Positions 1 through 40,631 of a DNA stretch of 40,631 nt are shown piece after piece. Source of the DNA: Pseudomonadota bacterium (GTDB taxonomy: Bacteria; Pseudomonadota; Gammaproteobacteria; Pseudomonadales; Moraxellaceae); NCBI GenBank assembly GCA_963204705.1, contig CAUJHL010000097.1, positions 1-40,631 of the forward strand, given 5' to 3'. Under the pieces are notes generated by a model that saw only the letters and a list, made by a program, of their open reading frames with translations, did not search any database and was not told where the DNA came from. The translations under genes were made by a program, and so were the position numbers. How positions within the stretch are numbered: position 1 is the first letter of the stretch; every line of letters begins with the position of its first letter.

Positions 1-420
1 ATGCCTGCTCCCCAGTCAAATGCAGCAGGTGAATCTCCATTCAGCCAGCGCAATCCCTCATTAAGTCCAGTCCGGGTGACGAGTTGGCCAGCAGCACAGG
101 CCCTGATTCACCAGCATCCACGGGTGCTGATCGACGTGACGGCAGAGTGGTGTGTCAGTTGTAAGATCATGGATCGTGAAATTTTTGCCCAGCCACCTGC
201 TCAGTTGGCTGGCTGGCAGCTCGTTAAGCTGGATGTGACCGAAACCACCCCAGAAACCCAAGCCGCGCTGGAAGCCCTGTCACTGTTTGGCCCGCCAGCT
301 TTGCTGTTGTATCAGCAGGGTCAACCGGTGGGGCGGCTGGTGGGGGAGGTGAGTCGTAAGGAGCTGGTCAAGGCACTTGATCCACTTTCTAAAGGCTTAG
401 CCAACGGTATAGCTCCCTGA
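1..420 (+). CDS. dsbD: C-terminal thioredoxin domain of DsbD-like thiol:disulfide interchange protein (5' partial)
   Basis: This is a thioredoxin-fold domain with the redox motif WCVSCK (about residues 50-55 of the visible part) and the cis-proline region LFGPPALLLY (about 95-104). The block VLIDVTAEWCVSCK followed by an acidic strand and a GQPVGRLVG turn matches the periplasmic C-terminal domain of DsbD, which passes electrons from the membrane to periplasmic disulfide isomerases. An ATG lies at the first base, but about 20 low-complexity residues precede the fold and the membrane domain is missing. The gene therefore almost certainly begins upstream of the window. The last residues (GIAP) and the TGA stop fall inside a REP-like repeat, so the original C-terminus may have been altered. 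A stand-alone thioredoxin-like protein is the alternative. Confidence 0.75.
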   Translation: MPAPQSNAAGESPFSQRNPSLSPVRVTSWPAAQALIHQHPRVLIDVTAEWCVSCKIMDREIFAQPPAQLAGWQLVKLDVTETTPETQAALEALSLFGPPALLLYQQGQPVGRLVGEVSRKELVKALDPLSKGLANGIAP

Positions 421-612
421 GCATGGTCGAAGGGCAGACAGCGGGTTTAGCGCCCTGAGCCTGTCGAAAGGGCGATGATGGCAGGCACATTTCGACGGGC
501 TCAATGAGCCTGTTTGCTCCCTGAGCTTGTCGAAGGGGCGGTGATGGTGATGGTCAGGCACATTTCGACGGGCTCAATGAACCTGCTCGCTCCCTGAGCC
601 CGTCGAAGGGTG
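412..612. repeat. REP-like inverted repeat cluster 1
   Basis: The cluster holds several imperfect copies of a unit with core CCTGAGCnnGTCGAAGGG, alternating with its inverse TTTCGACnnGCTCAATG. Direct-sense copies lie near 412-435, 451-474, 517-540 and 589-610. Inverse copies lie near 490-512 and 563-583. Direct and inverse copies can pair into hairpins, as in REP/BIME elements. The cluster fills the gap between two convergent genes (dsbD-like on + and plsB on -), a usual REP position, where it may protect 3' ends or stop transcription. The same family recurs at 33043-33375. No other terminator is visible in the gap. Confidence 0.8.
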
Positions 613-622
613 ATTCGACTCG

Positions 623-3244
623 TTAGCCTTTCTTGCGCTTTTCCTTTTTCTTGTCCAGGGTTGTCAGGGCTTTTTCCACTTCTTCCTCAGACACATTGGT
701 CATGTGCTGGATGGCGTTGAGCGTTTCAGCATTCAGCACCAGTCGTGCGTCTTCGGCCATTTCCTGCAGGCGATGATCAAAATGGATCAGGCCCTGATCA
801 TCCAGCTGAATGTATTTGTGTTCGGCCAGTGCCTCGACAAAACTGCGGAACAGGGATTTGTCAAAAAATTCAGGCGAGCTGAATTCGTATAAAATCGACA
901 GGCGCTGACCCAGCAAGTGGCTCAAATCCTCGACCTGCTTGGCGGTGATGCGTCCGGAGCCGCGCTGGCTGAGCAGGCAGAAGGTCATGAAATAACGCTC
1001 CATGCTCTGCAGGACAGGCGCCGCCAGGACGCCCAGCTGATTGTAGGATTCGCTATTTGGCGGAGGAGAATAAAGCCCATCGCGCCCATCGTCGAGTACC
1101 AGCTCCACCTGAATCAGGGCTTCCAGCTCGCGATCGACCACGCTTTGTATGGCATCGGCCGGCCATTTCAGAAACAGCTCGGCCTGCAGGAAGGGGTACA
1201 GTGCCTGAATCACACTGTAGATTTCGGCGCGAGTGATTTTGCCATTGTGCTGAACCAGCGCGGCGATCAGTGAGGAAATGGAATACAAGTGAAGGATATT
1301 GTTGCGGAAATACGTCAGTAGCACTGCCTGATTATCGGCAATCGCAATCATGTCACCGAGTACATGCGCGACCCGTTTGATCAGTTTCAGCTTGAGGCCG
1401 TACTGGATGATTTCCTGACCGGACAAGGTGGTGATTTCTATACGTTCATCGTAGGGAGCGATTTCCACCAGAGAGCGATAAACATCGAGCTGTTTGATGC
1501 ACACGGCCTCATCTAGCGCGTGTTTGGGCGTGGACAGCAGCACCAGCGACAGCAATGACACCGGATTGACCACGGCGGCACGGTTGATGTTTTGCAAAAT
1601 CTGATCGGCGACTGCCTGGACGGCCTGAGAGGCTGCAGGGCTCAGGGCATCCTGCGGATTGGTCAGGGAGTCCGACTCGACGCCATGCGCGCGCAAAGCC
1701 TGATCGAGAATGACTGGTTCGCCAAAACTGACGTAGACCTTGCCAAAAATCCGTTCAATTTTACGGGCGGCTTTCAATAGACCAAAGACTGATTCTGCCT
1801 CTTTGGGTTTGCCCTGCATTTCGCCGATATAAGTGCCACCCTCCATCAGCCTTTCATAGCCAATATAGGTTGGAATAAAGGCGATGGGTTTGCCTGCACC
1901 ACGCAACTGGCTTTGAATGGTCATTGCCAGCATGCCGGTTTTGGGGGGCAACAGGCGACCTGTACGCGAGCGACCGCCTTCAATAAAGTATTCCAGTGGG
2001 GTGTTTCGCGTCAGAATGCTGTGGAGATATTCCTTGAATACCGAGATGTACAAAGGGTTTCCTTTAAAGGAGCGGCGGATAAAGAAAGCCCCGCCACGGC
2101 GCAGCAGCGGCCCTACCAGCGGAATATTCAGATTATCGCCTGCCGCAATGTACGGCACCATCAGGCCACGGGTATAGATGACAAAGGACAGCAAGAGATA
2201 GTCAATGTGACTGCGATGGCAGGGGGTGTAGACCAGTTCGTAGTCTTCCGCATGATCACGCACCGTCTGAAAATGATGGACTTCCACCCCGTCATAGAGT
2301 TGATTCCACAGCCAGTTCAGCGTTAGTTCCAGAAAACGTACGGCAGAGGAGTTGTAATCCGAGACGATTTCTTCCAGATAGCCTTTTGCCTGTAGGGTAG
2401 CAGCTTCGATCGTCAGGTTATTGCGTATGGTTTCGGACTGAATGGCTTCCTGCACGGCGGGCGATTGCATCAACTGATGGACGATGTTGCGGCGGTCGGA
2501 CAGATCCGGCCCCAGCACGACTTCCCGCTGGCGGGCCAGATAAGCACTCAGGTGCTGGCTGACAAAGGCGGCTTCATTCAGTCCCGGAAGCTGACGTTCG
2601 CCTTCCTCACACAAGCCGCGCAGTGAGACCGGTTCGTGAAATTGCAGATAGGTCTGGCGGCCATGCACGCCGATGTTGACCAGTTGTTTCAAGCCTGAAG
2701 GCGGTGCCCAGGAATCGGCGACCAGCAGCTTGAACCAGGAGTCTTCTTTGTCCGGTGAGCGGCCCCACAATACCGTGACAGGAATCAGCTCAATATCCAG
2801 TTCCGGATTGTGATGAATCGCCTCAATCAGTCGTACCAGCCGTGGGGAAAAAGGATGCTTGGGTTCGGTGAAGGGCAGTACTTCCTGATTGCCTTCCAGA
2901 AAAATGACCGAAGCCTCTTCATTGAGGCGGTAACTGTCCATCGGGTCCAGCGCAGGCGGGAGGTGTTGTTTGCGTGCTTCACTGTCAACCAGCAGCGCCG
3001 TAGTACGAGACTGACGCAGCAGCACGTAGCAGACTGGACGCTCTCGGGGGATGGTAGATTCAGTGTCACCGGTTACAGGCTCGCCGTTTAAGGGTGTGGT
3101 GGGCAGAGCAGAGGCATCCTGCGCTACAGGCGTGGTGTGCAAGGAGGCAGGAATGGACGCCAGCAAATGCGGGGTCATGGCCACGTTGAGTAAGCGGCTG
3201 GATAAATTTTGATAAAAACGACTGAATCCACTTTTCTTTGACAT
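623..3244 (-). CDS. plsB: Glycerol-3-phosphate 1-O-acyltransferase PlsB
   Basis: PlsB acylates sn-glycerol-3-phosphate at position 1 with acyl-CoA or acyl-ACP, the first step of phospholipid synthesis at the inner membrane. With the start used here, the acyltransferase blocks are HRSHID (about 343-348, catalytic His and Asp), GGAFFIRR (384-391), EGGRSRTG (422-429) and IPTYIGYE (457-464). The length of about 873 residues is normal for the large gammaproteobacterial form. An in-frame ATG at 3280 would add 12 residues. I prefer 3244 because the protein then begins MSKKSGF, as I recall for relatives; neither start has a clear ribosome-binding site. The C-terminus is lysine-rich. The gene is divergent from corA across about 150 bp and converges on the REP cluster. 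Confidence 0.95.
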   Translation of the reverse strand: MSKKSGFSRFYQNLSSRLLNVAMTPHLLASIPASLHTTPVAQDASALPTTPLNGEPVTGDTESTIPRERPVCYVLLRQSRTTALLVDSEARKQHLPPALDPMDSYRLNEEASVIFLEGNQEVLPFTEPKHPFSPRLVRLIEAIHHNPELDIELIPVTVLWGRSPDKEDSWFKLLVADSWAPPSGLKQLVNIGVHGRQTYLQFHEPVSLRGLCEEGERQLPGLNEAAFVSQHLSAYLARQREVVLGPDLSDRRNIVHQLMQSPAVQEAIQSETIRNNLTIEAATLQAKGYLEEIVSDYNSSAVRFLELTLNWLWNQLYDGVEVHHFQTVRDHAEDYELVYTPCHRSHIDYLLLSFVIYTRGLMVPYIAAGDNLNIPLVGPLLRRGGAFFIRRSFKGNPLYISVFKEYLHSILTRNTPLEYFIEGGRSRTGRLLPPKTGMLAMTIQSQLRGAGKPIAFIPTYIGYERLMEGGTYIGEMQGKPKEAESVFGLLKAARKIERIFGKVYVSFGEPVILDQALRAHGVESDSLTNPQDALSPAASQAVQAVADQILQNINRAAVVNPVSLLSLVLLSTPKHALDEAVCIKQLDVYRSLVEIAPYDERIEITTLSGQEIIQYGLKLKLIKRVAHVLGDMIAIADNQAVLLTYFRNNILHLYSISSLIAALVQHNGKITRAEIYSVIQALYPFLQAELFLKWPADAIQSVVDRELEALIQVELVLDDGRDGLYSPPPNSESYNQLGVLAAPVLQSMERYFMTFCLLSQRGSGRITAKQVEDLSHLLGQRLSILYEFSSPEFFDKSLFRSFVEALAEHKYIQLDDQGLIHFDHRLQEMAEDARLVLNAETLNAIQHMTNVSEEEVEKALTTLDKKKEKRKKG

Positions 3245-3395
3245 TGTACCGGCAGCCAGAGGAAGAATTGCGTGTATCATGCCACAAAGCCATGACCATA
3301 CCGAGTGGGAAACCAGGCCACTGCGTGGCGTTTTTGTCCCGTAAGCCGCGGTATTTTGCCCTTTTTTCTTCTTAATCTGCTGTTCTGGAACTGTG

Positions 3396-4493
3396 ATGTC
3401 TGAATCCGATTCTGGCCAAGTGCTTTCCGCTGATCAAGGGAGTGTCGCCACTCCTGCCGGGGAAACCTTTCCATGGCTTTCGGGGCAGCCACAGCCAAAC
3501 AGTGTGGTCAATTGCGTTGCCTATAGCCGCTCGACGGGCCTGTCGGTGGTGGAGTTGCCCTTATGTGATGTGAGCGAAGCACTGGAGAGCGACCCGGATT
3601 TGTATGTCTGGATTGGACTGTTTGAACCCACTGCGGACACTTTGGCAGAGGTTCAGCATGAATTTGGGCTGCATGAACTGGCGATTGAGGATGCCTCGCG
3701 GGAGTATCAGCGCCCCAAGCTGGAAAGCTACGACGACTGCCTGTTCGTCGTGGTTCGCACCGCACAAATCGTCGATCAGCGGGGCAGTATTGATTTTGGC
3801 ACGACCTATTTTTTTCTGGGCGAACGCTATCTGATCAGCATTCGCAAAGGCGCTTCTCTCAGTTATCAAACGGTACGCAAAGCCTGCGAACACAATCCTG
3901 CCCGGATGAAACTGGGGCCGGGCTATGTCTTTTATACCCTGCTGGATTTTATCGTGGACAATTATTTGCCCATCACTGATCAGCTCACGGTGTATCTGGG
4001 CAAGCTGGAAAACGATATTTTTTCCGGGAAATTCAATCGTCAGACTTTGCGCCATCTCTATGATTTAAAATCCGAACTGGTCAGTCTGAAACTGGCGATT
4101 GTGCCCTTGCAGGAAGTCAGCGGCTATTTCACTTATCGCAAGGAAGACGAGCTGGCGATTCATTTTCCTGCGACCGCCCTGCCGTATTTTCGGGATGTGC
4201 AGGATCATATTTTACGCACTCTGGACGCGGTTGAGGCAATCAGTGCCATGCTCGGGGTGGCCATGGATACCTATCTGGCGCTGGTAGGCGTGGATCAGAA
4301 CGAGATCGTCAAGCGGCTGGCCTCTTGGGCAGGGATACTCGCCGTGCCGACCATGATCGCCAGTTTTTATGGCATGAATTTCGACAACATGCCGGAACTG
4401 CACTGGCATTATGGCTATTTCATCATGCTGGGCATCATGTTCGTGGTGACCCTGCTGGTGTATCGCAAATTAAAACGAGTCAAATGGCTGTAG
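3396..4493 (+). CDS. corA: CorA-type magnesium/cobalt transporter
   Basis: This is a CorA-family divalent cation channel, normally a homopentamer in the inner membrane that takes up Mg2+ (and Co2+ or Ni2+). The signature YGMNF lies about 40 residues from the C-terminus, at the end of the first membrane helix (WAGILAVPTMIASFYGMNF). The periplasmic loop DNMPELHW and a second helix (YFIMLGIMFVVTLLVY) follow, then a basic tail KRVKWL. The cytoplasmic part, with long helices, precedes these. At 365 residues it is longer than E. coli CorA (316) because of an N-terminal extension of about 45 residues. A GTG directly in front of the ATG (3393) could also start the protein. It is a monocistronic gene divergent from plsB. 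Confidence 0.92.
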   Translation: MSESDSGQVLSADQGSVATPAGETFPWLSGQPQPNSVVNCVAYSRSTGLSVVELPLCDVSEALESDPDLYVWIGLFEPTADTLAEVQHEFGLHELAIEDASREYQRPKLESYDDCLFVVVRTAQIVDQRGSIDFGTTYFFLGERYLISIRKGASLSYQTVRKACEHNPARMKLGPGYVFYTLLDFIVDNYLPITDQLTVYLGKLENDIFSGKFNRQTLRHLYDLKSELVSLKLAIVPLQEVSGYFTYRKEDELAIHFPATALPYFRDVQDHILRTLDAVEAISAMLGVAMDTYLALVGVDQNEIVKRLASWAGILAVPTMIASFYGMNFDNMPELHWHYGYFIMLGIMFVVTLLVYRKLKRVKWL

Positions 4494-4890
4494 TGATCGT
4501 TTCTAGGGTGCGGTAATTTAGTCCTGTACAGAGCCGTTACACTTGCCTTGCAAATTACTTGCTACAAAATATTTTGTTAGACGATTATCTTTAATAAAAG
4601 ACAACTAAGTCTCAGAAATTCTGTGATTCAGTATACACATGTGCGCTAATCGTTAATTCACTACCGCATATCCCTCGTTTATAGTTTGCTGCAGTGTTAA
4701 AGCACAACTGTACTCACGTTTGTATTGTCTCTAGTGCTTCCCTTTGTACTGTCGGATGACATTACGTTCCCATTCAGTCGCTGGAACACACATCGCAACA
4801 TTCTGAGCAACAACTCGGCCCTCTACAAAGCCTATGCGTGAGCATGGTAGTGGGTCGCAGACAGCATCAACAAAAAACGAGGATCGTCAC
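4494..4890. other. 397-bp AT-rich intergenic region upstream of the GH3 operon
   Basis: I see no convincing gene here. The stretch is AT-rich compared with its neighbours, with TTTAATAAAAG near 4591. A weak promoter candidate is TTGCTG (4686-4691), 17 bases, then TGTACT (4709-4714). Near 4841-4867 there is a decayed stretch resembling the REP-like repeat (GAGCATGGT, then GCAGACAGC). An in-frame upward extension of the next gene to an ATG at 4834 has no ribosome-binding site and crosses this repeat-like stretch, so I treat it as non-coding. The long leader could hold regulation for the operon. Confidence 0.5.
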
Positions 4891-5685
4891 ATGGAACACC
4901 GTCTCGCCAAGCCTGCCGTGGAGCCGAAATGCGCATTTTGGAAGCGTGAACGCTTTAGCCTCTACCAGCTGCGCAAAATGTACTCGATTTATCGGGTGTA
5001 TTATGAAAACACCAATTTTGATCTCTTTATGAGCGATTTCAACAAGAAAACCGGTGCCTTTGTCATCACACACCCGGATACCCGCGAAATTGTCGGATTT
5101 TCAACACTGATGGATTGCAAGGTCAATGATGGTGAAAAAAGCTATCAGGCTATTTTCAGTGGCGACACAGTAATTGAAAAGGAATTTTGGGGTTCGCGCG
5201 CGCTGCAGGGAGCCATGTTCAAGTACCTGATCAAAGCCAAACTGCGCTATCCCACTCAGCCGATCTATTGGCTGCTGATTTCCAAGGGCTTCAAAACCTA
5301 TCTGTTGCTGGCAAATAATTATTTCACTTACTACCCACACCCAGAAGGCAAACACCAGCATCTGGCACCGATTGTGGAAGCGTACTGTAAACAATATTTT
5401 AATGACTATTATGACCCGCAAAATTCCCTGCTGAATTTTGGGGAAGGGTATCAGGCACTCAAAGCGGCAGTCGCGCCCATCACCGGCGATATGCGGGAAA
5501 ATAATCCCAAAATCCGTTTCTTTGAACAATGTAATCCGTCATGGGAAATGGGTACCGAACTGCCCTGTATTGGTGAAATCGCCTGGTCGGATATTGCCCG
5601 TTACGTTAAGCGTTTTGCTACCAAGCCCGTCAGTCAGGGTCGAATGGATGCGCTGATAGCCAAAAATCGCGGAGTTCCAGCGTGA
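4891..5685 (+). CDS. GNAT-like protein of unknown family, first gene of the GH3 operon
   Basis: This protein has 264 residues with no signal peptide or membrane segment, so it is probably cytoplasmic. I do not recognise a named family. The pattern IVGFSTLM (about 67-74), then AIFSGDTVIEKEFWGSRAL (about 87-105) and a later hydrophobic strand YWLLISKGF (126-134) resembles the core of acyl-CoA N-acyltransferases. The canonical Q/R-x-x-G-x-G/A pyrophosphate loop is absent. Aromatic residues are frequent (FTYYPH, QYFNDYYD). The start at 4891 is chosen because GAGG lies 8 bases upstream. The stop overlaps the next start in GTGA (5682-5685), which indicates translational coupling to the GH3 enzyme. 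An acyl-transfer or acyl-carrier-handling role is inference from context. Confidence 0.7.
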   Translation: MEHRLAKPAVEPKCAFWKRERFSLYQLRKMYSIYRVYYENTNFDLFMSDFNKKTGAFVITHPDTREIVGFSTLMDCKVNDGEKSYQAIFSGDTVIEKEFWGSRALQGAMFKYLIKAKLRYPTQPIYWLLISKGFKTYLLLANNYFTYYPHPEGKHQHLAPIVEAYCKQYFNDYYDPQNSLLNFGEGYQALKAAVAPITGDMRENNPKIRFFEQCNPSWEMGTELPCIGEIAWSDIARYVKRFATKPVSQGRMDALIAKNRGVPA

Positions 5686-7358
5686 ATCTGCTGAATCCGA
5701 TCAGTCATCAGGCGTTGAGGCTGGCGTGTTTGCGCAGTGACCGGGCATTTCAGGCAAATCGCTTCGATCTCCAGGCCATTCAGCGCAAACGCCTGGAATC
5801 CATAGTATCCCGTATACCAGCGCTGGCACGGGAAGGCAGTTGTCGCGCCTATAGCCAGTTACACGATCGGTATCCCGTCAGTCGCTATGCGGACTGGAAA
5901 GGACGTGTCCAAACCCTGCGGGAATCGCTCGGGCAGGAAGGCAAGGGAGCAGACACGCTGCCCCTGATCCGTGATCGCCTGGTACGGTTTCAGCCGACCA
6001 GTGGTTCGAGTGAACAGCTCAAACTGATTCCCTACACCAAGGGATTTTTGGCGGAGCTGGATGCAGCGATCGGCCCGTGGCTGAGTAGCCTCTATCGTAC
6101 CCACCCCGGTCTCAGTGCAGGCACGCATTACTGGTCGGTATCGTGGTTGCCCGAAAGTCAGCGTAAAGCGACCGAACTGCCAAATCTTAATGATGACAGT
6201 GCCTTGCTGAATGTCGGCAAACGGGTGTTATCCCAGTTGACGCAGGCCGTGCCCAGTGAAGTCGCCTTTGCGGGCAGTGCGCAGGATGCCCTGTTTGCCA
6301 CCCTGTGCTATCTCGTGGCGACACCACGGCTGAGCATGATGTCGGTCTGGAGTCCTACGTTTGCCCTTCAGCTGCTGGAGCAACTGCAGGACTGGAAATG
6401 GGAGATCGTCAGGGTGCTGGAAACCGGTCACTGGGCCACACGTCAGGCGACACTGAGTGCGCTCAAAGCCCCGCGTTCACGCGCTCGTGCTACGGTACTG
6501 GCTCGTTCAGCGGTAGAAACGCCGGAAGGTCTGCAACATCTCTGGCCAGATCTGGCTCTGGTGTCCGCCTGGGATACTGCCGGTGCCCGTGACTGGGCCC
6601 ATCAGCTACGTCAGCGCTTGCCGCAGGCCGGATTTGAAGGCAAAGGTCTGTGGGCGACCGAAGGGGTTGTCACGATCCCTTATCAAGGTCAGTATCCGTT
6701 GGCGTATCACAGTCATTTTTATGAGTTTGAGCGCCTGTCAGATGCTTCCTCCGACATCATTCCTTCGTGGCTGCTTAAAGAAGGGGATGAGGTCAGCCCC
6801 ATCCTGAGTGGGGGAAATGGCCTGCTTCGCTACAGTCTGGATGATCGGCTGGTGGTCACAGGATTTTATGGCAAAGTCCCGTGCTTTGAATTTCAGGGGC
6901 GGCGTTTTGGGGTGGATCTGGTGGGCGAAAAGCTCGATCCCGTTACGGCCCGTAGTGTTTTGGCAGATCTTCAGACCAGCCATCCTGACATTCGGCCGGT
7001 TTCGTTATTGGCGGTGGACACCATTGGCACGGGTGCGCCGTATTACCTTGGGCTGATTGAAGTCCCCGAGCACCTGAGTGCAGAAGACAGGCAGCGACTG
7101 ACAGCACTGCTTCCGGCGCGGCTGGATCGTTGTCTGAAACGGCATTTTCACTATGAGCTCGCCCGGGACCTTCAGCAGCTGGGCATGCCGAAAATCGTGT
7201 GTGTCAACGATGGCTGGGGTTATTACAAACATCTGGCAGTAAAAGACGGCATGATCGAAGGGAACATCAAACCTGAACCGCTACGGCGCATTCACCATAC
7301 GGCCCTGACCCAGCAGCCGGCCCGAAAAGGAGTCAGCCAGCATGACTGCGCGGCTTGA
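5682..7358 (+). CDS. GH3-family acyl-acid-amido synthetase (adenylate-forming)
   Basis: GH3 enzymes adenylate a carboxylic acid with ATP and transfer the acyl group to an amine, usually an amino acid. Family landmarks, in order: TSGSSEQLKLIP (106-117, P-loop-like ATP motif), WSPTFALQLLEQL (223-235), LWATEGVVTIPY (323-334, adenine-binding TEG motif), FYEFERL (346-352), GLLRYSLDDRLVVTGF (380-395, ribose-binding Asp region), PCFEFQGRR (400-408) and DLVGEKLD (412-419). The length of 558 is normal. It starts at GTG 5682 with GGAG 7 bases upstream and overlaps the preceding stop. It overlaps the next gene by 17 bases. The substrate acid and amine cannot be read from the sequence. Bacterial GH3 enzymes are sparsely characterised; the plant members conjugate auxin and jasmonate. 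Confidence 0.85.
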   Translation: MNLLNPISHQALRLACLRSDRAFQANRFDLQAIQRKRLESIVSRIPALAREGSCRAYSQLHDRYPVSRYADWKGRVQTLRESLGQEGKGADTLPLIRDRLVRFQPTSGSSEQLKLIPYTKGFLAELDAAIGPWLSSLYRTHPGLSAGTHYWSVSWLPESQRKATELPNLNDDSALLNVGKRVLSQLTQAVPSEVAFAGSAQDALFATLCYLVATPRLSMMSVWSPTFALQLLEQLQDWKWEIVRVLETGHWATRQATLSALKAPRSRARATVLARSAVETPEGLQHLWPDLALVSAWDTAGARDWAHQLRQRLPQAGFEGKGLWATEGVVTIPYQGQYPLAYHSHFYEFERLSDASSDIIPSWLLKEGDEVSPILSGGNGLLRYSLDDRLVVTGFYGKVPCFEFQGRRFGVDLVGEKLDPVTARSVLADLQTSHPDIRPVSLLAVDTIGTGAPYYLGLIEVPEHLSAEDRQRLTALLPARLDRCLKRHFHYELARDLQQLGMPKIVCVNDGWGYYKHLAVKDGMIEGNIKPEPLRRIHHTALTQQPARKGVSQHDCAA

Positions 7359-8703
7359 GATGGATACCCGTTATCCCTGCGGGTCGGAGCACTTCATCAC
7401 CTCGTCACATGCGGCGCGGACTGGCTGGGAAATAGCGAAAAGTGATTTGATAGCCTCAGGAATTGAGGAATCCGAAGCGATTTTTCAGGACCCGGACTTT
7501 CCGGAACTGATGATTCGAGCCGCACGGCCAGCAGATAACGCCGTCTTGCTCAGGCTGATGCGGGTAACCATGCCCTCGAATGGCCTCCAGCTGAGCTTTG
7601 AACGGGAGCCGGACTATCTGAAAAGCACCGCGGCACTGTATGACTTGCCGCAGGCCCTTGTGGTCGTGGAGAAGTCCTCACCAGACCGCGTGCTGGGGCT
7701 GTATAACATCGGCCAGCGCTGGTGTTATGTTAATGGAATTCGGCAGTTACAGCGCTATGTCGGTGATTTAAGGGTCGTGCCTGAGGCTCAGGGCAAAGGC
7801 GTTGTGCGGTTGTACATGCGTCAATTACGGCAACTGATGCCCGCTCCACACTATTGTCAAGCCGTGATACTGGCGGACAATGCTCCGGCGAGGGCAATGC
7901 TGACCCAAAAACGCGCGGATTTTCCGAATTACTTTGAAGAATGCGCAGTGATTACCAAGCTGATCACAGGCGATCGTATGAGGCGTGTTCAGCCTGCAGT
8001 CGCGGATCCTGCCCAAACGCGCTGGCGCACCGCAACTGCCGCCGATGCCGCTGCCCTGACTGCCTTTGTGCAAAAGATGGCCACTTATTATACCAATCTC
8101 CCTGCCTATGATTTTGAGACATTACGGGATCATCCCAACAGTGGGTATTGGCTGGGGCTGAGGCTGAGTGATTTTCGGGTGCAGGTACGCGTGCGAACGC
8201 ACATACGTGATCTACTGGATGGGTTCATCACTCCGGTGGCTACACTGAAAGGTGAGCTTGAAACGGTTGACTGTGAGGAAATCGTTGCCCTGTATGGACT
8301 CTGGAATCAGAAGTCCTTCAAGCAAACGCGCATGCGTCGCTACCACCTGCTCCTGAAACTGGCACGGCCTGCTTACAACTGGTGGGCCAAACGAGCGCAG
8401 CGGATAGAGTTACCGGAAGAAGGCGGCGTGTTGGATTACCGAATGGTGCATAGCCCCTTATGCCTCCCAGAAGTTGCGGTGATGGAGGATTTGCTGAGTG
8501 ACGCCTTGCAACAAGCCCGTGCACAGGGCATACGGGCGATTTGTCTTAGCCTGGGTAAAACCGATCCGCGCCGTCCGGCCTATGAACGCTTTATCGGGGA
8601 AGAAACCATCGGAGTCAGCGGTTATTACAGCTTCGGTGAACACCGTCCTGAGGCGCTGGATGCAAAGGGCTACATTCCTTATTTCGAGGCGGGAAAGCTT
8701 TAG
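7342..8703 (+). CDS. Tandem GNAT-family acyltransferase, third gene of the GH3 operon
   Basis: The protein has 453 residues. The first half (about 56-210) is a GNAT domain: LMIRAARPADNAVLLRLM at its start, VGDLRVVPEAQGKGVVRLYM (140-159) with the acetyl-CoA loop Q150-G-K-G, and ILADNAPARAML (176-187) after it. A second copy is suggested from about 217, where WRTATAADAAALTAFVQKM repeats the opening pattern. It lacks a clear CoA loop, so it may be a degenerate domain. An AAAAGGAG site at 7325-7332, 9 bases upstream, supports ATG 7342, which overlaps the GH3 stop. It probably acetylates or acylates a small molecule or amine in the same pathway. The substrate is unknown. Confidence 0.8.
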   Translation: MTARLEMDTRYPCGSEHFITSSHAARTGWEIAKSDLIASGIEESEAIFQDPDFPELMIRAARPADNAVLLRLMRVTMPSNGLQLSFEREPDYLKSTAALYDLPQALVVVEKSSPDRVLGLYNIGQRWCYVNGIRQLQRYVGDLRVVPEAQGKGVVRLYMRQLRQLMPAPHYCQAVILADNAPARAMLTQKRADFPNYFEECAVITKLITGDRMRRVQPAVADPAQTRWRTATAADAAALTAFVQKMATYYTNLPAYDFETLRDHPNSGYWLGLRLSDFRVQVRVRTHIRDLLDGFITPVATLKGELETVDCEEIVALYGLWNQKSFKQTRMRRYHLLLKLARPAYNWWAKRAQRIELPEEGGVLDYRMVHSPLCLPEVAVMEDLLSDALQQARAQGIRAICLSLGKTDPRRPAYERFIGEETIGVSGYYSFGEHRPEALDAKGYIPYFEAGKL

Positions 8704-8773
8704 TCGCATCTGGCCTCATCGGTGTCAACCGGCTCGACGATGCCAGCATGCTGTTAGTACTTGAAGCTTGGCT

Positions 8774-8802
8774 GGCAAATTTTCATAACACTTAACTAAA
8801 AT
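8774..8802 (+). promoter_or_regulatory. Possible promoter of the exported-protein gene
   Basis: A good -10 hexamer TAAAAT (8797-8802) lies in an AT-rich stretch between the GNAT stop and the exported-protein gene. The -35 region about 17 bases upstream (around 8774-8779, GGCAAA) is poor, so this rests mainly on the -10 and on position. Confidence 0.3.
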
Positions 8803-8895
8803 CGTCCTTTTTGTCGGACAGCGTTGCCGAGCCTGATGAATATTGATACAGTGGAAACTGTCGACAAAATAACCAGTAAGACTAGGCAGAGTGTC

Positions 8896-9405
8896 ATGAA
8901 ACCGTCAGCCAGCATTATCACTCCTGAAACTGCATTTGCCCATCGTCTGCTCATGCTCAGCGCTTGCCTTCTGGTGACTGTGAACAGTCACGCTGTAATG
9001 CCCATGAGTGACGAAGAGCTGGATCAGCGCTATTTATCGCCGGCTAATGGCGTGGTACTGATCGTCAAGCCAAGTGAGGGTGAGCTGAACGCCTCCCGTG
9101 ACCCTTGGCGTGCAGTAGAAGCCCTTAACCGTACCAATCAGGTGGTGGCCTACAGTGGCTGGCAGTATCTGTCTCCCTCCTCAGGGGAGCTTACCAAGCA
9201 AGCCACCCTGTTTCAGCAACTGACCTCCTCCGTGATCGGCGAAGAACGTATCAGCTACCGGTTTGCAGGCAATCTGCAGGATATTTATTCGATCGCCGAA
9301 GACACCAATTTCAGCTTTTATAACAATGACGTTGAAATCCAGGGCATGACCCGTAATCTGGAGTTGGAAGTGGGGTACTATCGTACCCGCCAACAATCCT
9401 TCTAA
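8896..9405 (+). CDS. Small exported protein of unknown function
   Basis: The protein has 169 residues from ATG 8896. It has a signal-peptide-like N-terminus: a weakly basic start, the hydrophobic core LLMLSACLLVTV (about 19-30) and a likely cleavage after NSHA. The mature part begins VMPMSDEELDQRYLSPANG and has no membrane segment or cysteine, so it is probably periplasmic or secreted. I recognise no family. The opening MSDEELDQ loosely recalls the MTDxEL start of some exported Acinetobacter proteins; that is a weak resemblance only. In-frame starts at 8824 (TTG) and 8836 (ATG) would place a hydrophilic stretch before the signal. A terminator follows at 9498-9526, so the gene seems to be its own unit. 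Confidence 0.65.
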   Translation: MKPSASIITPETAFAHRLLMLSACLLVTVNSHAVMPMSDEELDQRYLSPANGVVLIVKPSEGELNASRDPWRAVEALNRTNQVVAYSGWQYLSPSSGELTKQATLFQQLTSSVIGEERISYRFAGNLQDIYSIAEDTNFSFYNNDVEIQGMTRNLELEVGYYRTRQQSF

Positions 9406-9497
9406 AATCATTCTAATAAACACACTGTATGGGTTCAGGGTTGATACGGGCGATTGGACCTTTGGGGCAGTATCACGCAGTGTGCAAGCTAACATTC

Positions 9498-9526
9498 AGG
9501 GTGGCGCCAGCTGCCCTTTATTTTTT
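9498..9526 (+). terminator. Rho-independent terminator after the exported-protein gene
   Basis: AGGGTGGC (9498-9505) pairs with GCTGCCCT (9510-9517), with two G-T wobbles, around a GCCA loop, and is followed by TTATTTTTT. It lies 93 bases after the exported-protein stop and upstream of rimI, so rimI probably has a separate promoter. Confidence 0.7.
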
Positions 9527-9613
9527 AAACTCCAGTAAAACCACACAACGCATTGCCGGGTCATTATTTCTGATTAATTTCAAAGCAATTGCAGGTACAG
9601 GTAATCATTTCTT

Positions 9614-10063
9614 ATGACTGTGCATACTCGCCCGCTCAGGACACAGGATCTTTTGGCGGTGGCGGCACTTGATCGCGAGCTGCAATATCAGCCATGGTCA
9701 GCAACTCAATTCGCCGACTGCCTGCAACCGCATTATGTGTCTCGGGTACTGACAGACGCAGAGCGCGTCATTGGATTTTGCATTCTGCAGCCGGTACTGG
9801 ATGAGGCCAATCTGTTACTTATGGGCATTGCCACAGGCTATCAGTCACAAGGACTGGGGAAAAAGTTATTAACAGCCAGCCTGCAGGCATTGCCTGAAAC
9901 GATTACTACGGTATTTCTGGAAGTGCGTGAATCGAACGTACGAGCCATCCATCTGTATGAATCACAAGGTTTTCATCGGATCGGCATTCGGCCAAAGTAT
10001 TACCCGTCACGGCAAGGGCGGGAAGATGCGGTGTTAATGGCACAGACCCTGCGAATTGCCTGA
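9614..10063 (+). CDS. rimI: [Ribosomal protein bS18]-alanine N-acetyltransferase RimI
   Basis: RimI acetylates the N-terminal alanine of ribosomal protein S18 using acetyl-CoA in the cytoplasm. The single GNAT domain of 149 residues has the CoA loop at GYQSQGLGKKLL (75-86). The residues known to be catalytic in enterobacterial RimI fall at the same positions here: Glu103 in FLEVRESN and Tyr115 in HLYESQGF. The C-terminal KYYPSRQGREDAVLM is also typical. No strong ribosome-binding site precedes ATG 9614, and an AT-rich stretch lies upstream. The gene sits directly before rpsJ with a 200-base gap that carries a promoter candidate, so it may be transcribed apart from the S10 operon or read through into it. 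Confidence 0.88.
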   Translation: MTVHTRPLRTQDLLAVAALDRELQYQPWSATQFADCLQPHYVSRVLTDAERVIGFCILQPVLDEANLLLMGIATGYQSQGLGKKLLTASLQALPETITTVFLEVRESNVRAIHLYESQGFHRIGIRPKYYPSRQGREDAVLMAQTLRIA

Positions 10064-10081
10064 AATAGCTGTGTGTATGCC

Positions 10082-10110
10082 TTGCAATTGAAGCCGTATC
10101 CGCATAGACT
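10082..10110 (+). promoter_or_regulatory. Candidate S10 operon promoter
   Basis: TTGCAA (10082-10087), a 17-base spacer and TAGACT (10105-10110) lie about 150 bases upstream of rpsJ. Each hexamer matches the sigma-70 consensus at four of six positions. The spc-operon candidate at 15369-15397 has the same -10, the same spacer length and a -35 differing at one base, which strengthens both. Confidence 0.45.
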
Positions 10111-10227
10111 ACGCATCTTCGAAAAAGCCTCAGTCCGCGGTACACAGTGGATTGACGCTCACAGTCAGGGCATCGTTCCTGACATTGATGATAGCACTGC
10201 CTTCGCTGGCCACTCTGTGGACTGTGC

Positions 10228-10246
10228 GAGGGCGGCCCTTATTTTT
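10228..10246 (+). promoter_or_regulatory. Short terminator-like hairpin in the rpsJ leader
   Basis: AGGG (10229-10232), loop CGG, then CCCT (10236-10239), is followed by TATTTTT, ending about 17 bases before the rpsJ start. In E. coli the S10 leader carries a U-rich attenuator controlled by L4. This hairpin sits in the corresponding place but has only a four-pair stem, so the role is uncertain. Confidence 0.3.
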
Positions 10247-10263
10247 GGCTTGGAGTTACTGGT

Positions 10264-10575
10264 ATGGCTAACCAGAGAATTCGCATTCGCCTGAAGTCCT
10301 TTGATCATCGTCTGATCGATCAATCGGCACAGGAGATTGTAGAGACCGCCAAGCGCACCGGCGCCCAGGTATGTGGCCCGATTCCGATGCCTACCCGCAT
10401 CGAGCGCTTTAACGTTCTCACCTCACCGCATGTCAACAAGGATGCGCGTGATCAGTACGAGATCCGTACCCACAAACGCCTGGTCGATATCGTTCAGCCT
10501 ACCGACAAAACTGTCGATGCGCTGATGAAGCTGGACCTCGCTGCTGGCGTCGACGTACAGATCGCTTTGGGATAA
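10264..10575 (+). CDS. rpsJ: 30S ribosomal protein S10
   Basis: S10 (uS10) belongs to the 30S head and, as NusE, joins the antitermination complex that links RNA polymerase to the leading ribosome. The 103 residues match the family throughout: [15 protein letters not shown] at the start, [14 protein letters not shown] in the extended loop and [10 protein letters not shown] near the end. GGAG lies 8 bases before ATG 10264. It is the first gene of the S10 operon, followed after 53 bases by rplC. The 200-base leader upstream carries a promoter candidate and a terminator-like hairpin. Confidence 0.98.
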
Positions 10576-10628
10576 CTGGTTTGGAGAGTGGCGTGTCCGC
10601 TCTCTAGTTCAATAAGAGGTTTACACAA

Positions 10629-11267
10629 ATGGCTATTGGTCTAGTCGGTCGCAAGTGCGGTATGACCCGTGTCTTCACAGAAGCCGGCGTCTCCGTGCCA
10701 GTGACCGTGATCGAAGTCGATCCAAATCGGATTACTCAGATCAAAACCCTCGAGTCGGATGGCTATCAGGCAATCCAGATTACGACGGGCGAGCGTCGCG
10801 AATCCCGTGTGACATCCGCCATGAAAGGCCATTTTGCGAAAGCAGGTGTTGCGGCTGGCCGTGGTGTCTGGGAATTTCGTGCCAGCGAGAGCGACCTTGA
10901 AGGTCGTGCAGTCGGTGCCAGTATTGGTGTTGATCTGTTCACCGTTGGGCAGGCTGTTGATGTCACTGGTCAGAGCAAGGGTAAAGGGTTTCAGGGTGGC
11001 GTAAAGCGCTGGAACTTCCGTACTCAGGATGCGACCCACGGTAACTCCGTATCGCACCGTGTACACGGCTCTACCGGTCAAAACCAGACTCCAGGTCGGG
11101 TTTTCAAAGGTAAAAAAATGGCCGGTCATCTGGGTGATGAGCGCGTAACGATTCAGGGTCTGGAAGTTGTTTCCATCGACGCTGAGCGTAATGTGCTGGT
11201 TGTCAAGGGTGCCGTACCTGGCTCCATTGGTGGTGACGTCATCGTACGTCCATCAGTCAAAGCCTGA
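10629..11267 (+). CDS. rplC: 50S ribosomal protein L3
   Basis: L3 (uL3) is an early assembly protein whose long loop reaches the peptidyl-transferase centre. The 212 residues include the loop [17 protein letters not shown] (about 150-166), which contains the glutamine methylated by PrmB in E. coli. The central [20 protein letters not shown] (120-139) is also diagnostic. AAGAGG upstream of ATG 10629 serves as ribosome-binding site. rplD follows after 10 bases. Confidence 0.98.
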
Positions 11268-11277
11268 GGAAAATAAC

Positions 11278-11880
11278 GTGAATCTGAAGACTGTTTCCGG
11301 TGCAGCGATTGAGCTGTCCGACGTTGCCTTCGGCAGAGAATTTAACGAAGCCCTGGTGCATCAGGTAGTGGTTGCTTATCTGTCTGGCGGTCGCCAGGGC
11401 AGCAAAGCACAAAAATCACGCGCTGATGTCAGTGGCGGCGGCAAAAAGCCTTTTAAGCAAAAGGGTACAGGCCGTGCGCGTGCGGGTTCGATTCGTAGCC
11501 CGATCTGGCGTGGTGGCGGTAAAACCTTCGCAGCTCGTCCACAGGACTGGGCTCAGAAAGTAAACCGCAAAATGTATCGCGGAGCCATGCAGTGCATTCT
11601 GGCTGAGCTGGTTCGTCAGGAGCGTCTGGTACTGGTTGAGGAGATCGGTGTTACCGCTCCCAAAACCAAAGAGCTGCTGGTTCGCCTGACCGAGCTGAAT
11701 GCGACCCGTGCGCTGATCATTACCGATGCTGTTGATGAAAATCTGTATCTGGCTGCCCGCAACCTGCCACACGTTGAAGTGGTGGATAGCAAGGCAGTCG
11801 ATCCAGTGAGCCTGATTGCTTACGAAAAAGTGATCATGTCGGTTTCTGCAGCTAAGCAATTAGAGGTTGAACTGGGATGA
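11278..11880 (+). CDS. rplD: 50S ribosomal protein L4
   Basis: L4 (uL4) lines the exit tunnel and in enterobacteria represses its own S10 operon by acting on the rpsJ leader. The 200 residues carry the tunnel loop [20 protein letters not shown] and the core [11 protein letters not shown]. The start is GTG 11278, chosen because GAGGA lies 7 bases upstream and the protein then begins with the family's usual NLKTVSG strand. The same frame is open further upstream inside rplC, but that extension is not real. The stop overlaps the rplW start (ATGA, 11877-11880), indicating coupled translation. Confidence 0.97.
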
Positions 11881-12209
11881 ACAACGAACGTCTGTATCAG
11901 ATCCTTCTCGGACCGGTTTATTCCGAAAAGGCACAAGTGCTCGGTGACAAGCTGGGTGTCCAGACCTTTAAGGTCGCACCTACCGCTACCAAGCGCGAAA
12001 TCAAACTGGCAGTTGAAAAGCTGTTCGGTGCCGAAGTTGTTGCAGTAAATACTGTTAACGTCAAAGGCAAAACCAAACGTTTTGGCAAGACGATGGGCCG
12101 CCGCTCAGACGTCAAAAAAGCGTACGTCACCCTGAAGGCTGGCCAGGATGTAGAAATGGCTGACCTGGGCGAAACCGCTGCTGACAATTCAAGCAGCTCA
12201 GCGGAATAA
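11877..12209 (+). CDS. rplW: 50S ribosomal protein L23
   Basis: L23 (uL23) sits at the tunnel exit and is the docking site for trigger factor and SRP. It has [19 protein letters not shown] at the N-terminus and the 23S-binding loop [17 protein letters not shown]. The length is 110 residues against about 100 in E. coli. The extra part is an acidic, serine-rich tail ([15 protein letters not shown]) that should project from the globular domain. It is coupled to rplD by a 4-base overlap and followed after 11 bases by rplB. Confidence 0.97.
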
Positions 12210-12220
12210 GGACGAGAAAG

Positions 12221-13045
12221 ATGCCTATCGTAAAATGTAAACCGACGTCCCCCGGACGCCGATTTGTCGAGAAAGTCGTACATCCGCACTTGCATAAGGG
12301 TCGCCCAGTTGCAGCCCTGACCGAAAGCAAGAAAAAGTCGGGTGGCCGTAACAATAATGGCCACATCACCACACGTCACGTGGGTGGTGGTCATAAACAA
12401 CTGTACCGTCTGGTGGACTTCAAGCGTACCAAGGATGGCATTCCAGCCACTGTTGAGCGCATTGAATACGATCCTAACCGTACGGCACACATTGCCCTGC
12501 TGAAATACGCCGATGGCGAGCGTCGCTACATCATTGCGCCTAAAGGTGTGATGGCTGGCGATACCGTACAGTCTGGCGATGATGCTCCAATCCGTGCGGG
12601 TAACTGCTTGCCTCTGCGCAACATGCCACTCGGTTCGACATTGCACTGTGTAGAGATGAAAATCGGCAAAGGCGCCCAGCTGGCTCGTTCCGCTGGTACT
12701 TCCGTGCAATTGCTCGGTCGTGACGGTAGCTACGCCATTGTACGCCTGCGTTCCGGTGAAACCCGCAAGATTCACATTGAGTGCCGTGCAGTACTGGGTG
12801 AAGTGTCCAACTCCGAAAACAACCTGCGTTCACTGGGTAAAGCTGGCGCCAGCCGCTGGCGTGGTGTTCGTCCTACCGTTCGCGGTATGGCGATGAACCC
12901 GGTCGATCACCCAATGGGTGGTGGTGAAGGTCGTAATAAGGGATGTCATCCTGTTTCTCCATGGGGACAGAAGGCCAAAGGCCAGAAGACCCGGAGCAAC
13001 AAGCGTACCTCCAACATGATCGTTCGCGATCGTCGTGTCAAATAA
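12221..13045 (+). CDS. rplB: 50S ribosomal protein L2
   Basis: L2 (uL2) supports subunit association and the peptidyl-transferase region. The 274 residues follow the family from [15 protein letters not shown] to the C-terminal KTRSNKRT. The C-terminal loop reads [10 protein letters not shown] (encoded near 12902-12931). The histidine known as H229 in E. coli is kept, but the residue two places on, normally histidine (DHPHGGGEG), is methionine here; the ATG codon is clear in the DNA. GGACGAGA upstream serves as ribosome-binding site. The C-terminus DRRVK resembles that of Acinetobacter L2 as I recall it. Confidence 0.98.
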
Positions 13046-13057
13046 AGGAGTTTGACT

Positions 13058-13333
13058 GTGCCTCGTTCACTGAAAAAAGGCCCCTTCGTCGACGCGCACC
13101 TGTTTGCCAAAGTGGAAGCTGCTGTAGCAGCCAACTCACGCAAACCGATCAAGACCTGGTCACGCCGTTCGATGATCCTGCCGGATATGGTCGGTCTGAC
13201 CATTTCTGTACATAACGGTCGCAACCATGTACCAGTCATTGTGACTGAGCATATGGTCGGCCATAAACTCGGCGAATTCGCGCCAACCCGTACCTATCGT
13301 GGTCACGGTGTTGACAAGAAATCCAAACGCTAA
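13058..13333 (+). CDS. rpsS: 30S ribosomal protein S19
   Basis: S19 (uS19) forms a complex with S13 in the 30S head near the A site. The protein begins [11 protein letters not shown], the family signature, when started at GTG 13058. AAAGGAG (13044-13050) is correctly spaced for that codon and overlaps the rplB stop. A TTG two codons earlier is rejected. The C-terminal part [11 protein letters not shown] is typical. The length is 91 residues. The rplV start follows 10 bases after the stop. Confidence 0.97.
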
Positions 13334-13343
13334 GGTGCTCAAA

Positions 13344-13673
13344 ATGGAAGTAACTGCCAAATTGCGCGGTGCCGCCATCTCGGCCCAAAAAGTCCGCCTG
13401 GTCGCAGACCTGGTTCGCGGCAAGCCGGTTGGACGCGCTCTGGATATCCTGACATTCAGCAATAAAAAGGCTGCAGTACTGGTAAAAAAATGCCTCGAAT
13501 CTGCGATTGCCAATGCTGAACACAACAACAGCCTTGATGTCGATGACCTCAAAGTGTCCACCATCTACGTCGATGAAGGCATCACCCTGAAGCGCATTCT
13601 GCCACGTGCCAAAGGCCGTGCGGATCGTATCAGCAAACGTACATGCCACATCACCGTTAAGGTAGGGGTCTGA
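13344..13673 (+). CDS. rplV: 50S ribosomal protein L22
   Basis: L22 (uL22) lines the exit tunnel with a long beta-hairpin where macrolide-resistance and stalling mutations occur. The 109 residues include [17 protein letters not shown] and the hairpin [23 protein letters not shown] 13344 is preferred over upstream in-frame codons that lie inside rpsS, because the family begins MEV-A-LR. TAAGGTG serves as ribosome-binding site. Only one base separates the stop from the rpsC start. Confidence 0.97.
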
Positions 13674-13674
13674 T

Positions 13675-14478
13675 ATGGGTCAGAAAGTTCATCCGATTGG
13701 TATTCGCCTGGGTGTGATCAAGCGTCACAATGCCAACTGGTATGCCAATCCACGTCATTATGCCGAATACTTGCTGAAAGACCTTCAGGTCCGTGAATTT
13801 CTGCAAAAGAAACTCAAATCAGCCAGTGTCAGCAAAATTCTGATCGAGCGTCCTACCGGAGCTGCCCGTGTCACGATTTCCACGGCTCGTCCTGGTATCG
13901 TCATCGGCAAGAAAGGCGAGGATATCGAAAAGCTGCAGGCCGAGCTCACCAAAATCATGGGTGTGCCAGCCAACGTTAACATTCATGAAATCGACCGTCC
14001 GGATCTGGATGCAACTCTGGTTGCTGAGGGCATTGCCCAGCAGCTGGAAAAGCGTGTTATGTTCCGTCGTGCGATGAAGCGTGCTGTTCAGAACTCTATG
14101 CGTGCCGGTGCCAAAGGCATCAAAGTTGAAGTGTCTGGCCGTCTGGGTGGTGCTGAAATTGCCCGTACCGAATGGTATCGCGAAGGCCGTGTGCCATTGC
14201 ATACCCTGCGTGCGGACATTGACTACGCAACGGCTCGTGCAGAAACCACTTACGGAACCATCGGCGTTAAAGTCTGGATTTTCCGTGGTGAGATTCTGGG
14301 TGGCATGAAGCAAGTCATGAATCCTGCACCAGCAGAAGAAGGACGTCCAGCCAAGCGCCGTACCGGTGGTCGTGATGATCGTCGTGGCGAAGGCCGTGAT
14401 GACCGTCGTGGCGAAGGTCGTGACGAACGCCGCCCACGCGGTGAAGGTCGTGGCCGTCAGGCTGACAAAGGGGAATAA
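13675..14478 (+). CDS. rpsC: 30S ribosomal protein S3 with a repetitive C-terminal tail
   Basis: S3 (uS3) lies at the mRNA entry tunnel and contributes to helicase activity. The N-terminal part begins [14 protein letters not shown], and the KH domain shows [14 protein letters not shown] (about 75-88). The C-terminal domain has [23 protein letters not shown] split across its usual core. The length is 267 residues against 233 in E. coli. The surplus is a charged tail with repeated RDDRRGEGR units encoded by 24-bp tandem repeats (14371-14418 plus a partial copy). The tail should extend from the 30S surface. rplP follows after 3 bases. Confidence 0.98.
14371..14432 (+). repeat. 24-bp tandem repeats in the 3' end of rpsC
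   Basis: Two almost identical 24-base units (14371-14394 and 14395-14418) and a partial third encode RDDRRGEG. They differ at two third-codon positions, so the reading frame is under selection. The array accounts for most of the extra length of S3. Confidence 0.85.
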
Positions 14479-14481
14479 ACC

Positions 14482-14895
14482 ATGTTGCAACCAAAACGTA
14501 CCAAGTTTCGCAAGGTGCACAAAGGCCGCAACACCGGTCTTGCCCACCGCGGCAGCACGGTAGCCTTTGGTAGTATGGCACTGAAATCGATTGAGCGTGG
14601 CCGTATCACTGCCCGTCAGATCGAAGCAGCCCGTCGTACCATTAGCCGTCGCGTGAAGCGTGGCGGTAAAATCTGGATTCGCGTATTTCCAGACAAGCCG
14701 ATCACCGAAAAGCCTCTGGAAGTCCGGATGGGTAACGGTAAAGGTAACGTCGAGTACTGGGTATGCGAAATCCAGCCTGGCAAAATCCTGTATGAAATCG
14801 AAGGGGTTTCAGAAGAGTTGGCGCGCGAGGCATTTACCCTTGCTGCTGCCAAGCTTCCGTTCAAAACCACTATCGTGATGCGGACGGTAATGTAA
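14482..14895 (+). CDS. rplP: 50S ribosomal protein L16
   Basis: L16 (uL16) joins late in 50S assembly and contacts A-site tRNA. The 137 residues match throughout: [17 protein letters not shown] at the start, [18 protein letters not shown] in the middle and [13 protein letters not shown] near the end. It starts 3 bases after rpsC and overlaps the rpmC start by one base (TAATG). Confidence 0.98.
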
Positions 14896-15092
14896 TGAAC
14901 TCGAAAGAACTACGTGAAAAGTCAGTAGAAGAGCTGCAAGCCGCACTGGATGAGCAACAGCTTAACCAGTTCCGCTTGCGCATGGCGAAAGCTACTGGTC
15001 AGCTGGGCAAAACTCATGAGGTTCAGGTTGCGCGCAAATCCATCGCTCGCATTAAGACTATCCTCACTGAAAAACAGGGGAATGGCTCATGA
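14895..15092 (+). CDS. rpmC: 50S ribosomal protein L29
   Basis: L29 (uL29) is a small two-helix protein near the tunnel exit. The 65 residues include [15 protein letters not shown] and the family core [13 protein letters not shown]. The start overlaps the rplP stop by one base and its stop overlaps the rpsQ start by four (ATGA), so the three genes are translationally coupled. Confidence 0.96.
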
Positions 15093-15364
15093 CGGAAGTC
15101 AATGCTACCGAAAAGACGCAGCGTGTACTGACCGGTAAAGTCGTCAGCGACAAAATGGACAAATCCATTGTTGTTCTGATTGAACGCCGCATCAAGCACC
15201 CGGTGTACGGCAAAATGATTCGCCGTTCTACCAAACTGCATGCCCATGATGAAAACAATGTTTGCAAACAAGGCGACGTTGTCACCATCAAAGAGTGTCG
15301 TCCTATTTCCAAAACCAAAGCCTGGACTTTGGTGGAAGTGGTAGAGGCTGCAGGGCAAAACTAA
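15089..15364 (+). CDS. rpsQ: 30S ribosomal protein S17
   Basis: S17 (uS17) binds 16S rRNA early in 30S assembly. The 91 residues carry [19 protein letters not shown] and the signature [16 protein letters not shown]. It overlaps rpmC by four bases. It is the last gene of the S10 operon; an 81-base gap with a promoter candidate separates it from rplN. Confidence 0.97.
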
Positions 15365-15368
15365 CACA

Positions 15369-15397
15369 TTGCATCATCGTGCTAATTCGGATAGACT
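15369..15397 (+). promoter_or_regulatory. Candidate spc operon promoter
   Basis: TTGCAT (15369-15374), 17 bases, then TAGACT (15392-15397) lie in the only sizeable gap of the S10-spc junction, 48 bases before the rplN start. The -10 and spacer length are the same as in the S10 candidate at 10082-10110. A GC-rich TTCGCGC follows the -10. Confidence 0.5.
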
Positions 15398-15445
15398 TTC
15401 GCGCTTTCCGGATTGGCCGATGATGCTCGGTTTTGGAGTAGGGCA

Positions 15446-15814
15446 ATGATTCAAACCGAAACGATGCTCGACGTGGCAGACAACAGCGGTGCCCGCCGTG
15501 TTCAGTGCATTAAAGTACTGGGCGGCTCACATCGTCGTTACGCTTCCGTTGGTGACATTATCAAAGTGACTGTCAAAGAAGCAATTCCGCGCGGTCGTGT
15601 CAAAAAAGGCGACGTCATGAATGCCGTCGTTGTTCGCACGAAATTCGGCATTCGCCGTCCGGATGGATCCCTGATCCGTTTTGATGACAATGCGGCTGTC
15701 CTGTTGAACAACAACAAGGCCCCGATTGCGACCCGTATCTTCGGGCCAGTGACTCGTGAGCTGCGTACTGAACAGTTCATGAAAATCATCTCGCTCGCCC
15801 CTGAAGTTCTGTAA
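15446..15814 (+). CDS. rplN: 50S ribosomal protein L14
   Basis: L14 (uL14) forms intersubunit bridges and is the target of the RsfS silencing factor. The 122 residues begin [20 protein letters not shown] and contain ALAPEVL-like C-terminal SLAPEVL. ATG 15446 has GGAGTAGGG upstream; the longer in-frame extension into the leader is not supported. It is the first gene of the spc operon. rplX follows after 9 bases. Confidence 0.98.
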
Positions 15815-15823
15815 GAGGCAATC

Positions 15824-16144
15824 ATGGCTAAGATTAAAAAAGGTGATCAGGTCGTTGTGATCACTGGCAAGGAAAAGGGCAAACAGGGTACTGTGCTGTC
15901 CGTTACCAATGATCGTGTGAAAGTCGAAGGACTGAACATGGTCAAGAAGCACAAAAAAGCTAACCAGGTAACTGGCGCCGAAGGCGGCATTGTTACCCAG
16001 GAAGCTTCGCTTCATATCTCCAACGTGGCGATTTTTAACGCTGCAACCAGTAAGGCTGACCGTATTGGTTATCAGATTGATGAAAACGGTGTGAAAACAC
16101 GTGTTTACAAGTCAACTGGTGAATCCGTGGCGGTGGCAAAGTAA
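15824..16144 (+). CDS. rplX: 50S ribosomal protein L24
   Basis: L24 (uL24) is one of the two initiator proteins of 50S assembly. It has the KOW motif KKGDQVVVITGKEKGKQGTV near the N-terminus and VEGLNMVKKHKKANQ next. The length of 106 residues is normal. AGAGGC precedes ATG 15824. rplE follows 14 bases after its stop. Confidence 0.97.
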   Translation: MAKIKKGDQVVVITGKEKGKQGTVLSVTNDRVKVEGLNMVKKHKKANQVTGAEGGIVTQEASLHISNVAIFNAATSKADRIGYQIDENGVKTRVYKSTGESVAVAK

Positions 16145-16158
16145 TAGGTTGATTGGCA

Positions 16159-16695
16159 ATGGCCAGATTGAAACAACGTTATAATGACGAACTGAAAGCC
16201 AAGCTGCAAAGCGAGCTGGGCGTGACGAACGTTATGGAAATCCCCCGCATCACCAAAATTACCCTGAACATGGGTGTCGGTGGTGCCTCGCAGGATAAAA
16301 AGCTGCTGGATGGTGCTTTGTCCGATATGCAGTTGATTGCTGGTCAAAAACCAGTAACAACACTGGCTCGCAAGTCGATCGCGGGTTTCAAGATTCGTGA
16401 TGGCTGGCCAATTGGCTGCAAGGTGACCCTGCGTGGTGACCGCATGTACGAATTTCTGGATCGCCTGATTGCCATTACGATTCCCCGTATTCGCGATTTC
16501 CGTGGTTTTTCTGCCAAGTCCTTTGATGGCCGTGGTAACTACTCCATGGGCATCAAGGAACAGATCGTTTTCCCTGAAATCGAATTCGACAAAATTGACC
16601 GAATTCGTGGCATGGACATTACGATCACGACTACCGCCCGTAGTGATGATGAAGGCCGTGCACTGCTGCGCGCTTTCGGCTTCCCATTCAAGTGA
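16159..16695 (+). CDS. rplE: 50S ribosomal protein L5
   Basis: L5 (uL5) binds 5S rRNA in the central protuberance and contacts P-site tRNA. The 178 residues include [31 protein letters not shown] and [13 protein letters not shown] 16159 gives the family N-terminus [10 protein letters not shown]; an in-frame TTG two codons earlier is possible but not needed. rpsN follows after 9 bases. In E. coli the mRNA around rplE binds S8 for feedback control. Confidence 0.98.
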
Positions 16696-16704
16696 GACAT
16701 TGAC

Positions 16705-17010
16705 ATGGCAAAACAAAGCATGATCAATCGCGAGCTGAAGCGTGAAAAAACCGTTGCCAAATATGCTGGCAAACGGGAAGCGCTGAAAGCTGTGATCAAT
16801 AATGCCCAGGCCACGGATGAAGAGCGTTTTGAAGCCATGCTGAAATTGCAGGCGCTTCCACGCAATGCTTCCCCTGTGCGTCTGCGTAATCGCTGCGGTC
16901 TGACCGGCCGTCCTCATGGCTACTTCCGTAAGTTCGGCCTGGGACGTAACAAGCTGCGTGAAATGGTAATGCAGGGTGATGTGCCCGGCGTTGTCAAAGC
17001 CAGCTGGTAA
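16705..17010 (+). CDS. rpsN: 30S ribosomal protein S14 (zinc-free form)
   Basis: S14 (uS14) sits in the 30S head. The 101 residues lack the four-cysteine zinc ribbon, so this is the long zinc-independent form typical of Gammaproteobacteria. The C-terminal signature is [20 protein letters not shown] (about 66-85). It starts 9 bases after rplE and ends 12 bases before rpsH. Confidence 0.97.
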
Positions 17011-17022
17011 GGAGAATACGTC

Positions 17023-17418
17023 ATGAGTATGCAAGATACCGTCGCGGATATGCTAACCCGCGTGCGTAATGCACAAATGGCAAAGAAAACGACTGTTTCC
17101 ATGCCACAATCGCGTCTGAAGCAAGCGATTGCCAACGTGCTGCAGTCCGAGGGTTATGTTTCTACTGTTGAAGTTCAGCAGGATGGCAACAAGGCAACCC
17201 TTACGATTGGCCTCAAGTACTTCGAGGGCAAGCCTGTGATCGAATCGATCAAGCGGGTAAGTCGTCCAGGCTTGCGCCAATACCGTGGCAAAGATGAGCT
17301 GCCCCGCGTTAAGCAGGGTCTGGGCATTGCCATCGTTTCTACCAATCAGGGAATCATGACTGACCGTGCAGCGCGTGCTGCGGGTGTTGGTGGTGAAGTT
17401 CTGGCTATTGTTTCTTAA
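17023..17418 (+). CDS. rpsH: 30S ribosomal protein S8
   Basis: S8 (uS8) organises the central domain of 16S rRNA and, in E. coli, represses the spc operon by binding mRNA near rplE. The 131 residues begin [18 protein letters not shown] and end with [25 protein letters not shown] upstream fits ATG 17023; a second ATG two codons later is possible. rplF follows after 14 bases. Confidence 0.97.
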
Positions 17419-17432
17419 TTAGGTGATTTCCT

Positions 17433-17966
17433 ATGTCTCGTGTGGCAAAAGCCCCGGTGACCTTGCCGAAAGGCGTTGAGGTCACTCTGAACGGCCGGCA
17501 GGTACAAGTGAAAGGTGCAAAAGGTGCACTGGATTTCACCCTGCATGAGCTGGTCGAGCTAAATCAGGAAGAAGGCAAATTGCAGCTGTCTCCCCGTCAG
17601 GATTCCAAAGACGCGTGGATGCAAACCGGTACTGCTCGTGCAGTACTGAATAATCTGGTGACCGGTGTGTCTGCTGGATTTGAGCGCAAATTGCAATTGG
17701 TTGGCGTTGGTTATAAGGCGCAAGCCAAAGGTTCTTCTGTCAACCTGGCTCTTGGTTTCTCGCATCCGATTGATTACCAGCTGCCTGAGGGTGTGACTGC
17801 TGAAACCCCGACCCCGACAGAGATCATTCTCAAGTCGAACAACAAGCAATTGTTGGGTCAGGCTGCAGCAAACATTCGTTCGTACCGTCCGCCAGAGCCT
17901 TATAAAGGTAAAGGTGTGCGCTATTCGGATGAAGTCATTATCCGTAAAGAAGCCAAGAAGAAATAA
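17433..17966 (+). CDS. rplF: 50S ribosomal protein L6
   Basis: L6 (uL6) lies near the factor-binding site at the base of the L7/L12 stalk. The 177 residues have the two repeated domains of the family: [20 protein letters not shown] in the first and the C-terminal signature [16 protein letters not shown] in the second. A lysine-rich end (KEAKKK) is usual. rplR follows after 14 bases. Confidence 0.97.
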
Positions 17967-17980
17967 GGTTGAGGCTCAGT

Positions 17981-18331
17981 ATGAACGTCAAGAAAGAATC
18001 GCGTGTACGGCGTGCCAAAAGCACACGTCTGCATATTCGTGCGCTGGGTGCGACCCGTCTGTGTGTCAATCGTACCCCTCGCCATATTTATGCTCAGGTC
18101 ATTTCAGCTTGTGGTGGGAAAGTACTGGCTCAGGCTTCTACTCTGGATAGTACGCTGCGTTCCGGTGCAACCGGCAACATTGATGCCGCTACCAAGGTCG
18201 GTCAATTGATCGCAGAACGTGCCAAGGCTGCTGGTGTCAGCAAGGTTGCCTTCGATCGTTCCGGTTTTAAATATCATGGTCGGATCAAAGCGCTGGCCGA
18301 TGCTGCTCGTGAAGCTGGTCTGGAGTTTTAA
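17981..18331 (+). CDS. rplR: 50S ribosomal protein L18
   Basis: L18 (uL18) binds 5S rRNA with L5. The 116 residues have a basic N-terminus, then [20 protein letters not shown], and [20 protein letters not shown] near the end. ATG 17981 is chosen over the TTG at 17969, which belongs to the GAGGC ribosome-binding region. rpsE follows after 2 bases. Confidence 0.97.
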
Positions 18332-18333
18332 TC

Positions 18334-18831
18334 ATGGCAAAAATTGAGCAAAACGAAGGTTTTACCGAAAAGCTGGTTGCGGTTGACCGCGTGGCGAAAG
18401 TGGTAAAAGGTGGTCGTATTTTCTCCTTTACTGCGCTGACAGTCGTTGGCGATGGTAATGGCCGTGTCGGTTTTGGTCGTGGCAAGGCTCGTGAAGTTCC
18501 TGCTGCCATTCAAAAGGCCCTTGAAGCTGCACGCCGTAATATGATCACCGTTGACCTAAATGGCACAACCTTACAGCATCCTATTACTGCCAACCATGGT
18601 GCAAGCCGTGTTTACATGCAGCCTGCTTCGGAAGGTACTGGCGTCATTGCCGGTGGTGCTATGCGTGCTGTGCTGGAAGTTGCGGGTGTTAAAAACGTAC
18701 TTTCCAAATGCTATGGTTCGACCAATGCCACGAACGTTGTGTACGCTACTTTTAAAGGCCTGAAGAACATGACTTCGGCTGAAAAAGTTGCTGCCAAGCG
18801 TGGGAAAACCGTCGAAGACATTCTGGGTTAA
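18334..18831 (+). CDS. rpsE: 30S ribosomal protein S5
   Basis: S5 (uS5) helps control decoding accuracy and lines the mRNA entry. The 165 residues contain [20 protein letters not shown] in the RNA-binding domain, [18 protein letters not shown], and [13 protein letters not shown] in the C-terminal domain. The gene begins 2 bases after rplR and rpmD follows after 13. Confidence 0.98.
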
Positions 18832-18844
18832 GGCAGGATAGGGT

Positions 18845-19021
18845 ATGAAAACGATTAAAGTTACCCAGATCAAATCCAGTGCACATCGCTTGAAAAATCA
18901 CAAGCTGTGTTTACAGGGTTTGGGTCTGCGCCGGATCGGCCATACAGTGGAAGTGCAAGATACACCTTCCAACCGTGGCATGATCAATAAAGTCTACTAC
19001 ATGGTCAGTGTGGAGGAATAA
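18845..19021 (+). CDS. rpmD: 50S ribosomal protein L30
   Basis: L30 (uL30) is a 58-residue 50S protein. Translation from ATG 18845 gives [20 protein letters not shown] at the start, then [20 protein letters not shown] and a short [13 protein letters not shown] end. This is the bacterial L30 pattern, and its place between rpsE and rplO is the standard one. rplO begins 2 bases after the TAA, and the GGAGG inside its last codons serves that gene. Confidence 0.96.
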
Positions 19022-19023
19022 TC

Positions 19024-19464
19024 ATGACGCTGCGTCTGAATGAACTCGCACCGGCCGATGGTGCCAAACGCGAACACCGCCGTCCAGGCCGTGGTATTGG
19101 TTCTGGTATCGGGAAAACCGGTGGCCGTGGTGTGAAGGGTCAAACTTCACGTACAGGTTCAAGCATTCGTCCCGGATTTGAAGGCGGTCAAATGCCTTTG
19201 TACCGTCGTTTGCCTAAATTTGGTTTTACGAGCCAGCAAGCGCTGAAAGTGGCCGAAGTTCGCCTGTCTGAGCTGAACGTCATTGAAGGCGATGTGCTGA
19301 GCCTGGAATCACTGAAAGCTGCAAACGTAGTCCGTAATGACATGCTGCGTGCCCGCGTCTTTCTGTCCGGCGAAGTCAAGCGTGCATTCACGGTACAAGG
19401 CGTTACCTTGACCAAAGGTGCCCGTGCTGCGATTGAAGCTGCTGGTGGAAAGGTCGAGGAGTAA
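19024..19464 (+). CDS. rplO: 50S ribosomal protein L15
   Basis: L15 (uL15) is a late 50S assembly protein with an extended, glycine- and arginine-rich N-terminus. The 146 residues contain [18 protein letters not shown] and [18 protein letters not shown], both diagnostic, and a compact C-terminal domain ending [17 protein letters not shown] in its last codons serves secY, which begins 5 bases after the stop. Confidence 0.98.
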
Positions 19465-19469
19465 TCCTG

Positions 19470-20819
19470 GTGTCAATGTCTCTCGATAAGTCGGACCGCC
19501 CACAAGGGGAGCGACTCAATCCCATGGCTCGTGAGGGTTATCGGGAGCTTACACAGCGGATTATATTCTTGCTGCTTGCTCTGGTAGTTTTCCGTTTGGG
19601 GTCTCATATACCGGTTCCTGGTATCGACCCTGATCGTCTGGCTCAGTTATTCCAGCAAAATAAAGATACCATCCTGAGCATGTTTAACATGTTCTCCGGG
19701 GGTGCCTTGCAACGTATGTCCATACTTGCACTGGGTATCATGCCTTACATTTCTGCGTCCATTATTGTTCAGTTGATGGCCACAGTAGTACCTTCTCTGG
19801 AGGCGCTTAAAAAGGAAGGTGAGTCGGGCCGGCGCAAGATCAATCAATACACCCGTCAAGGGACGTTGCTTCTAGGACTGGTACAGGCTGTCGGTATGAG
19901 TGCCGGCCTTATAAGTCAGGGTATTACCCTGAGTTCGGGTATGGCATTTTATATCCCTGCTGTGACCTCACTGGTTGCCGGAACCATGTTTTTGATGTGG
20001 CTGGGTGAGCAGATTACAGAGCGAGGCGTCGGCAACGGCATATCCATGCTGATTTTTGCTGGGATTGTCGCTGGGATGCCCGCCCAGATTGGTCAGGCAT
20101 TTGAAGGGGTAAATCAGGGTCAAAACAGCCTGATTGGTCTGATGATCATGGGGGTATTGGCACTGGTGGTTGTGGCTGCCGTGGTTTTCATGGAAAAGGC
20201 GCAACGAAGAATCACTGTCAATTATGCCCAACGCCAGCAGGGCCGTAAGGTATTTACTTCCCAGCCGACACATTTGCCGCTGAAGATCAATATGGCGGGA
20301 GTCATCCCGGCTATTTTTGCCAGCTCCTTGCTGCTGTTTCCGGCTAGTCTGGGAACCTGGGTCGGAAATTCACCCAATCCAACCATGGTGCAAAAGGCAT
20401 TGCAGGACGTAGCACTTGTGCTGTCTCCTGGCCAGCCTTTATACCTCGTGTTATTTGGCGTGTTAATCATTTTCTTCTGCTACTTTTACACTGCACTGGT
20501 GTTTAGTCCGCGTGAAGTATCTGAGAACTTGCGGCGTAGTGGCGCGTATGTCCCTGGCATACGCCCTGGTGAGCAAACGAGTCGTTATCTGGATCAAATT
20601 CTGAATCGACTTACCTTTATTGGTGCGATTTACATAACAACAGTGTGTCTTTTGCCTATGCTCTTGCAGGCAGCTTTCGGTGTTCCATTCCATCTGGGTG
20701 GTACTTCGCTGCTGATTGTTGTCGTGGTTGTGATGGATTTTATGGCGCAAGTGCAGGCACATCTGACGTCTCACCAGTACCATAATCAGTCGTTGATGCG
20801 TAAAGATCCCAAGTCCTGA
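19470..20819 (+). CDS. secY: Protein translocase subunit SecY
   Basis: SecY is the channel-forming subunit of the SecYEG translocon in the inner membrane. The 449 residues carry ten membrane helices. Landmarks are [14 protein letters not shown] (end of the first helix and plug region), [32 protein letters not shown], and [20 protein letters not shown] in a late cytoplasmic loop. The start is GTG 19470, preferred because AGGAG (19457-19461) is 8 bases upstream. The ATG at 19476 would be 14 bases away. It is followed after 16 bases by rpmJ. Confidence 0.97.
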
Positions 20820-20835
20820 TTTTTTTGAGGTTTGT

Positions 20836-20952
20836 ATGAAAGTAAGTGCTTCCGTTAAAAAGATGTGCGGTAACTGCAAAGTTGTCCGTCGCAATGGGGT
20901 TGTTCGGGTTATTTGCAGTGCCGAACCCCGCCACAAGCAGCGTCAGGGTTAA
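20836..20952 (+). CDS. rpmJ: 50S ribosomal protein L36 (zinc form)
   Basis: L36 (bL36) is the smallest 50S protein. Translation from ATG 20836 gives 38 residues beginning [19 protein letters not shown], with the zinc ligands Cys11, Cys14, Cys27 and His33 in the usual spacing. This is the zinc-binding form, which many bacteria replace by a zinc-free copy under zinc limitation. TGAGG lies 7 bases upstream. It is the last gene of the spc operon; a 102-base gap precedes rpsM. Confidence 0.96.
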
Positions 20953-20961
20953 TTCTGACTG

Positions 20962-20991
20962 TTGATTTCGTTAGGCACTCTGCGTTATTAT
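20962..20991 (+). promoter_or_regulatory. Candidate alpha operon promoter
   Basis: TTGATT (20962-20967), an 18-base spacer, then TATTAT (20986-20991) lie in the rpmJ-rpsM gap. The -10 matches the consensus at five of six positions. The following bases CCGCCCC form a strongly GC-rich discriminator, a feature of stringently controlled ribosomal promoters. Confidence 0.5.
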
Positions 20992-21019
20992 CCGCCCCTT
21001 CTAATTTTGGATGGGGCGG
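20992..21019 (+). promoter_or_regulatory. Perfect 7-bp inverted repeat in the rpsM leader
   Basis: CCGCCCC (20992-20998) and GGGGCGG (21013-21019) flank a 14-base loop. No T-run follows, so it is not a typical terminator. In E. coli the alpha leader binds S4. Here the left arm overlaps the discriminator of the candidate promoter, so a complete hairpin would form only in RNA read through from spc. Confidence 0.45.
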
Positions 21020-21054
21020 CGTAGTATTTGCACTGCCTTTTTGGAGAGAGTTGT

Positions 21055-21411
21055 ATGGCTCGTATTGCCGGTGTCAATATTCCGGATAACAAGCATGCGG
21101 TTATCTCGCTGACTTACATTTTTGGAATTGGACGTCATACTGCTGCCAAAATTCTGGCGGCTGTCAATGTACTGCCAACTACCAAAATCCGTGAGTTGTC
21201 GGATGCCCAGCTTGACGCGATTCGCGCTGAAATCACCAAGATTCCTACGGAAGGTGATTTGCGTCGTGAAATTTCCATGAACATCAAGCGATTGATGGAT
21301 CTTGGTTGTTATCGTGGCCTGCGTCATCGTCGCGGATTGCCTGTTCGTGGACAGCGCACCAAGACTAATGCCCGTACTCGCAAGGGTCCGCGCAAACCAA
21401 TCAAGAAATAA
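21055..21411 (+). CDS. rpsM: 30S ribosomal protein S13
   Basis: S13 (uS13) in the 30S head contacts 50S proteins and P-site tRNA. The 118 residues begin [20 protein letters not shown] and carry [20 protein letters not shown] near the basic C-terminus. ATG 21055 has GGAGAGAG upstream; the in-frame extension into the leader is not supported. It is the first gene of the alpha operon, followed by rpsK after 19 bases. Confidence 0.98.
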
Positions 21412-21430
21412 TTGCTCTGGAAGCTAAAAG

Positions 21431-21817
21431 ATGGCTAAAGATACCCGCGCCCGCAAGAAGGTCACCCGGACCGTCTCGGAAGGCGTTGCTCACATTCACG
21501 CGTCTTTTAATAACACCATTGTGACCATTACCGATCGTCAAGGTAATGCACTGGCCTGGGCCACCTCCGGTGGACAGGGCTTCCGTGGCTCTCGTAAATC
21601 GACTCCGTTTGCAGCTCAGGTTGCAGCAGAAGTAGCTGGTAAAGCTGCTCAGGATTACGGTTTAAAAAATCTGGACGTACTGGTCAAAGGACCAGGGCCA
21701 GGTCGTGAGTCTGCGGTACGTGCACTGGGTGCAGTGGGTTATAAGATCAACAGTATTACCGATGTGACGCCTATTCCGCACAACGGTTGCCGCCCACCCA
21801 AGAAACGTCGCGTCTAA
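21431..21817 (+). CDS. rpsK: 30S ribosomal protein S11
   Basis: S11 (uS11) lies on the 30S platform near the Shine-Dalgarno helix. The 128 residues contain [19 protein letters not shown] and the C-terminal signature [20 protein letters not shown]. The glycine-rich [15 protein letters not shown] is also typical. rpsD follows after 12 bases with AAGGAG as its ribosome-binding site. Confidence 0.98.
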
Positions 21818-21829
21818 GGAGACTCATTC

Positions 21830-22453
21830 ATGGCTCGTTATATAGGTCCAAAATGCAAGCTCTCCCGCCGTGAAGGGACAGACCTGCAACTGAAATCTGG
21901 TGTTAAACCATTTGACGTGAAGACCAAAAAGGCTGGCAAGCCACCAGGTCAACATGGTCAGGGACGTAGCAAGCAGTCGGAATATTCCCTGCAGCTGCGT
22001 GAAAAGCAGAAAGTTCGTCGTATTTATGGTGTGCTTGAGCGTCAGTTCAGCAATTACTATAAAGAAGCTGCACGTATGAAAGGCGCCACGGGTGAAAACC
22101 TGCTCCAGATGCTGGAAAGCCGTCTGGATAACGTTGTGTACCGGATGGGCTTTGGCTCAACCCGTGCCGAAGCACGTCAGTTGGTCAGCCACCGTAGCGT
22201 TACTCTGAATGGCAAGCGTGTCAACATTGCCTCTATTCAGGTGCGTGCGGGTGATGTCGTCGCGATTCATGAAGGTGCCAAACAGCAACTGCGCATCAAG
22301 AATGCCATTGAGCTTGGCTCTCAACGTGGCATTCCTTCATGGGTTGATGTAGACCACACCAAGATGGAAGGGACTTTCAAATCTGCACCGGATCGTTCGG
22401 ATCTGCCGCAGGAAATCAATGAAAGCCTGATCGTCGAACTTTATTCGAAATAA
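21830..22453 (+). CDS. rpsD: 30S ribosomal protein S4
   Basis: S4 (uS4) starts 16S 5'-domain assembly and represses the alpha operon in E. coli. The 207 residues include [19 protein letters not shown], then [20 protein letters not shown], and an S4 RNA-binding domain with [20 protein letters not shown]. Only one of the N-terminal zinc-site cysteines is present, so this is the zinc-free form. rpoA follows after 18 bases. Confidence 0.98.
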
Positions 22454-22471
22454 TCCATCGGGGATGGCACT

Positions 22472-23485
22472 ATGACGCGTACTGCTAGCGACTTTCTGAC
22501 ACCACACGCCATCAAAGTTGATGCGCTGAGTGGCACGTCTGCCAAAGTCATTTTGGAACCGCTGGAGCGTGGCTTTGGCCATACGCTCGGCAATGCGTTA
22601 CGCCGTATCCTGTTGTCCTCCCTGCCTGGTGCTGCTGTGGTTGAAGCAGAAATCGAGGGAGTGGAACACGAATACAGTACGCTTGAAGGCTTGCAGCAAG
22701 ACATCGTTGAGCTGCTGTTAAACCTGAAAGGACTGTCCATCAAGCTGTTTGAACAGGGCGAAGCCTACCTGACTCTCGATAAGCAGGGTGCAGGTCAGGT
22801 AACAGCTGCTGACTTGCGGTTGCCACATAACGTTGAAATCGTCAATCCAGAACACGTGCTGGCGACGCTGGGAGCCAATGGCCATCTGAAGATGCGCCTG
22901 AAAGTGACTCAGGGTCGTGGGTATGAGCCTGCTGACATTCGCTTTCCGGAAGGTGAAACCCGCCCGGTAGGCCGTCTGCAACTGGATGCCAGCTATAGCC
23001 CGATTCGCCGTGTATCCTATACCGTCGAAAATGCCCGGGTGGAACAGCGCACCGATCTCGACAAACTGGTCATGGAACTGGAAACCAACGGTACGGTTGA
23101 TCCTGAAGAAGCAATCCGCAAAGCCGCGACCATTCTGCAACAGCAGATTGCGATTTTTGTAGATCTTCAGAAAGATCACACGCCAGAACCTGTTGCCAGC
23201 CGCGAAGAAATCGATCCGATTTTGCTGCGTCCTGTGGATGATCTTGAACTGACAGTTCGTTCTGCAAACTGCTTGAAAGCAGAAAATATTTACTACATCG
23301 GTGATCTGGTACAACGTACCGAGGTTGAGCTGCTGAAAACCCCGAATCTGGGTAAAAAGTCGCTTACTGAGATCAAAGATGTGTTGGCTTCCAAAGGCTT
23401 GTCACTCGGCATGCGCCTCGACAACTGGCCACCCGCCAGTCTCCGTGTCGATGACCGTTTTGCCTACCGTAGCCGTTCTATTTAG
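22472..23485 (+). CDS. rpoA: DNA-directed RNA polymerase subunit alpha
   Basis: The alpha dimer is the scaffold for RNA polymerase assembly and a target of activators. The N-terminal domain shows [20 protein letters not shown] (about 28-47), the dimerisation helix. The C-terminal domain, after a linker near 235-250, has [18 protein letters not shown], with the arginine that contacts UP elements, and [13 protein letters not shown]. The length is 337 residues against 329 in E. coli. It lies between rpsD and rplQ, as is standard. Confidence 0.98.
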
Positions 23486-23496
23486 GACTATTCACC

Positions 23497-23880
23497 ATGC
23501 GTCATCGTAATAGTGGTGTGAAACTAGGCCGTACTAGCAGCCACCGTAAAGCTATGTTTCAAAACATGGCCAACTCGCTGTTTGAGCATGAGCTGATCAA
23601 AACCACTTTGCCTAAAGCGAAAGAACTTCGCCGTGTGGCAGAGCCCCTGATCACTCTGGCCAAAAACGACACCGTCGCTAATCGCCGTCTGGCGTTTGCC
23701 CGTACACGGAGTGCTGTTATCGTTGGTAAACTGTTCACTGAACTGGGTCCACGTTACAAAGCCCGTAATGGCGGTTATTTGCGGGTACTCAAAGCTGGCT
23801 TCCGTGCCGGTGATGCTGCGCCCATGGCTTATGTTGAACTGGTTGACCGCCCTACAGTCAATCCAGCCGCAGAAGCCTAA
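23497..23880 (+). CDS. rplQ: 50S ribosomal protein L17
   Basis: L17 (bL17) lies near the tunnel exit. The 127 residues begin [20 protein letters not shown], the family signature, and contain [20 protein letters not shown] and [20 protein letters not shown]. It starts 11 bases after rpoA and is the last gene of the ribosomal block; a strong terminator follows 55 bases after its stop. Confidence 0.98.
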
Positions 23881-23934
23881 GACGTCGTTATACTTCGTGT
23901 AACGTAACTGCAATAAATTATACTGCTGTAAATT

Positions 23935-23963
23935 AAAAAGACCGGCTTTGTGCCGGTCTTTTT
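23935..23963 (+). terminator. Rho-independent terminator of the alpha operon
   Basis: AAAAAGACCGGC (23935-23946) pairs perfectly with GCCGGTCTTTTT (23952-23963) around the loop TTTGT. The stem is 12 pairs with a GC-rich inner half and flanking A and T runs, so it could work in both directions. It closes the 13.6-kb ribosomal block. Confidence 0.92.
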
Positions 23964-24014
23964 ATTATCCAAACACAGTCAAGGGACTATCAACACAGTG
24001 TTTTCAGGATGGTT

Positions 24015-24043
24015 TTGCCACGGAATAAAGGCCTAATGATAGT
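24015..24043 (+). promoter_or_regulatory. Possible promoter of the esterase gene
   Basis: TTGCCA (24015-24020; five of six consensus bases), 17 bases, then GATAGT (24038-24043; four of six) lie 34 bases before the esterase ATG and after the alpha-operon terminator. Confidence 0.35.
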
Positions 24044-24076
24044 GAACAACAGCATAGAATCTAGGGCAGGCTGGAT

Positions 24077-24751
24077 ATGAACGTACCGATAGTGATTGAA
24101 CCGCAAGGGCAAACGACGAGCATTGATGCCTGTGTCATCTGGTTGCATGGATTGGGTGCCAATGGTCAGGACTTTGTTTCAGCCATCCCGTTATTGGGAA
24201 TTTCCAAGGAGCATCCGATCCGTTTTGTTTTTCCGACTGCCACAACGATACCGGTGACGATCAATGCCGGTTACGTGATGCCGGCTTGGTACGACATTGT
24301 TAGCGTGTCCAAAACTCAGCGGCAAGTGGATGAGCAGGGCATTTCAGCCAGTGTGGCTCGGATTCACGCCTTGATTCAGGAGCACATTGATCGGGGTATT
24401 TCACCGTCTCGTATCATTCTGGCTGGATTTTCCCAAGGCGCTGCGATTGCCTATATGGCGGGTTTGAGCACGGCGCAGCCTTTGGGCGGTGTGGTTGCCC
24501 TGTCGGGCTACCTCCCGTCCGTAGCGCTATTTGAACGAGTCACCCAGCCAGTCAATCAGAATACGCCGGTCTGGATCGCTCATGGGCACTATGATGACGT
24601 CGTTGATGTTGAGCTTGGTGCACAAGCCTTTGATTATCTTCAGCTCAACGGGTATAACGTGCAATGGCAGACCTATCCCATAGATCATACAGTGAGTCCC
24701 AATGAGCTGCGGGGGATGGGTCATTTTATTGCCAAAGTATTGGCTCAATGA
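24077..24751 (+). CDS. Carboxylesterase / phospholipase family alpha/beta hydrolase
   Basis: This 224-residue serine hydrolase belongs to the carboxylesterase II / acyl-protein-thioesterase-like family, which cleaves short- to medium-chain esters or lysophospholipids. The oxyanion region is LHGLGANGQDF (23-33). The nucleophile Ser119 lies in GFSQGAA. The likely acid is Asp173 in HGHYDD, and the base is His204 in IDHTVSPNE. There is no signal peptide, so it is cytoplasmic. The gene stands alone on the plus strand after the ribosomal block and converges on argB. The physiological substrate cannot be read from the sequence. Confidence 0.88.
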   Translation: MNVPIVIEPQGQTTSIDACVIWLHGLGANGQDFVSAIPLLGISKEHPIRFVFPTATTIPVTINAGYVMPAWYDIVSVSKTQRQVDEQGISASVARIHALIQEHIDRGISPSRIILAGFSQGAAIAYMAGLSTAQPLGGVVALSGYLPSVALFERVTQPVNQNTPVWIAHGHYDDVVDVELGAQAFDYLQLNGYNVQWQTYPIDHTVSPNELRGMGHFIAKVLAQ

Positions 24752-24793
24752 ATGTGAGTGAATCAGCAGGAAAGGCAGGAATTTTATAAAGAG

Positions 24794-24824
24794 CAGCACG
24801 GCAATTGCTGAATTATCCGTGCTG
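24794..24824. terminator. Possible bidirectional terminator between esterase and argB
   Basis: CAGCACGG (24794-24801) and CCGTGCTG (24817-24824) form a perfect 8-bp inverted repeat with a 15-base loop in the gap between two convergent stops (24751 and 24848). The T-runs on either side are weak, so its strength is uncertain. Confidence 0.45.
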
Positions 24825-24847
24825 ATTTGAACTGTTCTTAATGGTAG

Positions 24848-25783
<936 letters not shown>

Positions 25784-25899
25784 CTACCTTAATCAGTTGG
25801 CCTTTACTTTAAAAGCCCCCGCATGAAAAGACAGTCGTTCTCGGTAAGTGTTTGACGGTTTCCTGTCAAAAAACAAAGCAAAAAATCGAGGGAGGAGGC

Positions 25900-25933
25900 A
25901 AGGGTCGGGAGCACATGGGGCAGCTCGACCCTT
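25900..25933. promoter_or_regulatory. 8-bp inverted repeat between algC and argB
   Basis: AAGGGTCG (25900-25907) and CGACCCTT (25926-25933) flank an 18-base loop in the 200-base algC-argB gap. On the minus strand, a CGATTTTTTG stretch follows about 13 bases later. A perfect minus-strand TTGACA (complement of 25864-25869) lies beyond it but lacks a good -10. It may be a weak terminator of algC or a regulatory site for argB. Confidence 0.3.
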
Positions 25934-25978
25934 CAGAAATGGCTTTGGGTGTGGAGGCGCTTACTTTTTTGGGTCTTG

Positions 25979-28453
25979 TTAAACCGGCATCAGACTGGCA
26001 AATTCCGGCGCATGTGGTGCCACCAGATCGCGGAATTGCTGTTTGATGCGACTGAGGGCTTCCTCATTGCTGGCATCAAAACGCAGCGTCATGTTGGCGC
26101 TGGTATTGGAAGGGCGAATAATGCCAAAGCCATCCATAAAGTCGATGCGGAGGCCATCCAGCGTGGACACAGTGGCATCGGCCAGTGTTTCGGCGCTAGG
26201 CGTGATCTGCTGGATCAGTCGCTGGGCTGCGCCGGCTTCCAGCGGTAGATAGTATTCCGAGGTGCTCACGCGCTGCGGCAGATCAGCAACTGCTTCATCG
26301 AGTGTCTGGCCTGTTTGTTCCAGCCATTCCAGAAGTCGCAGGGCAGTGTAGAGTGCATCGTCGTTGTCACCGTAACCACGTCCATCCTTGAAGAAATAAT
26401 GCCCAGAAATTTCTCCACCAAAGGCAGCTTCATAACGGGTGGATTGCAATGCTTCGCGGATAAAGGTATTGCCACTGCGGAGCATGACCGGACGCCCACC
26501 ATTTTGGGTGATGGCATTGGCGACGATTCGGCTGGTTTTCACATCGAACAGGATGTCGGCTCCCGGAGAGCTTTCCAGTACCATGCGGGACAGTAGAATC
26601 ATCAGGTGATCTGGCGAGACCACTTTGCCCGTGCTGTCCATAACGACCAGCCGGTCACCATCGCCATCAAAGGCCAGCCCAACGCTGCCACCACTGATGA
26701 TGATGTCATTAGCCAGATCTTCCAGCCGTCCCGGTTCTGCGGGATCAGGATTGCCAAGCGGGAAATTGCCATCCGGATTGGCATTCAGTGAGCTGACCTG
26801 CATGCCAAATGCATTGAAGGCGGTAAGGGCAACCGGCCCCATGGCGCCATTGAGGCCGTCAAACGTGACACTCTGGCCTTCACTGAGCATGATGTCGCCC
26901 ATGAGGAATTCGATATAACTGTCCAGGTAATTTTCCTGACGTTCCTGCCCCGAGCCTTCGGCAAATTCGGCCTTGATCACCCGATCCCGAACGCCCTGTA
27001 TTTCTTCTGGGAGGGGAGGATGGGTTTCCATGACCCACTTGATGCCGTTATCGGTGCCGGGATTGTGGCTGGCCGTGACCATGATGCCATTGCCATCGTG
27101 CTGGCGGGCGGCGAAATGCATGAGCGGCGTAGGTACAAGGCCAATGTCGATGACAGTTAAACCACATTGCACCAGTGCTTCCCGGATGCGTTTGGCATAG
27201 CTGGGACTGGTCAGGCGAGCGTCATAACCCACAACGACCTGATGCTGATATTTTTCCTTGAGTATCGTGCCAAGTGCGCGGCCAATCTGCGAAACCAGAT
27301 CGGGCGTCAGGCTCTCAATGTGGCCACGGATGTCATAGGCCCGGAAAATCTCGGCGGGCGGGCCGGAAGGAGCCGGATTACCGCCGAGAACCAGATCCGG
27401 CAGCAGGGAGTTGTCCAGCGTGAATTCCATGACATTGGACTTTTCAGCGACTGCAGGGGCTGGAGCTGGAGCAGCAACGTCAGCCAGAACATCATCCAGC
27501 CCGGCAGAGGCAGGGGTGGTAGGCGTCTCGTCCTTGGACAGTATCGGTTTGGGGACTACCGGCTCCAAGGGCAGGGAGTCAACAACGGATTGCAGGCTGC
27601 CAGCGTCAGACTGGTTACCGGCAGGGGCTGGCACAGAGGTTGAAGCAGCGGCTGGCTTTTGAGGAGCAGCGCCGCCATGGAGATCGACGATGGTCGCTGG
27701 ATCAATCTGTGCAGGAGGCTGGCGCTCAGCGGGCAATGCCTTGCTTTTAATCAACAACCAGGGAGCCAGCGGCAGGAGGCCGGCAAAGAAACCCAGCAAG
27801 GCCATCATGAGCGGAAGATTGCCCTTCTGGCTCAGGTCAGTCTGTAATTGCCAACCGGGAACGGCCAGTGGCTCGGGGGTATTCCTTGCGGGTTTGCCAT
27901 GCAGGGTGTAGACCTCCATCGACTGGCCGTTGATGGATTGACTGAGAAACAGTTGCACGCTTGCAGGGGTTATTTTGTCCAGATCGCTTATCAGTGGAGC
28001 CAATGGCCATTCCATGATGATCATGCCACCTGCGGGCACGGTTCGCGCCATCGCGACGGTGGCATTTTGACCATTGCCGCGAATTTCAGGGCCAGTAGGT
28101 GCCTTTTGAGTGCGATTGACCAGATCCTGATCAATAAAGCTGAGCGTCGTCGGGGTGCCACCATCAAGAAGTGTGGTCGTGGCACGAATGCGCCCACTGA
28201 ATTTCAGGTCGGGGTGCTGTGCGACCAGAGTTCCCTGTTCCTGCCAGTTTGCCGCATAGCGTTCGATGAGGCTTTTGGCCTGCTGGGTTGCGGTGGCCAG
28301 CTGAGCGGTATTGGCGGTCGATTGTTGTTGCTCACCCAAATAATAGCCTGCTCCGGCGGTGGCGAGCGCAAGGGCAATATGAGCGCCTAAAGCAGCCAGG
28401 TTGATTGTTATCGGTTTTTTACTGGCGAAGCTGGAGGTGGAGGGCCGCCGCAT
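25979..28453 (-). CDS. algC: Phosphomannomutase/phosphoglucomutase AlgC, long form with membrane-anchored N-terminus
   Basis: AlgC interconverts hexose 1- and 6-phosphates (mannose and glucose) for exopolysaccharide and LPS precursors. The C-terminal enzyme (about 365-824) has the phosphoserine loop VTASHNPGTDNGIK (Ser462), metal site DGDGDR (596-601), sugar loop GEISGHYFF (680-688) and phosphate-binding RPSNTSANMTLRFD near the end. The first 360 residues are an extension. A membrane helix (about 17-37) is followed by a periplasmic-looking domain, a second helix (213-235) and a proline/alanine-rich linker. A similar long AlgC is known in Pseudomonas. The start at 28453 has AGGA 5 bases upstream, and a promoter candidate lies in the dut gap. 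Confidence 0.95.
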   Translation of the reverse strand: MRRPSTSSFASKKPITINLAALGAHIALALATAGAGYYLGEQQQSTANTAQLATATQQAKSLIERYAANWQEQGTLVAQHPDLKFSGRIRATTTLLDGGTPTTLSFIDQDLVNRTQKAPTGPEIRGNGQNATVAMARTVPAGGMIIMEWPLAPLISDLDKITPASVQLFLSQSINGQSMEVYTLHGKPARNTPEPLAVPGWQLQTDLSQKGNLPLMMALLGFFAGLLPLAPWLLIKSKALPAERQPPAQIDPATIVDLHGGAAPQKPAAASTSVPAPAGNQSDAGSLQSVVDSLPLEPVVPKPILSKDETPTTPASAGLDDVLADVAAPAPAPAVAEKSNVMEFTLDNSLLPDLVLGGNPAPSGPPAEIFRAYDIRGHIESLTPDLVSQIGRALGTILKEKYQHQVVVGYDARLTSPSYAKRIREALVQCGLTVIDIGLVPTPLMHFAARQHDGNGIMVTASHNPGTDNGIKWVMETHPPLPEEIQGVRDRVIKAEFAEGSGQERQENYLDSYIEFLMGDIMLSEGQSVTFDGLNGAMGPVALTAFNAFGMQVSSLNANPDGNFPLGNPDPAEPGRLEDLANDIIISGGSVGLAFDGDGDRLVVMDSTGKVVSPDHLMILLSRMVLESSPGADILFDVKTSRIVANAITQNGGRPVMLRSGNTFIREALQSTRYEAAFGGEISGHYFFKDGRGYGDNDDALYTALRLLEWLEQTGQTLDEAVADLPQRVSTSEYYLPLEAGAAQRLIQQITPSAETLADATVSTLDGLRIDFMDGFGIIRPSNTSANMTLRFDASNEEALSRIKQQFRDLVAPHAPEFASLMPV

Positions 28454-28502
28454 ACATCACTTCCTGTCTCATGAAAGCACGGTCTGGCCGTGAATCGAAT
28501 CC

Positions 28503-28530
28503 ATTATAAACACCCTGAGTGAAACCCAAA
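28503..28530 (-). promoter_or_regulatory. Candidate algC promoter
   Basis: Read on the minus strand: TTTGGG (28530-28525), a 16-base spacer, then a perfect TATAAT (28508-28503). The start point would be about 43 bases before the algC ATG. It lies in the 176-base dut-algC gap, so algC and argB may be transcribed independently of polA and dut. Confidence 0.5.
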
Positions 28531-28629
28531 GGGCTGAACTGAATACTATGCCCTACCTGCGGGATGCACAAGTGGTCATCACGCTGGCGGCACCTCTGTA
28601 TCAGGAGAATGTGTTCGGGAAGCTGGCGA

Positions 28630-29088
28630 TCACTGCCGACCGGTATGACCAAAGCCACCTGCGCCGCGCTCGGAGGTTTCAAAATCCTCTACGACTTCCA
28701 GTGCAACCTGCATGACCGGCACCAATACATATTGCGCCATGCGTTCGCCGGGTTCCAGGACAAAGGCGGATTGCCCGCGATTCCACACCGAGACCATTAA
28801 TTCTCCCTGATAATCGGAGTCGATCAGGCCAATCAGATTGCCCAGTACAATGCCATGCTTATGGCCCAGACCGGAACGCGGGACAATCAGGCCGGCAAAT
28901 CCAGAGTCGGCAATATGAATCGCCATGCCGGTTTTGACCAGCACTGTTTCGCCGGGCTGCAGGGTAATTGCTTCATCAAGACAGGCACGCAAGTCCATTC
29001 CGGCAGAGCCCGCCGTAGCCGGGGCAGGGAGTGGCCAAGTGGTGCCGATGCGGGAATCGAGAATTTTGACTTGCAGGGTTTTAGTCAT
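28630..29088 (-). CDS. dut: Deoxyuridine 5'-triphosphate nucleotidohydrolase (dUTPase)
   Basis: Dut hydrolyses dUTP to dUMP and pyrophosphate, which keeps uracil out of DNA and feeds thymidylate synthesis. All five motifs of the trimeric family are present in order: [52 protein letters not shown] and [10 protein letters not shown]. The length of 152 residues is normal. Its ATG overlaps the stop of the upstream hydrolase (ATGA, 29085-29088), so the two are translationally coupled. Confidence 0.97.
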
Positions 29089-30095
29089 GACTGGGCTCGG
29101 TAATCAACAGTTGGGATAATTGGGGTAATTGGAGAAATGGGAAAGCGCGAACGCTTGCCCCGCAACCAGTCGGCAATTAGGGGAAAGTGATCGCTTTGGG
29201 CTTCGGGAGCGGTGCACAGCGTGACGTGATCATAGTCAAGTGCATTGCCGTACTGTTTGCCCAGTCGCAGATGCACGGCAGAGGGGCTCTGTAATTCCTG
29301 ACTAAAAGTCTCTACGTCCTGTGGATGGCCCAGATAACGGTCGCCACTTCCCGACAGCAACAGAGTCGGAGGAAACAGCACGGATGATTTTCTCAGGTGT
29401 TTCAGGGCATTGGCATAATCAAACCCATCAATCGGATCGCGCCAGCGGCGGCCCGAATACACCCAGGCCTTGCATCCACGATAGACACCGGCAGGTTCAT
29501 TGTCCGAACCAAACCCTAATTGTTTACTGGGCAGATAGCCTTTCCAGCGGGTTTGCAGCTCGCCATACAGGCCCCATAGGAGATCCAGTGGGATCAGTCG
29601 CCAGGGGTTTCGCCAGCTCACCGCACGTTTAGTACCAAGAAATACCATCGATTGTATGGCAAGCGAGGGTAAGGGCAGTGCGCCTGCTGCCGCTTTGGCC
29701 AGATAGGCGCTGAGCAATACACCGCCCCAGGAATGCGCCACCGCCTGCAAAACACAGTCGTCGCCATGGCGTTCAGCAATCGCATCAATCAGGGCCGGAA
29801 TCTGGCGATGGATCTGATCGGTCTGCGTTTCATGAGACTCTGGTCCAACTGGCGGCAAACTCAGTCCACGGCCACTGAGGTCGGGTATGTACACCTCAAA
29901 GCCCTGTCTGGCCAGCCATGGCCCCAGGCCTTTATCTGAACGGGAATAAAAAATCCGGCCACTGCCGACACTGCCGTGCAGCATCAGAATGGCAGGAGTG
30001 GTCATCGAGGTGTTTGGATGCGCACTGCCATAGTAGCGGACGTGGAGCTGCTGATCATCGACGCTGACCCAGAACGAATCTGCCTGAAGGGGCAT
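29085..30095 (-). CDS. Alpha/beta hydrolase between polA and dut
   Basis: This is an alpha/beta-hydrolase of 336 residues from ATG 30095. The oxyanion loop is [12 protein letters not shown] (39-50). The nucleophile Ser122 lies in VAHSWGG, the likely acid is Asp252 in GSGDRYLG, and the base is His290 in DYDHVTL. The region from about 145 to 230 between these is a cap domain rich in aromatic and basic residues. There is no signal peptide. A TTG at 30134 overlaps the polA stop as TTGA and would add 13 residues; it is a reasonable alternative start and would couple the gene to polA. Its own stop overlaps dut. Esterase or lipase activity is inferred from the fold, and the substrate is unknown. Confidence 0.8.
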
Positions 30096-30130
30096 CTGGA
30101 CTGATGGCTCCGAGGTCGTTTGCAGGTCCG

Positions 30131-32956
30131 TCAATGCGCATCGTCCCAGTTTTTGCCGCTGCCCACTTCTACCCGTAACGGAACGGACAACACGGCCACA
30201 CACGGGGCAGTCATGTGCTCTTTCAGGAGTTCACGCATCTGGGACTCAAGGGTTTCTGGCACTTCAAACACCAGTTCATCGTGCACTTGCAGCAGCATCC
30301 GGCACTCTGGCGGCAATACGCGCTGGACTTCGATCATGGCGCGTTTGATGATGTCTGCGGCGGTGCCCTGCAAGGGGGCATTGATCGCCGCACGCTCCGC
30401 CGCCTGTCTCAGGACGGCATTGCGGGCTTGAACGTCTGGCGTATAGAGCCGTCGTCCAAACAGGGTTTCGACATAGCCCTGCGTGGCCGCGAGCGCACGT
30501 GTGCGTTTCATGTAATCCAGCACACCCGGATAACGGGCAAAGTACAGCGTGATGTACTCCTGTGCCTCGGTTCGTCCCAGCCCCAACTGCTTAGCCAGCC
30601 CAAATGAGGACATGCCATAGAGCAGGCCAAAGTTGATGGCCTTGGCCTGTCGCCGTTGTTCAGACGTCACCTGATCCAGCGGAATACCCATAACTTCGGC
30701 GGCGGTGGCGCGGTGAATATCCAGGTCATGCCGGAAGGCATTCACCAGTGCGGCATCCTGCGAGAAATGCGCCATCAGGCGTAATTCAATCTGCGAATAG
30801 TCGGCGGCCATCAGCAGCTTTCCCGGTGGTGCGATAAATGCCTTGCGAATCAGGCGGCCGGTTTCGGTGCGAATGGGGATATTTTGCAGATTGGGATCGC
30901 TGGAGGACAAACGCCCAGTCGCAGTATTGGCCTGATGATAACTGGTGTGGACGCGGTGGGTGATGGGATCCGCCTGTTCCGTCAGGCGATCGGTATAGGT
31001 GCTTTTTAGTTTGGATAGGCTGCGGTAGTCGAGTACCGTTGCCGCCAGAGGATGATCCAGCTTTTCCAGCACCGCTTCGCCAGTGGCGTATTGTCCGGTA
31101 GCGGTTTTTTTGCCACCTGCTAAACCCAGCCGTTCAAACAGGATTTCACCCAGTTGTTTGGGGGACGCTACATTGAAGGTTTCACCGGCCTGTTCGTGCG
31201 CCCGTGCTTCAATCGCGAGCATTTCTTCACCAAACTGCTTGCCGAGTCCATTCAAAAAGTCGATGTCGAGCGCGATGCCATGGCTTTCCATGGTTTCCAG
31301 TATTTGGGCAACCGGAAGCTCAAGGTCTGTCAGCAATCCCGCCAAAACAGGGTGTTCGGCCAGTTTTGTAGTTAATAATTCATACAGTTGCCAAGTGAGA
31401 TCGGCATCTTCACAGGCATAGGGCGCGGCTTTTTCCAAAGTCACCTGATTGAAGGTGAGCTGTTTGGCACCTTTACCCGCAACATCCTCAAAACTGGTAC
31501 TGCTGCGCTGCAGGTAATGCAGGGCCAGATCCCCCAGTCCGTGCCGCGTGGCCGTGGTATTCAGCACATAAGAGGCCAGCATGGTGTCAAAAATCCAGCC
31601 CTGAACCCGTATGCCATGGTGCGACAGGACGTGCGTGTCGTATTTCAGGTGGTGTCCGATTTTGCCAATCGCGGGATTTTCCAGTAAAGGCTTAAATGCC
31701 GCTAAAACCTCCGCTTCGGACAGCTGAGTCGGTGCGTCTGGATAATCATGGCCAAAGGGCACGTACCAGGCTTCACCCGCAGCCAGGGCCACCGAAATAC
31801 CAACGACACGGGCACTGCGCCAGTCCAGATGGGTGGTTTCGGTATCGATGGCAAAGCGTTCTGCAGACTGCAATCGGTCAATCAGTGCGATCAGGCTGGC
31901 ATTGTCCTGAACGGTGTGATAGCGGCTTGCTACTGTTAAGTGAGCGTTCGCTTCAGTCGCTGTTGGTTGTGCGCTGGCTAGAACGCTGGCAGGCAGAGGC
32001 AAGGTCTGAGTGGGAGCGGTAACGCTGCTGTTTTGGCGAGCCAGCCGGTCGGGATGATTGGGATGATCAAGTGATTGCAGCAGACCTTTGAATTCGAGTT
32101 CGGTGTACAGCCGGCGGAGTTCGTCGGTGCGGGATTCACCCAGTTTCAGCTCGTGCCAGTCCAGCTCCAGTGGCAGGTCGCAGACGATACTGGCCAATTG
32201 ATGATTCAGCGGAATCTGGTCGGCGTTGTCGCGCAGACTTTGACCTACGGCGCCTTTGATCTGATCAATATTTTCCAGAATGCCGCCGATAGTGTCGTAT
32301 TGCTGCAATAGCTTGCTGGCGGTTTTGGCGCCAATTTTGGGAATGCCGGCGATCCCGTCTGAGGCATCGCCCATCAGGGTTAAATAATCCCGAATCTGAT
32401 CCGGCCGGACGCCAAATTTTTCGATCACGCCGCGGTGATCCATCAACTGATCCTTAAAGCTATCTTCCAGCAGGATATGCCCGTGCACCAGCTGCGCCAT
32501 GTCCTTGTCGCCCGTGGAAATCAGCACATGATGGCCTTCCCGGCAGGCTCGGGTCGCCAGTGTGCCAATCAGATCATCGGCTTCGGCACCAGGCAGAGTG
32601 AGCAGGGGAATGCCCAATGCGCGAATCAGGGCATGGATATAGGGAATTTGCTCCGACAGCTCATCCGGCATTTTTGGCCGGTGGGCTTTGTAATCAACGG
32701 ATAATTCATGGCGAAAAGTCGGCTCGGCGGTGTCAAACACCACGGCCATGTGGGTGGGCTGGTAGCGCCGCATGAGTTTTTGCAGGGAATTCAGAGTGCC
32801 TTTGATGGCGTTGGTATACAGGCCTTTGCTGGTGGTCAGGGGAGGCAGGCCATGGAAAGTGCGGAATAAATAATAGGAGCCATCGACCAGCACAAACGGG
32901 GGTAGGCTGGTGTCAATGGTAGGAGTCTGGGGCGTCGCCGGTAGGTCGAGGGTCAT
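30131..32956 (-). CDS. polA: DNA polymerase I
   Basis: PolA removes RNA primers and fills gaps in replication and repair. The protein has 941 residues in three domains. The N-terminal 5'-3' exonuclease starts with FVLVDGSYYLFRTFHGLPPL (21-40) and has LPGAEADDLIGTLA. The 3'-5' exonuclease is intact, with FAIDTETTHLDW (Exo I), GHHLKYDTHVL (Exo II) and YACEDADLTWQLYE (Exo III). The polymerase has DYSQIELRLMAHFS (motif A), RRQAKAINFGLLYGMSSFG (motif B) and LLQVHDELVFEVP (motif C). ATG 32956 is chosen because AAGGAA lies about 10 bases upstream. A longer frame reaching 33091 runs towards repeat DNA and is not credible. Confidence 0.96.
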   Translation of the reverse strand: MTLDLPATPQTPTIDTSLPPFVLVDGSYYLFRTFHGLPPLTTSKGLYTNAIKGTLNSLQKLMRRYQPTHMAVVFDTAEPTFRHELSVDYKAHRPKMPDELSEQIPYIHALIRALGIPLLTLPGAEADDLIGTLATRACREGHHVLISTGDKDMAQLVHGHILLEDSFKDQLMDHRGVIEKFGVRPDQIRDYLTLMGDASDGIAGIPKIGAKTASKLLQQYDTIGGILENIDQIKGAVGQSLRDNADQIPLNHQLASIVCDLPLELDWHELKLGESRTDELRRLYTELEFKGLLQSLDHPNHPDRLARQNSSVTAPTQTLPLPASVLASAQPTATEANAHLTVASRYHTVQDNASLIALIDRLQSAERFAIDTETTHLDWRSARVVGISVALAAGEAWYVPFGHDYPDAPTQLSEAEVLAAFKPLLENPAIGKIGHHLKYDTHVLSHHGIRVQGWIFDTMLASYVLNTTATRHGLGDLALHYLQRSSTSFEDVAGKGAKQLTFNQVTLEKAAPYACEDADLTWQLYELLTTKLAEHPVLAGLLTDLELPVAQILETMESHGIALDIDFLNGLGKQFGEEMLAIEARAHEQAGETFNVASPKQLGEILFERLGLAGGKKTATGQYATGEAVLEKLDHPLAATVLDYRSLSKLKSTYTDRLTEQADPITHRVHTSYHQANTATGRLSSSDPNLQNIPIRTETGRLIRKAFIAPPGKLLMAADYSQIELRLMAHFSQDAALVNAFRHDLDIHRATAAEVMGIPLDQVTSEQRRQAKAINFGLLYGMSSFGLAKQLGLGRTEAQEYITLYFARYPGVLDYMKRTRALAATQGYVETLFGRRLYTPDVQARNAVLRQAAERAAINAPLQGTAADIIKRAMIEVQRVLPPECRMLLQVHDELVFEVPETLESQMRELLKEHMTAPCVAVLSVPLRVEVGSGKNWDDAH

Positions 32957-33042
32957 GGTGCTGGTGTTCCTTCGGGGCTGCTGGCGGGGTAGGGGTATGG
33001 TAGCGGATTTGGGTCTGGGTCGGTATGGGGCTGTGACAAATA

Positions 33043-33375
33043 GCGCCTTGAGCGTGTTGAAGGGGCGTGGTCGGTTTGGCTCCCTGAGCATGGTCGACGG
33101 GGCGTGATCGGTTTAGCTCCCTGAGCTCGTCGAAGGGTGCGGTGATCGGCAGGCCATTTCGACAGGCTCAATGAACCTGCTCGCTGCCTGAGCTTAGTCG
33201 AAGGGCAGTCAGCGGATTGAGCTCCCTGAGCATGGTCGAATGGGCGGTGATAGGCAGGCCATTTCGACAAGCTCAATGAACCTGCTCGCTCCCTGAGCAT
33301 GGTGAATGGGCGGTGATCGGCAGGCCATTTCGACAAGCTCAATGAACCTGCTTGCGCAATGAACCTGCTTGCTCA
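33043..33375. repeat. REP-like inverted repeat cluster 2
   Basis: This is the same repeat family as 412-612. Direct-sense copies (core CCTGAGCnnGTCGAAGGG) lie near 33043-33067 (degenerate), 33079-33103, 33116-33140, 33184-33206, 33220-33242 and 33288-33310. Inverse copies (core TTTCGACAnGCTCAATGAACC) lie near 33156-33180, 33262-33284 and 33328-33350. Spacers such as GGCGGTGATnGGCAGGCCA repeat as well, so the cluster grew by duplication of larger units. It sits between divergent genes (polA and the DUF2339 gene), where promoters are expected. Reading frames through it are repeat artefacts. The rest of the 33000-33565 gap holds the promoter region of the DUF2339 gene. Confidence 0.85.
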
Positions 33376-33428
33376 TTTAACCGCCGATTTCCCTTCGCCA
33401 GCCGTATTTAGGTCGATCCATGCTACAC

Positions 33429-33459
33429 TTGACCCGCCCTGAGCATCAGGGAAAATAAT
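33429..33459 (+). promoter_or_regulatory. Possible promoter of the DUF2339 gene
   Basis: TTGACC (33429-33434) and AATAAT (about 33454-33459) are good hexamers with a rather long spacer of 19 bases. The spacer contains CCCTGAGCATCAGGG (33437-33451), a perfect 6-bp palindrome with a 3-base centre. That palindrome resembles the core of the REP-like repeats and may be a remnant of one. Confidence 0.3.
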
Positions 33460-33565
33460 TCCAAACACTATCCGGCAAGATTAGCGGGTATAAACACACC
33501 ATCTGGGCGTAGTGACGCCGTATTGCTGACTGAATCAGGGCTTATCAGCCCAAGGGTATTCCACC

Positions 33566-36500
33566 GTGTTCGCTATTTTGGCTTTAATCGGCATCATTTT
33601 TGTATTTATGCGTCTGGAGAAAGCCCAGTCCCGCGTGCAGCGACTGGAGGAGGATCAACGCCGTCTGAAAGAACAGATGGATGTCCTGCACGGTGAGCTG
33701 ACCAAAACCCAGCGGCGGCTGTTATACCTGACGCCCGAATCAGAAACGCTTTCTCTCCCAACAGACACAGCCGCTGAGTCGAAAACACCAGACAGCTTGC
33801 ACCAGAGGGAGCCGAATTGGCATTCGCAAGTCCCTGAAACCATGCCAGATGAACAGGCGGTCAGTCGGGATTACACCGAACAGCCTTCCGCAGCCTCGAC
33901 GGCGCCTGCCGCGCGGCAGAGTGATGAGGCAGTGTTGGATGAGGCAGTGTCGGGTGAAGCCAGCATGGCTGAATCGATCGCTTCAGACGCACTCCATTCA
34001 GCCTCGGTAGTGCCAGAGGCGTCAGCCCCGCAAGCAGAATCGGTGCCGCTCAGTGCCGAAGACTATTGGCGTCAGCGTGACGACAAGTCAACCCGTGCGC
34101 CTGTAGCCGCTACGCAGTCACGATCTACGGCCGATCCCGATGAGCATTCCCCGGAAGTCGTCACGTCGGTTTTTCACACCTTGCTGGCCTGGTTTAGCGG
34201 GGGCAATGCGCTGGTGCGGGTCGGGGTGCTGGTCTTGCTGGTGGGTGTGGTGCTGTTGCTCCGGCTGGCCTCGCAATACATCAGCATTCCGATTGAACTG
34301 CGGCTGGCGGGTGTGGCAGTGGGTGGTTTTGCCCTCACGCTGACGGGCTTGCGACTGCGGCTTAAACGCCCAGGCTATGGCGTTACCTTGCAGGGTGCGG
34401 GTCTGGCCATTATTTACCTGACCTTATTCTCGGCGTTTAAACTGTATGGTGTCTTGCCTGCAGAATTGACCTTTGGCCTCTTGGCGATATTGGCGGCGAT
34501 TACCGTTGGGTTTGCGGTGAAACAGGATGCCTTGCCGCTGGCTGTGCTGGCCTTTGGTGGCGCCTTTTTGGCACCGATTTTGACCTCGACCGGCAGTAAC
34601 AATCTCGTTGGGCTGTTTGCGTATTATTTACTGTTAAATGCTGCGGTTGCGGTCATTGCACACGTCCGTACCTGGAAAATACTGAATCTACTGAGTGCGG
34701 GTGTCACCTTTGGCACCGCCGGGCTGGCGGGCTGGAGCAGTTATCAGGATGGTATGCGCTGGCCGCTCGAGGGCTTGCTGCTGGCGCATCTGGCGCTGTA
34801 TCTGTTTATCGCCGTGCGTTACAGCCAGCAATTGGTGGCGGTGCAGGAATCACGGCCTCAAGCGCAAAAAATAACGCTGCCTGTGGTCGATACCGGCTTG
34901 CTGTTTGGCGTGCCGCTGATGGGGCTGGGCCTACAGGCGGCGCTGATGCGGGATATTCCCTATGCGATGGCCATCAGTAGCGCGGGGCTGTCTGCGGTGT
35001 ATTTGCTGTTGGGACGCTACCTGATCCGTCAGGGTAGCAAGATGCGCCTGATGAGCGAAGGGGTATTGGCGCTGGGGATTGGCTTTCTGGCGCTGGTATT
35101 GCCACTGGCACTGGATGCCAAATGGACTGCCGTCGGCTGGAGCGTGCAGGGCGCAGCTCTGATCTGGATGGGCAAACGCCAGCAACGGTTCTGGCCGGTG
35201 GTCTTTGGTCTGCTACTGCAAGTGCTGAGTCTGGGCATTGTCCTTGCGCTTGGCATCTGGAAAGGCTTTGACACGCTATTGCTCAATCTGTGGGTGATTG
35301 CAGTGGTTCAGATGGTCACGGCGTTGTTGCTCCGGCAGCCGTTTGCCCAATGGCGGGATTCGCGTTCGTTCTCGGCAGAGGAAGCAAAGCACACTGCTGT
35401 ATCGGCCAAAAAACGTCCGCGATGGATAACGCTGGGCAGGGTAGTTCTACTGGTTGCGGTGGCGTTGACAGGATTTAGCCTGCAGCTGAGCTGGGAACAT
35501 GTGCCCGTGGGTGCCTATGACTGGACCTACGCGGAATGGGTGCCGGTGCTGACGCTGGCTTGCCTGTGTGGGCTGGGCTGGCTGCTGGCTGTGCGCTTTC
35601 AGTGGCTAGAATGGCTGAGCGTGTTACGGGTCCTGGTGCCTCTGGCGATCGTGGGCTTTTGCTTTGCGTTCAGTGCTCGCTTAACGACCGGCACAGCCAT
35701 CTGGCTGCTGGTCTTGGCCAGCTTTCTGAGCAGTATTGGCTTTCTGGTACTTCGCTTGCGCCATCGTTTGGAATTGCCGATGCGGCGGGATCAGGCGGTC
35801 TGGGCGCTGGGTACGCTGCTGTGGTCGGGCGTCTGGCTCAATGCAGTGATTCCAGACTGGACGAATGCGTCGTTGCTACTACCCGTAGCGGGTATGTTGC
35901 TCTTTCATTTTCTGCCTGTTTTACCAAGTCCTTTACAGCGAGAAACCCTGCTCAGGGATATTAGCCTGCCGGTGCTGGCCGTGCTCATTTTATGGGTAGT
36001 TAAGATAAATGAGATGGAAAGTGGCCAAACCGGCCTGATTCCGTATGTGCCTGTGTTGAATCCGCTGGATCTGATGATCGGTACCATTATTGGGCTGGCA
36101 CTCATCAGTGTGCGGGTGGTGGATCGCAAATGGGCACCCATCGTGCTGGGTAGTTCGGCGCTGGCCGCGTTCTGGACGCTAAGCAGCATGGTGGTGCGTA
36201 CCCTTCATGAGTGGATGGGGACACCCCTGTGGCTGGACGGTGCCTGGGGATCGGATCAGGTACAAACGTCACTTACACTGGTGTGGATAGTGCTGGCGCT
36301 GATTCTGACCACAGTGGGCAGTCGCAAGGGCATTCGCATCATCTGGATCGCTGGGATTAGCCTGCTGGGTTTGGTTCTGCTGAAACTGGTGCTGATTGAC
36401 CTGAATAGTCTCGGTGCTGTGGCTCGGGTCATTTCCTTTATTGGCGCGGGGCTGGTGATGCTGGTGATTGGCTATGTGGCACCGTATCCACCGGCTGAAT

Positions 36501-36595
36501 TGAACGAAGCACTCCCGCAGCCTTTCCCAAAACCTGAGCATCACCCTGAAGCGCAATCCGTCTCACGTGGCGACAGTGAGGAGCACAAGTCATGA
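33566..36595 (+). CDS. DUF2339 family polytopic membrane protein
   Basis: The protein has 1009 residues. An N-terminal membrane helix (MFAILALIGIIFVFMRL) leads into a coiled coil (about 17-55, KAQSRVQRLEEDQRRLKEQM), then an acidic, alanine-rich, disordered stretch to about residue 190. From GGNALVRVGVLVLLVGVVLL onward there are roughly two dozen hydrophobic helices. This layout is that of DUF2339, a large inner-membrane family of unknown function. The start is GTG 33566 with AAGGG 9 bases upstream. The stop overlaps the next start (ATGA), and the DUF2339-DUF3999 pairing recurs in relatives as I recall. A role in the cell envelope is only inference. Confidence 0.85.
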   Translation: MFAILALIGIIFVFMRLEKAQSRVQRLEEDQRRLKEQMDVLHGELTKTQRRLLYLTPESETLSLPTDTAAESKTPDSLHQREPNWHSQVPETMPDEQAVSRDYTEQPSAASTAPAARQSDEAVLDEAVSGEASMAESIASDALHSASVVPEASAPQAESVPLSAEDYWRQRDDKSTRAPVAATQSRSTADPDEHSPEVVTSVFHTLLAWFSGGNALVRVGVLVLLVGVVLLLRLASQYISIPIELRLAGVAVGGFALTLTGLRLRLKRPGYGVTLQGAGLAIIYLTLFSAFKLYGVLPAELTFGLLAILAAITVGFAVKQDALPLAVLAFGGAFLAPILTSTGSNNLVGLFAYYLLLNAAVAVIAHVRTWKILNLLSAGVTFGTAGLAGWSSYQDGMRWPLEGLLLAHLALYLFIAVRYSQQLVAVQESRPQAQKITLPVVDTGLLFGVPLMGLGLQAALMRDIPYAMAISSAGLSAVYLLLGRYLIRQGSKMRLMSEGVLALGIGFLALVLPLALDAKWTAVGWSVQGAALIWMGKRQQRFWPVVFGLLLQVLSLGIVLALGIWKGFDTLLLNLWVIAVVQMVTALLLRQPFAQWRDSRSFSAEEAKHTAVSAKKRPRWITLGRVVLLVAVALTGFSLQLSWEHVPVGAYDWTYAEWVPVLTLACLCGLGWLLAVRFQWLEWLSVLRVLVPLAIVGFCFAFSARLTTGTAIWLLVLASFLSSIGFLVLRLRHRLELPMRRDQAVWALGTLLWSGVWLNAVIPDWTNASLLLPVAGMLLFHFLPVLPSPLQRETLLRDISLPVLAVLILWVVKINEMESGQTGLIPYVPVLNPLDLMIGTIIGLALISVRVVDRKWAPIVLGSSALAAFWTLSSMVVRTLHEWMGTPLWLDGAWGSDQVQTSLTLVWIVLALILTTVGSRKGIRIIWIAGISLLGLVLLKLVLIDLNSLGAVARVISFIGAGLVMLVIGYVAPYPPAELNEALPQPFPKPEHHPEAQSVSRGDSEEHKS

Positions 36596-38052
36596 TCGAC
36601 CTTGGACAGACTCCATTTTCCGCTGGCGGAGGCATGAGTCAGCGCTCGATGGTCACAGGGATGCTGTTGGCAAGCCTCTTACTTTGGCCATCGGTTAATC
36701 ACGCCGAGTCCAGCACCACGAATACCCGCCTAAGTGCCGTATTGTCGGTACCGGCTTCCTTGCCGGGTCAAACCATTCCCCTGTATGAAATGGCCTTGCC
36801 CGCTGAGGCGATTGGTACGCTACGACAGGGCAAGCCCCTGCAAATACTGAATGGGCAGGGGCAGGCCGTGCCGATGGCAGTGATGAGTCCGCCGACCACC
36901 GTTAACCGGCGCAGTGTTGCCCTGAGCCTATATCGCTGGCCAGAGTCCGAATTGCCGACTGCTTTCACCACCGGATCCGGCAGCCTAAACAGCGATGCGC
37001 AAAACACCGCCAACACCGCGGCGGGGGAAATGCGACTGGAGCTGAGTCAGGGAAATACCTCGGCGATTTTACGCTTTCCTGAACGTACTCCGATCGTGCT
37101 CAATCGCGAAGGGACCGGCCGGCAGTGGTTATTGGCCAATCCTGCGCATCCGGGCATCGTGGAGTCTGGCTGGCAGGCCGATCGCCTGAAACTGCAATGG
37201 CCCCGTGCCAGTCTGGCTGTTAATGTCTCGGTGGAAGGTAGTAGCGATCTGGTGAACTGGGTGCCCGTATCCCAGGGCAGACTGCTGGAAACCTCGGATG
37301 CTCAGGGCCGCCAGCTTAGTCAGACCGAACTCAGTTTACAGGGAGAACACTATCCCTATTGGCGGCTAACTCTGTCGCAACCACTGGCTTTGCAGGCCGC
37401 TATCCAGACCGAGCATCAGGACGTGTTACCGGCGTATTTAGTCACACCCGTCAACGTGACAACCGAGACGCCGAACCGCTTCCAGATCACCCTGCCGCAG
37501 GCGGTGGCGATGGATCAGCTCACCGTCCGCAATTTGCCCGATAATCAGCTCGTTCCTGCCCAGCTCGAAGGCTGGTACAGCCAGCCCAGCAACCACCTCG
37601 CTGACTGGCATCTCCTCGCAGAGGCCACACTGCAACACTGGACGCCGCAGGCATTGGCAGGCAAGCCCACGCGACTGCAGTCACAGGAAGTCCTGCCCCT
37701 GTCCCACGATGTCTTTAGCCGGCAATACCGTCTGACACTGGAGAACTGGCCTGCTGGTCAGCTGCCGCACGTAGAGCTGCTCACGGCACCCCAGACGGTT
37801 AAATTTCTGGCGCAGGGCCAGCCGCCCTATACGCTTTACCTGAATCCGGCAAATCCTGTGCCGGCCATCGTGCTGCCCGATGGATTGCAGGAAACACCCG
37901 GGGCAAAGGCCCAGATACAGGGCTGGCAAGTTACCCCAGAGGAATTCCCATGGAAGCGCTATGCCTTGTGGCTGCTGCTGATTGTGCTGGTCGCGGTGCT
38001 GGGTATTGCGGCGATGCGGCTGTTAAAACAGTTGCCGAAGCCGATGGACTAA
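36592..38052 (+). CDS. DUF3999 family envelope protein
   Basis: The protein has 486 residues. An N-terminal signal sequence (hydrophobic core MLLASLLLWPSV near 24-35, followed by NHAES) precedes a long beta-rich periplasmic region. A C-terminal membrane helix (YALWLLLIVLVAVLGIAAM) and a short basic tail KQLPKPMD end it. It is therefore probably anchored with its bulk in the periplasm. The pattern fits DUF3999. ATG 36592 overlaps the DUF2339 stop and has GAGGAG upstream. An ATG at 36634 would remove 14 residues and is less well placed. The two proteins probably act together; the function is unknown. Confidence 0.8.
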   Translation: MIDLGQTPFSAGGGMSQRSMVTGMLLASLLLWPSVNHAESSTTNTRLSAVLSVPASLPGQTIPLYEMALPAEAIGTLRQGKPLQILNGQGQAVPMAVMSPPTTVNRRSVALSLYRWPESELPTAFTTGSGSLNSDAQNTANTAAGEMRLELSQGNTSAILRFPERTPIVLNREGTGRQWLLANPAHPGIVESGWQADRLKLQWPRASLAVNVSVEGSSDLVNWVPVSQGRLLETSDAQGRQLSQTELSLQGEHYPYWRLTLSQPLALQAAIQTEHQDVLPAYLVTPVNVTTETPNRFQITLPQAVAMDQLTVRNLPDNQLVPAQLEGWYSQPSNHLADWHLLAEATLQHWTPQALAGKPTRLQSQEVLPLSHDVFSRQYRLTLENWPAGQLPHVELLTAPQTVKFLAQGQPPYTLYLNPANPVPAIVLPDGLQETPGAKAQIQGWQVTPEEFPWKRYALWLLLIVLVAVLGIAAMRLLKQLPKPMD

Positions 38053-38065
38053 TCTGACTTAATTC

Positions 38066-38095
38066 AAGCCAATTAAACCTAAGCCAATTAAACCT
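38066..38095. repeat. 15-bp tandem duplication at the DUF3999-mscS junction
   Basis: AAGCCAATTAAACCT occurs twice in direct succession (38066-38080 and 38081-38095). The second copy runs into the TAG stop codon of the minus-strand MscS gene (38094-38096). It lies in the 41-base gap between two convergent genes. Confidence 0.8.
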
Positions 38096-38966
38096 AGGTT
38101 ACTGTCGTCTGTTCAGATTCGGTACCAGGCGCGGTATGGTCGATTCGCATTCTGGGATAGGGCGTTTCAATGCCATGGGCGACAAACTGATAATGCACCT
38201 GCTCCTGAATCTCATCGATGACCCGCAAATAATTTTCCTTGCGCGTCCACACCGCAAATAGTAGCGCAATCGCCGATTCTTCAAACCGCAACACCGTCAC
38301 AATGGGTTTGGGCTCATCCATCACCAAAGGATAATCATCAGCCAGTTCAAAGAGTATGCGGCGAATTCGGGATAAATCGGCTTCATACGACACCGTTAAA
38401 TGAATTGGCACTCGCCGTATCGCAAAACGGGTCAGATTAAACACTGGCGTTTTAATCAGCTGCTCATTGGGAACACGAATCAGCACATTATCCAGCGTCC
38501 GCAGTTTAACCGATAATAAATCAATCGATTGCACTTCGCCCTCAATCACCTGGCCGCGAATCACCTGCAATTGAATAATATCGCCGACCTCAAATGAGCC
38601 TTCACCAATTAGAAATAATCCGCTGATTAAATTGGATGCCGATGTTTGCGAGGCAAAACCCAGCGCAACCGTTAAAATGCCGGCAGCGCCGACAAAAATA
38701 CTCAGGCGAAAGCCCATTTCCCGAAAACTGGACACCGCAAATAACACAAATACCAGATAAAACAGCCCGCGACCCCAGATAAGCCGTTGATGCACGTTAA
38801 ACCGCCCGCCCATCATCCGTTCCAGCAACTGGCGACTGTATTTGGCACAAAAATAGCCAACAATCAGCAACACCACTCCAGAGAACAGACTGGCGAGACG
38901 GTCACTGTTGGCAAAGGCCATCACGGCGTGTCTGGCATCATGCCATTCCAGAGTAAAAGGCCACAT
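38094..38966 (-). CDS. MscS-family small-conductance mechanosensitive channel
   Basis: MscS channels open under membrane tension and release solutes during osmotic downshock. The 290 residues (from ATG 38966, with AAAGGAA upstream) start with two or three membrane helices (LFSGVVLLIVGYFCAKY, GLFYLVFVLFAVSSF). The pore helix is GAAGILTVALGFASQTSASN, rich in glycine and alanine as in E. coli MscS. The beta domain has FEVGDIIQLQVIRGQVIEGE and VRVPNEQLIKTPVFNLTR-like residues before the cytoplasmic alpha/beta domain. A TTG at 39017 gives a longer frame but is not needed. It lies about 100 bases downstream of the DUF432-like gene on the same strand. Confidence 0.9.
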   Translation of the reverse strand: MWPFTLEWHDARHAVMAFANSDRLASLFSGVVLLIVGYFCAKYSRQLLERMMGGRFNVHQRLIWGRGLFYLVFVLFAVSSFREMGFRLSIFVGAAGILTVALGFASQTSASNLISGLFLIGEGSFEVGDIIQLQVIRGQVIEGEVQSIDLLSVKLRTLDNVLIRVPNEQLIKTPVFNLTRFAIRRVPIHLTVSYEADLSRIRRILFELADDYPLVMDEPKPIVTVLRFEESAIALLFAVWTRKENYLRVIDEIQEQVHYQFVAHGIETPYPRMRIDHTAPGTESEQTTVT

Positions 38967-39069
38967 GGGCGTTAATTTTCCTTTAAAACAATCAGAAAAA
39001 ATAATCAGAAAAAACAATTAGATTACTGAATAAACGTCGTGTCGTGGTGAAAGGCATTCTTGATCAGGC

Positions 39070-39870
39070 TCAATCAAAAAAACTATCGAACATCCGCGCA
39101 AATCCCCCCGCAACCCGTGCTGGAGACAGAAATTGTACCGCGCCTGCCTGCGGTGGCGTATGAAAATCAATCCGGATACGGGGAGGGCGGCCCGGTGCTT
39201 CTTGAATCACGTCAATCTGTGAGGTCCACAAGCGATTTTGTTTCGGGCTGTAAAACAGCGGCAGGGCAGGAACCGGCAAATTCATCCGTAACAATGGCAT
39301 ATGACTGTGACTAGTATTGTGAAAATGCACTGGCGTCACCGCCCTAAACGCACGTGGCGGTAGATCGGCGAGATGAATCCGGCCATGCACTGGCGTGGCA
39401 TAACACAAGTCGCCCTTGAGGGTATTTGGGCCAAACCAGCTTTCTTTCGGCTGCAAAATCGGCACGTCGAACAGCGGCTCGCGCTGATCCTTGACCATAC
39501 CAACCATCCATAGGGGCGTACTGACAAACAGGGTGCCTTGCTGGCCAGCCGCGATGTGGATTGGTTTCATTGGCTTGACGATCACGGGGCGATCCGCCAG
39601 CCGTGGCATCAGGATAAATTCCGACCCCGTACGGGCAAACAGGTAGCGTTCATGCTGGACAGGCTCGGTGAGTGGCGTTTCACTGTCGAGATGCACCCAG
39701 TCGTGCTGATCCTCGTCCTGACGGCGCGGGCGGTGCGTGCTGAATTGCCATTCATGCACACCACGGGTCAGGCGTGCCTCCAGTGAGCCCATTCGCCAGG
39801 CTCGGCTTTGACCGATGTCAAAGGGCATTTCACCCCACCAGATGCTGTGCGTGTCTTTGTGATTTTCCAT
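39070..39870 (-). CDS. Probable DUF432 family protein
   Basis: The protein has 266 residues, with no signal peptide or membrane helix, so it is probably cytoplasmic. It is rich in beta-strand patterns and prolines: WWGEMPFDIGQ near the start, FILMPRLADRPVIVKPM, LFVSTPLWMVGMV, WFGPNTLKGDLCYA and RIRIDFHTPP. These fit my memory of DUF432, but the assignment is not certain. The gene is followed at about 100 bases by an MscS channel on the same strand, a neighbourhood that suggests a linked membrane or osmotic role. Its function is unknown. ATG 39870 has only a weak CGGG ribosome-binding site. Confidence 0.6.
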   Translation of the reverse strand: MENHKDTHSIWWGEMPFDIGQSRAWRMGSLEARLTRGVHEWQFSTHRPRRQDEDQHDWVHLDSETPLTEPVQHERYLFARTGSEFILMPRLADRPVIVKPMKPIHIAAGQQGTLFVSTPLWMVGMVKDQREPLFDVPILQPKESWFGPNTLKGDLCYATPVHGRIHLADLPPRAFRAVTPVHFHNTSHSHMPLLRMNLPVPALPLFYSPKQNRLWTSQIDVIQEAPGRPPRIRIDFHTPPQAGAVQFLSPARVAGGFARMFDSFFD

Positions 39871-39905
39871 AGAAACCCGGTGGCGACTTTGGCTGTTAAT
39901 CTTAG

Positions 39906-39924
39906 AGTCAGGTACTCCCTGACT
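39906..39924. promoter_or_regulatory. 7-bp inverted repeat upstream of the DUF432-like gene
   Basis: AGTCAGG (39906-39912) and CCTGACT (39918-39924) surround a 5-base centre, 36 bases before the DUF432-like start. It could be an operator or a leader hairpin. No clear promoter was found on either side. Confidence 0.35.
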
Positions 39925-40225
39925 TTGCCACGATATTCTAAGTCAAAAACTGCAACCAGCGAAAATTGAAGTTCATACAGAGAAGCGGTGTGGTAAAATC
40001 TTGCTGGCTAAAAGTTGAGTCCACTGCATCCTGTGATGATACTTCGGATACTCGGCATCCTCAGCAATCCACGGGATGTTTCAGGCTTGCTTTATAATTT
40101 TTTAATGAAGTCACTAAATTTTATCGGCAAGTGGTCGCGGTTGATCATTAGGTATTAGCCTTAAATTGATTTATGCGTTTTCAGCGATTATTTTTATGAG
40201 AATTTTCTGTTGATACTTGAATTAG
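39925..40225. other. AT-rich gap before the adhesin fragment
   Basis: I see no gene here. The composition becomes strongly AT-rich from about 40080. There is an isolated -10-like TATAAT (40093-40098) without a good -35. A TAG (40223-40225) immediately precedes the adhesin-like reading frame and closes it on the 5' side. The change in composition suggests a recombination boundary. Confidence 0.5.
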
Positions 40226-40631
40226 TATGATATTACTAAGTCTTCTAGTTGGCTTGGCTTGAAATATAAGGGCTCTACAATTAATGACAGTCGATATGGT
40301 TTTAACCCCCTCGTCGCTTCGCTGATAAGTGGTGGTATTAATATCACTTCTGGAAGTGATACACGACTTCAGGGTACTTATTTCAAAAGTTTGTATGGCA
40401 CAACTATTTCTGTAGGTGAGGGTGCCAAACTTATCCTCGAAGGTGTGGTGAACACCAATACTGTGAGCACAGCCTCCACTGCGAATTCGACCATTTGGCA
40501 GAGTATGTCGGGTAATGGTACTACTAGCCAGACGCTTACCTTGCCTCGCTTTGAGGGCCCTGTTGCCCCCGTATTCAGTGCTCCGGGTGGTATGAGTATT
40601 CAGGTTCCAGCAGGAAATTTGCAGGCTGAGG
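40226..40631 (+). pseudogene. 5'-less FhaB/CdiA-type haemagglutinin fragment, continues past the window
   Basis: The frame is open from 40226 to the window end with no usable start: TAG is just upstream and the first possible codon is TTG 40259. It begins YDITKSSSWLGLKYKGSTIN. It continues with SGGINITSGSDTRLQGTYF and ISVGEGAKLILEGVVN, the repeat pattern of filamentous haemagglutinins (a set of beta-helix turns). It ends in FEGPVAPVFSAPGGMSIQVP and AGNLQAE, which resembles the segment just before the pretoxin region of CdiA/FhaB. The signal peptide, the TPS secretion domain and most of the repeats are missing. It is therefore either a pseudogene or an orphan CdiA C-terminal module, whose toxin and immunity genes would lie beyond the window. 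Confidence 0.65.

Follow-up and report, generated by a model that had tools for sequence, protein, structure and literature searches.

Three overlapping genes at positions 4891–8703 of the analysed DNA (a stretch of 40,631 nucleotides, hereafter the window) probably encode the central steps in the synthesis of an acylated amine or amino acid, most likely a lipid-like compound, that would be exported in most relatives. The genes encode a GNAT-fold protein without a family (P1), a GH3-family enzyme and a tandem GNAT-fold protein (P3). The trio recurs across genera, and two unrelated tripartite pumps have joined it in separate lineages.

The window locus

The window comes from a 2.4 Mb genome of the Moraxellaceae, the family that includes Acinetobacter, Alkanindiges, Agitococcus and Fluviicoccus. 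Based on ORF analysis, all three genes lie on the + strand in the order P1-GH3-P3: P1 (4891..5685; 264 aa), which putatively works beside the GH3 enzyme as an acyltransferase; the GH3-family acyl-acid-amido synthetase (5682..7358; 558 aa, GTG start); and P3 (7342..8703; 453 aa). The overlaps between them, noted in a preliminary description of this DNA, are exact; the P1 stop and the GH3 start share GTGA (5682-5685), and GH3 and P3 share 17 bases (7342-7358). The 4-base overlap is also the commonest P1-GH3 offset among ~94 related loci. P1 starts at the ATG at 4891, with GAGGAT ~11 nt 5' of the start; an alternative, longer P1 ORF begins at 4834.

The region upstream of P1 (4494..4890), presumably the promoter region, had been called a long AT-rich leader. 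It is 397 bp long and only mildly AT-rich (42% GC vs. 53% in the window). An Rfam search of the leader gave no match to a known RNA family, and an RNA leader or riboswitch was rejected on that basis; a sequence like its sole promoter-like site (4657-4685) would be expected to turn up by chance. Downstream, a possible fourth gene (8893..9405, + strand) encodes a small protein with a signal-peptide-like start; in Alkanindiges, the product of the gene immediately 3' of the trio is a distant relative of it (E 4e-5, 20% identity). The window gene is on the same strand as the trio; it follows the trio after a ~190-bp gap, and its membership in the operon is uncertain. The flanking genes, which we take from their translations (read by eye, not by HMM) to be CorA-like and PlsB-like on the 5' side and a RimI-like gene and a ribosomal protein operon on the 3' side, complete the neighborhood.

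The GH3 enzyme and its GNAT-fold partners

The Pfam GH3 domains (PF03321/PF23571/PF23572) match the second protein with E-values of 6e-23 (N-terminal), 2.5e-13 (central) and 0.0015 (C-terminal). The N-terminal and central domains score above the cut-off (81.9 and 50.4 bits vs. 23.6), and the C-terminal domain falls slightly under it (19.7 bits vs. 23.6). The nucleotide motifs TSGSSEQLK, WATE and GLLRYSLDD are kept in the closest homologues, in which T106, G108 and K114, T326 and E327, and G380, R383, Y384 and D388 are invariant or almost so. These matches and conserved motifs bear out the initial identification of a GH3 acyl-acid-amido synthetase. In a tree with other bacterial GH3s, the P1-linked enzymes form one clade (support 99/99). 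Neither assays of any member of this clade nor work on the Acinetobacter GH3 operon were found in the open-access literature.

P1 had been described as belonging to no recognised family, and it indeed matches no Pfam or NCBIfam model; searches of PDB sequences and of viral contigs gave no match either. Its AlphaFold model (mean pLDDT 89, built from natural homologues) has a GNAT fold, with Foldseek matches to GNATs such as AAC(2'), Eis-like proteins and ElaA (E ~7e-5 to 1e-4); there are 44 PDB matches at E ≤ 0.001, and those among the matches listed are GNATs almost throughout. The residues invariant across 97 relatives are D92, T93, W100, G101, K132, G133, T136, Y137 and C226; all except C226 map in the model to strand 4, the next loop, strand 5 and the following helix. 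In GNATs this region holds the acyl donor and the catalytic groups. The canonical GNAT acyl-CoA loop (Q/RxxGxG/A) and a GNAT Pfam match are both absent from P1, which has FWGSRAL at the position of the loop; of these residues, W, G and L alone are invariant.

P3 matches Acetyltransf_1 (PF00583) weakly, although above threshold (26.3 bits vs. a cut-off of 20.7). Its AlphaFold model (pLDDT 80) comprises two GNAT-like halves, preceded by 44 N-terminal residues of very low confidence. The best Foldseek matches are N-myristoyltransferases (E ~1e-10, 7-14% identity, TM ~0.5-0.6), and no N-myristoyltransferase Pfam match was found up to E 1; as modelled, the relation is one of fold resemblance only, not of family membership. 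The HMM searches and structure predictions proposed in the preliminary description thus place both P1 and P3 in the GNAT fold and, since P1 folds as a GNAT, its mention of two acyltransferase-like proteins was right. Because both proteins lack the canonical loop, their use of acyl-CoA is uncertain; the acyl donors might be carrier-bound groups instead of CoA, and P1 might be structural and not an enzyme.

Recurrence and co-inheritance

A P1-alignment scan of 84,980 species genomes yielded 544 relatives, of which the best 80 were kept as named loci. P1 adjoins GH3 in all 80 (best 80 of 544), and P3 follows GH3 in 79 under a strict rule and, counting the last locus, where the genes overlap, in 80/80. 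These loci span Acinetobacter, Alkanindiges, Agitococcus, Alcanivorax and Marinobacter, and the trio is also found in further families beyond them; several trio lineages are represented by MAG contigs only. The survey of gene neighborhoods suggested earlier, for which a trio never found together was the adverse outcome, therefore recovers the same neighbors across genera. Because the 80 loci were picked by P1 similarity, they are uninformative on more distant P1 genes without GH3, which lie outside their reach.

Other samples show how the genes are distributed. Among 398 Pseudomonadota genomes, P1 occurs in 6 and is adjacent to GH3 in 6/6, and GH3 is above the cut-off in 11, 5 of which have other GH3s without P1. 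The trio's GH3 is present in 11 of 37 sampled genomes of the window's family, with P1 directly 5' and P3 3' of it. The distribution in Acinetobacter is patchy, with GH3 of the trio type in 56 of 149 genomes (~38%; 2 as fragments only). Across the order (245 genomes), most primary P1 copies sit next to GH3, and extra copies exist without an adjacent GH3. L170 belongs to a larger cluster whose GH3 gene is ~6 kb distant, and L177 lies at the end of a contig, next to desaturase and SnoaL-like genes; the other six (L171–L176) are orphans, of which four are in one genus with common neighbors and two are in other genomes. Azospirillum plasmids carry P1 relatives and no GH3. A rule that P1 never occurs without GH3 is rejected by these orphan paralogues and plasmids. 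An apparent P1–GH3 fusion (L039/L110, Moraxellaceae MAG UBA2032) is an assembly effect, given the unknown bases (X) at the junction and the split P3 on the same contig.

Pairwise divergences of P1, GH3 and P3 are strongly correlated (r 0.88-0.95; 0/999 permutations). The association of the trio is not due to chance.

Exporters and larger clusters

Three arrangements account for most named loci. In 36/80, all from Acinetobacter (including A. baylyi, A. pittii and A. nosocomialis), the order is EmrA–EmrB–P1–GH3–TolC–P3. In 17/80, from Moraxellaceae, Alcanivorax and Marinobacter, genes for a membrane fusion protein and an RND pump come after P1–GH3–P3; an AraC-type regulator gene in divergent orientation and a gene for an AdeT-like solute-binding protein are often present as well. 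A pumpless arrangement occurs in 20/80 at a locus with what we take, from reading the sequence and not from an HMM, to be ClpB; the remaining 7/80 are truncated or otherwise arranged. The EmrAB-type and RND-type loci sit in separate parts of the GH3 tree. That two unrelated tripartite pumps were recruited speaks most strongly for secretion of the product.

In distant relatives, P1, GH3 and usually P3 reside within larger clusters that carry a Rieske oxygenase, fatty acid desaturases and a fatty acid hydroxylase, as well as SnoaL-like, AurF-like, radical SAM/B12 and hexapeptide-repeat proteins. An IncF plasmid of Citrobacter portucalensis carries one of these clusters, and in Burkholderia arboris P1–P3 is followed ~3 kb on by GH3–Rieske. 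The lipid-tailoring genes in these clusters provide the strongest argument that the product has a fatty acid part. The window locus occupies its own site, with no linked exporter and no lipid-tailoring genes.

Proposed pathway and alternative readings

From the computed gene anatomy, families, folds, trio conservation and exporter linkage, we infer substrates, step order, product and export as follows. GH3 would use ATP to activate a carboxylic acid, which is probably a fatty acid, and couple the activated acid to the amino group of an amino acid or a similar compound. P1 and P3 would carry out further acyl transfers or prepare substrates, with P3 taking a long-chain acyl donor in the manner of N-myristoyltransferases. 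In most relatives a tripartite exporter from the same operon (EmrA-EmrB-TolC type or MFP-RND) would pump the product out; since no pump is linked in the window lineage, the product there may leave by an unlinked pump or remain in the envelope. A proline-lipid surfactant, reported for Alcanivorax, was considered as a candidate product. The preliminary suggestion that the operon makes and then modifies an amide-linked small molecule or lipid fits the exporters, the lipid-tailoring genes and the reaction of the GH3-like enzyme OlsH (PMC12493201). The modelled position of the P1 invariants, on elements lining the GNAT acyl-donor cleft, also counts for the pathway. Counting against it are the lack of the canonical loop in P1 and P3, the P1 paralogues without GH3, the very low identity to plant GH3s, and a window locus with neither exporter nor lipid-tailoring genes.

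An unlikely alternative is a membrane aminolipid pathway. GH3 would then synthesise N-acyl amino acids as OlsH does, and either P1 or P3 would stand in for OlsI in the second acylation, yielding an ornithine- or lysine-lipid-like membrane lipid that is not secreted. OlsH performs such a reaction in planctomycetes from free fatty acids (PMC12493201), the P3 fold is like that of long-chain acyltransferases, and the window and 20 named loci have no linked exporter. However, of the 80 named loci two thirds have a linked tripartite exporter (EmrAB in 36, RND in 17), which is unexpected for a resident inner-membrane lipid; a PF13444 (OlsB-type) protein is already encoded elsewhere in the window genome and in 6/10 other trio-bearing genomes of the family, and the operon has no OlsI-like hydrolase or OlsG methyltransferase.

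It is quite improbable, although compatible with the exported acyl-amino product proposed above, that P1 is a degenerate GNAT serving as an obligate structural partner of the GH3 clade, in a role like that which MbtH-like proteins have for peptide synthetases. In its favor, P1 is tightly coupled to GH3, the divergences of the two are strongly correlated, and the pyrophosphate loop is altered, but the residues invariant in 97 relatives sit on model elements that form the GNAT catalytic cleft, and P1 paralogues exist without GH3. A last alternative is detoxification. Just as plant GH3s couple auxin or jasmonate to amino acids, the GH3 enzyme would attach an amino acid to a carboxylic acid that is foreign or toxic inside the cell; related amines would be capped by the GNATs, and the conjugate would leave through the pump. 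This reading would suit the multidrug families of the exporters (EmrAB, RND) and the patchy distribution in Acinetobacter (56/149 genomes), but is very improbable, as the distant versions lie in biosynthesis-like clusters (desaturases, hydroxylases, AurF-like oxygenases, radical SAM enzymes) and three co-inherited acyl-transfer enzymes exceed a detoxifier's needs.

More broadly, and only tentatively, the secreted-product pathway could represent an undescribed class in the Pseudomonadota, in which a GH3 clade, its dedicated new partner of GNAT fold (P1) and the tandem GNAT P3 were joined by unrelated pumps in different lineages. The secreted acyl-amino compound could serve as a signal, a surfactant or an antibiotic, and many Acinetobacter species would make it, among them members of the A. 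calcoaceticus-baumannii complex. If so, about a third of Acinetobacter species and hydrocarbon degraders (Alkanindiges, Alcanivorax) would have in common a metabolite pathway that is uncharacterised, has a well-defined set of enzymes and in many cases comes with an exporter of its own. Bacterial GH3 enzymes would gain a second biological role besides ornithine lipids, P1 would be a new GNAT-fold family, and the question would be directly testable in A. baylyi, a genetically tractable laboratory species.

Comparison with known systems

Plant GH3s (GH3.12, GH3.15; PDB 4epm, 6avh) share with the trio enzyme the same Pfam domains and three nucleotide motifs, but the sequence match to these structures is marginal (E 0.002-0.006) and the plants' hormone substrates are not expected for it; we know of no GNAT partners of plant GH3s. 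P3, as modelled, has the tandem GNAT fold of N-myristoyltransferases and of tandem-GNAT acetyltransferases (MAB_4324), but differs from the former in its 7-14% identity, TM of ~0.5-0.6 and lack of their Pfam match. The OlsB/PF13444 N-acyltransferases are similar in the GNAT-like N-acylation of amino acids in lipids, but neither P1 nor P3 matches PF13444. This family is OlsB-type, not OlsB-specific, and since its members co-occur with the trio in the genomes noted above, the trio is not a simple OlsB replacement.

The nearest characterised system is that of OlsH, a GH3-like enzyme of planctomycetes that uses ATP to join a free fatty acid to ornithine, giving N-acyl ornithine; the OlsH/OlsI ornithine-lipid pathway was described for Singulisphaera acidiphila (PMC12493201). 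The main text of that paper does not mention GNATs. Both systems begin with a bacterial GH3-like ligase with recognisable GH3 nucleotide motifs, in an operon with an acyl-transfer enzyme. In contrast, the trio operon encodes neither an alpha/beta hydrolase like OlsI nor an N-methyltransferase like OlsG (the window's two alpha/beta hydrolases are >15 kb from the trio, not in an operon with it); its GH3 is instead accompanied by two proteins of GNAT fold and, in many relatives, by exporters. Because the defining partners OlsI and OlsG are absent, the trio does not belong to the OlsH/OlsI pathway. By analogy, it may nevertheless resemble OlsH in its first step, and the OlsH authors proposed that other bacterial GH3s may yield other N-acyl amino acids (PMC12493201).

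Features of the trio in the window

The tandem-GNAT protein P3 of the window carries an insertion of about 27 residues (residues 287-318, approximately bases 8200-8295) that is present in none of the aligned relatives; over part of its length the structure model has low confidence. Downstream of the P1-GH3-P3 trio, positions 8893-9405 encode a small protein whose start resembles a signal peptide. It is a distant relative (20% identity, E = 4e-5) of the product of an Alkanindiges gene that directly adjoins the trio on its downstream side (locus L040:13682-14326), and neither protein has a match in Pfam.

Possible decay of the operon and database assignments

Two Acinetobacter genomes (G834 and G915) contain the trio-type GH3 gene as fragments only, which suggests that the operon has decayed in some species of this genus. 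The exporter-linked arrangement EmrA-EmrB-P1-GH3-TolC-P3 is complete in L169 (NZ_CP064203.1), a chromosome-sized record labeled as an A. baumannii plasmid; this is likely a chromosome under the wrong label. Another trio contig (L096) was binned in a Pedobacter MAG, yet is nested within the Moraxellaceae in the tree, and its assignment to Pedobacter is probably a binning error.

P1 relatives and distant clusters

P1 paralogues at six loci (L171-L174, L175 and L176) are orphans, with neither GH3 nor P3 close by; those of L171-L174, all from one genus, reside in a conserved neighborhood with adjoining carbonic anhydrase and M17 aminopeptidase genes. On two Azospirillum plasmids (L167, L168), P1 relatives with ~21% identity are followed by a porin gene (a Pfam Porin_4 match in L167), and GH3 was not detected with them.

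In one distant cluster, L024:5315-8071 encodes an unusual 919-aa protein in which an NQR2/RnfD-like membrane part occurs together with an ASPIC/UnbV domain and FG-GAP repeats. A version of the cluster is carried on a mobilizable IncFIB/IncFII plasmid of Citrobacter portucalensis (L165, NZ_CP134684.1), in the order P1-GH3-radical SAM-radical SAM-P3-radical SAM-radical SAM-PAP2. The large cluster surrounding P1 and GH3 at L170:6135-15999, which encodes three Rieske-type oxygenases, a ferredoxin, a fatty acid hydroxylase, an SDR and an AurF-like protein, looks like a previously undescribed lipid biosynthetic cluster.
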